Source: Devosia ureilytica
Lineage (GTDB): Bacteria > Pseudomonadota > Alphaproteobacteria > Rhizobiales > Devosiaceae
Assembly: GCF_024273195.1 (NCBI RefSeq)
Contig: NZ_JAMZCU010000005.1
Coordinates: 95,628 to 159,627, forward strand
DNA length: 64,000 nucleotides
Reading direction: 5' to 3'
The notes beneath the pieces were generated by a model that did not search any database, was not told where the DNA came from, and saw only the letters and a list, made by a program, of their open reading frames with translations. Made by a program: the position numbers and the translations under genes. This document shows positions 1 to 64,000 of this stretch, piece by piece (the first letter of the stretch is position 1; each line of letters opens with the position of its first letter).

Positions 1-58
1 CCCAGACAGGGCCCCCTCACCCGGCCTGCGGCCGACCTCTCCCCCAGAGGGAGAGGTG
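1..58. repeat. Dispersed palindromic intergenic repeat, copy 1
   Basis: A 9-bp perfect inverted repeat (ACCTCTCCC at 35-43 with GGGAGAGGT at 49-57) follows a CGGCC/GGCCG stretch. It lies just past the stop of the vWA gene. The same style of C-rich/G-rich hairpin recurs near 47.9, 49.2, 58.2 and 60.3 kb, so this is a genomic repeat family; it may also act as a terminator for the vWA gene. Confidence 0.6.
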
Positions 59-70
59 TCGCTGCGCTCC

Positions 71-2071
71 CTATTCGCACTCATCCCCGCTCGCACTGGC
101 ATCGCACACATCGGTGTGGGTGTCGGGTTTCAGCAATCGCGCCATATCGACCAATCGGATGAACTCGGCACGGTAGCCGCCCTCGTCCACCCCGCGCCCG
201 GCTTGGGCCAGTGCCTCGACGCCATCCCAATCCATGGCCGTGCCATAGGCGCTGCCCTTGAGCTTTTGCCCGAAAGCGGCGACCGCGGCGGCGAATTGGA
301 CGTCGACACCGGCATCGGCGATGTCGCCATAGGCAAGATCGGCCGTGACCGGGGTTTCGATCAATTGGCTGACATCGCTATCGGGGAGCTTGTAGCGCAT
401 CTTGAGGAAGGCGATTTCGTCGCCTCCCGTCGGCGTCGCGGCTTGGCCATAACGAAGTGGATCGACCAACTCTGCGCCCGAGCCGACCGGGGTGATTTCG
501 TAAAGCGCGGTCACGCTTGTGCCGGCGCCGACATCTCCCGCATCAACCGCGTCATTGTTGAAATCCTCACGATTGAGCGCGCGGGTTTCGTAGCCGATGA
601 GCCTATATTCGCTGACCAGGGCCGGATTGAACTCGACCTGGATTTTGACATCCTTGGCGATGGTGTGGAGCGTGCCGCCGATTTCCTCGACCAGCACTTT
701 TTTGGCTTCGGCAAAGTTTGAAATGTAGCTGGCATTGCCGTTGCCGTTCTGGGCCAGCGCCTGCATGGTGGCGTCATCAAGATTACCGCGCCCGAAGCCG
801 AGCACCGAAAGGCTGATCCCGTCCTGCCGTTTGTCGGCAATCAAGGTCTTGAGCGCTTCGGGATCATTGATGCCGACATTGAAATCGCCGTCAGTGGCAA
901 GGATCACCCGATTGGTGCCGCCCGCGATCCGGGCTTCGCCTGCCAGCCGATAGGCCAGTTCGATCCCCTCGGCGCCCGCCGTGCTGCCACCGGCATAAAG
1001 CTGGTCAAGCGCCGCCATGATGCTTGCCTTCCGGTCGGCACTTGTCGGCGGCAATGCCACCCCGGCCGAACCGGCATAAGTGACGATGGAGACCGTGTCA
1101 TCGCCCGACAGCTGGTCGAGCAACAGGCCAAAGGCGCGCTTTAAAAGCGGCAGCTTGTCGGCTTCATCCATCGAACCGGAGGTGTCGATGAGAAACACCA
1201 GATTGCTTTTGGTCGCGGCAGCCTCGGGTTCGAACCCCTTGATGCCGATCTGGAGGATCTGCGTATTGGCATTCCACGGCGTTGGATAAAGCGAGAGCGT
1301 TGGCTGGAACGGCACCTCGGCGCTGGTCGCCGCCGGATAATCATAGGGGAAATAATTGATCAGCTCTTCGATACGCACCGCGTCGCGCTCGGGCAGATAG
1401 CCGTCCTCCAGCATGCGCCGTGTATAGGCATAGCTGGCGGTATCAACATCGAGCGAAAAGGTCGAAACCGGCTCCTCGGCGGCGAGTTTGAGCCGCTGTT
1501 CCGCGAAGCTGGCGAACGCGTCGCCGCTGGGCTGGGTGACCTGGCTGGGCGGGGCGAAATTGGCGGCACTGTCGAGCGCCATCCCGCCAGCCGGCGCGGT
1601 GGATTTGCTCGCCATGGGCGCCGCGATTGACGGCATGGCTACGCGGCCTATCTCGCTTTCTTCGAGCATCATCGGTTCGGGGGCAGGCGCAATGGCATCG
1701 GCCAGCGTCATGTCGGCATCGGCCGGCGCCTGTTCCAGCGGTTGGGCGAGCTGCGTGGCCGCACGGTCCGCCGGCGTCAGCGCCGTGGAACTGTAAAGCT
1801 GCCAGCCCAGCGGCAGCACAAGCAGGGCAATGGCGGCGGTGCCGACAGGAAGACGCATGTCCATGATCGAAATCCCTTTCAAGGAAGTGATGATGGAGAT
1901 GAGACGGCGGCCAAGCGCATTTCCTTGGGTGGCCTCGGCAGCTTTTTTGTTTTCGGCCTCAAAGGCCACGCGGGCAGCGTGCAGGGCCTGCTGTCGCGCA
2001 GCATCACGCGGCGGCGGAACGGCGCCGGACTTCAGGTTCTCGAACGGATCGGTGTCGTCAGGAAAGCTCAT
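71..2071 (-). CDS. von Willebrand factor type A domain membrane protein (YfbK-like)
   Basis: A protein of 666 residues. The N-terminal ~75 residues are hydrophilic and helical. One membrane segment follows (about 77-95), then an Ala/Pro/Met-rich linker, a vWA-associated N-terminal domain, and a vWA domain with an intact MIDAS start DTSGS near residue 293. The C-terminal part resembles the DUF3520 tail of YfbK-type proteins. The chosen start (ATG ending at 2071) overlaps the stop of the upstream sigma-factor gene as ATGA, so the two are translationally coupled. A reading frame extends upstream but would lie entirely inside the sigma gene. The topology (cytosolic N-terminus, periplasmic vWA) would suit a sensor or anti-sigma partner; that role is inferred. 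Confidence 0.85.
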   Translation of the reverse strand: MSFPDDTDPFENLKSGAVPPPRDAARQQALHAARVAFEAENKKAAEATQGNALGRRLISIITSLKGISIMDMRLPVGTAAIALLVLPLGWQLYSSTALTPADRAATQLAQPLEQAPADADMTLADAIAPAPEPMMLEESEIGRVAMPSIAAPMASKSTAPAGGMALDSAANFAPPSQVTQPSGDAFASFAEQRLKLAAEEPVSTFSLDVDTASYAYTRRMLEDGYLPERDAVRIEELINYFPYDYPAATSAEVPFQPTLSLYPTPWNANTQILQIGIKGFEPEAAATKSNLVFLIDTSGSMDEADKLPLLKRAFGLLLDQLSGDDTVSIVTYAGSAGVALPPTSADRKASIMAALDQLYAGGSTAGAEGIELAYRLAGEARIAGGTNRVILATDGDFNVGINDPEALKTLIADKRQDGISLSVLGFGRGNLDDATMQALAQNGNGNASYISNFAEAKKVLVEEIGGTLHTIAKDVKIQVEFNPALVSEYRLIGYETRALNREDFNNDAVDAGDVGAGTSVTALYEITPVGSGAELVDPLRYGQAATPTGGDEIAFLKMRYKLPDSDVSQLIETPVTADLAYGDIADAGVDVQFAAAVAAFGQKLKGSAYGTAMDWDGVEALAQAGRGVDEGGYRAEFIRLVDMARLLKPDTHTDVCDASASGDECE

Positions 2072-2637
2072 AATAGCCCCCTCAAGGTCTTGCGGGCTTC
2101 GTAAACGTGAAACGAGACGGTCGCTTCCTTGATGCCCATGATCGTGGCGGCCTCGGCATGGCTCAGCTCTTCGGCATAAACCAGGAGCACCGCATCGCGC
2201 TGCTTGTCCGGCAATTGCCGGACCGCGTCCCAAAGCTGGCGAGAGGTCGCGGAGGCTTCCTGCTCCGGGGCGCTTTCCGTGTGGCTGACCTCGGCAAAGG
2301 CGCTGGCCTGCCGCCCGCGCCGCGCCCCGGCTCTCTGCCAGTCGCGCACGGCATTGAGCGTGATGCGATAGACCCAGCTCGAAAAGGCGCTGCGCCCATC
2401 AAAGGCGCTGATCCCCTGCCCAATCTTGACGCAGACCTCCTGGGCGATGTCCTCGGCGTCGTCGCGATTGCCGCACCAGCGCCAGGCGGCGCGATAGATG
2501 CGCTCATACTGGTCGGCAATCAGCGCGCCAAAGGCCGCACCATCACCCTGGCGTGCGCGCAGCACCAGCGCCGCAATCAGCGCTTCGCTCGTGTCCGGCG
2601 GGGGTGCGGCGGTCAGTCCCATCATCTGTGCATGCAA
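2068..2637 (-). CDS. ECF-family RNA polymerase sigma factor
   Basis: A protein of 189 residues with sigma-70 region 2 (about 40-105, including the DAEDIAQEV helix and a YRI(T)LN-type -10 recognition segment) and region 4 (about 130-185, with an LPDKQRDAVLL start and a helix-turn-helix). There is no C-terminal extension. It is the first gene of a two-gene operon with the vWA membrane protein, overlapping it by 4 bases. No classical anti-sigma gene is adjacent, so the membrane partner is the natural candidate regulator. A start at MMGL a few codons in is also possible. Confidence 0.9.
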   Translation of the reverse strand: MHAQMMGLTAAPPPDTSEALIAALVLRARQGDGAAFGALIADQYERIYRAAWRWCGNRDDAEDIAQEVCVKIGQGISAFDGRSAFSSWVYRITLNAVRDWQRAGARRGRQASAFAEVSHTESAPEQEASATSRQLWDAVRQLPDKQRDAVLLVYAEELSHAEAATIMGIKEATVSFHVYEARKTLRGLL

Positions 2638-2733
2638 AACGGGCCTCTCCGGGCTATTCTACAAGGTAAGACGATCCGATCGCGCCATTCCTTTGGTTTG
2701 GCCCAAAGTTTTTTATGTGCCGGAAAGCCGCCA

Positions 2734-2919
2734 ATGACCGACCAGAAACCCGGCCCCTTCGGGCTCAACCGCACCCGCCTGTTCCTGCTTGCCATGGGCG
2801 CGCTGGTGCTGGTCATCACCATCTCGATGATGATGGGTGGGCTGGGGTCCTACAACGCCCTAAAGGAAGCCGCCAATGCCGCAAGAGAGCCGACGGCGGA
2901 GCAATTGAGCGGCGACTAG
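2734..2919 (+). CDS. Small single-pass membrane protein, unknown
   Basis: A 61-residue ORF beginning [10 protein letters not shown]. It has a basic stretch, one hydrophobic helix (about residues 16-35), and a short Ala/Glu-rich tail. Composition and codon use match the neighbours. It is divergent from the sigma factor, and its stop shares the bases CTAG with the convergent mnmA stop. I do not recognise the family. Confidence 0.6.
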
Positions 2920-4067
2920 GCCACCAGCGCCTGTGGCACCGCTTCGGCAATGAAGCCGCCGCCGAGCACTTCGCTCATTTCGCTGTCATCGGCATAGAAC
3001 ACACAGGCCTGGCCCGGCGAGATGCCGTATTCGCCGCTGACCAGCGTCACATAGACCTCGCCGTTCTGCATCTGGATTACGGCCGGCTGCGGACCGCGGG
3101 TCGAGCGCACCTTGACCTCGACCGGAGCGCCATTGCCGGCACTGGCCTCGGCCAAGGGCAGGCCACCGAGCCAATTGACGTCGCGCAACCGCACGGTGTG
3201 GGTCTTTAGAGCCTCGCGCGGCCCGACGATCACCCGGCAGGTCTTGTGCTCGAGCTTGATGACATAGAGCGGTTCGCCCGCCGCGACCCCCAGGCCTTTG
3301 CGCTGGCCGATGGTGTAGTGGACAATGCCCTCGTGCTCGCCCAGCACCCGACCGTCCAAATGGACAATCTCGCCCTTGGCCAGGGCTTCGGGATGCATCC
3401 TGGCGATAATGTCGGCGTATTTGCCCTGCGGCACAAAGCAGATGTCCTGGCTATCGTGCTTTTCGGCAATTTCCAGACCCATGTCGCGCGCATGCTGGCG
3501 CACTTCGGCCTTGCCCATGCCGCCGAGCGGAAAGCGCAGGAAATCGAGCTGGCTCTGGGTGGTGGCAAAGAGGAAATAGCTCTGGTCACGATCATTATCG
3601 ACCGGGCGGAACAGATGGCGGCGACCATCCTCCCCGAGCTTGGTCTGCACATAATGCCCCGTCGCCAGAACATCGGCCCCCAGGTCCCGCGCCACCGTCA
3701 TCAGGTCAACGAATTTGACCGACTGGTTGCAGGCAATGCAGGGCACCGGCGTTTCGCCCTGCTGATAGGCATTGGCAAAAGGCTCGATGACGGCGTTCTT
3801 GAAGCGCTCTTCGTAGTCGAGCACGTAATGGGGAATGCCCAGCGTGGCCGCGACGCGGCGCGCATCGTGAATGTCCTGCCCGGCGCAGCAGGCACCCTTG
3901 CGATGAATGGCCTCGCCATGATCGTAGAGCTGGAGTGTCACCCCGACCACTTCATAACCCTCGCGGGCGAGCAATCCGGCAACAACGGAGGAATCCACGC
4001 CCCCGGACATAGCGACGACGACGCGCGTGTCCTCTGGGCGCTTGGCGATATCAAGCGAGTTCAGCAT
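2916..4067 (-). CDS. mnmA: tRNA-specific 2-thiouridylase MnmA
   Basis: A protein of 383 residues, normal for the family. It installs the 2-thio group on U34 of tRNA for Lys, Glu and Gln, using ATP and sulfur relayed from a cysteine desulfurase. Visible are the N-terminal PP-loop motif SGGVDSS near residue 21, the catalytic Cys in the PVPCIACN segment, the second Cys in the DICFVPQG segment, and the C-terminal beta-barrel ending in GQACVFY. It appears to be a single-gene unit. Confidence 0.96.
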
Positions 4068-4269
4068 CTTCTCTTTCGTATCCGGGTGGGTTCAAGGGCC
4101 AGCGGAAACTGTGAGGCGCGGTTTTACGCTGCACCGGCCCATCTGTCCATCGCGCGCCCGGCAGCTTTTGCCGCCTGCCCGGCAGGTCTGGCCACTCCAT
4201 GCCCGGACAAGCAAATGCCAGAACGCGCCAGCGCATTGAGTTTGAACGACATTTCGGCCCGACCCGACT

Positions 4270-4285
4270 TGGCAAGGCTCTTGCA
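4270..4285 (+). promoter_or_regulatory. Sigma-54 (-24/-12) promoter of fliK-flgD
   Basis: TGGCAAG at 4270-4276, four bases, then TTGCA at 4281-4285 give the GG-N10-GC spacing required by RpoN. This is a near-consensus match to TGGCACG-N4-TTGCA. It predicts a transcription start near 4296. The window also encodes FlbD, a sigma-54 activator of flagellar genes. Confidence 0.75.
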
Positions 4286-4325
4286 TTGAACGGAGCGGAT
4301 GAGTGTTTTGTTCAGGGGCGCCCAC

Positions 4326-5990
4326 GTGGCTTCACATCTGACGATTATCAGCGGAAACAGCGGCGCCAGCGCCTCGGTCAAGGCCTTTGCCGGCCAACAG
4401 ACAGGCGTGCAGGACGCGACAAAGGAGCCCAAAGGCCTGCTGGGCCTGTTTTCGGCGCTCTTGTCGGGCGCGGACGCCGCAACCATTGCCGAGGCCGCCC
4501 CTGCCGGTTTGACCACCGATCGTCCCGGCCACCAAAGCGGTGAAGGACTGGCGGGCCTTTTCCGGCTGGCCCTGCAGAACGGCATCGGGGGCGAAACCGG
4601 GGACGGCTCGACGGAGCCGGGCGATTCCGACGTGATCGCCGCGCCCGTGGACCCGTCGGCTATCGGCACGGTCCCCGCCGACCCCGCCGCCATGGTCAAC
4701 TTTGTCGAAGCGCTGAGCGCCCTCAAGGCCAGCCTCGATAACGGCGAGCCCCTGGATTCGGAACTGCTCGAACAGGTCGAAACCGCCCTCTCCGAACTCG
4801 CCGAAGCGCTTGATCTCGACCTTGATACGCTCGACGTGCCCGAGGATTTCGCGGCCCTGCTTGAAACCACCGGCACCGACGAAACTGGCCTGGCCGGCGT
4901 GCTAACCCAATTGCTGATGCCCCTGGCCACCTCGCTGGACACCGCCCAGCCGGCGACCGACGCCGAACAGGCCGCAGCTGCCGGCGCCGCCAGTGCCCAG
5001 TTGAAGGCTCTTGGCGACAAGCTCGCGGCCCTTTTGGCGGCTCTCGAAGACGGCCAGGTGTCGGCCGAAAAGCTGGCAGCGCTGGGCATGACCCCGGGCG
5101 AACCGCTGGATGCAGAAATCGAGGCCGCGCTGAGCCGCTTTACCGCCGGCCTCAGCGCGCAGGCCACAAATGTCCCCGATGAACCCATACTGTCGGCCCC
5201 GGCGCTCAAGCTGACCGAGCCGGTGCTGGCAGGCCAGACGACGCCAGCCGATGCGCCCGAGACGCTTGCGGCCGCCCCGCGCCCCGCGAGCGACCCGGCC
5301 GATGCCGGTGGACAGCAAAACGACGCCGGCGATTCCTCCGCCGATGATCGTGGCCGCGACCGCGCCGAACAGGCGCCACGCGAAGCCCGCTCGTTCACCC
5401 CCCCGTCAGCGCCCGCCGCGGCTGACGCATCGGGCAATCCCACCCCCACCGCTGACGCCAGCGCCCAGCAGGCAACAGGGGCGCGCGTCGACGCAGCCGC
5501 CAATCCACGCATCATCCAGGCCGGCTACCAGACCAGCCAGCAGCAGCTCAACCTGCCGCAACTGGCCTTCGAGCTGGCCCGCCAAGTGCAGGATGGCAAT
5601 ACCCGCTTCCAGATCCGGCTCGATCCGCCAGAGCTTGGGCGCATCGACGTGCGGCTCGACATCGATCAATCCGGCCAGGTCAGTGCCCGGCTAATGGTGG
5701 AAAAATCCGAGACCCTGGACCTGATGCAGCGCGACCAGCGCGGACTGGAGCGCGCCCTGCAACAGGCGGGGCTCGATAGCGCCAAGACCAATCTCGAATT
5801 TTCACTCAAGCAGAACCCGTTTGCCGGCCAGCAGGGCCAGATGGGCGAGGGCAAAGGCCAGAACGGCACCAATGGCGGCCTGAACGCCAATGACAATGGC
5901 CTGGGCAATGGCGAGGCCGAAGAGACCCCGCCCATGGTCAATCTTTACCGCGGGGCCCTGCAGGCCAGCGGCGTCAACATTATCGCGTAA
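4326..5990 (+). CDS. fliK: Flagellar hook-length control protein FliK
   Basis: The protein sets hook length and switches export specificity. The long N-terminal and middle parts are low-complexity, rich in Ala, Asp, Glu, Pro and Gly. The C-terminal Flg_hook domain (about the last 150 residues) contains the signature LDPPELGRIDVRLDID and an LQQAGLD segment. An ATG at 4299 also opens the frame. The sigma-54 promoter puts +1 near 4296, leaving only 3 bases of leader. A GTG at 4326 has an AGGGG site 7 bases before it, so I prefer that start. The C-terminus is followed 12 bases later by flgD. Confidence 0.88.
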   Translation: MASHLTIISGNSGASASVKAFAGQQTGVQDATKEPKGLLGLFSALLSGADAATIAEAAPAGLTTDRPGHQSGEGLAGLFRLALQNGIGGETGDGSTEPGDSDVIAAPVDPSAIGTVPADPAAMVNFVEALSALKASLDNGEPLDSELLEQVETALSELAEALDLDLDTLDVPEDFAALLETTGTDETGLAGVLTQLLMPLATSLDTAQPATDAEQAAAAGAASAQLKALGDKLAALLAALEDGQVSAEKLAALGMTPGEPLDAEIEAALSRFTAGLSAQATNVPDEPILSAPALKLTEPVLAGQTTPADAPETLAAAPRPASDPADAGGQQNDAGDSSADDRGRDRAEQAPREARSFTPPSAPAAADASGNPTPTADASAQQATGARVDAAANPRIIQAGYQTSQQQLNLPQLAFELARQVQDGNTRFQIRLDPPELGRIDVRLDIDQSGQVSARLMVEKSETLDLMQRDQRGLERALQQAGLDSAKTNLEFSLKQNPFAGQQGQMGEGKGQNGTNGGLNANDNGLGNGEAEETPPMVNLYRGALQASGVNIIA

Positions 5991-6002
5991 GGAGTAGGTT
6001 TC

Positions 6003-6710
6003 ATGGCTGTTGATGGCGTTACAGGAGCAAGCACCCCCGCATCGAAGAATGCTTCGTCACGCGCCACCATTGCGGACAATTTCGACACCTTCCTGTCGAT
6101 CCTGACCACGCAGCTCAAGAACCAGAACCCGCTCGATCCGCTCGACACCAACCAGTTCACCCAGCAATTGGTGCAGTTCACCGGCGTCGAACAGCAACTC
6201 AAGACCAATGAGTTCCTCGAGGCCCTGCTGCTCAACACCCAGACCGGTTACCGCGCCGATGCCGTCTCCTATATCGGCAAGGAAGTGACCGCATCGGGCG
6301 AAACGGCCGAACTCAAGGACGGCGGTGCATATTGGGCCTACAACGCTGAATCCAACGTGGCCAATGCCAGCGTAGCCATCAAGAATGCCTCGGGGCAGGT
6401 CGTTTATAGTGAAGGCGGCTCCCTCAATGCAGGGCCCGGCGCCTTCCTCTGGGACGGCATGGGCACTGATGGAAGCAAACAGCCCGATGGCGTCTATACC
6501 ATCGATATCAAGGGCACGAACCTGGCCGGCAATACGGTCAAGGTGTCCACGTCCTCGGTCGGCATTGTCACCGCCGTCGACTTCTCCGGCTCCGAGCCCA
6601 TGCTTACCGTGGGCAAGAACAAGATCGCACTGTCCGATGTCACCAGTATCAAACTGGTCGACAGCACCGGTGGCGGCGACACCACCGACCCCGACAATAC
6701 CCAGAGCTGA
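6003..6710 (+). CDS. flgD: Flagellar hook assembly (capping) protein FlgD
   Basis: A protein of 235 residues. The N-terminal FlgD signature is clear: a FDTFLSILTTQLKNQNPLDP segment around residues 37-56, followed by QFTQQLVQFTGVEQQ. The C-terminal half has the FLWDGMGTDGSKQPDGVY motif of the FlgD Ig-like/tudor region. An AAGGAG site precedes the ATG. It is the second gene of the fliK-flgD operon. FlgD caps the growing hook outside the cell and is removed on completion. Confidence 0.95.
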   Translation: MAVDGVTGASTPASKNASSRATIADNFDTFLSILTTQLKNQNPLDPLDTNQFTQQLVQFTGVEQQLKTNEFLEALLLNTQTGYRADAVSYIGKEVTASGETAELKDGGAYWAYNAESNVANASVAIKNASGQVVYSEGGSLNAGPGAFLWDGMGTDGSKQPDGVYTIDIKGTNLAGNTVKVSTSSVGIVTAVDFSGSEPMLTVGKNKIALSDVTSIKLVDSTGGGDTTDPDNTQS

Positions 6711-6829
6711 TCACGCGCTCCAATTTCCCGGCACCAGCGGCGGCCTCGCAAGGGGTCGCCGCACTGTTTTGTACTCGGTCGCAATTGATTGAAACGGCTG
6801 GCGTTTCTTAACCTGTTGTAAGTTTCCCC

Positions 6830-6844
6830 TTAGGGGTATTTTAA
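6830..6844 (+). promoter_or_regulatory. Probable CtrA box upstream of sciP
   Basis: TTAG-N7-TTAA, one mismatch from the full CtrA site TTAA-N7-TTAA, centred about 60 bases before the sciP start. A weaker TTAA-N7-TAAG lies at 6808-6822. In Caulobacter sciP transcription depends on CtrA (established for that species). Confidence 0.6.
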
Positions 6845-6895
6845 GCCCACTGCCCTACTCTCTCCTCATATGGTCAGGTTTGAGTAGAGAGTAAA

Positions 6896-7174
6896 ATGAC
6901 CGTACAGATGCGTCCTCGCGTGAAGTACGTTATTGGCCCAGACGGCAGCCCGCTAACCATTGCGGACCTTCCGCCTGCCAATACGAGACGGTGGGTCATC
7001 CGCCGGAAGGCCGAAGTGGTTGCCGCTGTGCGCGGTGGCCTGCTCAGCCTCGAAGAAGCATGCGAGCGTTATACGCTCAGCGTGGATGAATTCCTTAACT
7101 GGCAGGCTGCCATCGATAAGCATGGCCTTGCCGGACTCAGGACCACCTGGATCCAGCACTACCGGGAAGGCTGA
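6896..7174 (+). CDS. sciP: CtrA inhibitor SciP (DUF1153)
   Basis: A protein of 92 residues with the conserved family pattern: an IGPDGSPLTIADLPP N-terminus, RWVIRRKAEVVAAV, then a helix-turn-helix-like core (GLLSLEEACERY, LSVDEFLNWQ). In Caulobacter SciP binds CtrA and blocks its interaction with RNA polymerase, shutting down CtrA-activated genes at the swarmer stage. It stands alone between flgD and the GST gene with its own promoter region and terminator. Confidence 0.93.
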   Translation: MTVQMRPRVKYVIGPDGSPLTIADLPPANTRRWVIRRKAEVVAAVRGGLLSLEEACERYTLSVDEFLNWQAAIDKHGLAGLRTTWIQHYREG

Positions 7175-7210
7175 GGCCTTCTCTTTAAAGGATTTTGGTG
7201 CCAAACAATC

Positions 7211-7238
7211 AAACCCGTCGGAGCGATCCGGCGGGTTT
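7211..7238 (+). terminator. Terminator after sciP
   Basis: A hairpin: AAACCCG (7211-7217) pairs with CGGGTTT (7232-7238), plus inner CGGA/TCCG with a GCGA tetraloop. A weak T-tract follows. It lies between sciP and the convergent GST gene. Confidence 0.75.
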
Positions 7239-7255
7239 GTGCCTTTTGCTGCCGC

Positions 7256-7876
7256 TCAGCCATAATCCTGCGGCATCCAGCGCGCTCCGGCCGGCCGTTC
7301 CAGCAAACGCTGGTAATAGGCCTTCGCCGCCGGCATCGGCTTCTTGTCGAAAGGCGTCATGAACCAGCGATGGCAGGACAGGCCGATGGCAATGTCGGCA
7401 ATCGAAAAATCGTCACCCGCGATATAGGGGCGTCCCCTGGCCAGTTCTGCTTCCAGAATATCCATCTTGGCGGTCCAGCGCGTCGTGGAATCGGCGATTT
7501 TCTGCGGGTCGTCAAAGCCAGGCATTTTGCGCAGCAGGCCCATGACGGCATAGCCCCAGGGCGCATTGAGCTCTGTGGCCTGCCAGCTCAGCCATTGCAG
7601 CGCCAGCCCCAACTCGTGCCGTTCCCTGGGCAAGAGTGCGCCGCGTGTCTGAGCGAGGTAGATCAGCAGCGCATTGCTCTCCCACAACGATGAGCCGTCT
7701 TCCTCGATCAGCACTGGAACAGTGGCATTGGGATTGAGCGCCAGAAACTCGGGGACGCGAGGATCGCGATTGGGCAGGCCCCAGTCTTCTCGCGTATAGG
7801 CCACTCCCAGCTCGTCGAGTGCCCAGAGCACCTTGCGCACATTGATCGAGGTCACCCGCCCCAGCACCAGCACCAT
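7256..7876 (-). CDS. Glutathione S-transferase family protein
   Basis: A protein of 206 residues. The N-terminal thioredoxin-like domain (1-78) has the motifs SINVRKVLWALDELG and the cis-Pro glutathione-binding segment NATVPVLIEEDG-(S)LWESNAL. The C-terminal all-helical domain has the GDDFSIADIAIG capping box near residue 155. It is probably a cytosolic detoxification or redox enzyme. The substrate cannot be read from sequence. It interrupts the flagellar block on the opposite strand. Confidence 0.92.
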   Translation of the reverse strand: MVLVLGRVTSINVRKVLWALDELGVAYTREDWGLPNRDPRVPEFLALNPNATVPVLIEEDGSSLWESNALLIYLAQTRGALLPRERHELGLALQWLSWQATELNAPWGYAVMGLLRKMPGFDDPQKIADSTTRWTAKMDILEAELARGRPYIAGDDFSIADIAIGLSCHRWFMTPFDKKPMPAAKAYYQRLLERPAGARWMPQDYG

Positions 7877-7943
7877 TTCGATACATCCCTTGTTAACTTA
7901 ACCCGGCACTTCTTGCCCCAAATCGCATGTTGCGACAGTCGGT

Positions 7944-7958
7944 TAATACATTGTTTAC
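7944..7958. promoter_or_regulatory. Possible CtrA box between GST gene and fliF
   Basis: TTAA-N7-TTTA, one mismatch from the CtrA consensus, about 75-90 bases before fliF in an AT-rich spacer. The fliF promoter of Caulobacter is CtrA-activated, which makes the site plausible here. Confidence 0.45.
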
Positions 7959-8032
7959 CATCCACTAGGTAATTTTTGCCCATCGGTCTTGGGGGCACCA
8001 TCGACCGCTATGAATAGGACCAGAGTGGCGGC

Positions 8033-9667
8033 GTGGAAAGTCTAACCAATCTCATCAACCGGATCGGCCTGCCGCGCATAGCCGCAATGGTCATCGTCGC
8101 GGTGCTGATGCTCGGCTTCTTTGGCTTCCTGATCCTGCGCTCCCAGTCCCCCAACCTGGCGCCGCTCTATTCGGGCCTCAGCCTTGAAGACTCCTCGGCA
8201 ATCCTGACCGAGCTGCAAACCCTCAACATTCCCTATGAGTTACGTGGCGACGGCGACACTATCCTGGTACCGCGCGACCAGATCACGACGCTGCGCATGA
8301 CCCTGGCCGGCGAAGGTCTGCCCACCCGCGGCCAGGTCGGCTACGAGATCTTCGACCAGCAGTCGACCCTGGGCGCCACCAGCTTCGTCCAGAACATCAA
8401 TAACTTGCGCGCGCTCGAGGGCGAACTGGCCCGCACCATCGGTTCACTGACCCGAATCAAGAGCGCCCGGGTGCATCTGGTCCTGCCGGAACGCGAGTTG
8501 TTCCGTCGCGAACGCAAGGATCCTTCCGCCTCCATCGTGCTTTCGGTGCGCGGCGAACTCTCCAACGGCGAAATCCGCGCCATCCAGCACATGGTCGCTT
8601 CGGCCATTGAAGGCCTGACCCCCAGCAGTGTCTCCATCGTCGATGATCAGGGCAATCTTCTGGCCTCGGGTACAGGCGAGGATGTGGCCGGCGTCATGTC
8701 GGGCCAGAATGACGAGCGCACCCTGGGTTTTGAAAACCGCCTGCGCACCCGTGTCGAGGACATGCTGGCCAATGTCGTCGGCGCCGGACGTGCCCGCGTC
8801 GAAGTCGCCGCCGAACTCGACTTCAACCGCTCGACCACTACCCAGGAAACCTTTGACCCGGAGAGCCAGGTCGTTCGGTCCACCCAAACCCGCGAAAGCG
8901 AGAACCTGACGGGCGGCGCCAATGGCCAGGTGACGGTCGCCAATGAACTGCCCGGGGCCAGCCAGAACAATGGCGCAGCCGGCATCACCGACCAGGGGAC
9001 GTCGAGCGAGGAAGTCGTCAACTACGAGATTTCCAAGACCACCCAAACCGCCGTCATGGAAGCTGGCTCGGTCAAGCGCCTGTCGGTCGCCGTGGTGGTG
9101 GACGGTGTCTATACCGACGATGGCGCAGGCAATGTGACCTACTCGGCCCGCTCCGCCGACGATATCGCCCAGATCCTGACGCTGGTGCGCTCGGCAGTTG
9201 GCTATTCGGCGGAACGCGGCGACAGCGTCGAAGTGGTCAACATGCAGTTTGCCGAACGCCCGGACCTGGCGCCCATCGGCACCGATGCGGAAGCCGGTCT
9301 GCTCGACTTCACCCGCGACGACCTGATGAACGGCGCCGAAATGGCTGTCACCCTGCTCATCGCCCTGGCCCTGGTCTTCTTCGTCATGCGCCCGCTCTTG
9401 AAGCGCGCCCTGACCCCGGAAACCGCGCCCCTCGCCCTGCCCTCCGCCGCCGAACTCGGCCATCATGGTGTTTTGGGCCCCGATGGCCAGATCATGGCCG
9501 AGGAAGAAGTCGTGGCACCCCGCGACAAGACCCCGGCCTGGGTCACCAATGCCAAGTCCATGGGCGAAACCCAGCTGCAGACGCTCAAGACCGTGGGCAC
9601 GCTGGTCGAAGAAAACCCCAAGCAGGCCGCGCTCATCGTGCGCGACTGGCTTGGTAGCGCGGCGTAA
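8033..9667 (+). CDS. fliF: Flagellar MS-ring protein FliF
   Basis: A protein of 544 residues from a GTG start (the upstream ATG at 8010 is out of frame). Membrane segments lie near residues 19-40 and 437-457, bracketing the periplasmic ring-building motif domains ([18 protein letters not shown] and the [11 protein letters not shown] segment). The C-terminal tail ending in LIVRDWLGS binds FliG. It is the first gene of the fliF-fliG-fliH-fliN-flbD-flhA operon and forms the inner-membrane platform of the flagellar basal body. Confidence 0.97.
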
Positions 9668-9672
9668 CGGCA

Positions 9673-10755
9673 ATGGCACTGGTATCCCAATCCAAGGACG
9701 ACACCGCCCTCCCCGGGGCAATGGGCGCGCAATTGCAGATCGGCGCCACCGCCGAGCAGCGCGTCCTCAAGGGCGACGAGAAGGCCGCAGCCCTGTTGCT
9801 GGCGCTGGGCCCCGACTATGGCCGGCCCATCTTCGACGAACTGGACGAACTCGAGGTCAAGCAACTCTCGCGCGCCATGGTGCGCCTGGGGCCGATTACC
9901 CAGGAAATGCTCGACGACCTGATGATCGAATTTGTCACCAGCGTCTCGTCCAATGGCTCGCTCTCGGGCAATACTGATTCGACCGAACGCCTGCTGCTCT
10001 CCTTCCTGCCCGCCGACAAGGTCGATGCGATCATGGAGGAAATCCGCGGTCCGGCCGGTCGCAACATGTGGGAGAAGCTCTCCAACGTGCAGGCCGACGT
10101 CCTGGCGGCCTACCTCAAGAACGAATATCCCCAGACCATCGCCGTAGTGCTCTCCAAGATCGCCACCGAGCATGCCTCCAAAGTGCTCGCCGTGCTGCCC
10201 GAGGAACTGGCCATGGACGTGGTGCAGCGCATGCTTGGGCTCGACCCGGTGCAAAAGGAAATTCTCGAAAAGATCGAGATGACCCTCAGGACCGAATTCA
10301 TGTCGACGCTCAATCACACCAAGCGCCGCGACAGCCACGAGCAGATGGCCGAGATTTTCAACTCCTTTGACCGGCAGACCGAAGCGCGCTTCATCACCAC
10401 GCTCGAAGAGGTCAATCGCGACGACGCCGAGCGTATCAAACAGCTCATGTTCACCTTCGAGGACCTGGCCAAGCTCGATATGTCGGCCATCCAGACCCTG
10501 CTCAGCAAGCTCGACAAGCGCGATCTGGCCCTTGCCCTCAAGGGAGCCAATGATCAGGTCAAGGAATCCTTCTTCACCAATATGTCGAGCCGCGCGGCCA
10601 AGCTGCTGCAGGACGACATGCAGGGCATGGGTCCGGTGCGCTTGAAGGATGTGGACGAGGCCCAGACCCGCATGGTCGCCACCGCCAAGGATCTGGCCGC
10701 CAAGGGTGACATCATCATCCTCAAGACCAAATCCGACGATCAGATGATTGCGTAG
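9673..10755 (+). CDS. fliG: Flagellar motor switch protein FliG
   Basis: A protein of 360 residues with the three FliG domains. The N-terminal domain binds FliF. The middle domain has the EH-P-Q-T-type motif ([13 protein letters not shown], near residue 150). The C-terminal torque domain contains the charged helix [16 protein letters not shown]. It starts 5 bases after the fliF stop. It is the switch-complex component that touches the stator. Confidence 0.97.
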
Positions 10756-10759
10756 CGCC

Positions 10760-11416
10760 ATGGCCAGTCCCGCACGCTTCACCTTCGATCTGAACCTTGA
10801 AAGCCATGGGGTTCGCAAGGCCGCGCCACCACCGGTGCCCACCATCCCCGAGGATGTCGTGGCCCAGCTCATCGCCAATGCTCGCGAGGAGGCCTATGCC
10901 GAGGGTCTAAAGGCCGGCGAGCAGAACGCTGCCTCCATGGCCGCCCAGACCATCGCCGCTGCGGCCGGGAGCATTGCTACCCAGTCGAGCCATATGGCCT
11001 CGGCGCTCGACCGCGCCCGCCAGGATCACCACCAGCAAGCGGTCGAACTGGCGCTCAGCGTCGGTCGCAAGCTGGCGCTGCATCTGGTGGCGCGCTTTCC
11101 CCTGGGAGAACTCGAAGCCCTGGTCGCCGAATGCCTGCCCAGCCTGAGCGGCGTGCCGCATCTGGTGATCCGCTGCCACCCGGATCTGGCGGACGCCATC
11201 CGCGACGCCGCCACCGCCCAGATGGCTCATGCCGGGTTCGCCGGCCGTCTGGTGGTCATGGGCGACCCCGAACTCCGGCTCGGTGACGGCCGGCTGGAAT
11301 GGGTCGATGGGGGACTGGTGCGCGACATTGCCGACACCTCCCGCCAGATCGACCAGCAAATTGCCACTTATCTCGCTTCCCGCCGCGGCGGACAGCACAA
11401 GGAGAACGGTTCATGA
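10760..11416 (+). CDS. fliH: Flagellar assembly protein FliH/FlbE-like
   Basis: A protein of 218 residues from the ATG at 10760, 4 bases after the fliG stop (a TTG at 10748 would overlap fliG). It has an Ala-rich amphipathic helical region with A/G-x3-A/G-type spacing (about 25-85), then a conserved FliH/YscL C-terminal domain (LSVGRKLALHLVAR and ADAIRDAATAQM). Position and sequence fit FlbE/FliH of the Caulobacter fliF operon, the regulator of the FliI export ATPase. Its stop overlaps the fliN start as ATGA. Confidence 0.82.
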   Translation: MASPARFTFDLNLESHGVRKAAPPPVPTIPEDVVAQLIANAREEAYAEGLKAGEQNAASMAAQTIAAAAGSIATQSSHMASALDRARQDHHQQAVELALSVGRKLALHLVARFPLGELEALVAECLPSLSGVPHLVIRCHPDLADAIRDAATAQMAHAGFAGRLVVMGDPELRLGDGRLEWVDGGLVRDIADTSRQIDQQIATYLASRRGGQHKENGS

Positions 11417-11757
11417 CCGATCCCGAAGACGACATCACCTCCGCTGAGGGGCTGACCTTCGACGAGATGGATGCCCCCAGCCGCGAACCGCGCGGCCAGG
11501 GCTATATCGAGCGCTCCGCCGCCGACCTCGAAGCCGTGTTCGACGTGCCGGTCCGCGTTTCGGTCGTGCTGGGCCGAACCAAGATGCCGGTATCCGATCT
11601 GCTCAAGCTCGACACCGGAACGGTCATCGAACTCGACCGCCAGGTAGGCGAAGCGGTTGAAATCTTCATCAATGACCGCCTCGTCGCGCGTGGTGAAATC
11701 GTGCTGGTCGAAGACCGGCTCGGCGTCACCATGACCGAAATCATCAAGCCGCAGTAA
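11413..11757 (+). CDS. fliN: Flagellar motor switch protein FliN
   Basis: A protein of 114 residues. The C-terminal SpoA (FliMN_C) domain is clear: VFDVPVRVSVVLGRTKMP, LLKLDTGTVIELDR, and VLVEDRLGVTMTEI. The ~35-residue N-terminal extension is acidic. The start is chosen at the ATGA overlap with fliH. It forms the C-ring with FliG and FliM. No fliM gene is in this window. Confidence 0.95.
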   Translation: MTDPEDDITSAEGLTFDEMDAPSREPRGQGYIERSAADLEAVFDVPVRVSVVLGRTKMPVSDLLKLDTGTVIELDRQVGEAVEIFINDRLVARGEIVLVEDRLGVTMTEIIKPQ

Positions 11758-11771
11758 GGGAAGCCAAGATC

Positions 11772-13139
<1,368 letters not shown>

Positions 13140-13155
13140 GATCGATACACACTAG

Positions 13156-15276
13156 ATGACCGATATCCCCAACAGTCCCGGCACCGGCTTCAAGCTTCCC
13201 AGCTTTGCCACAGTGCTGAACACGCTGCGCTCGGGCGACATAGCGCTCGCAACCGGCGTGATGGGGCTGATTGTCATCCTCATCGTCCCCATGCCCGCTA
13301 TCCTGGTGGACATGCTGCTGGCCATCTCGATTGTCTTCTCGGTCATGATCCTGATGACCTCGCTGTTCATCCAGAAGCCACTCGAATTCTCGTCCTTCCC
13401 TACGGTGCTGCTGATCGCCACCATGCTGCGGCTGGGTCTCAACCTGGCGACAACAAGGCTGATCCTGTCCGAAGGCCATGAGGGCACCAGCGCCGCGGGC
13501 AACGTCATCGAGGCTTTTGGCAGCTTTGTTACGGCTGGCAATTTCGTCATCGGTATTGTCGTCTTCATCATCCTCGTGATCGTCAATTTCATCGTCATCA
13601 CCAAGGGCTCGGGCCGTATCGCCGAAGTCGCCGCGCGCTTCAGCCTCGACGCCATGCCCGGCAAGCAGATGGCCATCGATGCGGACCTTTCGGCAGGCCT
13701 CATCGACGAAGACACTGCCAAGAAGCGCCGCGCCGATCTTGAAGGCGAAAGCGCCTTTTTCGGTAATATGGACGGCGCGTCCAAATTCGTGCGCGGTGAC
13801 GCCATCGCCGGCCTGATCATCACCTTCATCAATGTTTCTGCCGGCATGCTGATCGGCATGATGCAGCAGGGCCTGGGTTTCCAGGAAGCCGCCAATAACT
13901 ATACCCTGCTCACCATCGGGGACGGCCTCGTCAGCCAGATCCCGGCACTGATCGTTTCGACCGCCGCCGGTATCCTGGTGTCAAAATCCGGTGTTACCGG
14001 CGCCGCCGACAAGGCCCTGTCTTCCCAGTTCACCGGCTATCCGCGTGCCCTGGGCATGTCTGCCGCGGTCATGGGCGCGCTGGCCTTCCTGCCGGGCATG
14101 CCCTTTGTGCCCTTCATTGCGCTGGCCGGTGGCGTCGGCTATGCCGCCTATCGGGCCACCAAGTCCAAGGCCGTGCGCCAGGGCGTGGAACACGCCCAGG
14201 AAATCGCCAAATCGGCCCCGCCGCCCATGCCGAGCGAACCGCCTATTACCGACAGCCTCAAGATCGACGATCTCAAGCTCGAACTGGGTTATGGGCTGCT
14301 GAGCCTGGTCAAGGAAGACGAGACGGGCACCGACCGCCTCACCGAGCAAATCAAGGCGCTGCGCCGCCAGCTGGCGCTGGAACTGGGCTTTGTCATGCCG
14401 CCGGTGCGCATTCTCGACAACATGCAGCTCGAGCCCAATGACTATAAGGTTCGCATCAAGGAAGTCGAAGCCGGCACAGGCCAGATCTACGCCAATCAGC
14501 TCATGGTCATGGACCCCTATGGCAACCCCATCGACCTGCCGGGCAACCACACCACCGAGCCCACTTTCGGCCTGCCCGCAACCTGGATCGAAGCGGCATT
14601 GCGCGACGAAGCCGAGCTCCGCGGTCTCTCGATTATCGATCCGTCGACCGTCATTTCGACGCATCTGACCGAAGTGCTCAAGGCCAATGTGGCCGACCTC
14701 CTGAGCTATGCCAATGTGCAGACATTGCTCTCGGGCCTGCCCAAGGACCAGCAAAAGCTGGTCGAAGATCTGGTGCCCAGCCAGATCACCGTGTCCGGCT
14801 TGCAGCGGGTGCTGCAATCGTTGCTGACCGAGCGCATCTCGATCCGCGACCTGTCGTCCATTCTCGAGGCCGTTGCCGAGATCGCCGGCAGTGGGCGCTC
14901 AATTGCCACCATTACCGAACATGTCCGCGCGCGCCTCGCCCGCCAGATCTGCGCCGCCAATCTGGGACACGACGGCAATCTGCCGCTACTGACCCTGTCG
15001 CCCCAATGGGAGCGCGATTTCGCCGAGGCCATGGCCGGCGATGGCGAAAACCGTCACCTCGCCATGGCGCCGAGCAAGCTGCAGCAATTCATCGGCGCCG
15101 TGCAATCGGCCTTCGAGCGCGCCGCCCAGCAGGGCGAACTGCCGGTGCTGATCACCTCGCCTTCGATCCGCCCACATGTTCGCTCCATCATCGAACGCTT
15201 CCGCCCGCAGACGGTGGTGATGAGCCAGAACGAAGTGCATCCGCGCATCAGGCTCAAGACAGTCGGGAGTGTCTAG
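13156..15276 (+). CDS. flhA: Flagellar export gate protein FlhA
   Basis: A protein of 706 residues. The N-terminal half is membrane-embedded (about eight helices up to residue ~335) and carries the FHIPEP-family signature ARFSLDAMPGKQMAID. The C-terminal cytosolic domain (about 360-700) docks substrates and chaperones. The stop shares CTAG with the convergent DUF305 gene. It is the last gene of the fliF operon; no strong ribosome site is seen before the ATG, suggesting coupling to flbD. Confidence 0.97.
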   Translation: MTDIPNSPGTGFKLPSFATVLNTLRSGDIALATGVMGLIVILIVPMPAILVDMLLAISIVFSVMILMTSLFIQKPLEFSSFPTVLLIATMLRLGLNLATTRLILSEGHEGTSAAGNVIEAFGSFVTAGNFVIGIVVFIILVIVNFIVITKGSGRIAEVAARFSLDAMPGKQMAIDADLSAGLIDEDTAKKRRADLEGESAFFGNMDGASKFVRGDAIAGLIITFINVSAGMLIGMMQQGLGFQEAANNYTLLTIGDGLVSQIPALIVSTAAGILVSKSGVTGAADKALSSQFTGYPRALGMSAAVMGALAFLPGMPFVPFIALAGGVGYAAYRATKSKAVRQGVEHAQEIAKSAPPPMPSEPPITDSLKIDDLKLELGYGLLSLVKEDETGTDRLTEQIKALRRQLALELGFVMPPVRILDNMQLEPNDYKVRIKEVEAGTGQIYANQLMVMDPYGNPIDLPGNHTTEPTFGLPATWIEAALRDEAELRGLSIIDPSTVISTHLTEVLKANVADLLSYANVQTLLSGLPKDQQKLVEDLVPSQITVSGLQRVLQSLLTERISIRDLSSILEAVAEIAGSGRSIATITEHVRARLARQICAANLGHDGNLPLLTLSPQWERDFAEAMAGDGENRHLAMAPSKLQQFIGAVQSAFERAAQQGELPVLITSPSIRPHVRSIIERFRPQTVVMSQNEVHPRIRLKTVGSV

Positions 15277-15770
15277 GGTTCGGAGGTCTGGCGGGACGGC
15301 AACATCGGCGCCCCTTCCCCTGGCGGATTTGCTTCGAGATCGGAAATCAGCGTCTTCATTTCCCCAATTTCGCGCACCTGTGCCTCAATGATCTGATCGG
15401 CCAATTCGCGCACGCGCGGGTCGCGGATATTGGCGTGGGAGCTGGTGAGAATGGCGATGGAGTGGTGCGGGATCATTGCCCGCATATAATCCACGTCGCC
15501 CACCAGCGCCTGGCTGCGCACCAGGAACAACGAGCCGGCAAAGACCACCACCGCACCCGCAAGGATCGCCAGATTGGCCGCGCGGTTCTTGTACATGGAC
15601 CACATGAACCCCAGCATCACCACGGCCATGACCGCGCCCATCAACAGCGCCATCCATAGCCGGGTCTGGCTGTAGAACACGTGATCCAGCTGATAGGTAT
15701 TGAGATACATCAGCCCATACATGATGACGGTCGATGCAGCGATCATGGCGCCAAAACGAAGATAGCTCAT
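15273..15770 (-). CDS. DUF305 family membrane protein
   Basis: A protein of 165 residues from the ATG preceded by an AAGGAAGGATT ribosome site. Three hydrophobic helices (about 5-25, 38-60, 68-85) lead to a DUF305-type helical domain with the motif DVDYMRAMIPHHSIAILTS and conserved His pair. Such domains resemble ferritin-like four-helix bundles and are often linked to metal handling; the exact role is unknown. An EcfG-like promoter with one mismatch lies about 30 bases upstream. Confidence 0.85.
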   Translation of the reverse strand: MSYLRFGAMIAASTVIMYGLMYLNTYQLDHVFYSQTRLWMALLMGAVMAVVMLGFMWSMYKNRAANLAILAGAVVVFAGSLFLVRSQALVGDVDYMRAMIPHHSIAILTSSHANIRDPRVRELADQIIEAQVREIGEMKTLISDLEANPPGEGAPMLPSRQTSEP

Positions 15771-15830
15771 GACAAATCCTTCCTTGCGTTTGAGGGGCAA
15801 CGCAACAAGGCCGTGTTGGGTTCGCGCCGC

Positions 15831-16292
15831 TCAATCGCGATGGACCGCGTCATAGGCCGCCAGCTCTGCGGCATCGGGCGCCTGAAAGAGACCCACCCAT
15901 CCCTCGATATGCTCAAGCGTGATCGGTGGATTTTCCCGCCCCCGAGCGGCAATGCGCGCACGCATGACCTCAAGCGGCGCAGTGAGCCAATAAAGCTCGG
16001 TGCGGGCGCCCAGGGCCCTGGCTTCTCCCGCAAGGCGCAAACGCTCCTCGCGTCCCCAGGTGCCCCATTCAATAATGACGCTCACCCCAGCGGCCAGAAA
16101 CCGCCGGCTCAGCCGCCATTGCATGGTCTCGATGGTAAAGCGCCGATCCTCGTCCCAGAGGTCGAGCTTGAGTTCACTCATCCAGCCGTCCGGCTCCATG
16201 CGCACGGCCCCGCTCGACGCTTCTAGCGCCGCGGCGCATGTGGATTTGCCGACCCCGGGCAGGCCGGTCACAATATGAAGCGTTGCGGCCAC
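15831..16292 (-). CDS. P-loop kinase-like ATPase (AAA_33 type)
   Basis: A protein of 153 residues from a GTG start. It has Walker A TGLPGVGKST at residues ~9-18, a WxxE..E-like region, and an RARIAARGRENP segment typical of small zeta-toxin or kinase-like P-loop proteins that phosphorylate small molecules. The substrate is not identifiable. Confidence 0.82.
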   Translation of the reverse strand: MAATLHIVTGLPGVGKSTCAAALEASSGAVRMEPDGWMSELKLDLWDEDRRFTIETMQWRLSRRFLAAGVSVIIEWGTWGREERLRLAGEARALGARTELYWLTAPLEVMRARIAARGRENPPITLEHIEGWVGLFQAPDAAELAAYDAVHRD

Positions 16293-16345
16293 TGCTCGCC
16301 CTCCCTGGCATGGCGGGCGACTATGACGGGATTGGCGAAGCGCTT

Positions 16346-16540
16346 CTAGCCCAGTCCGCCCGGCACCACGGGCGGCAGGTCCACCCTGGCATTGTCCCGG
16401 GACGAATCGACTTCGTCCTCTTCCGCCATTTCGCGCTCTGCCTGATACCAGAACTCCTGTTCACGGCCCTCGGGCTGGCCGGCACGGTCCCAAAGCTGGA
16501 ACGCCCGGTCGCGGATTTTTTCCTGATCGATGGTCTGCAT
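16346..16540 (-). CDS. DUF2934 small protein
   Basis: A 64-residue protein starting MQTIDQEKIRDRAFQLWDRA, with the DUF2934 core (RAFQLWDRAGQPEGREQEFWYQAE). A strong AGGAGGA site sets the start. Proteins of this family are common in rhizobia and their relatives and often belong to the general stress response; function is unknown. A GCAAC-N16-CGTT element (one mismatch from EcfG consensus) lies at 16569-16593. Confidence 0.8.
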   Translation of the reverse strand: MQTIDQEKIRDRAFQLWDRAGQPEGREQEFWYQAEREMAEEDEVDSSRDNARVDLPPVVPGGLG

Positions 16541-16648
16541 GTCCTCGTCCTCCTGCTTGCCCCCACAAAACGCACGGATCATGGCCCGGTTGCCGCTGGA
16601 ACAAGCCTGTGACCGGCCGCATTATGATCCTGTACAAAGGGGCGGCCG

Positions 16649-17726
16649 ATGAAACTGTTTTCCTGCGACCATTGTGGCAACACGGTCTATTTCGAGAACG
16701 CCACCTGCGAACGTTGCGGCCATACGCTGGGCTACGCCCCGGACCATGGCGCGCTGCTGTCGCTCGATGATGACAATGGCGCCTGGACCAGCCCCGCCCG
16801 GCCAAGTGAGCGGTTCATTTTCTGCGCCAATGCCCAGCATGGCGCCTGCAATTGGCTGGTTGCCGAGACGCCGGGTGGAGACATTTTTTGCGCCGCCTGC
16901 CGCCACAATGAGACTATCCCCCCAATTGCCGATCCAGCCAATCTCGGGCGCTGGCAAACCATCGAGCGCGCCAAGAAACGGCTGTTTTACGCGCTGATCC
17001 GGCTCGGCCTGCCCCTGCGCACTCGCGACGAGGACCCTGATCACGGTCTGGCTTTTCGTTTCCTGGCGGACGACAGCGGCGCCAAGGAGCGGGTAATGAC
17101 CGGTCACGACACCGGCACGATCACCATTGCCCTCTCAGAGGCCGATGACGCCGAACGCGAATATCGCCGCACCAGCATGAACGAGCCCTATCGAACTCTC
17201 CTGGGTCACTTTCGCCACGAGATCGGGCACCATTTCTGGGATCTGCTGGTGGCCGGGCAACCCTTCGAGGGGCAATTCCGCGCCCTCTTTGGCGATGAGC
17301 GCGTCGATTATGGGCAGGCGCTGGAAGGCTATTACGCCAATGGTGCACCGCAGGGCTGGTCACAGACCCATATCAGCGCCTATGCCACGGCCCACCCCTG
17401 GGAAGATTTCGCCGAGACCTTCGCGCATTACCTGCACATCATCGACACGCTCGAAATGGCCGCCGCCTTTGGCGTGCGGGCGCGGCCGCAGACTGGCGAC
17501 GAGCACCTGAACATCCCGCCCATGACCTTTGACCCCTATATGGCGCCCGACATGGCCCTGATCATCGAGGACTGGGTGCCGCTCGCCAGCCTGATCAACA
17601 ATCTCAATCGCGCCGTTGGACAGGCCGATGCCTATCCCTTCGTGTTGACCCCCGGCGTCATCGACAAGCTCGCCTTCATCAACACGCTGGTGCATCAGGC
17701 ACCGGCGCTCAGCCAGCTCGATACGC

Positions 17727-17743
<17 letters not shown>
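16649..17743 (+). CDS. Putative zinc-binding metallopeptidase with N-terminal zinc ribbon
   Basis: A protein of 364 residues. The N-terminus has two CxxC pairs (FSCDHCGNTVY, ATCERCGHTLGY) forming a zinc ribbon. A further Cys set lies around residue 55-90. A metallopeptidase-type motif HEIGHHFWDLL lies near residue 190, with a downstream E in a DFAETFAHYLH helix. This matches the COG4307-type uncharacterised peptidase family. The last 17 bases overlap the convergent rluD. Confidence 0.85.
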
Positions 17744-18756
<1,013 letters not shown>

Positions 18757-18758
<2 letters not shown>

Positions 18759-19104
18759 GAGCAATCCTGAACCAAATGTGCCCAATGCCGCCGACACTGA
18801 ATTGTCGCCCGAAGCAGTGGTCATGCTGGGAAAAGCCCGCCGCTCGTTCGCGGTGTCGATGGGCATTCTGTTGCTGGGCTTTATGGCGATTGGTGTTGCG
18901 CTTGTCTATCGCGTCATGCGCGACAGCCCACCCGCCGCAATTGCCGAAAGTGTCGCCCTTCCGGCCGGCGCCGACGTGATCTCGGCGCTCAACACCGATG
19001 GCACCATTCAGGTGACATTCCGGGCCGGCGGCGCAACCATGCTCAACGTCTTTGATGCGGGCTCCGGGGAACTGGTCCGCAGCGTGCAGATCGGCACCGA
19101 GTAG
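18757..19104 (+). CDS. Small membrane protein, DUF6476-like
   Basis: A protein of 115 residues. It has a hydrophilic N-terminus, one membrane helix (about residues 30-52: SMGILLLGFMAIGVALVYRV), then a ~60-residue periplasmic part with alternating hydrophobic strands. It is divergent from rluD with overlapping start codons. Small proteins of this layout commonly neighbour rluD in Alphaproteobacteria; the DUF assignment is from memory. No clear ribosome site is visible. Confidence 0.65.
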
Positions 19105-19194
19105 GCGCGGCCTTTATCCAACTGCAACTGCCCGAGGGCGGAGCAGTGATTGGGACCACGCACGCCGCTGGAATGTCAAAGTGCAGGCCCCGGT

Positions 19195-20364
19195 CTAACG
19201 CCCCTGGATTTCCTTGAGCGCCGCGAGGCGGTCCGACACGGTGCCGCGCTGGCTATTGGCGGGCGTGGGCAGAATGTCGATCCCTTCGCCATCATCGGCA
19301 AAGCGCTGCACCCGGTCGAAAAGGCTTTCCTCGGGCTGCGCGTTGGCCGGAGCCTCGTGATCAACCGCATAGACCAGCCGACTGACGCTGGCGGCTATGT
19401 CATTGAGCTTTTCGCGCAGGTGGGCTTCCTCGAACCGCTCGGTCTCCCAATCGGCCATGATACTGGCTTCGACATTGCCGACCTTGGCGCGCAGGTTTTC
19501 GAGCTCGTCTTCCATCGACAGCTTGTCAGCCAGCAGCTGCTCGACCCGTCCTTCGCTCTTTTCCACCATCTGGCTGGTTTCAGCCAATAGGGCATTGAGC
19601 CGGTTTTCGGCGCTGGCAATGCGGGCCTCCGCCGCCACCAGGTTTTCGGCATCCTCTTCACGCTGGGCTTCGCGGCCGGCCAGGGCATCGCGCATCTGGG
19701 CAATGGCCGAGCTCGCCTCAGAACTGCGGCGGTCCGAATTTTCCAGCCGATCAATCAGGCTCCGCGCCTGATCTTCGAGAAAGGCCGCCCGCTTGCGCTC
19801 AATGGCAAGAGCCGTTGTCAGCTGATCGATATCGCCTTCATAATCGCCCGATAGCGCCACGCCATCGACGCGCGTGGCCTTGGCCAGCCCGCCGCGCAGG
19901 CTATTGCGCAAGGTTTCGATTTCCCCAGCGCGCGTCTCCAGCTCGCGGTCGCGCTTGCGCAGGCGATTGCCCAGATCGGCACCTTCCTTTTCAAGCTCGA
20001 GAATGCGTGCGCGCAATTCAACCTCGCGGGCCTCCAGCTCGCGCACGACGCGGAGATGGCTTTCCCGCTCAGCCTTGAGCGCGCCAAGATCGGTGCGCTT
20101 CTGATTGACGTCGCTCAGCTGTTCGGCCAGGCGCTTGCGCAGCGCCTCGACATTCATTTCCAGCCGGCGGGTCGAGAGTGCGAACTCGGCGCGCAACTGA
20201 TCCTTGTCGGCGCGGAATTCGGCCATGGTAATGGGGGTAGCGGCTTCGATACGCCGCTTGGTCAGCCGCACGGCGCGCTTCCAGACGGCCGGCATGATGA
20301 TGAGCGCCACCAGCCCTGCCACCAGCAGGCCCAATGCAAAATACATGACGTTCTCGATCAGCAT
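19195..20364 (-). CDS. Membrane-anchored long coiled-coil protein
   Basis: A protein of 389 residues. An N-terminal membrane helix (about 5-27) precedes a basic stretch. A long coiled coil spans roughly 45-330, with heptad-rich Glu/Lys/Arg/Leu segments. A short C-terminus follows. The GGAGG site 8 bases before the ATG at 20364 sets the start over a TTG at 20430. No catalytic motif is seen. It may be a structural or scaffold protein of the cell envelope; I do not recognise a named family. Confidence 0.8.
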   Translation of the reverse strand: MLIENVMYFALGLLVAGLVALIIMPAVWKRAVRLTKRRIEAATPITMAEFRADKDQLRAEFALSTRRLEMNVEALRKRLAEQLSDVNQKRTDLGALKAERESHLRVVRELEAREVELRARILELEKEGADLGNRLRKRDRELETRAGEIETLRNSLRGGLAKATRVDGVALSGDYEGDIDQLTTALAIERKRAAFLEDQARSLIDRLENSDRRSSEASSAIAQMRDALAGREAQREEDAENLVAAEARIASAENRLNALLAETSQMVEKSEGRVEQLLADKLSMEDELENLRAKVGNVEASIMADWETERFEEAHLREKLNDIAASVSRLVYAVDHEAPANAQPEESLFDRVQRFADDGEGIDILPTPANSQRGTVSDRLAALKEIQGR

Positions 20365-20570
20365 CGACTCTGCCTCCGGCGGCGCCACAGCATCCGCCTT
20401 GGGACTTTCCCGTTTTCGTTTTGGCAGCAAAGATGAGGTGAGACCATCTTTGGCACTTGTTAACCCTAACGGGTTTGAGCGACGCCGTCACGACATCGGC
20501 CAAACACCCCGCCCGGTTTGAGGGCGATTGGTCTTCACTTTTACGGGTCGAGCTGGCCCATGAAAAGTCA

Positions 20571-20600
20571 GAGGCCGCCCGCACTCAAGCGGACGGCCTC
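20571..20600 (-). terminator. Terminator after the eipA-like gene
   Basis: A 12-bp near-perfect hairpin (GAGGCCG plus CCGC pairing with GCGG plus CGGCCTC, loop of 6). On the minus strand it is followed by a T-rich stretch. Confidence 0.8.
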
Positions 20601-20634
20601 GTGTGAGACAAGTAAAAGGACCCGCGCCTTTGGA

Positions 20635-21204
20635 TCAGAAGGGGTTCCAGGTGGGCTCACTGGTGAAATTGAGATAGCCCACATTGATCCCCAGCCGGGC
20701 GCCAACACCCGAACGGATCGGCACCACAACCACATTGCCGCGCTTGGTCACGGTCATGCCGACCCCGCCGATGACATAGGCCGAGCCGTCGACCCCCGGA
20801 TAGCGCCCCAGAATGTCCTGGATGGTGGAGAGATTGTAGACCAGCATCATGACCTTGGAGCCATCGCCGCCGACATCAAGGCCAATGCTCGGACCCTGCC
20901 AGAAAATCGAAAACTGTCCCGCGTTGCGGGTATAAAGCGTGCCCTCGCCATATTTGGCGCCGATAAACAGCGCGCCACCCGCTTCCTCGCCAAGGATATA
21001 GCCATTGGGCTGTCCATATTGGCTCACCGCCCGCTCGACCACCGAAGCCAGACCCTGGGCGGCTGATCCAAAGAACTCGCGGCCATTGTCGACCAGTTCT
21101 TCTCCCGAAAACGTGTCGCTCAACGACCCCTGCGCGAAAGCCGGCGCGGTGAACGCCAATAGGCCGACACACAGGGCGGCAAGCTGGGCAAGGCGCTTGA
21201 TCAT
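20635..21204 (-). CDS. eipA: DUF1134 periplasmic protein, EipA-like
   Basis: A protein of 189 residues. A signal peptide (about 1-23, cleavage after AFA) leads to a DUF1134 beta-rich domain with GYILGEEAGGALF and GSGVGARLGINVGYL-type segments. The Brucella homologue EipA is a periplasmic protein needed for envelope integrity and, as I recall, linked to CtrA control. A CtrA-like box lies about 108 bases upstream, inside the divergent YHS gene. Confidence 0.85.
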   Translation of the reverse strand: MIKRLAQLAALCVGLLAFTAPAFAQGSLSDTFSGEELVDNGREFFGSAAQGLASVVERAVSQYGQPNGYILGEEAGGALFIGAKYGEGTLYTRNAGQFSIFWQGPSIGLDVGGDGSKVMMLVYNLSTIQDILGRYPGVDGSAYVIGGVGMTVTKRGNVVVVPIRSGVGARLGINVGYLNFTSEPTWNPF

Positions 21205-21238
21205 GGCAATTCTCCCGTAGCGACCGCGCACTTTACGA

Positions 21239-21252
21239 AGACCTTAAGGTCT
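21239..21252. promoter_or_regulatory. 14-bp perfect palindrome between eipA and the YHS gene
   Basis: AGACCTTAAGGTCT is a perfect palindrome in the short divergent spacer, 35 bases from the eipA start and 47 from the YHS start. It is placed where an operator for either gene would be expected. The binding protein is unknown. Confidence 0.4.
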
Positions 21253-21298
21253 GCGGCCCTAGTCTGGGACCATGGCATGGCGATCATTTGGGCCAATC

Positions 21299-21796
21299 AT
21301 GAAGCAAACCTCTAAACAAATCTTAACCATGATCGCCCTTGTTTTGACGCTTTTCGGGCTCGGTCCGGCCATGATTGTTCCGGCAGGGGCCCAGTCCATC
21401 ATTACCTATGTGCAGACCGACCCGCTGACCGGCCTGGCGATGAACGGCATGGACCCGGTATCCTATTTCACCGAAAGCGCTCCCCTGCCGGGCCACCCCG
21501 ACCATGAATTCACCTGGATGGGTGCGCCGTTCCTGTTTGCCAATGCGGCAAATCTGGAGGTTTTTCGCCGCCACCCCGAGATCTACGCCCCTCGCTACGG
21601 AGGCCATGGCGCCATGAGCATGTCGCGCGGCTTTGTCTCTGACTCCGACCCCCAGATCTTCACCGTCTTCAAGCAGCGGCTCTACCTGTTCTACTCCGCG
21701 TCCAACCGCGAGGCTTTTTTGCTATCGCCCGACGCCGCTGCCATTGCCGGTGAAGAGCACTGGCAGCGCCTGTCCAAAACGCTCTCGACCCGGTAG
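21299..21796 (+). CDS. Exported YHS-domain protein
   Basis: A protein of 165 residues from the MKQTSKQ start. A signal peptide ends near AGAQ. The mature part carries the YHS-like core (MNGMDPVSYF, FLFANAANLEVFRRHPEIYAPRYGGHGA) found in exported proteins of unknown, possibly metal-linked role. It is divergent from the eipA-like gene; a reading frame opens at 21272 but that start lacks support. Confidence 0.82.
   Translation: MKQTSKQILTMIALVLTLFGLGPAMIVPAGAQSIITYVQTDPLTGLAMNGMDPVSYFTESAPLPGHPDHEFTWMGAPFLFANAANLEVFRRHPEIYAPRYGGHGAMSMSRGFVSDSDPQIFTVFKQRLYLFYSASNREAFLLSPDAAAIAGEEHWQRLSKTLSTR
21312..21326 (-). promoter_or_regulatory. Probable CtrA box facing eipA
   Basis: On the minus strand the site reads TTAA-N7-TTAG, one mismatch from consensus, about 108-122 bases before the eipA start codon. 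It lies within codons 5-10 of the YHS gene. Confidence 0.45.
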
Positions 21797-21879
21797 TCCG
21801 GGCCGGCGCGGCGCATTATTGTCCCCTTACTGATTCTTGCCCCATTTTCCGCCGAATGGCGCCTACGGAGACCTGCACC

Positions 21880-22554
21880 ATGGATATCATTGAGCTCAAG
21901 GCAACCGATCTGGCCGCCATGTTGTGCTCGCGGGTCTGCCACGATCTCATCAATCCCATTGGTGCCATCGGCAATGGCCTGGAAGTGCTCGCCGACCCCG
22001 CCCAGGGCGAAATGGCCGAGGGCGCACGCGACCTGATCGCCAGCGCCGCCCGGCAGAGCCGCGCCAAGCTCGAATTCGCCCGCCTCGCCTATGGCGCCTC
22101 ATCCACCGCCGGCACCGATATCGACACCCGCGAATGCGAGCGCGTCGCCCGCATCCTGTTCGAGGTGGAAAAGGCGGACCTGGAATGGAACGCACCGCTG
22201 ATCCTTTTGCCCAAGCACAAGGCCAAGCTGTTCATGAACATGCTGCTGATCGCCGCCGGGTCAGTGCCGCGCGGCGGGGTGGTGACCGCCTCGATCACCG
22301 GTGCGGCCGGCGAAGAGAAATTCGAATTCACCTCCAAGAGCGACCCGGAGAAGCGCCAGAAGACACTGGTTCCCTCCGGCTCGGCAGGCCTTCTCTCTGG
22401 CATGCCCGAGGAAGGCTCGGTGGATGCCCGGGGTATCCAGCCCTTCTACACGGGCCTGCTGGCGCGCATGACCGACATGGATCTCGACATCGGGCTCGAA
22501 AACGAGATGTTCTTCTTCACCGCCACGCCCAAGGCCAAACCCGCCGCGGAATAG
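21880..22554 (+). CDS. chpT: Histidine phosphotransferase ChpT
   Basis: A protein of 224 residues from the ATG at 21880 (ACGGAG upstream). The DHp-like helix CSRVCHDLINPIGAIGNGLE carries the phospho-accepting His at residue 21. A degenerate ATP-binding-like domain follows. ChpT relays phosphate from CckA to CtrA and CpdR. CckA is not in this window. The next gene is a CheY-like receiver. Confidence 0.93.
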   Translation: MDIIELKATDLAAMLCSRVCHDLINPIGAIGNGLEVLADPAQGEMAEGARDLIASAARQSRAKLEFARLAYGASSTAGTDIDTRECERVARILFEVEKADLEWNAPLILLPKHKAKLFMNMLLIAAGSVPRGGVVTASITGAAGEEKFEFTSKSDPEKRQKTLVPSGSAGLLSGMPEEGSVDARGIQPFYTGLLARMTDMDLDIGLENEMFFFTATPKAKPAAE

Positions 22555-22693
22555 CGCTTAAACACCTATCGCTATGGGATATTTCCGTATGTCCCAATTG
22601 CCTGAAACGGCATTTTGGGAGAGGCGCGCTAACCTTTCGCCAACCTATTGGACGGCATAGTCATCTCAGCGTCTCAACCTCCAGGGCCAAATC

Positions 22694-23062
22694 ATGCGCA
22701 GCTGCCTGATAGTCGATGATTCCAGCGTGGTGCGCAAAGTTGCCCGCCGCATCCTGGAAGATCTCGACTATATCGTGGATGAGGCAGAAGACGGCCAGGA
22801 AGCCATCGACAAATGCCGTCAGGAAATGCCTGACGCCATTCTGCTCGATTGGAACATGCCGATCATGAGCGGGCTGGAATTTCTCAAGCTGCTGCGCGCC
22901 TATGTCGGCGGTGAAAAACCCCGCGTCATCTATTGCACTGTCGAGAACGACATTGGCGCCATCGCCATGGCCCTCAAGGCCGGTGCCGACGACTATATGA
23001 TGAAGCCCTTCGATCAGTCGGTGCTGATCTCAAAGTTTCAGGACAAAGCTGCGGCGGCCTGA
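22694..23062 (+). CDS. Single-domain response regulator (CheY-like)
   Basis: A protein of 122 residues, receiver only. It has acidic residues D8/D9, the phospho-acceptor Asp52 (ILLDWNMP), a switch Thr (CTVEND) and the conserved Lys in MMKPF. It follows chpT by 140 bases, so it is a candidate ChpT/CckA-linked or chemotaxis output protein. It lacks any DNA-binding domain. Confidence 0.93.
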   Translation: MRSCLIVDDSSVVRKVARRILEDLDYIVDEAEDGQEAIDKCRQEMPDAILLDWNMPIMSGLEFLKLLRAYVGGEKPRVIYCTVENDIGAIAMALKAGADDYMMKPFDQSVLISKFQDKAAAA

Positions 23063-23073
23063 TCGGGCGAGCG

Positions 23074-24336
23074 CTAAACCACTTCCTCTGCCCTTCCGAG
23101 CAGGAATGCCTTTTCGCGCGCATTGCGGGTCAGTTCCGCTGCCTTGCGGAAATCGGCATTGGCTTCGTCATGGCGGCCGAGTTTGCGCAACAGATCGCCC
23201 CGCACACCGTACAGCAGATGATAGCCTTCGAGCGTCAGGCCAGCCGCGAGCGCATCGACCAGCGGCAGCGCCGCCGCCGGCCCCTCGGCCATCGACACGG
23301 CTACGGCCCGATTGAGCTCGATGACCGGCGATGGGGTAACCTGATTGAGCAACCCATAAAGGGCCGCGATCTGCCCCCATTCGGTGTCCTCTGCCTTGCG
23401 TGCCCGCCCATGGCAGGCCGCGATGGCGGCCTGCAAGGTGTATGGCCCGGCAATGCCCCCCAGGCTCTGAGCGCGCGCCAGCCCGTCAAGACCGCGGCGG
23501 ATCAGCATCTGGTCCCAAAGGGCCCGGTTCTGGTCAGGCAGCAGCACCGGCTCCCCCTTGGCATTCACGCGGGCGCCGGCACGCGAGTGCTGCAATTCCA
23601 TCAGCGCCAAAAGGCCGTGAACCTCGGATTCCTCGGGCATCAGCGTGACGAGGATGCGCCCCATGCGCATGGCCTCCTCGCAAAGTTGGGGCCGCATCCA
23701 GTCTTCGCCCGCCGTGGCCGAATACCCCTCATTGAAGATGAGATAGAGAACACCCAGCACCGACGCGACCCGCGCTTCGCGGTCTGCCCCTCGTGGCACT
23801 TCGAAGGGCACGCCGGCATCGGCAATGGCGCGCTTGGCCCGCACAATGCGCTGGCCGATGGTCGTGTCATTGGCCAGAAACGCCCGGGCGATCTCCTCGG
23901 TGGTGAGCCCGCCGATCAGTCGCAAGGTCAGCGCCACCCGGCTTTCGGGCGGCAGCACCGGGTGGCAGGAGGTAAAGATCAGACGCAAGAGGTCATCACC
24001 GACCTCGTCGTCCAATTGTTCATGCAGCGCGGTTTCGGTGTCTGGCGTTTCCTCGTCGAGGAGGCGGCCGACTTCTTCAAGCTTGCCTGCCGCCATCTTG
24101 CGATGGCGAAAATAGTCGATGGCCTTGCGCTTACCAGCCTGCATCAGCCAGGCGCCAGGATTGCGGGGAACGCCGGTATCCGGCCAACTGCGCAGTGCCG
24201 CCATCAGCGCTTCCTGCGCCAGCTCTTCGGCCAGTGAAATGTCCCGCACCATGCGCGTCAGGCCCGCGATGACCCGCGCCTGTTCCAATCGCCACACGGT
24301 GGTGATAGCGCGGTCGGTCTCCGTGCGACTGTTCAT
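23074..24336 (-). CDS. ECF sigma factor with C-terminal TPR-like extension (ECF42 type)
   Basis: A protein of 420 residues. The N-terminal sigma domains (regions 2 and 4, to ~190) include EELAQEALMAALRSWPDTGVPRNP... and a LTTEEIARAFL helix. The C-terminal ~220 residues are a TPR-like helical extension with GLLNQVTPSPVIELNRAVAVS and GYHLLYGVRGDLLRKLG motifs. Family members usually sit beside DGPF/YCII-type genes; none is adjacent here. The partner or signal is unknown. Confidence 0.9.
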   Translation of the reverse strand: MNSRTETDRAITTVWRLEQARVIAGLTRMVRDISLAEELAQEALMAALRSWPDTGVPRNPGAWLMQAGKRKAIDYFRHRKMAAGKLEEVGRLLDEETPDTETALHEQLDDEVGDDLLRLIFTSCHPVLPPESRVALTLRLIGGLTTEEIARAFLANDTTIGQRIVRAKRAIADAGVPFEVPRGADREARVASVLGVLYLIFNEGYSATAGEDWMRPQLCEEAMRMGRILVTLMPEESEVHGLLALMELQHSRAGARVNAKGEPVLLPDQNRALWDQMLIRRGLDGLARAQSLGGIAGPYTLQAAIAACHGRARKAEDTEWGQIAALYGLLNQVTPSPVIELNRAVAVSMAEGPAAALPLVDALAAGLTLEGYHLLYGVRGDLLRKLGRHDEANADFRKAAELTRNAREKAFLLGRAEEVV

Positions 24337-24465
24337 ACTGCGCTATCTCCCGAACGCTTGACCGGGAATGGAGATCATCAGACCGCCCCTCGTCAAGGGT
24401 CACCCTGTCAACATCACAGGCGCGACGGCTCAACCGGTCGAGGCCGGGCGCTGAGGGCCGGGCAA

Positions 24466-25638
24466 CTATTCCGCGCGCTCAAATTCCAGGCCGGACATCG
24501 GGCACCCCTCCGCCTCGCCAACTATAAGGCCGGCTTCGGATTGTTCCACTGGGCAGGTCATGGGGAACTGCGCAGCGCCAATGCTGCCCGAGGGGTCGGT
24601 CAGCACCAACTCCCTGTTTTCAAGGGAATAAGCGCCACTCACGCGAGCGCCGGTACGGTCCTGCATCAAGAACGTGCCATCCTCGGCCAGTGTCAGGCGC
24701 AGGCCATTGGCTTCGCCTTCCGCCGACACTTGATAGACACTGCTGGAGGGGGATAGTTCTGCGCCTTCTTCGGCATCGGCACCCGCTGGCGACGCCGCTC
24801 CGATTGCGGCTTCGATGCCTTCGAGCTGGCTCGACCGCTGGGCGAGGGTGCGCGTCAGTTCCTCGACCTGCGGCTGCAGCACGGCCAATTGATCTTCATA
24901 CCCGTCCACCTCCCCGGCAAGAGCGTCGCGGCGCTCCCCAAGGTCGGCAATGCTTTGCTGCAATTGCTGCACATCCTCACCGGCTGCCTCGGTTTGCTGG
25001 GCAATTTCGGACCGCTCTTTCTGCGCGGCCGTCAATTCCTGACGCGCTGCCTGCAACTGGCTCTGAGTGTCCGCCAGGCTCGACGTCGTCAGGGCTGCTT
25101 CCTCTGCGAGCTGAGCGACATTGGCCGTCGCAACCTCTTCCTGCCGCCGCGCCTCTTCAAGGCGAGCGCCGACATCATTCAACTGCTGGTTTGAACTCTG
25201 AATTTCGGCCTGGAGCGAGGCCTGGCGGGCGGCCAATTCCTCGGTGCGTTCCTGGTCCTCGGCCAGCCTGGTCTCAAGCGTCGCCATTTCCGACTGGCGG
25301 GCCGTCAAGTTCTGCGTCGCAGTCTCAAGCGCGCTGTTGCGGGCGTCCAGCTCCGACTGCGCATTCGACAAGGCGGCATTGGCCTCATCCACCTGCTCGC
25401 GGAGCGCGACCAGCTCGGTCTGCGCGGCCTCAAGGCTGGCGACGGTTTCATCGCGCGCGGCCAGCTGCGCGCTGATTTCGTCGCGCTCGCCACTCACCAC
25501 GGCAAGCTGTTCGCGAAGCTGCCCGCTCTCTCCCGCGCTGTTGATCCAGACGGCGAAAAACGCCAGCCATCCGGCGACGGCGACCACCAGAATGGTGAGC
25601 ACCAGTGGTTCCCTTAAGCGCTGCGACAGGTCAGTCAT
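24466..25638 (-). CDS. Membrane-anchored coiled-coil protein next to ctrA
   Basis: A protein of 390 residues from the ATG at 25638. An N-terminal membrane helix (about 12-33) is followed by a long Glu/Gln/Ala-rich coiled coil (about 38-270). A small globular C-terminal domain of ~95 residues has two Cys (CPVEQSE and EGCPMSG). The likely topology is a short cytosolic N-terminus with the coiled coil in the periplasm. An EcfG-type promoter lies 34-58 bases upstream. I do not recognise a named family. Confidence 0.8.
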   Translation of the reverse strand: MTDLSQRLREPLVLTILVVAVAGWLAFFAVWINSAGESGQLREQLAVVSGERDEISAQLAARDETVASLEAAQTELVALREQVDEANAALSNAQSELDARNSALETATQNLTARQSEMATLETRLAEDQERTEELAARQASLQAEIQSSNQQLNDVGARLEEARRQEEVATANVAQLAEEAALTTSSLADTQSQLQAARQELTAAQKERSEIAQQTEAAGEDVQQLQQSIADLGERRDALAGEVDGYEDQLAVLQPQVEELTRTLAQRSSQLEGIEAAIGAASPAGADAEEGAELSPSSSVYQVSAEGEANGLRLTLAEDGTFLMQDRTGARVSGAYSLENRELVLTDPSGSIGAAQFPMTCPVEQSEAGLIVGEAEGCPMSGLEFERAE

Positions 25639-25671
25639 GACGATCCCCCGGAATTGGCTACCAACAGAGGC

Positions 25672-25696
25672 AACGTCGCGCGTCGTCATGGGTTCC
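25672..25696 (-). promoter_or_regulatory. Predicted EcfG (general stress sigma) promoter
   Basis: On the minus strand: GGAAC (25696-25692), a 16-base spacer, then CGTT (25675-25672). This is an exact match to the alphaproteobacterial EcfG consensus GGAAC-N16/17-CGTT. It predicts a ~30-base leader for the coiled-coil gene. Confidence 0.65.
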
Positions 25697-25747
25697 GGTC
25701 ACGAGGCGTGTTCGCTGGTGAACCCGCATTTCGCGCCCCGGCTCAAC

Positions 25748-25776
25748 AAAAAAACCCCGCGCTTCGGGCGCGGGGT
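25748..25776 (-). terminator. Terminator after ctrA
   Basis: A 9-bp perfect stem (ACCCCGCGC with GCGCGGGGT, loop of 5). On the minus strand it is followed directly by a run of seven T. Confidence 0.92.
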
Positions 25777-25806
25777 CTTGGAAAATTTCGTCTGCGGCAG
25801 AGCGTC

Positions 25807-26514
25807 TTAGGCGACGTTCTCGCTATAGACTTCGCTCTCGTCCGGCTCACGCAGCACATAGCCGCGGCCCCAGACGGTCTCGATGTAATTCTTGCCGCCG
25901 GTGGCAACGCTGAGCTTCTTGCGCAGCTTGCAGATGAAGACGTCGATGATCTTCAGTTCCGGCTCGTCCATGCCACCATAGAGGTGGTTGAGGAACATTT
26001 CCTTGGTGAGGGTTGTCCCCTTGCGGAGCGAAAGCAGCTCCAGCATCTGGTACTCCTTGCCCGTCAGGTGAACCCGCGCGCCCTGGACTTCCACAGTCTT
26101 GGTATCGAGGTTGACCATGAGGTCGCCCGTCGAGATGACCGACTGGGCATGGCCCTTGGAGCGACGGACGATGGCGTGGATGCGGGCCACGAGTTCGTCC
26201 TTGTGGAACGGCTTGGTCATGTAGTCGTCGGCGCCGAAGCCGAGACCGCGAACCTTGTCCTCGATGCCCGCGAGGCCCGAAAGGATAAGTATTGGCGTCT
26301 GCACCTTGGCAACGCGCAATGTCCGCAAGACTTCGTAACCGCTCATATCCGGCAGATTCAAGTCCAGCAGAATGATGTCATAATCATAAAGCTTACCGAG
26401 ATCGACGCCTTCTTCACCGAGGTCGGTGGTGTAGACGTTGAAACTTTCGGACTTCAGCATCAGCTCGATGCTCTGCGCCGTGGCGCTATCGTCCTCAATA
26501 AGGAGTACCCGCAT
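25807..26514 (-). CDS. ctrA: Cell-cycle master response regulator CtrA
   Basis: A protein of 235 residues. The receiver has D8/D9 acids, phospho-acceptor Asp51 ([10 protein letters not shown]) and Lys in [10 protein letters not shown]. The OmpR-type winged helix is highly conserved ([43 protein letters not shown]). The C-terminus ends ENVA rather than the double Ala of Caulobacter. CtrA controls division, motility and envelope genes. It is divergent from fliI with a 455-base spacer carrying CtrA-like boxes. Confidence 0.98.
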
Positions 26515-26969
26515 TATATTCCCCTTGCCATTCGTTCCTGCTGGAACCTGCGGGAGGCCTGGCCATATTGCCGTTCCCGCTCCAACCCTACTGGATATGA
26601 CTGAAGCCTAAGCCCAACTAGTTAACAAAGTTTAATTCTGATCCGCAATACGCAAAGAGCGTTAGTACAACTTTATCTTAAGTTACTGAAAAATAACGAT
26701 AAATGCCCTATAAAATTCTTAAGGTACTACATTAAGAAAGGGTTCCAAGAGACTCTTGGGACTCAAGCTATTCGGGCTTTTGGGGGTGGTTTTGCCACAA
26801 TGGTGGCGGTGAACGGAATTAGCCGATCATCACTGCCAATAGCGCTTTTGAGTTAATGATCGGTTACGATCTGATTCGCACGAACCAACGATTCGAGCCC
26901 GGCTGGAAACCATAAATATGGCACGGGGCCACCGCCAGGCTATCGATGATGAACGGCCACAGGGCTTAG
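26515..26969. promoter_or_regulatory. ctrA-fliI divergent regulatory region
   Basis: A 455-base AT-rich spacer. It holds a probable CtrA box TTAA-N7-TTAC at 26853-26867, a weak TTAG-N7-TTAT at 26662-26676, and a TTAA-N6-TTAA at 26622-26635. There is an inverted repeat TTCTTAA/TTAAGAA at 26717-26723 and 26733-26739. Four GANTC sites (potential CcrM targets) start at 26752, 26760, 26873 and 26890. In Caulobacter, ctrA transcription is sensitive to CtrA and GANTC methylation. No ORF is credible here. Confidence 0.6.
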
Positions 26970-28304
26970 ATGAACATGAAAGCGCTGATCTCGGCCATTG
27001 AGGCCATAGACGACGTGGAAGTGTTCGGACGCGTCAAATCCGTCCAGGGCCTTCTGATCGAAATCGTCGGCCCGGTGCGTGAGCTGCGCGTCGGCGGCCG
27101 GGTGATCATCGAAACCACTGACAACAAACACCTGGCGGCTGAAATCATCGGCTTCCGCGACGGCCACGCGCTCTGCCTGCCGTTTGGCGAATTGGGTGGC
27201 GTGCGTCTCGGCTGCAAGGCGGTGTTCAGGCGCCATGACGGCTCGGTCAATCCGTCCGAGGGCTGGCTGGGGCGCGTGGTCAATGCCAATGGCGACCCTA
27301 TCGACGGGCGGGGACCGCTCCCACGCGGCGCTACTCCCTATCCGCTGCGCCAATCCCCCCTTGCCGCCCATGACCGCACGAGGGTGGGTGATCCCATAGA
27401 GTTAGGCGTGCGCTGCCTCAATACCTTTGCCACCATGTGCGAAGGTCAGCGCATGGGAATTTTTGCCGGCTCGGGCGTTGGCAAGTCGGTGCTGATGTCC
27501 ATGCTGGCCCGCAATACCGATGTCGACGTCTCGGTTATCGGGCTGATTGGCGAGCGTGGCCGCGAGGTCCATGAATTCATCCAGGAATATTTGGGCGAAG
27601 AAGGGCTGGCCCGTGCGGTTGTCGTCGTGGCCACCAGTGACGAGGCTGCGCTGATGCGCCGGCAAGCCGCCTATATCTCCATGTCTATCGCCGAATATTT
27701 CCGCGACAGCGGCAAGCGCGTGCTGTGCATGATGGACAGCCTCACCCGCTTCGCCATGGCGCAGCGCGAAATTGGCCTCGCGATCGGCGAACCGCCCACC
27801 GCCAAGGGCTATCCGCCCACCGTCTTCACCGAATTGCCACGCCTGCTCGAGCGCGCGGGACCCGGCACACCAAATTCGGGCTCTATTACCGGTCTATTTA
27901 CCGTTTTGGTGGAAGGTGATGATCACAATGAGCCTATTGCGGATGCCGTACGCGGCATTCTTGACGGGCACATCGTGATGGAGCGCGGCATTGCCGAACG
28001 GGGACGCTACCCCGCAGTCAATGTGCTCCGGTCCATCTCGCGGACCATGCCAGGCTGTGTGCCCGAACAAGTTCGGCCCATCCTGTCGAGGGCGCGGGAA
28101 CTCATGTCCATCTTTTCGGACATGGAGGAACTGATCCGGCTGGGGGCATACCGGAAAGGGTCAGATCCGAACGTGGACCGCGCTATCGCCATCTACCCGC
28201 AGCTGGAGGCCTTTCTTGGCCAGCGACGGGATGAAACGACGACGATCGCCGAGGGCTACGCCATGCTCGCCGGTTTGATCGCCGAGGCCGATGCGCGGGA
28301 CTGA
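26970..28304 (+). CDS. fliI: Flagellum-specific ATPase FliI
   Basis: A protein of 444 residues, homologous to F1-beta. Walker [11 protein letters not shown] lies near 166-174, the catalytic Glu region at [11 protein letters not shown], and Walker B in [17 protein letters not shown]. It powers early steps of flagellar protein export with FliH and FliJ. It is transcribed divergently from ctrA and is followed by fliJ. Confidence 0.97.
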
Positions 28305-28367
28305 CGGGGTGGCTTGCCAGTGTTTGGGCCACACCGGAACTGACTTGATGTGTAAGGAGTACAGGTC

Positions 28368-28781
28368 TTGAAATCGCGCAGCGAGAGCCTCATCCGGCTC
28401 AAAAAGTTCCAGGTGGACGAGAAGCGTCGGCAGGTCACGCAGATCGAGATGATGGTAGCCGATTTCGAGCGCATGGCGTCCGAACTCGACCAGCAGATCG
28501 AGATCGAGCACACCAAGACCGGCATCTCCGATGTTGCCCATTTTGCCTATTCGACCTTTGCCAAGGCCGCGCTGACCCGGCGCGACAACCTCCTGGCATC
28601 GGCCCATGACATGAAGGGCAAGCTCGAAGCGGCCCAGGATGATCTGGCCGAAGCGCTCGAGGATCTCAAGAAGGTCGAACTGCTCGATCAGCGCGAACAC
28701 CAGCGCGAAAAGGACGAACAGGCCAAGGTCGAGCAATCCGAATATGACGAAGTGGCCCGGATGCGTTATCGGCGCCAGTAG
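28368..28781 (+). CDS. fliJ: Flagellar export protein FliJ
   Basis: A protein of 137 residues, almost entirely a helical coiled coil (LKKFQVDEKRRQVTQIEMMVADFERMASEL). It starts at a TTG with an AAGGAGT site 8 bases before it; no ATG is available nearby. It follows fliI by 63 bases and is the general stalk component of the FliI hexamer. Confidence 0.9.
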   Translation: MKSRSESLIRLKKFQVDEKRRQVTQIEMMVADFERMASELDQQIEIEHTKTGISDVAHFAYSTFAKAALTRRDNLLASAHDMKGKLEAAQDDLAEALEDLKKVELLDQREHQREKDEQAKVEQSEYDEVARMRYRRQ

Positions 28782-28803
28782 GCGAGACGCTACTGAACAC
28801 ATG

Positions 28804-28829
28804 AAAAGGCCCGCCGAAGCGGGCCTTTT
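28804..28829. terminator. Bidirectional terminator between fliJ and the PRC gene
   Basis: AAAAGGCCCGC (28804-28814), a CGAA loop, then GCGGGCCTTTT (28819-28829). T-rich ends face both strands, suiting the convergent genes. Confidence 0.88.
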
Positions 28830-28853
28830 GCGTTTTTGGACTGCGGCTGCCGA

Positions 28854-29927
28854 TTACAGGTCGGTGGCGCGCTGGGCCGGATCGTCGGCGTAGGTGGCCT
28901 CGTCGTATTCCGGCTGGGCTTCGAGCTGTTCGCGGGTGAAGTCCGAATAGATAATCAGATCGCCGTTTTCGTTCGACGCGAACTCAAGGTTCTCAAGACC
29001 AACGGCAACGCGCTTTTCGCCAATGCCGAGGAAGCCACCAAAGTCGATCAGCATGGCGTCGACCTGGCCATCAGCCGTCAAGAGGATGTCGCCGACCACG
29101 GCAATGTCATCGCCTTCCGGGCCAATCACGGTGGCACCTGTGAGGTTCTCGGCCGTCAGGGCATCGACCTCGACGGCAGTATAGCCCTCACGCGGCAAGA
29201 CATTGGTCTGATCGGCATTCGTGGCATCATCAGCCGGAGCGACAGCCGGATCGGCTGGTGCCGCGGCAGGATCGGCAGGGGCCACAGCCGGATCAGCCGG
29301 TGCGACGGCCGGGTCAGCCGGTGCAACGGCCGGGTCAGCGGGGGCGACGGCCGGATCAGCAGGCTCCATGGCCGGGTCGGCTGCAACATCAACGTCCCAG
29401 ATGAAGTCCGGTGCAGCGTTCAGCGCGTCAGCCGTGGTGGCCAGCACCCAGCGCTCGGTTTCATCAAAGGCAATGGTGTATTCGAGCTCGGCAAAATCAA
29501 CGGCGACATTCTTTTCGCCAATGCCGAGGAAGCCACCAACGCCGATCACGACGGCATGGATTTCCCCATCCGTGGAAATGACGAGATCGTTGACGGTACC
29601 GATGGTTTCGGCATCTTCAGCGCCGCTCGAGAAAATGGTGGCGCCCATGATTTCGGACACCAGGGCATCACCCTCGCCTGCAACATAGCCGGCGGACATA
29701 TCCCAAGGCTCATCGGCCTCCATGGTGCCGTGATCGGCGGGGGTCATCGCATCATCAGCAGGGGCCATGGCATCATCGGCCGGGGCCGTAGCATCGTCAG
29801 CCGGCGCCATTTCGTTGGCCGGCGCCATCTCATTGGTCGGTGCCGTTTCGGTGGTGGTGGTCTGTGCGACAGCAGCAGTACCAAGCACCAGGGCAATGGC
29901 CGAGCTGGTAAGAAGTGTGCGGATCAT
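28854..29927 (-). CDS. Exported protein with two PRC-barrel domains and Pro/Ala/Asp repeats
   Basis: A protein of 357 residues. The signal peptide (about 1-22, ending AAVAQ) is followed by a 7-residue-period linker (APADDAM type), PRC-barrel 1 (about 75-170), a second linker of PADPAVA heptads (about 185-232), and PRC-barrel 2 (about 240-345). Both barrels share GGFLGIGEK-x-VAV. A GGAG site before the ATG at 29927 fixes the start; a longer frame lacks a site. An EcfG promoter lies ~95-115 bases upstream. It is probably a periplasmic stress protein; function unknown. Confidence 0.85.
   Translation of the reverse strand: MIRTLLTSSAIALVLGTAAVAQTTTTETAPTNEMAPANEMAPADDATAPADDAMAPADDAMTPADHGTMEADEPWDMSAGYVAGEGDALVSEIMGATIFSSGAEDAETIGTVNDLVISTDGEIHAVVIGVGGFLGIGEKNVAVDFAELEYTIAFDETERWVLATTADALNAAPDFIWDVDVAADPAMEPADPAVAPADPAVAPADPAVAPADPAVAPADPAAAPADPAVAPADDATNADQTNVLPREGYTAVEVDALTAENLTGATVIGPEGDDIAVVGDILLTADGQVDAMLIDFGGFLGIGEKRVAVGLENLEFASNENGDLIIYSDFTREQLEAQPEYDEATYADDPAQRATDL
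29232..29373. repeat. 21-base tandem repeat encoding PADPAVA heptads
   Basis: About six imperfect copies of a 21-base unit (7 codons) inside the PRC-barrel gene, differing mostly at third positions. Confidence 0.75.
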
Positions 29928-30381
29928 AGTAGGCTCCATAGGTTCATCGTTGCGGTGAACAGGGCCGTGCGGCGCAAAACTTGCCGGTAGCGCACCGTGC
30001 GGCCCATTGATGTTCGATGAACGCAAGGACCGCGCGAGGCGTTCCGCAGCTTTTTTGCGGGCCAATTCGGAACCAAAGAAAAAGCCGGCCGCTGATTGCA
30101 CCAGCGCCGGCTCTTCCCGCCTCCCGTTAACGGGTTATATTATTGTCGACCAACCGGGTGTGTCGCGGTCACGCCGGTCGATCTTTCTGCCCCCGGCGGC
30201 GCGGCATGGGGCGCGCAGGAGGGCTGACAGGACGACAATAGCGCAACCACGTGGACCGACCAGCCAGACCCCGGTTAATGCGTTAACGCAATGCTAATGC
30301 GCGCGACGTGTCGCCTTTTGGCGCGTCGTTTTCTCGCCTGTCTTGGTCCCAAAACCGGGACCCACTTTTGGCTGACATGCC
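29928..30381. other. 454-base intergenic region upstream of the PRC gene
   Basis: No gene is seen. It contains the EcfG promoter (30020-30045). Two 12-bp palindromes centred on GTTAAC occur: CCCGTTAACGGG at 30123-30134 and TGCGTTAACGCA at 30279-30290. The second is joined to a TTAA-N7-CTAA CtrA-like site at 30283-30297. A GGTCCC/GGGACC hairpin lies at 30345-30362, 20 bases past the GNAT stop; its flanking A-rich and CACTTTT motif resembles an intergenic motif I know from rhizobia. Confidence 0.5.
30020..30045 (-). promoter_or_regulatory. Predicted EcfG promoter of the PRC-barrel gene
   Basis: On the minus strand: GGAAC (30045-30041), 17 bases, CGTT (30023-30020), an exact consensus match. 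The predicted leader is about 85 bases. Confidence 0.65.
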
Positions 30382-30840
30382 CTAATCGACCAGGTGTGCG
30401 CTCTCACGGTCATAGTCGCGCATGGCCCGATGCGGCATCCCGCCATCCTGGAATTCAGGCCCGAAGGCGACGAAACCGAGGCTTTCGTAAAACCCCAGCT
30501 TGTCTGATTGAGCGGTCAGGTAAAATCGGTCCTGCCCGCGCTGGCGCGCATGAGCCATGGCCGCCGCGATCAGTTTGTGGGCGATCCCTCGCCCGCGAAA
30601 CAGCTGTCGCACCGCAACCCGGCCAATCTTGGTGTGCTCGGGCAGATCGATCAGGCGCAACGTGCCGACCACCTCACCCTCGCTGATGGCAACAAAATGG
30701 GTGGCCGAGAGGTCATATTCATCATGCTCCTCTGCCTCGGGCACCTTCTGCTCCCACACGAAAACTTCGCGCCGCAGCGCAAAGGCAGCGTTGCACAGAA
30801 GGGAAAAGCACGGGACGGGAAGGATGGCGAGTTCGGACAT
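30382..30840 (-). CDS. GNAT family N-acetyltransferase
   Basis: A protein of 152 residues. The acetyl-CoA loop is KIGRVAVRQLFRGRGIAHKLI (about 70-90), with the ALRREVFVWEQKVPEAEEHDEYD N-terminal strand typical of ElaA-like GNATs, and LGFYESLGFVAFG near 115. The substrate is unknown. Confidence 0.9.
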   Translation of the reverse strand: MSELAILPVPCFSLLCNAAFALRREVFVWEQKVPEAEEHDEYDLSATHFVAISEGEVVGTLRLIDLPEHTKIGRVAVRQLFRGRGIAHKLIAAAMAHARQRGQDRFYLTAQSDKLGFYESLGFVAFGPEFQDGGMPHRAMRDYDRESAHLVD

Positions 30841-31184
30841 GGCCGCATCCTAGAGCATTCTACCGCTTCGTTAAAACGCCAAAATGCTCAGGCGCAAGGA
30901 CGGAATGGTAGAGGCTGGACTGACAGCCCATTCTCAAGCAAGCCGCGCAAAAACGCACCCGTCACATCAATGTGTTTGAACTTTTCGCGCTTCTATCGTA
31001 TTATGACGATGAATGGCGAAGGCCGTCGGGGCAACCTGTCCAATTTGTAACGATTGTTCTGCCCGGCACTCTTAAATTCGCCAAACTGCAACCTATATTA
31101 TCCTGACTTCGGGAGTTGTGCCTTCGGGACAGCGTCCGATTTCCGCCCGCGTCCTGCGGGGGATGCCGTAAAGGGGGTGCGTCC
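30841..31184 (+). other. 344-base intergenic region upstream of rpoH
   Basis: It holds the rpoH promoter and a ~175-base leader. A stem GAGCATT (30853-30859) with AATGCTC (30883-30889) encloses a CGTTAAAACG mini-hairpin. TAGAGCAT-type motifs are common intergenic elements in related genomes. No ORF is supported. Confidence 0.45.
30976..31004 (+). promoter_or_regulatory. Housekeeping-type promoter of rpoH
   Basis: TTGAAC (30976-30981), a 17-base spacer, then TATTAT (30999-31004), close to sigma-70 consensus and correctly oriented. It predicts a start near 31011. Confidence 0.6.
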
Positions 31185-32054
31185 ATGGCCCAAACCAATT
31201 TGCCGGTCCTCTCGTCCGAGGGAGGCCTCAGCCGTTATCTTCAGGAAATCCGCAAATTCCCCATGCTGGAAGCGGATGAAGAATACATGCTGGCCAAACG
31301 CTACAAGGAACATGCCGATCCTGGCGCCGCGCAGAAGCTGATCACCAGCCATCTGCGCCTGGTCGCCAAGATTGCCATGGGCTATCGCGGCTATGGCCTG
31401 CCGATTTCCGAGGTTATCTCGGAAGGCAATGTGGGCCTGATGCATGCGGTCAAGCGCTTCGAGCCGGAAAAGGGCTTCCGCCTGGCCACCTATGCCATGT
31501 GGTGGATCCGCGCCGCGATCCAGGAATATGTCCTGCGCTCGTGGAGCCTGGTCAAGATCGGCACCACCGCCGCCCAGAAGCGGCTGTTCTTCAACCTGCG
31601 CAAGGTGAAGGGGCAGATTGCCGCCCTTGACGACGGCTCGCTGCACCCCGACCAGATCAAGCAGATCGCCACCACGCTTCGGGTGACCGAGGACGAAGTG
31701 GTGCAGATGAACTCGCGCCTTTCGGGCGACGCCTCGCTCAATTCGCCGATGCGGGCCGACGAGGGCTCATCCGAATGGCAGGACTGGCTGGTCGATGACA
31801 CGCCGGACCAGGAAACAAGCCTTGGCGAAAGCGAGGAATATTCCGAGCGCATGGGCATGCTGAACAAGGCCATGGACGTGCTCAACGAACGCGAACGTGC
31901 GATTTTCCAGGCCCGCCGGCTTCAGGAAAGCCCCTCGACGCTCGAGGAACTGGCCCAGCAATATGATGTCAGTCGCGAGCGCATCCGCCAGATCGAAGTC
32001 CGCGCCTTTGAGAAGGTGCAGGACGCCGTCAGGGATGCGGCAAGCCACGCCTGA
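31185..32054 (+). CDS. rpoH: RNA polymerase sigma factor RpoH (sigma-32)
   Basis: A protein of 289 residues. Region 2 contains LITSHLRLVAKIAMGYRGYGLP and the -10 reading segment FRLATYAMWWIRAAIQEYVL. The RpoH box region QKRLFFNLRK near residue 130 is diagnostic. Region 4 ends with ISRERIRQIE-type HTH (VSRERIRQIEVRAFEK). It directs heat-shock transcription. Only this copy is in the window; relatives often carry two. Confidence 0.97.
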   Translation: MAQTNLPVLSSEGGLSRYLQEIRKFPMLEADEEYMLAKRYKEHADPGAAQKLITSHLRLVAKIAMGYRGYGLPISEVISEGNVGLMHAVKRFEPEKGFRLATYAMWWIRAAIQEYVLRSWSLVKIGTTAAQKRLFFNLRKVKGQIAALDDGSLHPDQIKQIATTLRVTEDEVVQMNSRLSGDASLNSPMRADEGSSEWQDWLVDDTPDQETSLGESEEYSERMGMLNKAMDVLNERERAIFQARRLQESPSTLEELAQQYDVSRERIRQIEVRAFEKVQDAVRDAASHA

Positions 32055-32096
32055 CAACGCCTTGCTCCGCAGGAGCGTTCACATCGCAATAAATCA

Positions 32097-32124
32097 AACG
32101 CCCCGGCCCGGCAGCCGGGGCGTT
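32097..32124 (+). terminator. Terminator after rpoH
   Basis: An 11-bp stem (AACGCCCCGGC with GCCGGGGCGTT, loop of 6) followed by TTGCGTTT. Confidence 0.88.
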
Positions 32125-32138
32125 TTGCGTTTCCCACG

Positions 32139-32582
32139 CTATTGCCCCTGCGTCTCCAATATCGTCTTGATCGCCACCAGGTCCTTGCGATTGGCCGCCT
32201 TCATCGCACCCGAAAGAACCGGCGCCATAATGCCGGCAAAGCCCTTGGGCGCGCCGCGATTGATCAGGCACATGCGGGTGCGCGCGGGACCCATGGCCTG
32301 CAATTGATAGGTCGTCTCCATGGCCAATGGCCCCTGTGCCGTGGCCATCACCAGCCTGTTGGGCGTCAATTCGACCACCCGATAGGTATAGGCCAGCTCC
32401 CGCCCCAGAAAGCGGGCGACAAAATCCATCTCGCTGCCCAAGGCAACCGGCGGATCGGTGCGCCAGCGGACAGACTGGATGTTCTGGTACCAATGGGGCG
32501 CATTGGCGGGATCGAAGGCATAGGCGGCGACGACAGCAAGCGGCCTTTCGATCTCGATTTTCGTGACGACTTCAACCTGCAT
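32139..32582 (-). CDS. SRPBCC-fold protein
   Basis: A protein of 147 residues starting MQVEVVTKIEIERP, with an AAGGGA site 8 bases before. The pattern (VVTKIEIERPLAVVAAYAFDPANAPHWYQNI, then alternating strands and a long C-terminal helix) is that of polyketide-cyclase/START-like SRPBCC proteins. It would bind a small hydrophobic ligand; the ligand is unknown. Confidence 0.85.
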   Translation of the reverse strand: MQVEVVTKIEIERPLAVVAAYAFDPANAPHWYQNIQSVRWRTDPPVALGSEMDFVARFLGRELAYTYRVVELTPNRLVMATAQGPLAMETTYQLQAMGPARTRMCLINRGAPKGFAGIMAPVLSGAMKAANRKDLVAIKTILETQGQ

Positions 32583-32812
32583 CGCATTCCCTTCTTGGCC
32601 CGGCATCCGGCCTGCAGCAATTTTTAGCAGTTCGCCGGGACATTGGTGCATCCTTTTGACCCGTGAGAACGTATTAACCCCATCGCGACAATATGACTGG
32701 ACGGGAAGGCCCGAAACGCCGAGGTCTTGCCCTTGTAACGCCCCATTGAGGGACTTACATTCGCCCTAATACCGTCGCTCCCCATGCGCCGGCTTCTCCG
32801 GGACAGGAATTG

Positions 32813-34744
<1,932 letters not shown>

Positions 34745-34766
34745 CCGGCACGGATAAACCACAATT

Positions 34767-34790
34767 AAGGGTCGCCCCCGGGCGGCCCTT
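34767..34790 (+). terminator. Terminator after ftsH
   Basis: AAGGG-x-CGCC pairs with GGCG-x-CCCTT around a CCCG loop, followed by TTCGCTTTT. Read-through into glmM remains possible. Confidence 0.72.
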
Positions 34791-34867
34791 TCGCTTTTCG
34801 CGACACTGCGCTATTCGAGGGCGAAGTGGTATTTAATGAACAAGACCAGTGAATCGGGGGGAAACCC

Positions 34868-36211
34868 ATGGCGCGCAAGTATTTCGGCACCGACGGTATT
34901 CGTGGCCTTGCCAATGGCGACAAGCTGACCCCGGATCTGGCTCTTAAGGTCGGCATGGCGGCCGGCACAAAATTCGTGCGCGGCGACCACCGCAACCGTG
35001 TCGTCATCGGCAAGGACACCCGCCGCTCGGGCTATATGATCGAGCAGGCGCTGACGGCCGGCTTCACCGCCGTGGGCATGGATGTCTACCTGCTGGGCCC
35101 CATGCCCACCCCGGCAGTGGCCATGCTGACCCGCTCGCTGCGCGCCGACCTCGGGGTGATGATTTCGGCCTCGCACAATCCCTATGACGACAACGGCATC
35201 AAGCTGTTCCGCCCCGATGGCTACAAGCTCTCCGACGAGATCGAGCTGCAAATCGAAAAACTCATCGATAGCGATATGACGCGCTACCTCGCCAAGGGGC
35301 GCGACATCGGCCGCGCTCACCGCGACGAGGAAGCGCGCACCCGCTATATCGAATACGCCAAGCGCACCCTGCCCCGGAACATCGACCTGTCGGGCCTGCG
35401 CGTCGTGCTCGATTGCGCCAACGGCGCCGCCTATAAGGTGGCCCCGATTGCCTTGTGGGAACTGGGCGCCGAGGTGTTCACCATCGGGGCCGAGCCGGAC
35501 GGGTTCAATATCAATCACAAGGTTGGCTCCACGGCCCCCGAGGCGGTGGCCGCCAAGGTCAAGGAAGTGCGCGCCGATATCGGCATTGCGCTCGATGGCG
35601 ATGCCGACCGCGTCATTATCATCGACGAGAAGGGCAATGTGGTCGATGGCGACCAGTTCATGGCCGTTATCGCCGAGAGCTGGCTGGAGCGGCAGATGCT
35701 GGTGGGCGGCGGCATTGTCGCCACCGTCATGTCCAATCTGGGCCTCGAACGGCATCTGACAAAGCTGGGCCTGACGCTCGAGCGCACCCAGGTGGGCGAC
35801 CGCTATGTGCTCGAAGCCATGCGCACCAAGGGCTTCAATGTCGGCGGCGAGCAATCGGGCCACATCATTCTCTCCGATTTCACAACCACTGGCGACGGCC
35901 TTGTCGCGGCCCTGCAATTGCTGGCCGTGCTCAAGCAGCTTGAACGCCCGGTCTCGGAAGTCTGTGCCCGCTTTGACAAGGTCCCGCAGCTGCTGCGCAG
36001 CGTGAAGTTCAAGTCCGGCAAGCCGCTTGAACACAAGCAGGTCATCCAGGCGATTGCCGATGGCCAGGCCATGCTGGGCAAGGGCGGGCGCCTGGTGGTC
36101 CGCGCCTCGGGCACCGAGCCGGTGATCCGTGTCATGGGCGAGGCCGACGACGCCATGCTGGTGGAAACGGTCGTGGGCCAGATCGAGGCGGCTATTCGCC
36201 AGGTCGCCTGA
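34868..36211 (+). CDS. glmM: Phosphoglucosamine mutase GlmM
   Basis: A protein of 447 residues converting glucosamine-6-phosphate to glucosamine-1-phosphate for peptidoglycan and lipopolysaccharide. It begins [11 protein letters not shown]. The phosphoserine is Ser102 in [12 protein letters not shown]. The metal-binding loop is DGDADR near 241. The sugar-binding GGEQSGH is near 325, and the phosphate loop [12 protein letters not shown] is near 415. Confidence 0.98.
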
Positions 36212-36308
36212 CCACCCATAAAGTATTGATAGATTACTAATACGCATCTGCGCAGTAACGATTGATCAATCATCGCGATTGACTGGCGGTTAGGGTTAAA
36301 TTTCTAGG

Positions 36309-36323
36309 TTAAGCGCGCTTTAA
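36309..36323. promoter_or_regulatory. Full-consensus CtrA box upstream of the outer-membrane protein gene
   Basis: TTAA-N7-TTAA with exact spacing, 62-76 bases before the ATG of the beta-barrel gene. In Brucella CtrA is reported to bind the omp25 promoter. Confidence 0.65.
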
Positions 36324-36384
36324 GAAGTTTGCCGGATATTGGTCGCAATCGACTTGGTGTCGTGGCAACCAAAGGACCTTCGTA

Positions 36385-37131
36385 ATGCGTAACCTAACCG
36401 CTGCAATGCTGGTGGCAGGAGCCACCATGATTGCCGGGCAAGCCCTGGCTGCGGATCTGCCCTACTATCCCCCGGTCATTGAAATTCCCGATGTAGACTA
36501 TGGCTATTCTGGCTCGTTCTACCTGCGCGGCAGCGCCGGCCTGAACCTGATGTGGACACCCTATGTCCATCATCCGGACGCCTTATCCGCAGACAAGAAC
36601 TTCGCCATTACCGAATTCGGTTACGGCTATTCGGTCGGCGCCGGCGCTGGTTACGAATTCGGCAATGGCTTCCGCGTTGACGCGACGGTCGACTACCTCG
36701 CCAACGAGAACATGACCGCCTACATCAACGATGGTTCTGGTGGTGCTGTCCTCACCGTCGGCGACCACAAGCTTTCGCTGCGCTCCACTGTCCTGCTCGC
36801 CAACGCCTATTACGATTTCGGCCTGGGCCTGGGCGATGGTTATGGTGCTGCTGGTGGCGCGTTTGGCTATGTCGGCGCTGGCGCTGGCGTTGCCTTCAAC
36901 GACTTCATCACCACCGGCTCCGCACTGCCCGATACCCGTGACCAGAACACCAGCCTTGCCGCTGCTGGCATGGTCGGCGTGGGCTATGATTTCGGTCAGG
37001 TGGTTGCAGACGTGGGCTACCGGGCCCTTTACATCAACCGCATCCACAACGATGCAGCCACCCACCCCTACACGCTCGACAACAATTGGATCCACGAAGT
37101 GCGCGGCTCCGTGCGCTATCGCTTCAACTAA
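36385..37131 (+). CDS. Outer-membrane beta-barrel protein (Omp25/RopB-like)
   Basis: A protein of 248 residues. The signal peptide ends near GQALA. The mature part shows Gly/Tyr/Asn-rich alternating strands (GYGYSVGAGAGYEFGNGFRVD, VGVGYDFGQVVADVGYRALY) and ends in Phe-Asn (VRYRFN), typical of an 8-stranded barrel of the Omp25/OmpA-like small porin class. An AAAGGACC site precedes the ATG. A perfect CtrA box lies upstream. Confidence 0.88.
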   Translation: MRNLTAAMLVAGATMIAGQALAADLPYYPPVIEIPDVDYGYSGSFYLRGSAGLNLMWTPYVHHPDALSADKNFAITEFGYGYSVGAGAGYEFGNGFRVDATVDYLANENMTAYINDGSGGAVLTVGDHKLSLRSTVLLANAYYDFGLGLGDGYGAAGGAFGYVGAGAGVAFNDFITTGSALPDTRDQNTSLAAAGMVGVGYDFGQVVADVGYRALYINRIHNDAATHPYTLDNNWIHEVRGSVRYRFN

Positions 37132-37169
37132 GCCAAGCCGCAGACCGCCACGTCTGCCAATTCGGAATG

Positions 37170-37195
37170 GGGCCGGTGTCAGAAGACACCGGCCC
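37170..37195 (+). terminator. Terminator after the outer-membrane protein gene
   Basis: A perfect 11-bp stem GGGCCGGTGTC/GACACCGGCCC with an AGAA loop, followed by TTCTGTTT. Confidence 0.92.
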
Positions 37196-37329
37196 TTCTG
37201 TTTGCCCTCTGGACGGCAAGCCCCGGCCAATGCTCAATGGCACGGGGACAAAGTCCCTTTTTTTTATCGCGTTTCCGAACCGCAAAACTGTTGCCACTTG
37301 TGCTGGAAACGCTCTGGAGGAGGAGCGGC

Positions 37330-38319
37330 GTGCATATTCTGATTATAGGTGCCGCCGGCATGGTCGGGCGCAAGCTGACCCAGGCCCTGCTGGCAGCAGG
37401 CACCATTGCGGGCCGGGACATTTCGGCGCTGACGCTGGTGGACGTGGTCGCCGCCGACGTACCAGTGAGCGACACTCCCATATCGGCCCTGGCCGCCGAC
37501 CTGTCGCTACCCGGCACCGCCCAAACGCTGGCTGCCACCAGGCCTGACCTGATCTTCCACCTGGCCGCCATTGTTTCGGGCGAGGCGGAGGCTGACTTCG
37601 ACAAGGGCTATCGCATCAATCTCGACGGCACCCGCCTGCTGCTCGAAGCGATCCGGCAGGAGGGCATGAAAGCCCCATATTGCCCGCGGCTGGTCTTCAC
37701 CTCGTCCATTGCCGTCTTTGGCGCGCCCCTGCCCCCGGCCATTCCCGACGACATGGCCCATACGCCGCTCACCAGTTACGGCACGCAAAAGGCCATTTGC
37801 GAGCTGCTGCTGGCCGACTATTCGCGCCGCGGCTTTGTCGATGGCATCGGCATCCGCCTGCCCACCGTGGTGGTGCGGCCGGGCAAGCCCAACAAGGCCG
37901 CCTCGGGCTTCTTTTCGGGCATTATCCGCGAGCCGCTCAACGGCATGGAAGCCGTGCTGCCGGTCGATGACAGCGTGCGCCACTGGTTCGCCTCGCCCCG
38001 CTCTGCCATCGGCTTCCTGCTTCACGCCGCCGGCCTCGACACCGCCCCGCTGGGTCAAAGACGCAATCTGAGCATGCCCGGACTCTCGGCGACCATTGCC
38101 GAGGAAATCGCTGCATTGGAGCGCTTCGGCGGCACCAAGGCCCTTCGGCTGATCCGCCGCGAACCTGACGAGACCATTGCCCGCATCGTCGCGGGTTGGC
38201 CGCAGAACTTTGACACCGGCCGCGCCATCGCTCTTGGCTTCCGAGCCGAAACCAGCTTCGACGATATCGTGCGCGCCCATATCGAAGACGAATTGGGCGG
38301 GCAGATCGGCAATGGTTGA
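37330..38319 (+). CDS. denD: NAD-dependent epimerase/dehydrogenase, DenD (D-erythronate dehydrogenase)-like
   Basis: A protein of 329 residues from a GTG with a strong GGAGGAGGAG site. The Rossmann motif is IIGAAGMVGRKLTQ, and the SDR active-site Tyr-x3-Lys is in TSYGTQKAICE. The N-terminal pattern matches D-erythronate dehydrogenase, which oxidises D-erythronate to 2-oxo-tetronate in tetronate catabolism. The other den/otn genes are not here, so the substrate is uncertain. It overlaps the GMC gene by 8 bases. Confidence 0.82.
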   Translation: MHILIIGAAGMVGRKLTQALLAAGTIAGRDISALTLVDVVAADVPVSDTPISALAADLSLPGTAQTLAATRPDLIFHLAAIVSGEAEADFDKGYRINLDGTRLLLEAIRQEGMKAPYCPRLVFTSSIAVFGAPLPPAIPDDMAHTPLTSYGTQKAICELLLADYSRRGFVDGIGIRLPTVVVRPGKPNKAASGFFSGIIREPLNGMEAVLPVDDSVRHWFASPRSAIGFLLHAAGLDTAPLGQRRNLSMPGLSATIAEEIAALERFGGTKALRLIRREPDETIARIVAGWPQNFDTGRAIALGFRAETSFDDIVRAHIEDELGGQIGNG

Positions 38320-40354
38320 GCCCGAGGCAATGCTGAGGGCCGTCATTGCCCGATTGTACCCCGCCGATGCGCAGCATGGTGACGGCCTGGCCTTCGGCGC
38401 CCTCGACTATCTCGAACGCCACTTCGCCGCCCATCCAACCGATCGGCAAAGCGTCGCAGCCGGCCTCGAAGCTCTCGCCGCGGCAGGCTTTGCTGATCTT
38501 GATATTCAGGCCCAGGATAACCTGCTGACGCGATACGAACAGGAAGCCTGGTTCCTCCGCCTCGCCGAACTGGTTGCCGAGGGCATCTATGCCGACCCTG
38601 GCAATGGCGGTAATCCAGGCGCTGCCTCATGGGCGATGCTGGGCTATGCACATGGCCTGCCCGACGGCCCCTCTGGCCCACCGGCCCAGGACGCGCCACC
38701 ATCGCGCGGCCATTCCGGCACGCTGCGTTATGACACCATAATTGTGGGCGCCGGAGCCGGCGGTGGCGTCGCGGCGGCGGTGCTTGCCGAGGCCGGACAC
38801 CACGTATTGCTGCTTGAGCGCGGCGTCGAGCGCAGCTATGCCGATAGCGGGCATCGCGACCATTTGCGCAACCACCGCCTCTCGCTCTATGGCCACAATA
38901 CCGGCCCCGACCTTGCCGGCAATCCGCGCGTCTTTGTCGATGCCAACGGTCACGAGCACATGGCTGCACCGCATGAGCCGGGTTATCACAACATCGCCGC
39001 AGCGGTGGGCAGTGGCACCACGCTTTATGGTGCCATGGCCTGGCGCTTCCACCGCGACGACTTTCGCATGGCGAGCCTTTATGGCGTGCCCGAAGGGTCC
39101 TCGCTGGTGGATTGGCCCATGGATTCTGACGCGCTGGCGCCCTGGTATGATCGGGTCGAGGCCGAACTGGGTGTTTCCGGCGATGCGGCACGCCACAGCC
39201 ATGAAGGCGCCCGCGACCGCCCCTATGCCATGCCGCCCCTGCCGCCCGCCCCGCAGACCCCGACGCTTGTCGCAGGCGCCGCAGCGCTGGGCCTCTCCAC
39301 CACCGTGCCGCCGCTGGCGACCAACAGCGTGCCCCATGATGGCAGGGGCGCCTGCATCGGCTGCGGCGCCTGCGTTGGCTTTCCCTGCCCCGTCAATGCC
39401 AAGAACGGCAGCCACAACACATTCATCCGGCGTGCCCTCGCCACCGGGCGCTGCGAACTGGTGACCGGCGTCATGGTCACCAAGGTCGATACCGACACGG
39501 CGGGCCGTGTCACCGGCGTCAGCTTTGCCGATCCCGATGGGGCCATCCACGGGGTGCGCGCAAAGACTGTGGTGCTGGCCGCCAGCGCCATTGAAACGGC
39601 ACGGCTGTTGCTCAATTCAGCCTCATCGCGCGAACTTGAGGGGCTGGGCAATGCCAGCGACCAGGTCGGGCGGCACCTGCAGGGCCATGTCTATCCGCAG
39701 GCCTATGGCCTGTTTGATCACACGGTTCACGGCAGCACCGGCCCCGGCGTCACCATTGCCACCACCCAGTTCAGTCATGGCAATCCCGGCATCATCGGCG
39801 GCGGACTGATCGCTGACGACTTCATCCTGCCCCCGATCCTGTTCTGGAAGTCCTGCCTGCCGCCCGATCTCCCGCGCTGGGGTCAGGCCGCCAAGGCCTT
39901 CATGCGCGACAATTTCCACAAGGTGCTGCGGCTGACCGGCCCCATTCACGAAATCCCCAATCCGATGTCTCGGGTAACGGTAAGCGCAAGCCTGCGCGAC
40001 CGATGGGGCCTGCCGGTGGCGCGGCTTTCGGGCAGCATCCACCCCGAGAGCCTGCGCACAGCGCTTTACGTGCAGCAGCGCGCCTTTGACTGGCTCGACG
40101 CCTCCGGCGCATCGCGGCATTGGGGGCCGGTTCCGGCCATGGGTCTGTCCGCGGGCCAGCACCAGGCCGGCACCTGTCGCATGGGCACAGACCCGGCCCA
40201 TTCGGTAACGGACACAGAAGGCCGGGTCTGGGGCCACGACAATCTTTATATCTGCGACGGCTCGGTGCATCCCACCAATGGCGGGTTCAACCCGTTCCTG
40301 ACCATCATGGCCATGAGCTATCGCACGGCGGCCGGACTGGCTGGCCGCCGCTGA
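38312..40354 (+). CDS. GMC-family FAD oxidoreductase fused to a gluconate dehydrogenase subunit 3-like domain
   Basis: A protein of 680 residues. Residues ~1-130 resemble the small subunit 3 of gluconate 2-dehydrogenases (LYPADAQHGDGL). Residues ~145-680 are a GMC oxidoreductase with FAD motif VGAGAGGGVAAAVLAEAG, a CIGCGACVGFPC cysteine cluster that fits the 3Fe-4S site of FAD glucose/gluconate dehydrogenases, and a C-terminal histidine motif SAGQHQAGTCRMG. No Tat or Sec signal is visible, so it appears cytosolic. It is translationally coupled to denD. The substrate is unknown, likely a polyol or sugar. Confidence 0.85.
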   Translation: MVEPEAMLRAVIARLYPADAQHGDGLAFGALDYLERHFAAHPTDRQSVAAGLEALAAAGFADLDIQAQDNLLTRYEQEAWFLRLAELVAEGIYADPGNGGNPGAASWAMLGYAHGLPDGPSGPPAQDAPPSRGHSGTLRYDTIIVGAGAGGGVAAAVLAEAGHHVLLLERGVERSYADSGHRDHLRNHRLSLYGHNTGPDLAGNPRVFVDANGHEHMAAPHEPGYHNIAAAVGSGTTLYGAMAWRFHRDDFRMASLYGVPEGSSLVDWPMDSDALAPWYDRVEAELGVSGDAARHSHEGARDRPYAMPPLPPAPQTPTLVAGAAALGLSTTVPPLATNSVPHDGRGACIGCGACVGFPCPVNAKNGSHNTFIRRALATGRCELVTGVMVTKVDTDTAGRVTGVSFADPDGAIHGVRAKTVVLAASAIETARLLLNSASSRELEGLGNASDQVGRHLQGHVYPQAYGLFDHTVHGSTGPGVTIATTQFSHGNPGIIGGGLIADDFILPPILFWKSCLPPDLPRWGQAAKAFMRDNFHKVLRLTGPIHEIPNPMSRVTVSASLRDRWGLPVARLSGSIHPESLRTALYVQQRAFDWLDASGASRHWGPVPAMGLSAGQHQAGTCRMGTDPAHSVTDTEGRVWGHDNLYICDGSVHPTNGGFNPFLTIMAMSYRTAAGLAGRR

Positions 40355-40356
40355 AC

Positions 40357-41661
40357 TCAGGCCCCGGTAACGCGCCAGATGACATCGCCCACATCATCCG
40401 CCATCAGCACGGCGCCATCGCTGGCGAGGGCCACACCGACCGGACGGCCATAGGAATACTTCTCATCGGGCGAGAGAAAGTCCTTGAGGATCTCGCGCGG
40501 CATGCCGACCGGCTTGCCGTTCTGGAATTCGACGAAGGCCAGCTTGTAACCCGAAAGCTTGGAGCGGTTCCACGAGCCGTGCTGGCCAATGGCCATGCCG
40601 GACGGAAAGCCGGGCAGCGTGCCTTCGGGCAGCCAACAGAGACCGAGCGAGGCCGTGTGACCGCCCAGCGCATAATCGGGCTGCGTGGCGGAGGCGACCT
40701 TGGCGGCATCCTGAGGCACGCGGTCGTCAACGACGCGATCCCAATAGCAGAAGGGCCAGCCGTAAAATCCACCATCGACCACTGAAGTGAGATAATCGGG
40801 CGGGGTTTCGTCGCCCAGGCCGTCGCGCTCATTGACCACGGTCCACAGGTGCCCACCAACCGGCTCCCAGGCCATGCCCACCGGATTGCGCAGGCCACCG
40901 GCAAAAATGCGAGACTGGCCCGAGACCAGATCCAGCTCATGGATACAGGCGCGGTTTTCTTCCGCCGCCATGCCCGCGTCGCCGATATTGCTGAGCGAAC
41001 CGACAGCCACATAAAGCTTGCTGCCGTCCTTGGAGGCAATGAGATTGCGCGTCCAGTGTCCACCCGGAACCAGGGTCATCAGCGTCTTGCCGGGCTTGGT
41101 GATGCGGGTCTCGCCGGCCACATAGGGATAGGCCAGCACCGCGTCGGAGGCGCCGACATAAAGCGTGTCCCCGATCACCACCATGCCGAAGGGCTGGCGC
41201 ACATTCTCGATATAGGCATGGCGTTCCTCGGCCACCCCGTCGCCATCGGCATCGCGCAGCAGCATCACCCGGTTGGGGCTCTTGCCCGAGGCCTTGGCGC
41301 GCTTCATCGTGGCGTGCATGGCATGCTCGAATATGGTTCGCGGACCGCTGCCTTCCTCGCCCATGGATTCGGCCACCAGCACATCGCCATTGGGCAGGAC
41401 ATACACGTGGCGCGGGTGATCAAGCCCCTTGGCAAAGGCGTTGACCTTGAGGCCAGGCGCGGGCGTCGGCTTGTGATCGCCTTCCCAACCCTTGGCCGTG
41501 GGCATCTTGAGGGTCGGAATCTTGCCCTGTGGCTTGGCATCGGGAATGGCCGGCGAGGCGCCATAGGCCGGCGCTTTCGGTCCGTCGCCGGAATGGCGAA
41601 TGGCAACGGCTGCACCACCGACAAGGGCGACGATGCGGGCGAAAAGGCTGGACTGGGCCAT
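40357..41661 (-). CDS. Sorbosone dehydrogenase-family / PQQ-type beta-propeller sugar dehydrogenase
   Basis: A protein of 434 residues. A hydrophobic N-terminus (about 5-22) suggests export or membrane anchoring. The beta-propeller carries GLDHPRHVYVLPNGDVLVAE, RVMLLRDADGDGV, GGLRNPVGMAWEP and RPVGVALASDGAVLMADD, typical of L-sorbosone dehydrogenase-like proteins. It is convergent with the GMC gene, and both may work on polyols or sugars. Confidence 0.87.
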   Translation of the reverse strand: MAQSSLFARIVALVGGAAVAIRHSGDGPKAPAYGASPAIPDAKPQGKIPTLKMPTAKGWEGDHKPTPAPGLKVNAFAKGLDHPRHVYVLPNGDVLVAESMGEEGSGPRTIFEHAMHATMKRAKASGKSPNRVMLLRDADGDGVAEERHAYIENVRQPFGMVVIGDTLYVGASDAVLAYPYVAGETRITKPGKTLMTLVPGGHWTRNLIASKDGSKLYVAVGSLSNIGDAGMAAEENRACIHELDLVSGQSRIFAGGLRNPVGMAWEPVGGHLWTVVNERDGLGDETPPDYLTSVVDGGFYGWPFCYWDRVVDDRVPQDAAKVASATQPDYALGGHTASLGLCWLPEGTLPGFPSGMAIGQHGSWNRSKLSGYKLAFVEFQNGKPVGMPREILKDFLSPDEKYSYGRPVGVALASDGAVLMADDVGDVIWRVTGA

Positions 41662-41776
41662 GAAACGTCTCGAAATCTGGGATAAAACGAAGGAGAGATT
41701 GCTAGGCTAATGACTTTGCGCCCCAAGCACTAGTACCGGGGGCAAAAATCAGACAATTGCGCACCCGCGACCGGCG

Positions 41777-43075
41777 CTAGGCCTCGATCATGGTGCGCAC
41801 CTGCGAGCCGGGCGCGATGGTTGATGGGGCATTGTTCAACTGCTCCATGGCAAAGCCCGCGGCGGCCTTGTATTTGGCCACGAACTCATTGCGCTCCTCG
41901 GGCGGCACCACATCATCGATATTGTCGAACTCACCGGCGCAGCGTTCATCGACGATATTGAGGAGGCCGAAGGGGCCGGCGCCGCGATTGCGCAGCACCA
42001 GCTGCGAGATCGGCCCGCAGAATTTGCTGTCATAGGCGCTGAGCGCTGCCGGGGTGACCCCATGCTCGAGCATGGCCACACCCAGTTGGCGGGCATCCAT
42101 GATGGCCTGGCTGGCGCCGTTGGAGCCGGTTGGATACATGGCATGGGCCGCGTCGCCCATAAGGGCCACCGGACCATCCTGCCAGGTCGATACCGGGTCG
42201 CGGTCGATCATGGGATTTTCATAGGCCACATCCGAGCGCCCAAGCAGGTCGGGCACGTCCAGCCAGTCATAGGTCCAGCCGGCGAAATGATGGGCAAAGT
42301 CCGCCACCTCGACGGGCCTGAACCAGCCGCTGCTGTAGCGGCCATCGGTGGCATCAACCGTCAACTCCGCGATCCAGTTGATCATGGCCAGCCCGGTTTC
42401 GGGGTCGGGATGCGAAATGGGATAAAACACCACGCGGTGCCGATGGGTGCCCAGGCCGACGAAGGACGAACCCGAGCGGATCGGCTTGCCCAGCGTCGTG
42501 CCGCGCCACATGATGGCGCCGCCCCAGTGGATGGGCGGCTGGTCGGGGTGCATGGTGGCGCGGATCGCTGAATGAATGCCATCGGCCGCAATAAGAAGGC
42601 TCGCCGTCTCGCGCAATTGCGTGCCATCGGCCCGCTGCACCAGTGCCGTCACGCTGCCGTCGGCGTTCTTTTCGTAGCCGGTGACCTTGTGCCCCAGCTT
42701 GACGACATCGGGACCGGCGCGCTCGACCAGCGTGCGGTGGAGCAACATGTGGAAGCGGCCGCGATGCACCGCATATTGCGGCCAATTGTATCCGGCGAGA
42801 AGGCCGCGCGGCTCGGAATAGACATCATTGCCATTGAGCCCGACCAGCGCCCACTCCCGCGCCGGCACGCCGACCGTGTCGAGCGCATCGGCGCCAATAC
42901 CCAGATCGTAAAGTTCCCGCACCGCATTGGGCTGGATATTGATACCCACGCCAAGCGGCGCCAGCTCGCGAACGGCTTCGTAAACCGTGAACGGCACGCC
43001 GATCTGCTGCAAAGTCAGGGCCGTTGCCAGGCCGCCAATGCCCCCGCCCGCAATGATGACATGTGGTTCGGACAT
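41777..43075 (-). CDS. FAD-dependent monooxygenase (PhzS/salicylate hydroxylase-like)
   Basis: A protein of 432 residues. The Rossmann motif is IIAGGGIGGLATALTLQQIG at the N-terminus. The DG motif is LLIAADGIHSAIRATM near 165, and the GD motif VALMGDAAHAMYPTGSNGASQ is near 300. It hydroxylates an aromatic substrate with NAD(P)H and oxygen, by family analogy. The substrate is unknown. Confidence 0.88.
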   Translation of the reverse strand: MSEPHVIIAGGGIGGLATALTLQQIGVPFTVYEAVRELAPLGVGINIQPNAVRELYDLGIGADALDTVGVPAREWALVGLNGNDVYSEPRGLLAGYNWPQYAVHRGRFHMLLHRTLVERAGPDVVKLGHKVTGYEKNADGSVTALVQRADGTQLRETASLLIAADGIHSAIRATMHPDQPPIHWGGAIMWRGTTLGKPIRSGSSFVGLGTHRHRVVFYPISHPDPETGLAMINWIAELTVDATDGRYSSGWFRPVEVADFAHHFAGWTYDWLDVPDLLGRSDVAYENPMIDRDPVSTWQDGPVALMGDAAHAMYPTGSNGASQAIMDARQLGVAMLEHGVTPAALSAYDSKFCGPISQLVLRNRGAGPFGLLNIVDERCAGEFDNIDDVVPPEERNEFVAKYKAAAGFAMEQLNNAPSTIAPGSQVRTMIEA

Positions 43076-43150
43076 GTGCCCCCGCTCAACTGTTATTTTT
43101 GTGAACCGTCATAGACGAGCATCTGGATCAAGTCCAATGCCCCCGGCGCG

Positions 43151-43618
43151 CTATTCGACGGCGTAAATGTCGATCTGGACGCCGGTGGCGGTTTTGGCCC
43201 CGGTGCCGATGAACACCATGCGGTTGACATAGGCATAGGCCGGGTGGCCGGTTTCGAGCCGGATCGAGGACCGCATGTAATAGGCTTCGGGCGACACGGG
43301 TTCGCCGGAAACAAGGCTTTTCATCACCGCTTCCGGGCCGTGGCGATAGCCCTGGTCCACGATCTCGATGAGGGCGCCGTCCTCGGTCTCGAAACTATAG
43401 CGCGCATCGAGTATCGCCAGGCCATCGGCGCTGGCGGTCATCCAGTCAGCGCCCCCTGGCGATATCGTGCCGCTCAGCGCCGGCCCACTGACGCGTCCAC
43501 CCACAATGGGAATGATGCGCCGCTGGCCCAGCCGCCCCGCTCCCAGATGGCGAACGGGCCCGGCTTCGACCTCCAGCGTACAGAACGGGCGCAGCACGGG
43601 CGCCTTGAGATCCAGCAT
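43151..43618 (-). CDS. DUF3237 family protein
   Basis: A protein of 155 residues. It is a beta-rich protein with RRIIPIVGGRVSGPALSGTISPGGADW and a TGVQIDIYAVE C-terminus, the DUF3237 pattern. It is upstream of the FAD monooxygenase on the same strand with 75 bases between, so the two may be cotranscribed. Function is unknown. Confidence 0.82.
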   Translation of the reverse strand: MLDLKAPVLRPFCTLEVEAGPVRHLGAGRLGQRRIIPIVGGRVSGPALSGTISPGGADWMTASADGLAILDARYSFETEDGALIEIVDQGYRHGPEAVMKSLVSGEPVSPEAYYMRSSIRLETGHPAYAYVNRMVFIGTGAKTATGVQIDIYAVE

Positions 43619-43733
43619 GTTTCCCCCTCATCACGACGGCGCCGAACCTAACGGCCCGCTTCCCGCCCGGCAATCCCGAAGCCCGCGCGGCTGGTTTGCC
43701 TTCCGTTGCGGGGGCGCGCGGCGGCCTTATTGG

Positions 43734-43850
43734 CTAACCCCCATGTACCGACCGAGCCAGCCCCAGGAGGTCAAGACTATGGGCAGCATAGCCAGCCATG
43801 CCAATGGCGATGATCACAAGTGCAGTGGTGAGAATGCGACGACGAGTCAT
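43734..43850 (-). CDS. Small basic membrane peptide downstream of the ABC permease
   Basis: A 38-residue ORF beginning MTRRRILTTALVIIAIGMAG, with three Arg and one membrane helix. It starts 9 bases after the permease stop, with an AGGATTT weak ribosome site. It may be a real small membrane subunit, or the remnant of a lost HlyD-type partner. No homologue is recognised. Confidence 0.45.
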   Translation of the reverse strand: MTRRRILTTALVIIAIGMAGYAAHSLDLLGLARSVHGG

Positions 43851-43859
43851 TTTGAAATC

Positions 43860-46259
43860 CTAATTGTATGCAAGGGTTTGGCGGATGGTGAGGCGCGCGG
43901 CTTGCCGCGCGGGTGTGAGGCTGGCAAGGACCGAGCCGGCAACCAGGATCAGGGTCCAGATGCCGATGGCGCCCGTGGATATGGTCAGGGGCAACGGCAG
44001 GCCGAAGGACATCGTCCCGACCAATTGGCCGATGCTGTAGCCCAGCGGAATGCCGGCAATCAGCGCCAGCGGCAGGCTCAACAAGGCAATCATCAGCCCC
44101 TCGGCCAGGATGTTGCGCATCAGCGGGCCACCACCGGCGCCAATGGTGCGCATGATGCCGAACTCGCGGGTGCGTTCGACCACGCTTGACCCCTGGGACG
44201 CGGCAAGGCCGATACTGCCCACAGCCGCCATCAGCAGCGCCATGGCCTTGAGCGCGATGATCAGGATGGCGACATGGCCCGATTGTGCTGCCGCCAGCGT
44301 GGCCTCGGTGGTCAATTGCTCGATGGCAATACCCGCCCGATTCAGCGCCTCGGATGCGGCAACGGCGGTTTGGGCAACACTGGCAGCGTCATCCTCGGCC
44401 AGCACCAGGCGGATGGCCGCGACCCCATCGTGATGGTCCACCAGCACGGCGAACAGGTCCGGCGGGAGATAGGCCGTTGCCGGGGTCAATATCTGGCGCA
44501 CAATACCGCCCGGTGTCGCCGCCAGCGTCCGTCCTTCCACGGCCAGAAGCAGCTGGGCATCGAGTGCCGGTCGGCCAAGCAGGTTCCACGCCTGCTGATT
44601 GAGCACGATGGCCGCCGCGTCCGCTCTGGAACCCGCGATGAATTCGGGATCGGCCGGCAGGCTACCGAGCGGTCGCAGCGACAGGCTGCCGTGGCCACCA
44701 TCAGGATAGGTGCGCACCAGCATCAACCCATCCTCGCGGCCCGCGGCGCCCGAAATCAGGTCTGTGGGCCGCAGCTCGGCAATATTGCCAACACCGGCCA
44801 GCGCCTCGGCCAGCCGCGCAGGCGATACCGGCTCGAGCAGGTTCATTTCGATGTCGTAGTCCCGACTGCCGGCCGCCTCGACCAATTGCCCCTGCCAGGC
44901 GGCTTCGACATTGAGTGCGGCGACAAACATCGCGCCGGCCGTCCCCAAAAGGCCAATATTGAGCAGCAACCGCCCCCGCTTGCGGAAGGCGTTGCGCAAT
45001 GCCAGCAGCAGTGTTCGATCAATGCCGGTAAATCGGCCGAGCAAGCGCTGGATGGGGTCATTGCGCAGGGCATCTGCGGCGACGCCCTGGTCCGCCAAAA
45101 CCTCCCGCACGGTCGCGCGGGTCGCCTTGCGGATGGGCACGGCAACCAAGATCAACGGCAGCAGCAGGCCAGTGGCGACCAGCGCGACGATCAGCCAGGT
45201 GGATACCAGCGGCGAGGCGATGTCGAAATTGAGGAGTTGCGAGATCACGCTGGCAAAGCCGGCCGCCCCATAGAGCCCAAGGGGAATGGCGACGGCGAGC
45301 GCCGCTGCCGCCACCACGGCAATACCAACGAGATAGAGGCCGCCAATCTGCCGGCTGGTGCCGCCAATGGCTTTCATGATGGCAATCTGGCGGACCTGTT
45401 GTGCCAGGAGCGCAGAAACCATGGCCGCCGTGAGCACCGCACTCAGGATGAGCGCCAAAAGGGCGAACATCAGGAACATGCCCAGCACACCATTCATCTG
45501 GCTTTGGTGCGGATGCTGGTTGACGGGCGGAATCTGCACCTGGTGCACCGTGACACCACGCTCGACGAGGCGGCGGGAAACGCCGGCAACCACGCCATCG
45601 ACATGGTCCTGTCCAAGCGCGGCATCCCGCACGACCACTTTGACCAGTTCGGATGCGAGGGGCAGGCCGAGCTGCGCCGCCGTCTCCGACGTCAGGTAAA
45701 TATAGGCGGTCTGCTCCTGCCAGGCTGGCGCCAGGCTTGGATCATGCACCGAGCCGGCAACAGGCAGGTCGCGTACCGTGCCGCCGCTGGTCTGGATGGA
45801 GATCGTCCCGCCAATGGCGGCGCCAAGAAAGCCCATGGCTTCGCGCTCCACCAGGACCGTGCCCACGGCGGGCGGAAACTGCCCATCCGCGGCAAAGGTT
45901 CGGCCGATATCGGCGCTGGAGAAATCGGGAACGACAAACAGCAAGCTGCGGTGCCAGGTCCCTTCTCCACTCCGGGATCGGGCCACCACGATGGAGGTGG
46001 GTTCGGCAGCGACAATACCGGGATCGGCCGCAATGGTCGCCAGGATGTCCGGCGTCACCGCCCCGACATCGATCAGCGCCGAGGCCGGATTGGTCTGAAG
46101 GTAGTTTCGGGCAATTTCCCGGCTGAGGATGGCGTAGGCACCGGCAATGGTGGTCAGCGCGAACATGCCGATGGCAAGCGCGGTGAACATGAGGGCGATG
46201 CGCCCCTGGGTTGCGCTGAAATCGCCAATCAGCTTGCGCCAGCGTGGGGCAAGGGTCAT
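43860..46259 (-). CDS. FtsX-like ABC transporter permease (two FtsX domains)
   Basis: A protein of 799 residues. An N-terminal membrane helix precedes a periplasmic domain. FtsX domain 1 is near 265-370, with further helices near 400-450. A second periplasmic domain and FtsX domain 2 are near 680-790 (a MacB-like duplicated architecture). It starts at the ATGA overlap with the ATPase gene. It is probably a lipoprotein, peptide or small-molecule exporter. Confidence 0.9.
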   Translation of the reverse strand: MTLAPRWRKLIGDFSATQGRIALMFTALAIGMFALTTIAGAYAILSREIARNYLQTNPASALIDVGAVTPDILATIAADPGIVAAEPTSIVVARSRSGEGTWHRSLLFVVPDFSSADIGRTFAADGQFPPAVGTVLVEREAMGFLGAAIGGTISIQTSGGTVRDLPVAGSVHDPSLAPAWQEQTAYIYLTSETAAQLGLPLASELVKVVVRDAALGQDHVDGVVAGVSRRLVERGVTVHQVQIPPVNQHPHQSQMNGVLGMFLMFALLALILSAVLTAAMVSALLAQQVRQIAIMKAIGGTSRQIGGLYLVGIAVVAAAALAVAIPLGLYGAAGFASVISQLLNFDIASPLVSTWLIVALVATGLLLPLILVAVPIRKATRATVREVLADQGVAADALRNDPIQRLLGRFTGIDRTLLLALRNAFRKRGRLLLNIGLLGTAGAMFVAALNVEAAWQGQLVEAAGSRDYDIEMNLLEPVSPARLAEALAGVGNIAELRPTDLISGAAGREDGLMLVRTYPDGGHGSLSLRPLGSLPADPEFIAGSRADAAAIVLNQQAWNLLGRPALDAQLLLAVEGRTLAATPGGIVRQILTPATAYLPPDLFAVLVDHHDGVAAIRLVLAEDDAASVAQTAVAASEALNRAGIAIEQLTTEATLAAAQSGHVAILIIALKAMALLMAAVGSIGLAASQGSSVVERTREFGIMRTIGAGGGPLMRNILAEGLMIALLSLPLALIAGIPLGYSIGQLVGTMSFGLPLPLTISTGAIGIWTLILVAGSVLASLTPARQAARLTIRQTLAYN

Positions 46260-46999
46260 GACCGCCCCCCCTGGCCCTGCGTGGTGACCATGCGGCCATC
46301 GGCCAGTTCGATCGTGTCGGTAAAATAGTCGCCCAGATCACGCTCATGGGTGACCATGACCACCGTCTTGCCCTCTTCGGTGAGGCCACGGAACAAGTCC
46401 ATCACCTCGGTCGTGGTGCGAGAATCAAGGTTCCCGGTCGGCTCGTCGGCCACCAGCAACGGCGGGTCATTGGCCAGGGCACGGGCGATGGCGGCGCGTT
46501 GCTGCTGCCCGCCCGAGAGGTCGGCAGGCAGTTTGTCGGCCTGTTCGGCTATGCCGAGTTTTTCGAGCAGCGCCAAAGCGCGCGGCCGCCGGTCCTGTGG
46601 CCGTCCGAAGCGACAAAAATCCATAGGCAACATGACGTTCTCGACCACCGTCAATGTCGGCAGCAATTGGAAGAATTGAAACACCACGCCGACATTGCGA
46701 CCGCGCCAGGCCGTCAGCTCCTCTTCCGATTTGCCGTTGAGCAGGACGTTCCCGAAGTGGATGTCGCCGCTGGTGGCGCTATCGATGCCAGTCAGCAGGT
46801 TGGCCAGCGTGGTCTTGCCACTGCCCGATTTTCCGACCACCGCCAGGAAGGCACCCGCCTCCAGGCTGAGGGTAATGTCGGTGAGAGCAGCAAAGGGACC
46901 TGCGGGCGTGTCGTAGGTCTTGCCGATTGCCCGCAGGCTGACGATGGGCGCCGCCGTGGCAAGGCGCGCGACCGGCTTGAGAAGCGATGTAGGGGGCAC
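46256..46999 (-). CDS. ABC transporter ATP-binding protein (LolD/MacB type)
   Basis: A protein of 247 residues from a GTG with a GGAG site 7 bases upstream. Walker A is GKSGSGKTTL, the signature LSGGQQQRAAIARAL, and Walker B LLVADEPTGNLD. It is paired with the FtsX-like permease. A divergent TetR gene likely controls both. Confidence 0.95.
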   Translation of the reverse strand: MPPTSLLKPVARLATAAPIVSLRAIGKTYDTPAGPFAALTDITLSLEAGAFLAVVGKSGSGKTTLANLLTGIDSATSGDIHFGNVLLNGKSEEELTAWRGRNVGVVFQFFQLLPTLTVVENVMLPMDFCRFGRPQDRRPRALALLEKLGIAEQADKLPADLSGGQQQRAAIARALANDPPLLVADEPTGNLDSRTTTEVMDLFRGLTEEGKTVVMVTHERDLGDYFTDTIELADGRMVTTQGQGGRS

Positions 47000-47077
47000 G
47001 ATAGAACTCCGTGACGATCAGACATCTGTGTGATATTGGACACTTGTCTTGAAACGCAATCGACGCGGCAGCCGCTC

Positions 47078-47722
47078 ATGTCCGATACTGAACACTGGCC
47101 GGGATTTGACCGGGAAAAGTCTGCGCAGGTGCTTGTCGCGGGCGGATTGACCGACCGGCGGGCCCGGCGCACCCGCCAGTCTCTGCATGAAACATTGATG
47201 CGGCTGACGGTCGAACGTGGCTATGACGAGCTTAGTGTTGCCGACATAGCCGCCGCCGCCAATGTCGGCCGCTCCACCTTTTATGCGCACTTCACCGACA
47301 AGGACGATCTGCTGCGCAGCGCCATGGGGACGCTGCGCGCCGCGCTGGTGCAGGAACATGCGGCGGCAGGCATCGATGGCACCGACCTGGACCGCATGCT
47401 GGGCTTCAGCGCCTTCATGACAGCCCACCTGGCCGAACAGCATGTGCTCTATCGGGCCCTGATGCGCGGCCGGGCGGGGCCGATCCTGCTCGATCTCATC
47501 CGCCACGCATTGTGCGACATTGTCCGCTCCGAACTGGCTCCCGGGTCCAGATCAGCAAATGTCTCGCTGGACGACGAACTCTCCGTGCAGTTCGTCGTGG
47601 GCGCCTATATGTCGGTGCTGACCTGGTGGCTCGACCGCGGAGCCAAAGAGCCGCCTTCCGCCATTGAAGCCGGCTTCCGGCACATGGCGCTGAACGGCCT
47701 TTCGAGGACCCGCAAAGCCTGA
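47078..47722 (+). CDS. TetR-family transcriptional regulator
   Basis: A protein of 214 residues. The N-terminal HTH (about 25-75) reads TRQSLHETLMRLTVERGYDELSVADIAAAANVGRSTFYAHF. The C-terminal ligand domain is helical. It is divergent from the ABC pair with a 78-base spacer, suggesting it represses the exporter. The start at MSDTEHW is chosen by context; the frame opens earlier at 47030. Confidence 0.92.
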   Translation: MSDTEHWPGFDREKSAQVLVAGGLTDRRARRTRQSLHETLMRLTVERGYDELSVADIAAAANVGRSTFYAHFTDKDDLLRSAMGTLRAALVQEHAAAGIDGTDLDRMLGFSAFMTAHLAEQHVLYRALMRGRAGPILLDLIRHALCDIVRSELAPGSRSANVSLDDELSVQFVVGAYMSVLTWWLDRGAKEPPSAIEAGFRHMALNGLSRTRKA

Positions 47723-47894
47723 GATGGCAAGCGCGCTCTGTTAGCGGGTCGAAATTCGCCCGTTTGGCGCCTTGCACCCTTGGCTGCGTTGACCCGCAAC
47801 GTTGATCAGCGGGAAGCGCCTGGCTCGGCTCGACGACCGGAACCGGACGCTGGGCCGTAACCGTTTATCATGCACTCCACTTTCCCCATTGACG

Positions 47895-47950
47895 CCACCT
47901 CTCCCCCGGCGTATCTCCCGCCTCAGGACACCTCTCCCTAACGAGAGGCG
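47895..47950. repeat. Dispersed palindromic repeat, copy 2, ahead of serC
   Basis: Two ACCTCTCCC-like blocks and a CCTCTC (47931-47936) / GAGAGG (47943-47948) hairpin, same family as at 1-58. It lies just before serC. The preceding 47723-47894 has a GGG-CGAA-A-TTCG-CCC hairpin near 47744 but no ORF. Confidence 0.5.
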
Positions 47951-47975
47951 CATAGGCCTGGGAGGGCCGCTGAAG

Positions 47976-49157
<1,182 letters not shown>

Positions 49158-49164
49158 GTTCGGG

Positions 49165-49278
49165 CACCCCCACCCAACCTCCCCCTGACAGGGGGAGGGG
49201 CTGATCGAGCTTGCTGATAGAACAGAGCGAACTCGGAGCTACCCCTCCCCCTCCTTCAGGGGGAGGCCGGGTGGGGGT
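49165..49278. repeat. Large inverted repeat between serC and serA
   Basis: Left arm CACCCCCACCC..CCTCCCCC (49165-49186) and right arm GGGGGAGG..GGGTGGGGG (49257-49277) match over about 22 of 24 bases. Each arm also holds its own CCTCCCCC/GGGGGAGG hairpin. This is a composite member of the repeat family. Confidence 0.75.
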
Positions 49279-49312
49279 CCAGTTCCACATTTGAAATCCA
49301 GGACATCCCAAA

Positions 49313-50896
49313 ATGCCAAAAGTTCTCGTTTCCGACAAACTGAGCCCGACCGCCGTCCAGATCTTCAAGGACAATGGCGTCGAGGTCGACTACCTGCCCG
49401 ACCTGGGCAAGGATAAGGACAAGCTGTTCGAGGTCATCGGCCAGTATGATGGCCTGGCGATCCGCTCGGCCACCAAGGTCACCGAAAAGATCATCTCGGC
49501 AGCGACCAATCTCAAGGTCATCGGGCGCGCCGGCATTGGTGTCGACAATGTCGATATTCCGGCAGCGACCAAGAAGGGCATCATCGTGATGAACACGCCC
49601 TTCGGCAATTCGATCACCACCGCCGAGCACGCCATTTCCATGATGATGGCGCTGGCCCGCCAGCTGCCCGAGGCCGATGCATCCACCCGCGCCAGCAAGT
49701 GGGAAAAGAACCGCTTCATGGGCGTCGAAGTGACCAGCAAGACCCTTGGCCTGATCGGAGCCGGCAATATCGGCTCGATCGTCGCCGACCGGGCGCAGGG
49801 CCTGCGCATGAAGGTCATCGCCTTTGATCCCTTCCTCACCCCCGAGCGCGCCCAGACCATGGGCGTTGAAAAGGTTGAGCTGGACGAGCTGCTGGCCCGC
49901 GCCGACTTTATTACCCTGCACACCCCGCTGATCGACGCCACTCGCAACATTCTCAATGCCGAGACCCTGGCCAAGACCAAGAAGGGCGTGCGTATCATCA
50001 ATTGTGCCCGTGGCGGATTGATCGATGAAGAGGCGCTTTATGCGGCGCTGAAGTCGGGCCAGGTGGCCGGTGCGGCGCTCGACGTGTTCCTGGTGGAGCC
50101 GGCCGAGAACAATCCGTTGTTCGAGCTGCCCAATGTCATCTGCACGCCCCATCTTGGCGCTTCGACCACAGAAGCCCAGGAGAATGTGGCCCTGCAGGTT
50201 GCCGAACAGATTTCGGCCTATCTGATGAGCGGCGAAATCACCAATGCGCTGAACTTCCCATCGATCTCGGCCGAAGAAGCACCGATCATCACCCCCTGGG
50301 TGAAGCTGGCCGAAACGCTGGGGTCCTTTGCCGGCCAGCTCACCGAAACCGCGATCAAGGGCATCCAGATCGAGTTCGAAGGCACCCCGGCCGGGCTCAA
50401 TACCAAGCCGATGATCGCTGCTGCCATCAACGGCGTGCTCAAGCCTTCGCTGGGCGATATCAACATGGTCTCCGCCCCCCAGATCGCCAAGGATCGCGGC
50501 ATTCTGGTGGAAACCACCACCCGCGACCAGCAGGGTGCCTATGAAGGCTATATCCGCCTGACCGTGACCACCGAACGCCAGACCCGCGGCGTTGCCGGCA
50601 CGCTGTTCGTCAACGGCAAGCCCCGCATCATCCAGGTCAAGGACATCAACATGGAGGCCGAAGTCACGCCCCACATGCTCTATGTCACCAATGAGGACAA
50701 GCCGGGCCATATCGGCCGTCTCGGCACCACTCTGGGCGCGCTCAACATCAACATCGCCAACTTCAACCTCGGCCGTGCCGATGTGGGCGGCGACGCCATC
50801 GCGCTGGTCTCCATCGATGGCACACTGACCGAAGACCAGCTTGGCCAGATCGCCAAGCTCGAAGGCGTCAAGCAGGCCAAAGCCCTGACGTTCTGA
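49313..50896 (+). CDS. serA: D-3-phosphoglycerate dehydrogenase SerA
   Basis: A protein of 527 residues, long type with intervening and ACT domains. The NAD motif is GLIGAGNIGSIVADRA near 147. The catalytic His lies in CTPHLGASTTEAQ. The C-terminal ACT domain (about 455-527) includes HIGRLGTTLGALNINIANFNLGR. It converts 3-phosphoglycerate to 3-phosphohydroxypyruvate, the first step of serine synthesis. Confidence 0.98.
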   Translation: MPKVLVSDKLSPTAVQIFKDNGVEVDYLPDLGKDKDKLFEVIGQYDGLAIRSATKVTEKIISAATNLKVIGRAGIGVDNVDIPAATKKGIIVMNTPFGNSITTAEHAISMMMALARQLPEADASTRASKWEKNRFMGVEVTSKTLGLIGAGNIGSIVADRAQGLRMKVIAFDPFLTPERAQTMGVEKVELDELLARADFITLHTPLIDATRNILNAETLAKTKKGVRIINCARGGLIDEEALYAALKSGQVAGAALDVFLVEPAENNPLFELPNVICTPHLGASTTEAQENVALQVAEQISAYLMSGEITNALNFPSISAEEAPIITPWVKLAETLGSFAGQLTETAIKGIQIEFEGTPAGLNTKPMIAAAINGVLKPSLGDINMVSAPQIAKDRGILVETTTRDQQGAYEGYIRLTVTTERQTRGVAGTLFVNGKPRIIQVKDINMEAEVTPHMLYVTNEDKPGHIGRLGTTLGALNINIANFNLGRADVGGDAIALVSIDGTLTEDQLGQIAKLEGVKQAKALTF

Positions 50897-50908
50897 GCCG
50901 TCGAACTG

Positions 50909-50959
50909 CCTCCTGCACCTTGATCTTGTCTCAATTGAGATACATATTGGTGCAGGAGG
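50909..50959 (+). promoter_or_regulatory. Toxin-antitoxin promoter/operator with nested inverted repeats
   Basis: An inner 12-bp palindrome TCTCAATTGAGA (50929-50940) lies between a TTGATC (50920-50925) and a CATATT (50943-50948), 17 apart: an autoregulatory operator layout. An outer 11-bp inverted repeat CCTCCTGCACC (50909-50919) and GGTGCAGGAGG (50949-50959) includes the antitoxin ribosome site. Confidence 0.65.
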
Positions 50960-50965
50960 TCACTC

Positions 50966-51247
50966 ATGGCTACGCAAAGTTCCATGCTCCACGTTCGCGT
51001 GGACGACGACACTAAAGAAAAAGCCACAGAGGCTCTCAACGCGATGGGCCTTTCGGTATCCGATGCGGTGCGCCTGTTCCTGCGCCGCGTCGTGATCGAT
51101 CAAGCATTTCCGTTGGAACTAAAAGTTCCCAATGCCGAGACGCGCGCCGCCATGGCGGAAGCGGACGAGATTGGGCGGACTGGCAAGGCGCGCTTTTCGA
51201 CCAGCAACGAGTTGATCGAAGACCTTGAAAAGACCGGCAAGCAGTAA
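50966..51247 (+). CDS. RelB/DinJ-family antitoxin
   Basis: A protein of 93 residues. The N-terminal ribbon-helix-helix MLHVRVDDDTKEKATEALNAMG binds DNA. The C-terminal part (about 55-93) neutralises the toxin. A strong AGGAGG site lies 6 bases upstream. It overlaps the toxin gene. Confidence 0.9.
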   Translation: MATQSSMLHVRVDDDTKEKATEALNAMGLSVSDAVRLFLRRVVIDQAFPLELKVPNAETRAAMAEADEIGRTGKARFSTSNELIEDLEKTGKQ

Positions 51248-51551
51248 GCGGGCGGGCTTGCCGCGGGCGGCCGACTATACAAAAACGTTCCTCAAGGACT
51301 GGGAGCGTCTGGCCCGCTCTGGCCGCTATGACCTCAATCGACTAAAGCATGTCATGCTGCTGCTGGTCGCAAATGACGCACCGCTCGGTCCCGAATGGCT
51401 TGACCACGCCCTGAAAGGTGATTGGGCCGGCCATCGCGAATGCCACATTGGCGGCGATTTCCTATTGGCTTACAAGATCGAGGACACTGGAAAGGCCGGC
51501 ATGGTCATTTTCGTCCGCGCGGGCACCCATGCCGATCTCTTTGAAGCGTAG
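51225..51551 (+). CDS. YafQ-family mRNA interferase toxin
   Basis: A protein of 108 residues from a TTG inside the antitoxin's last codons (23-base overlap). The core [66 protein letters not shown] carries the YafQ catalytic His residues. A second TTG at 51258 is also possible. It would be a ribosome-dependent endoribonuclease. Confidence 0.85.
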
Positions 51552-51559
51552 GCGGGAAA

Positions 51560-52501
51560 TCAGCCGCGCCGGGCCGCCCATTCGGCGAGAAGAATGCCCG
51601 AGATGATGATGGCCGCCGCGATGAAGTGATAAAACTCCAGCCGCTCGCCCAGAATGATCACCGAACCGAGCGTACCGAACACCGGGATGAGGTTATGGCT
51701 GGGCGCGGCGCGATTGGCGCCAACCAGTTCCACGCCGCGGGCATAGGCCACCTGGCTGAACATGGACGGGAAGACTGCCACATAAGCAATCACCGCCCAC
51801 ACCACCGGCGGCGCGCTGGCCAGGGTCGTCACCGTCCCCAAACCGCCCCCGAACAGCGCCAGCATGATGACGGCCGTTACGGCTGCGCCGAAGAAAGACA
51901 CCGCCATAAAGCTCAGAATGTGCATTTTGGGGCGGAAGCGCAGCGCCAGCGTATAGGCCGTATAAGCCAGGCACGCGAGCATGACGAAGCCGTCGCCCAG
52001 GTTGATGTCGAGCGTTACGATGCGGGTCAGGTCGCCATGGGTGGCGGTCAGCACCACCCCGGTGATGGCCAGCAGCACGCCGATGATCTGGATCGGCCGC
52101 GCCCGCACCCGGAAGAAAATGAAATTGGCACCCAGAATCAGCATGGGCAGCGAGGCCTGCTCGATGGCCGAATTGACTGCTGTCGTCGTCTGCAGCCCCA
52201 GATACAGGAAGCCATTGAAGAGGGCATAACCGACAACGCCATAGGCCATCAGCACCGCCCAATAGCGGCGCAGCACCGGCCAGTCGCCCTTCAGGTGCGG
52301 CCAGGCAAACGGCACGATAAAGGCAGTTGCGAGCACGCAGCGGCTGGCCAGCAGCAAAAACGGGTCGATTTGCCCCACGGTGAGCTTGGCCGCCACCACA
52401 TTGCCGCCCCAGAAAAGCGGAGCAAGCACCAGAAGCAGATAGGGTTGATCGAGAACGCGGGCGAAAATGCCGCTCTTTTGCAGATCTTGCGGCTTTGTCA
52501 T
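51560..52501 (-). CDS. EamA/DMT-family transporter
   Basis: A protein of 313 residues with about ten membrane helices and two EamA repeats ([15 protein letters not shown] and [35 protein letters not shown]). It is probably a metabolite or drug exporter; the substrate is unknown. The start at 52501 is preferred over an extended frame to 52627. Confidence 0.88.
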
Positions 52502-52657
52502 CGTCGCCCGGGTGATGTAAGGACAGTCGGACTTAACAGTTATTCGGCCGCAGTCAAACCCGACAAAGGGTGGTCGAGGGGACGTTGGTCCTATCATCGT
52601 AGGGTTCCGCTTAAGGGCTGGAACCATTGTTGTGCTTGCTTTGGGGAAGTCTGGATT

Positions 52658-53947
52658 ATGGCGAATGTGGTTGTCGTCGGCTCACAATGGGGCGACGAGG
52701 GCAAGGGCAAGATTGTGGACTGGCTGTCGGAGCGCGCCGACGTTGTCGTGCGCTTCCACGGCGGGCACAATGCCGGCCATACGCTGGTCATCGACGGCGT
52801 CAGCTACAAGCTCGCCCTGCTGCCCTCGGGCCTGGTCCAGGGCAAGCTCTCGGTCATCGGCAATGGCGTGGTGGTCGACCCGCACCACTTTGTCGCCGAA
52901 ATGGCCAAGCTGCGCGCCCAGGGCGTCGAGATCACGCCCAAGATCCTGCGCATTGCCGACAATGCGCCGCTGATTCTCTCCCTGCACCGGGAACTCGACG
53001 GCATCCGCGAGGACGCCAATTCCGGGCTCAAGATCGGCACCACCCGTCGCGGCATCGGCCCGGCCTATGAGGACAAGGTTGGCCGCCGCGCCATTCGCCT
53101 GGTTGACCTCAGCGAACCCGAAACGCTGATGCCCAAGATCGAACGGCTGCTGACCCATCACAACGCGCTGCGCCGTGGCATGGGCCTTGATGAAATCGCC
53201 GCGGCCACTATCTACGAGGAACTGACCTCGATTGCCGGGGAAATCCTGCCCTTCATGGATCAGGTCTGGCGCGTGCTCGAAGACAAGCGCAAGTCCGGCG
53301 CCCGCATCCTGTTCGAAGGCGCCCAGGGCGCCCTGCTCGACAATGATCACGGCACCTATCCCTTCGTGACCTCGTCCAACACTGTCGCCGGCCAGGCCGC
53401 CGCCGGTTCGGGCCTCGGCCCCACGGCCATCGGCTATGTGCTGGGCATCACCAAGGCCTATACCACCCGCGTCGGCGAAGGCCCCTTCCCCTGCGAGCTG
53501 GACGACGAGATCGGCAAGCACCTGGCCGTGGTCGGGCGCGAAGTGGGCGTCAACACCGGCCGTCCGCGCCGCTGCGGCTGGTTCGACGCCGTGCTGGTGC
53601 GCCAGACCGTCAAGACCTCGGGCATCACCGGCATTGCGCTGACCAAGCTCGACGTGCTCGACGGGCTCAAGGAGATCAAGGTCTGCGTCGGCTACGAGCT
53701 GGACGGATCACGCATTGATTATTTGCCTGCCTCAATGGGAGCACAGGCGCGGGTTAAGCCAATCTACGAGACCCTCGAAGGTTGGTCCGAAACCACGGCT
53801 GGCGCCCGCAGCTGGGCCGAATTGCCGGCCCAGGCTGTCAAATATGTACGCTACATCGAGGAGCTGATCGGGGCCCCGGTTGCCCTGTTATCAACTTCTC
53901 CAGAAAGGGCGGATACCATCCTTGTGGTTGACCCATTCCAAGACTGA
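52658..53947 (+). CDS. purA: Adenylosuccinate synthetase PurA
   Basis: A protein of 429 residues. The N-terminal [19 protein letters not shown]-loop with catalytic Asp, the GHNAGHTLV His motif, and the [11 protein letters not shown] loop are complete. It makes adenylosuccinate from IMP, Asp and GTP. A GGGGAAG site lies upstream. Confidence 0.98.
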
Positions 53948-53995
53948 GAAATTTTGATACAAGACTGCGCTGTCATAGTGAGTACCAAGTAGCCA

Positions 53996-55975
53996 ATGGC
54001 GGATTACAAGGAGCTGTTGCGTCGGGCGATTTCGGCGCTGCCGGAGAACAACGGGGCTGCCCGGCGTGCAGTCTATGAGAAGGCGCGCTCGGCTCTGGTG
54101 GGCCAGCTTCGCGCCATCCAGCCACCGCTCCCGGCGCGCGACATCACCCAGCATCGCCTGCAGCTCGAAGATTGTATCCGTCAGGTCGAACAGGAAGCCA
54201 GCGAGGCCGTCATCAGCCTCGGACGCGACGGCCCCCTGGCGGCACGTCCGGCGCCCGACACTCCTGCCCTCAACGTGCGGCCAACGCCTCCGCCACAACC
54301 GCAGCCGCAGCCCAAGCTGGCCGAGGTCAGCGTCGCGAGCGAAGCCAAGCCGCCCGCAACCTCACCCGAAGCCGAGCCGACCCCAAAGCCGGTCGAGCCC
54401 GCTCCGGCCGCCGTGCCGGTCGAGGCCCCGCCCGAGCCCAAGTCTGCTGCGCCGGAAGAACCCGTCAAAGAGCCGGGCGTGGAAACGCCGTCTCCCCGGG
54501 ACTCTATCGAATCCATCATCGCCCAGGCCGCCCAGACCAGCGGCGCGGTGCTGCTGAGCGATGACAAGCCGGCAAAAACCGATGCCCCCGTCGCGCCTGT
54601 CGAAGACAAGCCTACCCGGCCCCTGACGTTCACGCCGCGACCGCCAGCGAGCAGCGGCAACACCCAGGCCGTATCCGCGACAACCGTGGCGCCGCGCATT
54701 GAGCCGATGCTGGGCAGCACGGCCCTCGCCAGCCAGCCGGTGCTGACCGAACCGGTTATCATCGAACCGCCATTGCCGGTCGATCCGGCGCTGTCGAGCG
54801 TCCGTGAAGTCGAAATTGAGCAGGACGATGCCCGCGCCGCCGAAGGCGCCATCGAACGCGCCATCGAGACCCTTGACCGCGAAGCCCGTGGCGAAGCCAC
54901 AGAGCCGCCGCCGGAACGCGAAGACAATGCCGCCGTCGAGGCCAGCCAACAGGACGAGGATGCCGGTTTTGCGCCGGTTGGTGCCGAGCGCCGCTCCGGC
55001 GCAGGGCTGACCATCTTTCTCATCGTCTTTGTCGTGCTGCTGGCTGGCGTCGGTGGCGCAGGCTTCTGGGCCTGGCGCGAAGGCTATGTCGATCTTGACC
55101 AGATGTTCGGGCGCACTCAGACAGCCGTGACCCAGCCGGTGACCACCACCGAGCCGGCCAGCCTGCCCACCATGGACAGCGCCGCCACTCCGGCCCCAAC
55201 CGACACAGAGGGCGCTTCAGGCCCCGGCAATACCGCCACCACGGCCGCCACCGAGCCCACCAGCGCGCTCGAAGTGACCGACGAAGACCGTCTCGAACCG
55301 ACGCCGGAAGCCGTGACCCCGACCGGCAACGAAACCGTGTTGCCCTCCATTGACGGCGAGACCAAAACAGAGGAGCGGCTTTCGGGCGAGGATACGTCCA
55401 TTGCCGCCACCGAGGACCCTGCAGCCAGCGTCGATCCGGCGGTACTGGCCGGCAATCAGTCCCTGCTGCTCGAAGCCTCGACCAATGGTCAGGGCGGCGC
55501 CGTGCCCTTCTCGGGCACCGTCGAATGGACCCAGGGCAGCGACGAAATCGGCCTGCCGACCTTGCAGGCCCAGGCCAGCATTCCGGCGCGCAACCTGGGT
55601 GTCTCGATTATCATCCGCAAGAACAACGATCCGGTTCTGCCCGCCAGCCACCTGATGGAAATCAGCTTCGATGTGCCCGATACCTTCATCGGCGGCTCGA
55701 TAGCAACGCTGGCCGGTGTGCTGCTCAAGGACGAGGAACTGGTTCCTGGCACGGCTCTGGCCGGTGCCGCGGCGCGCGTCGTGGGCAATTCATTCCTCTT
55801 TGCCCTCAGCGCCTCGCCGAGCGACCTGACCACCAATACCAACCTGCTGGGCAGCCGCCGCTGGCTCGATCTTGCCATTGTCTATGGCACGGGCCGCAAC
55901 GCCATCCTGACGCTCGAAAAGGACGAAGAGGCCGAGGCCCTGTTTGATACGGTTCTGGCGGCCTGGGCCGAATAG
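53996..55975 (+). CDS. Large single-pass membrane protein of unknown function
   Basis: A protein of 659 residues. N-terminal ~65 residues are helical (ADYKELLRRAISALPENNGAA). A long Pro/Ala/Glu-rich linker (about 75-330) follows, then one membrane helix (about 337-360), a Thr/Pro/Glu-rich linker, and a C-terminal globular domain (about 482-659) with LGVSIIIRKNNDPVLPASHLMEISFDVP. It follows purA by 48 bases. The N-terminus is predicted cytosolic and the folded C-terminus periplasmic. I do not recognise the family. Confidence 0.85.
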   Translation: MADYKELLRRAISALPENNGAARRAVYEKARSALVGQLRAIQPPLPARDITQHRLQLEDCIRQVEQEASEAVISLGRDGPLAARPAPDTPALNVRPTPPPQPQPQPKLAEVSVASEAKPPATSPEAEPTPKPVEPAPAAVPVEAPPEPKSAAPEEPVKEPGVETPSPRDSIESIIAQAAQTSGAVLLSDDKPAKTDAPVAPVEDKPTRPLTFTPRPPASSGNTQAVSATTVAPRIEPMLGSTALASQPVLTEPVIIEPPLPVDPALSSVREVEIEQDDARAAEGAIERAIETLDREARGEATEPPPEREDNAAVEASQQDEDAGFAPVGAERRSGAGLTIFLIVFVVLLAGVGGAGFWAWREGYVDLDQMFGRTQTAVTQPVTTTEPASLPTMDSAATPAPTDTEGASGPGNTATTAATEPTSALEVTDEDRLEPTPEAVTPTGNETVLPSIDGETKTEERLSGEDTSIAATEDPAASVDPAVLAGNQSLLLEASTNGQGGAVPFSGTVEWTQGSDEIGLPTLQAQASIPARNLGVSIIIRKNNDPVLPASHLMEISFDVPDTFIGGSIATLAGVLLKDEELVPGTALAGAAARVVGNSFLFALSASPSDLTTNTNLLGSRRWLDLAIVYGTGRNAILTLEKDEEAEALFDTVLAAWAE

Positions 55976-55985
55976 CGGGCGCGCC

Positions 55986-56624
55986 TCAGGCGCGTTCGAG
56001 CCGGCCATCAACGATGCGGTAATGAGCCTCGGCCAGCGCTGCAATGTCGTCGGCGTGGTGGCTGACCAGCACCGTGTGCCAGCCATGCCGGCGGGTCAGA
56101 TCACCCACGAGTTCTCGCGTGGTCTTGCGGGTTTCATCATCCAGCGCCGAGAAGGGCTCGTCCAGCAGCAGCACCGGCCGGTCGCGCAACAGGGTGCGCG
56201 CCAGTGCCACGCGCTGCTTTTGTCCCCCCGACAGGTTCGACGCGATCCTGTCCTCAAAACCCGATAGTCCAACCTCGGCGAGGGCCGTTGCGACCCGCGC
56301 CTTGCCATCGGCCTTTGGCGTCCCGCGTGGCAGGCCGAGGGCGGCATTTTCTGCGGCGCTCAGGTGCTCGAAGAGGTTGTCGGCCTGCAGCAACAGGGAC
56401 ACAGGTCGCGTCTCTGGCGGGAGGGACAGCAGGCCGACGCCATCCAGACTAAGCGATCCGCTGGTGGGGCGGATAAATCCGGCCAGGAGATCAAGCAGCG
56501 TCGACTTGCCCGACCCGCTGGCGCCAGAAATTGCCGTGACCGTGCCCGGCATGGCCTCGAGGGTAAATCGATAGGGCTCGCCCTGCCCCGGATAGGCAAA
56601 GACCAGGTCATCGGCGCGGAGCAT
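55986..56624 (-). CDS. thiQ: Thiamine ABC transporter ATP-binding protein ThiQ
   Basis: A protein of 212 residues. Walker A is SGASGSGKSTLL, the signature LSGGQKQRVALART, and Walker B PVLLLDEPFSALD. The start at 56624 overlaps the end of thiP. It is the last gene of the riboswitch-controlled thiBPQ operon. Confidence 0.92.
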   Translation of the reverse strand: MLRADDLVFAYPGQGEPYRFTLEAMPGTVTAISGASGSGKSTLLDLLAGFIRPTSGSLSLDGVGLLSLPPETRPVSLLLQADNLFEHLSAAENAALGLPRGTPKADGKARVATALAEVGLSGFEDRIASNLSGGQKQRVALARTLLRDRPVLLLDEPFSALDDETRKTTRELVGDLTRRHGWHTVLVSHHADDIAALAEAHYRIVDGRLERA

Positions 56625-58200
56625 GGGCGATCCTCTCGATAAGGCGCGGCAGGCCGACAAAGGCGGCAATGGTAAAGATCAGCAGGAGTGCCGCAATCGC
56701 CGCCGCATCATTGCTGCGGTACGAGCCAAGGGCCCGATACATCATCAGCGGCAGGGTCTGGAAATCCTGCGTGCCAAAGAGCGCAATCACCCCCAGGTCC
56801 CCCAGCGAAAAGCAGAAGGCCAGCGCCAGCATCAGCCCGATGTCGCGCCCCAGCAGCGGATATTCGATGGCCGTGAACTGCTGCCAGCCCGAGAGACCCA
56901 GCGAACGGATCAGCTTGCCGCGCGAGCGCAGAACCGCATCGAGCGGCGGCCCCAGCGTCGCCATGGCAAAGGGCAGCGACAGAAGGCTATTGGCAATGAC
57001 CACCACCACCGGGGCGGCCGCGCCGGACGGCACGCCCAGGGCGCGCACCAAAAGGAAAAAACCCAGCGACAGCACCACCGCTGGCACCGCAAGATAAGCA
57101 TAGGCCGGGACACCGAGCAGGGTGCGCCCGACCCGCTGAGCGGTGGCGCTCCGCCCCAGCGCCAGAACCAGCGCCAGTGCCAAGGTAAGCGCAGCAGAGC
57201 TGGCACCAATAATGACGCTGGTGGCCGTGGCACGCCAGAAACTGGCCTGTTCGAGCACCCGGAACAATCCGCCCGCCAGCCCCTCATAAAGGACATTGAG
57301 CAGGGGCAGCGCAAAGCCCAGTGTCGCCAGCACCAGCACCAGCCATTGCACCGCGCGCACCGGCCGTGCATCGCGCCAATTGGGCTGGGCGGAACGGCTG
57401 AGCGCCGACGGCACCGGCGTGAAGGCCGAGGCGATGAGGATGACGACGGAACAGACTGCAATTTGCGTCAGCGCCAGCCGCACCGCGCCCGCGAGATCGA
57501 AATCGAGCCGCACTGCGGTGTAGATCGCCACTTCCAGCGTCTGGTTGGCCGGGCCGCCACCCAGCAGCAGCACGATGGGAAAGCTGGTGAAGGCCAGAAG
57601 AAAAATGATCGCACCCAGGCCCGGCAGGCTGCCACGCATGGCCGGCCAGTCGATCAGCCTGAAGCGCTGCACCGCGCCAAGCCCCAGCGACTGTCCGACC
57701 TTGAGCCGGCTCTGCGCAATGGCATCGAGCCGCGCCAGCAAGATGCGGGCGGCAAAGGCACCATCGAGCACCACATGGGCGATGAGAATGCCCGACAACC
57801 CATAGGCGGGACTGTCGAAGCTGAACCCGAACAGCGACTGCGCCGCCTGGTTGATCCAGCCATTGCGTCCCCAGATGGACAGCAGCCCGAAGGCAACCAC
57901 CATGCCCGGCGTGACAATAGCCGCCGCAAACAGCCCCACCACCAGATCGCGCCCAAAAAACCGCAGCCGGTTGAGCGCCCAGGCCACGGCCACGCCCACA
58001 CCCAGCGAGAGCACCATGGTCAGCCCGGCCTGCAGCGCCGTCATCCGCAGCAGATGGGCGAGATCCACCCGCGATCCGCCGCTGGCGCCTGTCGCCGCAT
58101 CGAGAATGGCCCAGAGCACCGCAACGATCAGCGCCGCGATGATGAGGGTCAACCCGGTGGCAGTGGCGATCCGAAGGGGTCGGCGGGGGAGGGTCAGCAT
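56608..58200 (-). CDS. thiP: Thiamine ABC transporter permease ThiP
   Basis: A protein of 530 residues with two BPD_transp_1 permease units in tandem and about 12 membrane helices, including the EAA-type loops LARLDAIAQSRLKVGQSLGLG and LRSRGKLIRSLGLSGWQQF. It lies between thiB and thiQ, and a repeat lies between thiB and thiP. Confidence 0.93.
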   Translation of the reverse strand: MLTLPRRPLRIATATGLTLIIAALIVAVLWAILDAATGASGGSRVDLAHLLRMTALQAGLTMVLSLGVGVAVAWALNRLRFFGRDLVVGLFAAAIVTPGMVVAFGLLSIWGRNGWINQAAQSLFGFSFDSPAYGLSGILIAHVVLDGAFAARILLARLDAIAQSRLKVGQSLGLGAVQRFRLIDWPAMRGSLPGLGAIIFLLAFTSFPIVLLLGGGPANQTLEVAIYTAVRLDFDLAGAVRLALTQIAVCSVVILIASAFTPVPSALSRSAQPNWRDARPVRAVQWLVLVLATLGFALPLLNVLYEGLAGGLFRVLEQASFWRATATSVIIGASSAALTLALALVLALGRSATAQRVGRTLLGVPAYAYLAVPAVVLSLGFFLLVRALGVPSGAAAPVVVVIANSLLSLPFAMATLGPPLDAVLRSRGKLIRSLGLSGWQQFTAIEYPLLGRDIGLMLALAFCFSLGDLGVIALFGTQDFQTLPLMMYRALGSYRSNDAAAIAALLLIFTIAAFVGLPRLIERIAHAPRR

Positions 58201-58216
58201 GGGCGCCCTGCCCCGA

Positions 58217-58355
58217 CATCCCCCTCATCCGGCGCTGCGCGCCAGCTTCTCCCCGAGGGCGAGAAGCATGGCACAGCGTCCACCCTTGTGCCTCTCCCCA
58301 GCGGGGAGAGGGTGGATCGGCCGGAAGCCGAGACGGGTGAGGGGGACCTTTCCAC
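58217..58355. repeat. Dispersed palindromic repeat, copy 4, between thiP and thiB
   Basis: CCCTCATCCGG...CTTCTCCCCGAGGGCGAGAAG at the left and CCTCTCCCC-AGC-GGGGAGAGG with CCGAGACGGGTGAGGGG at the right. The outer CCCTCAT/GGTGAGGG parts pair as a large hairpin. It sits inside the thi operon spacer. Confidence 0.65.
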
Positions 58356-58367
58356 GAGTGCGGACCT

Positions 58368-59372
58368 CTACTGCACCGCCGCCAGCATCTCTTCGATCCA
58401 CGCCGGGGAATTGGCGATAATCTCGCTTTCCTCGAGTGTAAGCGTCTTGTCCGGCTGCGGCAGACCTTCAAAGGACGCGTCCAGCTCGGTGCCCAGATCG
58501 ACGACCGGGAACATCCAATTGGTGGTCGGGATCACTTTCTGCCCTTCGACCGAGGTCAGATAGGCGAGGAAATCGCGGGCCAGATCCTGCTGGTCGGAGG
58601 ATTTCAATATCCCCGCCACTTCGATCTGCGGGAAATGTCCTTCACTGAACATGGCCGCCTTGATGGTGTGATCATCCTCGTCAAAAATGTGGTAGGCCGG
58701 CGATGTGGTGTAGGACAGGACCATATCCGCTTCCCCATCGAGGAACAGCGCATAGCTCTCGCTCCACTCGCGGGTAATGGTGAGGATATGCGGCTTGAGG
58801 CCCGCCCAGATTTCCGGGGCGCGCTCGCCGTAGGCGGCCTTGACCCAGAGCATCAGCCCAAGGCCCGGCGTGGCCGAGCGCGGGTCCTGGATGGCGATCT
58901 TGATGTCGTCGGGCAGTGCGATCAGCTCTTCAAACGAGGCCGGCGGCACCGGCATGGTGTCGGTGTCGTGCATGAAGGCGAAGTGCGAATAGTCGAAGGG
59001 CACGAACTGCGCATCGGTCCATTCGCCCGGCAGGGCGAGATCGCTCAGCGCCAAGCCATGATCGGCAAAGAGCCCTGTGGCCCGTGCCTCTCCGGCAATG
59101 GCGGTATCGAGCCCCAGGATCATATCGGCCTCGGTGCTTTCGCCCTCAAGCTGCACCTTGCGCAGCGTGCCGATGGACGAGTCGGCGGCCACCCAATTGA
59201 CCGTGCAATTGCAGGTGGCTTCAAAGCCGTCCTTGAGCGGCACGCCCGGACCCCATTCCGAGGCAAAGCCGTCATAGGTGTAGATAGTGAGGGTGGGCTT
59301 GCCCTGTGCGATTGCACTGCCGGAAAATCCGGCAATAAGGACCGCAAGCGCCAGCGAGGAGGATTTGACCAT
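58368..59372 (-). CDS. thiB: Thiamine ABC transporter substrate-binding protein ThiB
   Basis: A protein of 334 residues. The signal peptide ends near AIAQ. The mature start is PTLTIYTYDGFASEWGPG, diagnostic of ThiB/TbpA. It binds thiamine and its phosphates in the periplasm. The start at 59372 is preferred over an extended frame to 59453. It is the first gene of the thiBPQ operon. Confidence 0.93.
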   Translation of the reverse strand: MVKSSSLALAVLIAGFSGSAIAQGKPTLTIYTYDGFASEWGPGVPLKDGFEATCNCTVNWVAADSSIGTLRKVQLEGESTEADMILGLDTAIAGEARATGLFADHGLALSDLALPGEWTDAQFVPFDYSHFAFMHDTDTMPVPPASFEELIALPDDIKIAIQDPRSATPGLGLMLWVKAAYGERAPEIWAGLKPHILTITREWSESYALFLDGEADMVLSYTTSPAYHIFDEDDHTIKAAMFSEGHFPQIEVAGILKSSDQQDLARDFLAYLTSVEGQKVIPTTNWMFPVVDLGTELDASFEGLPQPDKTLTLEESEIIANSPAWIEEMLAAVQ

Positions 59373-59458
59373 TTTGGTCTCCCTTCGTTTGGTGTGCGGC
59401 CATGGGTGAAGGGATGTGTCAATGGTAAGGACGCGCGAGGGCACCCTTGCCATCTCGA

Positions 59459-59540
59459 ACTTCCTCCGCCAGCATGACCTGGTTCAGGTTCTATGGGTAA
59501 CTCTCAGCTCCGGCGGTAACCGGAACACCCCAGCGAGACG
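59459..59540 (-). promoter_or_regulatory. TPP (THI element) riboswitch upstream of thiBPQ
   Basis: On the minus strand the conserved blocks occur in order: CTGGGGTG, GCTGAGA, ACCC, GAACCTGAACCAGG, and GGCGGAGGAA. The element ends about 90 bases before the thiB start. Binding of thiamine pyrophosphate would switch off thiamine import. Confidence 0.95.
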
Positions 59541-59569
59541 GTGCGGACCTTATTGAGAGTGAACCCAGA

Positions 59570-60289
59570 GTGCAATCCCCCAATCCATCGACCCAAAAAC
59601 TGCTGCTCAGCTTTGATCGACCACTGGCCATTGTCGGCGGCGGCACCGTTGATCCCGCGCTTTTGCGCGAACTGGCCGCGCGCCAGGTGGCCCTTGTCGG
59701 CGCTGACGGCGGCGGCAATGCCATAGGCGCTGCCGGGCTCATTCCCGAGGCCATTCTGGGCGATCTTGATTCGCTCGAAGATCGTGCGGCGTGGGAAAAG
59801 CGCACAAGCGTCATCCACATTCCCGAACAGATCACCACCGACTTCCAGAAGGCACTCTATTCCACCGAGGCGCCGGTGACCCTCGCCCTGGGCATGACCG
59901 GCAAACGGCTTGATCACACATTGGCGGCGCTGAGCGCCCTGCATGAAGTGGCACACAGCCGCCGGGTGATCCTGGTCGATGAGGTGGACGTCGCCCTCGC
60001 CATTTCAGGGCGCTTTGCCTTCGACGCGGCGCCCAGGGAGCGCATCTCGGTGCATCCTCTGGTGCCGATTGTCTTTGAGCGGACCGAGGGCCTCTACTAT
60101 CCGATGAACAACCTGCTGCTCGACCCGGCCGGGCGCCTGGGCACCTCGAACGAGGGCACCGGCGGGCGGGTTGAGATCGTGCCGAAGGACCAGACACCCT
60201 GGCTGCTGATCCTGGGGCGCGAGCGGCTCTGGGATATGGTGGCAGCGTGTGAGGCGGCTGAGGAACACACCCACCTGGCCTCCCCCTGA
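59570..60289 (+). CDS. Thiamine pyrophosphokinase
   Basis: A protein of 239 residues from a GTG. The TPK motifs ADGGGNAIGAAGL and AILGDLDSLED are present, then the TTDFQKAL and GMTGKRLDHTLA segments. It makes TPP, the riboswitch ligand. It is divergent from thiB. Its C-terminal residues HTHLASP are encoded by the intergenic repeat. Confidence 0.92.
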   Translation: MQSPNPSTQKLLLSFDRPLAIVGGGTVDPALLRELAARQVALVGADGGGNAIGAAGLIPEAILGDLDSLEDRAAWEKRTSVIHIPEQITTDFQKALYSTEAPVTLALGMTGKRLDHTLAALSALHEVAHSRRVILVDEVDVALAISGRFAFDAAPRERISVHPLVPIVFERTEGLYYPMNNLLLDPAGRLGTSNEGTGGRVEIVPKDQTPWLLILGRERLWDMVAACEAAEEHTHLASP

Positions 60290-60313
60290 AAAAAGGGGAG
60301 GTTGGGTGGGGGT
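60270..60313. repeat. Dispersed palindromic repeat, copy 5, overlapping the TPK 3' end
   Basis: CCTCCCC (60279-60285), an eight-base loop and GGGGAGG (60295-60301), flanked by ACCCACC and TTGGGTGGGGG. It spans the stop of the thiamine pyrophosphokinase gene and may serve as terminator for both convergent genes. Confidence 0.65.
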
Positions 60314-60320
60314 AAATGGC

Positions 60321-62138
60321 CTAAACCGCCTCAGCCGTCCTGAACTGCAGTTTTGCCAGGTCGGCATAGCGGCCGCCCTTGGCGACCAGCTGGTCATGGG
60401 TGCCATGGTCGATGATCTCGCCGCCATCGAGCACCAGGATGGTATTGGCATCGCGGATCGTTGCCAGACGATGGGCGATGACCAGCGTGGTCCGCCCTTC
60501 CATCAGGTGTTCCAGGGCCAGTTGCACCAACCGCTCGGATTGCGCGTCGAGCGCCGAGGTGGCCTCGTCGAGCAGCAGGATCGGGGCATTCTTCAAAATG
60601 GCGCGGGCAATGGCGAGGCGTTGCTTCTGCCCGCCCGAGAGCATGACGCCGCGTTCGCCCACCACCGTGTCGTAGCCGGCGGGCAGGTCGGTGACGAAGT
60701 CATCCACCAGCGCCGCCTTGGCTGCCGCGATCACCTCGTCCATGGCCGCATCGGGTTTGCCGAAACGGATATTGTCGGCAATGGTGCCGGCAAAGATGAT
60801 CGGCTCCTGCTCGACATAGGCGAAACGCTGCCGCAACTCGCTCAGCTTCACATCGCGGATATCGACGCCGTCCACCGCGATAGTCCCCGCGTCGACGTCA
60901 TAGAAGCGCTGCAGCAGCGACAGCGTCGTCGACTTGCCCGACCCCGAGGGGCCGACCAGCGCCACGGTCTCGCCCTTGCCGACGCTGAAGCTGACATTGG
61001 TCAGCACCTTGTCGCTGCCCGCCTCGCCATAGGAAAAATTGACACCTGTGAAGGTCACCGTGCCAAGCGGCGGGGTCGGCAGCGCCACGGGCCGGGCGGG
61101 ATCAACGATTTCGGGCTTGGTATCGAGGATTTCGGTGAGGCGCTCCGTGGCCCCCGAAACCGTCTGCAAGGTGCCCAGCACTTCCGAGACATTGGTCAGC
61201 GCGCCCGACGCCATCAGCGCATAGACGAGAAACTGCCCCAATTGCCCGGCCGTCACCGAGCCGTCGAACACCGCACGGGCGCCCCACCACACGAGCCCCA
61301 CCAGCGCGGCGGTGCCAAGAAAGATCACCATGCCCACAAGAAAGGCGCGGGCGCCCAGACGCTTGACCTCGGCCCTGTAGCTCGCCTCGCTGCTGGTGTC
61401 GTAATGGGCGGCCTGCACATGTTCCTGGGTAAAGGACTTCACCGTGCGATTGGCGCCCAGCATTTCAGTCGCCATGGCGGAGAGGTCCGCCAGCGCATCC
61501 TGGGTGCGGCGCGACATGCCGCGCAGGCGCCGCGCATAGATCATCACCGGGAACAGGATCGCCGGCAGCGCCACAACCACGGCAATCGTCAGCACCGGAC
61601 TGGTGAGGATCATCATGGTCAAGGCGCCAATGATAGTGACGAGCGAACGCAGCGCCAGCGAGAAGCTTGACCCGACGGCGCCCCGAATGACGGTCACGTC
61701 GCCATTGAGGCGGCTGGTCAGCTCGCCCACCCGGTGGGTATCGAAATAGCGGGTTTCAAGCTGCAGCAGATGGGCGAACACCGCCTGCCGCAGATCGGCA
61801 ACCACACGCTCGCCAATGACCGAGATAAAGTAGAAACGCGCGCCGCTGGCCACAGCCATGATCACCGAGATGCCGATGATCAGCCAGCCATAGCGCCCGA
61901 CATTATCAAGGTTCTGCGCGACAAAGCCCTCGTCAATCGCGCCGCCCAGCACGGCCGGGATCGCCAGCGAGGAAATGGCCGAAACCAGGAGGAAGAGGAC
62001 GGTAAGAGCAAGCCGCAGCGGATAGCGCAGCAGGAAGGGAAACAATCGGCGCAGGGGTTGGAGCTGGCGCGGCGCCGCCTTGACCTCGGAAACGATCTTT
62101 TCGGGGTCGGTTGCTGCCGAAACGGCCTGGTCTGTCAT
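60321..62138 (-). CDS. ABC exporter, fused transmembrane and ATPase (MsbA/LmrA type)
   Basis: A protein of 605 residues. Six membrane helices lie in residues ~35-330. The ATPase domain (about 360-590) has Walker A GPSGSGKSTTL, signature MLSGGQKQRLAIARAIL and Walker B ILLLDEATSALD. It would homodimerise and may export lipids or drugs. The substrate is unknown. Confidence 0.9.
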   Translation of the reverse strand: MTDQAVSAATDPEKIVSEVKAAPRQLQPLRRLFPFLLRYPLRLALTVLFLLVSAISSLAIPAVLGGAIDEGFVAQNLDNVGRYGWLIIGISVIMAVASGARFYFISVIGERVVADLRQAVFAHLLQLETRYFDTHRVGELTSRLNGDVTVIRGAVGSSFSLALRSLVTIIGALTMMILTSPVLTIAVVVALPAILFPVMIYARRLRGMSRRTQDALADLSAMATEMLGANRTVKSFTQEHVQAAHYDTSSEASYRAEVKRLGARAFLVGMVIFLGTAALVGLVWWGARAVFDGSVTAGQLGQFLVYALMASGALTNVSEVLGTLQTVSGATERLTEILDTKPEIVDPARPVALPTPPLGTVTFTGVNFSYGEAGSDKVLTNVSFSVGKGETVALVGPSGSGKSTTLSLLQRFYDVDAGTIAVDGVDIRDVKLSELRQRFAYVEQEPIIFAGTIADNIRFGKPDAAMDEVIAAAKAALVDDFVTDLPAGYDTVVGERGVMLSGGQKQRLAIARAILKNAPILLLDEATSALDAQSERLVQLALEHLMEGRTTLVIAHRLATIRDANTILVLDGGEIIDHGTHDQLVAKGGRYADLAKLQFRTAEAV

Positions 62139-62384
62139 GGCTGGAACACGCCGTTCTTGCTGCGGGACCGGCTAGGGCCGGCGACCGCCCCCATATAGGG
62201 GCTGCCCCCCCGCCCCGCAACCACGCGCGGCGGGGCAAAAATGCCGCGGCAGGCTTCACCCCGCTTGTTTGCGGCAACGCGTTCTGCACTCTTGCAGAAC
62301 CCGAGCTTCTGCTGTAGGAAGCCGCCACAACACCAGATTGATGCTCTCCGGGCGCTGCGGCGCCCGTTTGATTTGAGGCAAACC

Positions 62385-62606
62385 ATGAAGACCGGCATTC
62401 ACCCCGACTACCACACCATCAACGTTGTCATGACCGACGGCACCACCTACCAGACCCGTTCGACCTGGGGCAAGGAAGGCGACACGCTGCAGCTGGACAT
62501 CGACTCCAAGACCCATCCCGCCTGGACCGGCGGCACGGGCCAGCTGATGGACCGCGGCGGCCGCGTTTCGCGCTTCAAGGAGCGCTTCAAGGGTCTTGGC
62601 ATGTAA
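62385..62606 (+). CDS. rpmE: 50S ribosomal protein L31
   Basis: A protein of 73 residues starting [20 protein letters not shown]. It lacks the CxxC zinc motif, so it is the zinc-independent form usual in this group. It is followed by a strong terminator. Confidence 0.97.
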
Positions 62607-62631
62607 GCCAAACTCTTCGACGAGTTTTCAG

Positions 62632-62659
62632 CAAAGCCCGGCCCCCGCGCCGGGCTTTG
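62632..62659 (+). terminator. Terminator after rpmE
   Basis: An 11-bp perfect stem CAAAGCCCGGC/GCCGGGCTTTG with a 6-base loop. Confidence 0.82.
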
Positions 62660-62677
62660 TGCTATCCGGGGACCTGC

Positions 62678-62962
62678 ATGTTCATCCTGACACTGACCTA
62701 TACCGTGCCGCTCGATGCCGTCGACGCCCATATCGCGCCGCATATGGCCTGGGTGGCAGAGGGCTATGAAAAGGGCATCTTCCTCGCCTCGGGCCGCAAG
62801 GAGCCACGCACTGGCGGCGTCATCCTCGCCCATGGGCAGCGCGATGCGCTGGCGGCACTGGTCGCCACCGACCCTTTCGTGATCGCGGGGGTGGCGCAAT
62901 ATGAGATTACCGAGCTGGTGCTCAGCCGCACTGCACCGGGTCTGGAAAGATTAAAGGCCTGA
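62678..62962 (+). CDS. YciI-family protein
   Basis: A protein of 94 residues starting MFILTLTYTVPLDAVDAH. It has HMAWVAEGYEKGIFLASGRKEPRTGGVILA, the dimeric YciI alpha-beta fold pattern with a His-Asp pair. The chemical role is unknown. It follows rpmE. Confidence 0.9.
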   Translation: MFILTLTYTVPLDAVDAHIAPHMAWVAEGYEKGIFLASGRKEPRTGGVILAHGQRDALAALVATDPFVIAGVAQYEITELVLSRTAPGLERLKA

Positions 62963-62965
62963 GAA

Positions 62966-63487
62966 TTATTCGGCGCGGGCGAAGGCGGCCTTGAGGCGGG
63001 AGAGCTGGTCGGCCACGCCATTGGCAACACCCGGCGTCATCGGCGGCAAAGTGCCCTTTTCCAGTGCGTCGAGCTGCATCACCCGCTCAAACAGGCGGTC
63101 GCCCTTTTCGATAAAGTCGCGCAGCGCCCGCGGCAGCTCGTCATAGCCCGGCCCGCCGCGCTGCGAGGGCGTTGCGGAGAACTTGACCTTCTCCTTTTCG
63201 GAGCGGGCGTTGTCGCGCGAGATCTCGCCTTCATTGACCGCCCGCTGCAACAAGAGCCACGAGGCCAGCTGCATCAGGCGCGTGGTCAGGCGCATGGATT
63301 CGGTGGCGTAGAGGAAGCCGGCTTCGCGCGGCAGCACCCGGCTCTCGATCCGGCCATCGGCGTCGAGATAAGCGGCCACGGCCTCGATCAGGCCCATGCC
63401 TTCGCGGTAGAGCGCATCAAAACCACTCGACGCCACGATACGCGGACCGATTGAGATTGCTTGCCTCGTGTCGCCATTGTCGGCCAA
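62966..63487 (-). CDS. rcdA: DUF1465 protein, RcdA (regulator of CtrA degradation) family
   Basis: A protein of 173 residues starting at a TTG with an AGGAG site 7 bases before it. The helical core FDALYREGMGLIEAVAAYLDADGR, ESMRLTTRLMQLASWLLLQRAV and LPRALRDFIEKGDRLFERVMQLD is that of PF07323. In Caulobacter RcdA helps deliver CtrA and other substrates to ClpXP via CpdR and PopA. The family link is from established knowledge; the local role is inferred. Confidence 0.82.
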   Translation of the reverse strand: MADNGDTRQAISIGPRIVASSGFDALYREGMGLIEAVAAYLDADGRIESRVLPREAGFLYATESMRLTTRLMQLASWLLLQRAVNEGEISRDNARSEKEKVKFSATPSQRGGPGYDELPRALRDFIEKGDRLFERVMQLDALEKGTLPPMTPGVANGVADQLSRLKAAFARAE

Positions 63488-63600
63488 TGGGGGTCTCCTC
63501 TATGGACCGATGCTAGCCCGAACCGGGCAAGGGGTCACTTGAAGGGTCCCAGTATTGTTAATTTTGTGGTTGAAGCGTGGCCCGCCAAACCTGGCCCTGA

Positions 63601-63631
63601 AAAAGAAAAAGAGCCGCAAGACTGCAGCTCT
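63601..63631 (-). terminator. Terminator of the predicted small RNA
   Basis: On the minus strand AGAGC and GCTCT (with inner GCA/TGC pairs) form a hairpin at 63610-63631, followed by TTTTTCTTTT. No annotated coding gene ends close upstream (the nearest stops at 63769). Confidence 0.85.
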
Positions 63632-63695
63632 CGAAGTTAACAGGGAGGCGTCAAACAGAGGGAGAAACCACTCTGAAAAATCCAGAACAATCTGA
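63601..63695 (-). ncRNA. Predicted CtrA-controlled small RNA next to rcdA
   Basis: On the minus strand, a perfect CtrA box (63721-63735) is followed by a predicted start near 63690-63695, then about 90 bases and a Rho-independent terminator at 63601-63631. Three stem-loops can be drawn: TTCAGA/TCTGGA, CAGAG/CTCTG, and the terminator. A single-stranded CGCCTCCCTG segment (near 63642-63651) looks like an anti-Shine-Dalgarno seed. No ORF or RBS is seen. It would end before the rcdA promoter region. Confidence 0.6.
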
Positions 63696-63720
63696 ATAAC
63701 CTGACGTTACCGCCCAAACA

Positions 63721-63735
63721 TTAATTTGGCCTTAA
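63721..63735. promoter_or_regulatory. Full-consensus CtrA box
   Basis: TTAA-N7-TTAA, exact spacing, between the 69-codon ORF and rcdA. A weaker TTAA-N7-GATT follows at 63750-63764. It is placed at about -26 to -45 of the predicted small RNA. Confidence 0.7.
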
Positions 63736-63768
63736 CAGGCAGAGGTTTCTTAACCCTGTCGATTGACT

Positions 63769-63978
63769 TCAGCGCAACCTTACCGATTTGCCCTCAAGCA
63801 GAGCACGACCGGTCAGGGTGATGATGGCGTCATCGCCAATAACATCGACCCATCCCTTGGCATGGAGTGGCACGATGTCCCGGCGCGCCGGCGGCACGGC
63901 GCCATCGGCCAATGCCCGCAGGGAAGCAATTTCGCTGGCATGCACGCCCTCGAGAATAAGATCGTCCTGTCGCACCAT
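63769..63978 (-). CDS. Small protein of unknown function
   Basis: A protein of 69 residues starting MVRQDDLILEGVHASEIASL from the second ATG (AGGAG six bases before; an ATG at 63984 is only two codons earlier). It is a hydrophilic alpha-beta protein ending in LTGRALLEGKSVRLR. The stop is 34 bases from the CtrA box. The family is not recognised; anything further upstream is outside the window. Confidence 0.7.
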   Translation of the reverse strand: MVRQDDLILEGVHASEIASLRALADGAVPPARRDIVPLHAKGWVDVIGDDAIITLTGRALLEGKSVRLR

Positions 63979-64000
63979 TTCCATCTCCTCCGTGAACCTT

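Follow-up and report, generated by a model that had tools for sequence, protein, structure and literature searches.

Features of the rcdA locus in Devosia ureilytica

The 64,000-nt stretch of Devosia ureilytica DNA analysed here, referred to as the window, encodes CtrA and carries a predicted sRNA gene, preceded by a CtrA-type box, between a short ORF and rcdA. The features are given below in the direction of transcription, with ctrA last.

63769-63984, minus strand: upstream ORF of 71 codons (69 from the second ATG), with its stop 33 nt before the box
63721-63735, minus strand: TTAA-N7-TTAA box of CtrA type, a perfect match on either strand, located where the predicted promoter would have its -35 region and at a conserved position in homologues
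63704-63709, minus strand: putative -10-like element TAACGT, a weak match to TATAAT (own-family consensus TAANNT at box+26 to +31)
63604-63697, minus strand: predicted sRNA of the RF02356/BjrC1505 family, with the start at ~63697 (+/-2) predicted from box+38 and the end at the T-run
63680-63697, minus strand: stem-loop 1, double-sided changes in 6/6 modelled pairs, 97.0% paired
63656-63675, minus strand: stem-loop 2, double-sided changes in 6/6 modelled pairs, 97.5% paired
63640-63660, minus strand: near-invariant core CUCUGUUUGACGCCUCCCUGU, the likely target-pairing region
63643-63648, minus strand: near-invariant CCUCCC, similar to an anti-Shine-Dalgarno sequence and forming the hexaloop of a weak hairpin predicted at 63654-63637
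63600-63632, minus strand: Rho-independent terminator, a 10-bp stem (63632-63609) and T-rich tail, double-sided changes in 8/8 pairs
62966-63487, minus strand: rcdA (DUF1465/PF07323, Pfam match E 9.5e-52), by homology an adaptor for CtrA proteolysis
25807-26514, minus strand: ctrA, the presumed regulator, with Response_reg and Trans_reg_C domains, in the same window

An initial annotation of this DNA had placed an exact TTAA-N7-TTAA at 63721-63735, which a pattern search confirmed. The hairpin and T-run terminator that it described were borne out, as was the gap of 114 bases from there to rcdA, counted from 63601. The minus-strand ORF that it noted before the box is also present, though with 71 codons and a stop 33 nt from the box rather than the 69 codons and 34 bases first given. 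This ORF has no Pfam match at E<=0.001, and a similar ORF was found in 11 of 145 homologous loci, which had been chosen for the RNA.

Searched against Rfam, positions 63743-63604 matched RF02356 (BjrC1505) over the full length of the model (1-140 of 140) with 58.5 bits, above the gathering cut-off of 50, so the sRNA belongs to a known curated family and is not a new RNA. The window sequence is identical to the conserved core CUCUGUUUGACGCCUCCCUGU of RF02356 homologues and also has the terminator. As scored on 143 of the 145 loci (L026 and L130 were dropped), this core is near-invariant, and each of its last 13 positions, GACGCCUCCCUGU, is kept in 141-143 loci, partly owing to the anchor used.

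Elsewhere in the window, a TPP riboswitch (59444-59542, minus strand, 55.4 bits) and a serC leader (47921-47974, plus strand, 40.8 bits) also scored above their Rfam cut-offs.

Three covarying helices define the RNA

For the 94-nt RNA of the window, the predicted folding energy is -30.9 kcal/mol, lower than that of any of 200 shuffles (z -3.9). A covariance model of the RNA only, R1, was built from 16 other sequences and found the RNA in 93 of 94 loci, including the window at 63699-63602 (E 9e-12) and loci titled S. meliloti, Agrobacterium and Methylobacterium; the one miss was L193. Across 93 sequences, with the window included and the truncated matches at L087, L098 and L119 excluded, all 20 pairs of three helices showed changes on both sides. 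Pairing in these helices held in 97.0% of cells, against 35-53% for slid and 85.7% for shuffled versions, with a covariation score of 0.337 versus 0.129, in an alignment that was fitted to the structure and hence favours the pairing figures.

The conservation of the hairpins in relatives that the initial annotation had set as a check was thus found, although its count of three possible stem-loops needs adjusting: four hairpins are predicted, and three of the four covary. The fourth is weak, with near-invariant sequence. Its predicted fold puts CCTCCC into a hexaloop and not, as had been proposed, into a stretch free of hairpins.

A conserved CtrA-type box at promoter distance

Two exact TTAA-N7-TTAA sequences occur in the window, versus none in 100 dinucleotide shuffles. 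Genome-wide, TTAA-N7-TTAAC gave 26 rows (13 per strand, many of them a single palindromic site read twice) versus 16 for the reversed pattern. A perfect box by itself is therefore not rare, and its strength is conservation. Taking the best of 45 candidate positions, we found that 136 of 144 homologous promoter regions hold a box matching at least 7/8 directly upstream of the RNA. Four windows lying farther upstream had such a box in 6, 4, 0 and 1 of the 144 loci, two windows within the RNA in 0/145, and two beyond the terminator in 23/145 and 8/145; among shuffled promoter windows the figure was 5.5%. The box alignment and the upstream counts cover 144 of the 145 loci, one being omitted for lack of flank. 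Information content in the half-site columns is 1.59 and 1.65 bits for the 89 loci from other families and 1.92-1.93 bits for the 55 from the window's own family; the 7-nt spacer has 0.45 and 0.66 bits and the 50 nt upstream 0.09 and 0.71 bits (other-family and own-family sets, respectively). The alignment behind these values was built on the best box per locus, which favours the half-sites.

Eleven bases past the box, the 55 own-family loci share a TAANNT (T 0.98, A 1.00, A 0.85, T 0.96). If this serves as a -10-like element, transcription would begin near box+38, at 63697, which would put the box at about -38 to -24. No sigma-70 site passed the promoter scan of the region. In CtrA-activated promoters, the box is usually centred ~31 nt before the start, in place of the -35 element, with no recognisable -35. 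As expected of a promoter under CtrA control, TTAA-N7-TTAA lies at promoter distance from the predicted start and CtrA is encoded in the genome; the window protein is 95% identical to an approximate 80-residue CtrA N-terminus used as query. Judging from the pattern of conservation, the box is probably promoter DNA rather than RNA sequence. As most of the related genomes examined keep the box, CtrA probably acts as the switch for the sRNA.

The second of the two exact copies in the window (36309-36323) lies 61 nt before a 248-codon ORF (36385-37131, plus strand), which by eye has a signal-peptide-like start, has no Pfam match at E<=1e-5 and is a possible CtrA-controlled surface protein. The ctrA leader (26515-26700, minus strand) is strongly conserved across six genomes of the same genus and contains, by eye, a site with 6-nt spacing, TTAA-N6-TTAAC, ~100 nt upstream of the start that may serve in autoregulation.

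Synteny with rcdA and distribution

Within flanks of up to 1.5 kb, rcdA was found in 142 of the 145 loci fetched with the RNA, always downstream and on the same strand, at a distance of 71-805 nt (median 154); it was not found in the flanks of L089, L094 and L118. Among 101 genomes of the order covered by both the RF02356 and the rcdA scan, RF02356 matched anywhere in the genome in 82 of the 92 with rcdA versus 2 of the 9 without (Fisher p 3e-5, uncorrected for relatedness). R1 detected the RNA near rcdA in six of the ten rcdA genomes that had no RF02356 match, and four remained without. Loci fetched with rcdA gave a similar picture, with the core motif upstream in 27 of the 30 best-scoring (L169-L198), that of L196 being ~1.2 kb away. 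The RNA at L173 is matched by RF02356 below the cut-off, and L177 coincides with L161, a locus at which R1 detects the RNA; at L193, neither the core motif nor R1 indicated an RNA near rcdA. The RcdA of L161, from a genome of the window's order, is 100% identical over 171 residues to that of a record titled Rhizobium leguminosarum, so the order is the one that contains Rhizobium.

A further set of Rhizobiaceae-type rcdA loci (L199-L278) comprises the best 80 of 559 relatives, which are all Rhizobiaceae-like, so that the set does not sample the order, and its members are close kin and not independent. All 80 have CTCCCTG within 500 nt upstream of rcdA and a box of at least 7/8 ~80-105 nt before CTCCCTG (perfect in 61). 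In each of the 80, a further CtrA box, a perfect one, precedes the RcdA match by 128-143 nt. S. meliloti (L279, at 2863) has this second box too, while the window has no second CtrA box near rcdA.

Within the window's genus, 59 of 61 genomes contained an RF02356 match at E<=0.001. The figures were 74 of 81 for the family, 245 of 297 for the order and 40 of 385 for a sample of the class that is partly of the same order; there was no match in 14 control genomes. R1 matched 29 of 289 class genomes at E<=1e-4. Thirty class-level loci were examined, of which L333, L342, L344 and L354 were too short for box scoring, L329-L331 are from the same genomes as L150-L152, and L327, L336 and L338 belong to the window's own order. 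Outside the order, the RNA lies beside rcdA at L325, L326, L328, L332-L335, L340, L345 and L351 (and at L344 only at E 2e-7), with a weak box (6/8) at L328 and L345. Of the 14 scorable class-level loci in which no rcdA was detected, 10 have a box of 7/8 or 8/8 (L329-L331, L337, L339, L341, L343, L346, L352 and L353), some of these by chance since the box is the best of 45 positions, and L329-L331 are close relatives. The box thus tends to be retained together with the RNA, including at loci where the RNA does not adjoin rcdA.

At L347-L350, R1 matched an RNA with neither box nor detected rcdA, and these are possibly different RNAs. Three of them, L347, L349 and L350, come from separate genomes within a single other family of the class; they have a GCCUCCCUGU core and are perhaps another sRNA with the same seed. 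The RF02356 homologue at L150 (1547-1628), also without a detected rcdA nearby, gave sub-cut-off matches to SorY (34.8 bits, cut-off 111) and SorX (28.2 bits, cut-off 46.6). These singlet-oxygen sRNAs of Rhodobacter may be distant relatives of the RF02356 RNA.

A positional counterpart in Sinorhizobium meliloti

In S. meliloti Ak57, the order is a DUF1192 gene, a box (TTAACCGCAAATTAA), the RNA and DUF1465/rcdA. The RNA scores 39.3 bits with R1 and 27.2 bits (E 0.16) with RF02356, below the cut-off of 50, so kinship rests on R1, the gene order and the box. The titled Methylobacterium and Agrobacterium loci, with RF02356 scores of 50.5 (above the cut-off) and 37.9 bits, bridge the gap to S. meliloti. 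The Ak57 sequence was found in a PLSDB record named pSymB (CP090106.1, L279) that is 3.7 Mb long, carries rcdA and rpmE and looks like a mislabelled chromosome.

An RNA at this place is among the reported S. meliloti sRNAs. SmelC671 is listed as a 100-nt trans-encoded sRNA (PMC2873474) and corresponds to sm84, between SMc03988 and SMc03989, for which a Northern band of ~80 nt was reported, shorter than the RNA predicted here (PMC2573895). By gene order, SMc03989 would be rcdA. A conserved single-stranded CUCCCUGU motif, extensive microsynteny and an R. etli relative, ReC71, have been described for SmelC671 (PMC3927594), and a review table appears to give SmelC671/sm84 no sigma-factor promoter motif and expression in nodule zone II (PMC7143759). 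In Ak57, 100 nt counted from box+36 to +38 ends in a T-run; the published length therefore fits a start downstream of the box, which argues against a start upstream of it.

Alternative explanations

We consider it likely that the locus holds an independent sRNA gene of the RF02356 family, with the CtrA box as its -35 element, most likely activated by phosphorylated CtrA and acting by pairing with Shine-Dalgarno regions. Comparison across genomes supports the stand-alone RNA of ~90 nt with a CtrA-type promoter beside rcdA that the initial annotation had proposed, given its conservation in relatives and the reported expression of the S. meliloti positional counterpart. The RF02356 model, however, begins at 63743, 8 nt before the box, and the transcript could start there, which would make TTAA-N7-TTAA part of the RNA and not a promoter site. 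The 140-nt form does fold better than shuffles (z -4.1), and the fourteen 5´ pairs of the Rfam model are standard in 49.5% of cells over 141 of the 145 loci, slightly above every one of 300 shuffles (mean 46.2%, maximum 48.6%). This excess is real but small when set against the 97.0% of the downstream helices (93 sequences), a contrast that is somewhat overstated because the 5´ count was ungapped, which counts against those helices, and the downstream alignment was fitted. With the half-sites conserved and the spacer not, and with the published S. meliloti length fitting a start downstream of the box, a start upstream of the box seems very unlikely; model positions 1-45 appear to be promoter DNA, so that the Rfam model would treat the CtrA box as RNA that is paired in part. 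A 3´-UTR remnant of the 71-codon ORF is more improbable still: that ORF lies on the same strand and stops just before the box, but it has a similar ORF in so few of the loci chosen for the RNA, and a conserved promoter-type site separates it from the RNA.

The short RNA might instead be a by-product of attenuation in an rcdA 5´ leader, if CtrA drove rcdA from this box and most transcripts stopped at the terminator. The consistent position of rcdA downstream on the same strand would suit such an arrangement, as would a report that rcdA of A. fabrum uses more than one start and that its predicted CtrA site lies at a greater distance upstream than the Caulobacter one (PMC10469942). Against it, the stem-loops and the C-rich segment persist as a distinct unit, complete with a terminator. 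In other lineages the RNA is present with no detected adjoining rcdA, most of the scorable loci of this kind retaining the box, and the Rhizobiaceae-type loci all have a further perfect box closer to rcdA. In S. meliloti, where ChIP-seq placed CtrA at the rcdA promoter region, rcdA expression was reported not to change significantly on CtrA depletion (PMC4433202). We regard the leader as quite unlikely. It is also unlikely, if a little less so, that CtrA binds the box but represses the sRNA, so that the RNA is made only in the absence of CtrA. CtrA represses some promoters and activates others, the box overlaps the promoter, and at the window box the TTAAC orientation is on the opposite strand; a box centred ~31 nt before the start and replacing the -35 element is, however, the usual layout of activated promoters.

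Candidate targets and proposed role

In an independent, CtrA-activated sRNA gene, transcription on the minus strand would run from ~63697 to 63604, from a promoter in which the CtrA box replaces the -35 region and which phosphorylated CtrA most likely activates, a direction that we infer because the position of the box fits the usual layout of CtrA-activated promoters. The transcript would begin with two stem-loops, present the conserved C-rich UUUGACGCCUCCCUGU in a loop or as single strand, and end in a terminator with a U tail. Through UUUGACGCCUCCCUGU it would most likely pair with mRNAs at their Shine-Dalgarno regions and so lower their translation in trans; Hfq may take part. This mode of action is suggested by the anti-Shine-Dalgarno-like segment, since other sRNAs with such motifs are reported to block translation (PMC3927594).

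No convincing target emerged from a 17-nt pattern search of six same-genus genomes or from duplex energies for ctrA, gcrA, rcdA and the window ORFs. The complement of the 17-nt core, with at most 3 mismatches, occurred at 51 places in the six genomes (6 of them self-matches) versus 25 for the reversed control; five places in the window's own genome, besides the sRNA itself, have 3 mismatches each. For the ctrA translation start region, the energy was -14.7 to -15.7 kcal/mol in five of the six genomes, equal to background (median -15.5, 47 window ORFs), and -23.6 in one; the longer ctrA leader gave -17.9 to -25.2 kcal/mol, a range without matched background. By these duplex energies, ctrA is not a convincing target. 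Values for gcrA, whose start codons are uncertain, were about -22 in three genomes and -12 to -15 in the other three, and those for the rcdA 5´ region were -14.2 to -24.4 in six loci, likewise without matched background. The best duplex in the window (-27.7, ORF 28854-30101) was dropped, as it lies ~200 nt before the likely true start.

A broader possibility, which we put forward tentatively and on balance doubt, is that this locus, linked to CtrA and retained in most of the order, brings the CtrA period to a close through two outputs. One would be RcdA, which delivers CtrA to ClpXP, the other a CtrA-induced sRNA silencing CtrA-phase mRNAs at their ribosome-binding sites. If so, the ChIP-seq peak at the S. 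meliloti rcdA promoter would be at least partly the sRNA promoter. More generally, the sRNA promoter may explain this peak, although the second box nearer rcdA confounds the assignment and the two boxes could share the signal.

The ~94-nt sRNA is a further member of a described family, already in Rfam and in the rhizobial sRNA lists of 2008-2011, and its CtrA regulation, as suggested by the comparisons, appears new. In the open-licence literature searched, as far as the accessible texts go, we found no link of the BjrC1505/SmelC671/sm84 family to CtrA or rcdA and no function for the RF02356 sRNA; the original BjrC1505 paper is outside this scope. CtrA is absent from the main texts, as accessible, of PMC3927594, PMC2573895 and PMC2873474. 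PMC7143759 covers both sm84 and CtrA, with the sRNA named once in its accessible text, in a table. Beyond this record, the comparative evidence points to CtrA as the likely regulator and to rcdA as the fixed genomic partner, and it supplies a corrected 5´ end as well as a candidate region for pairing. Should this be confirmed, the RNA would be a very widely conserved CtrA-regulated sRNA and would bring an RNA layer into the order's cell-cycle circuit; it could also explain the S. meliloti ChIP-seq peak of CtrA whose assigned gene was not regulated.

Comparison with known sRNAs

The initial annotation had raised EcpR1 as a possible counterpart, which the data do not support. EcpR1 (SmelC291) is, like the window RNA, a conserved rhizobial sRNA with a cell-cycle connection, but it is reported to lie downstream of divK-pleD, with a strictly conserved UCCGCCGCAUCU loop, a sigma-70 promoter and ppGpp control (PMC4414408). 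UCCGCCGCAUCU is absent from the 94-nt sequence, which lies before rcdA and after the unrelated 71-codon ORF, and Rfam names BjrC1505. GspR (SmelC775), a cell-cycle sRNA of ~144 nt with three stem-loops that represses ctrA, is described as lying between SMc03844 and SMc03845, as reported only in Sinorhizobium and as having no known promoter signatures before its 5´ end (PMC5928217); the window RNA differs in its locus and wide distribution, and GspR was rejected. CcnA of Caulobacter is a non-coding RNA with a CtrA box, putatively activated by CtrA, that acts on ctrA and gcrA; it is set apart, by its description, by its place at the replication origin and by a homologue in S. meliloti that its authors did not clearly detect (PMC8959179). 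The mmgR/suhB family (RF00519) shares a C-rich segment followed by a terminator and was rejected because the window RNA scores 25.9 bits, below its cut-off of 41.

SmelC671/sm84 resembles the window RNA in its place before DUF1465/rcdA, the box in front, the single-stranded CUCCCUGU motif, the terminator and the R1 match, and differs in having the core UUUUUCUCCCUGUUUUACC instead of UUUGACGCCUCCCUGUUAACUUC and a second perfect box before rcdA. BjrC1505, an alphaproteobacterial sRNA reportedly described by Madhugiri in 2012, is close in the full-length, above-cut-off match, the same core and terminator, and homologues in the order that share the synteny with rcdA; its Rfam model differs by including ~45 nt that the present evidence would assign to promoter DNA.
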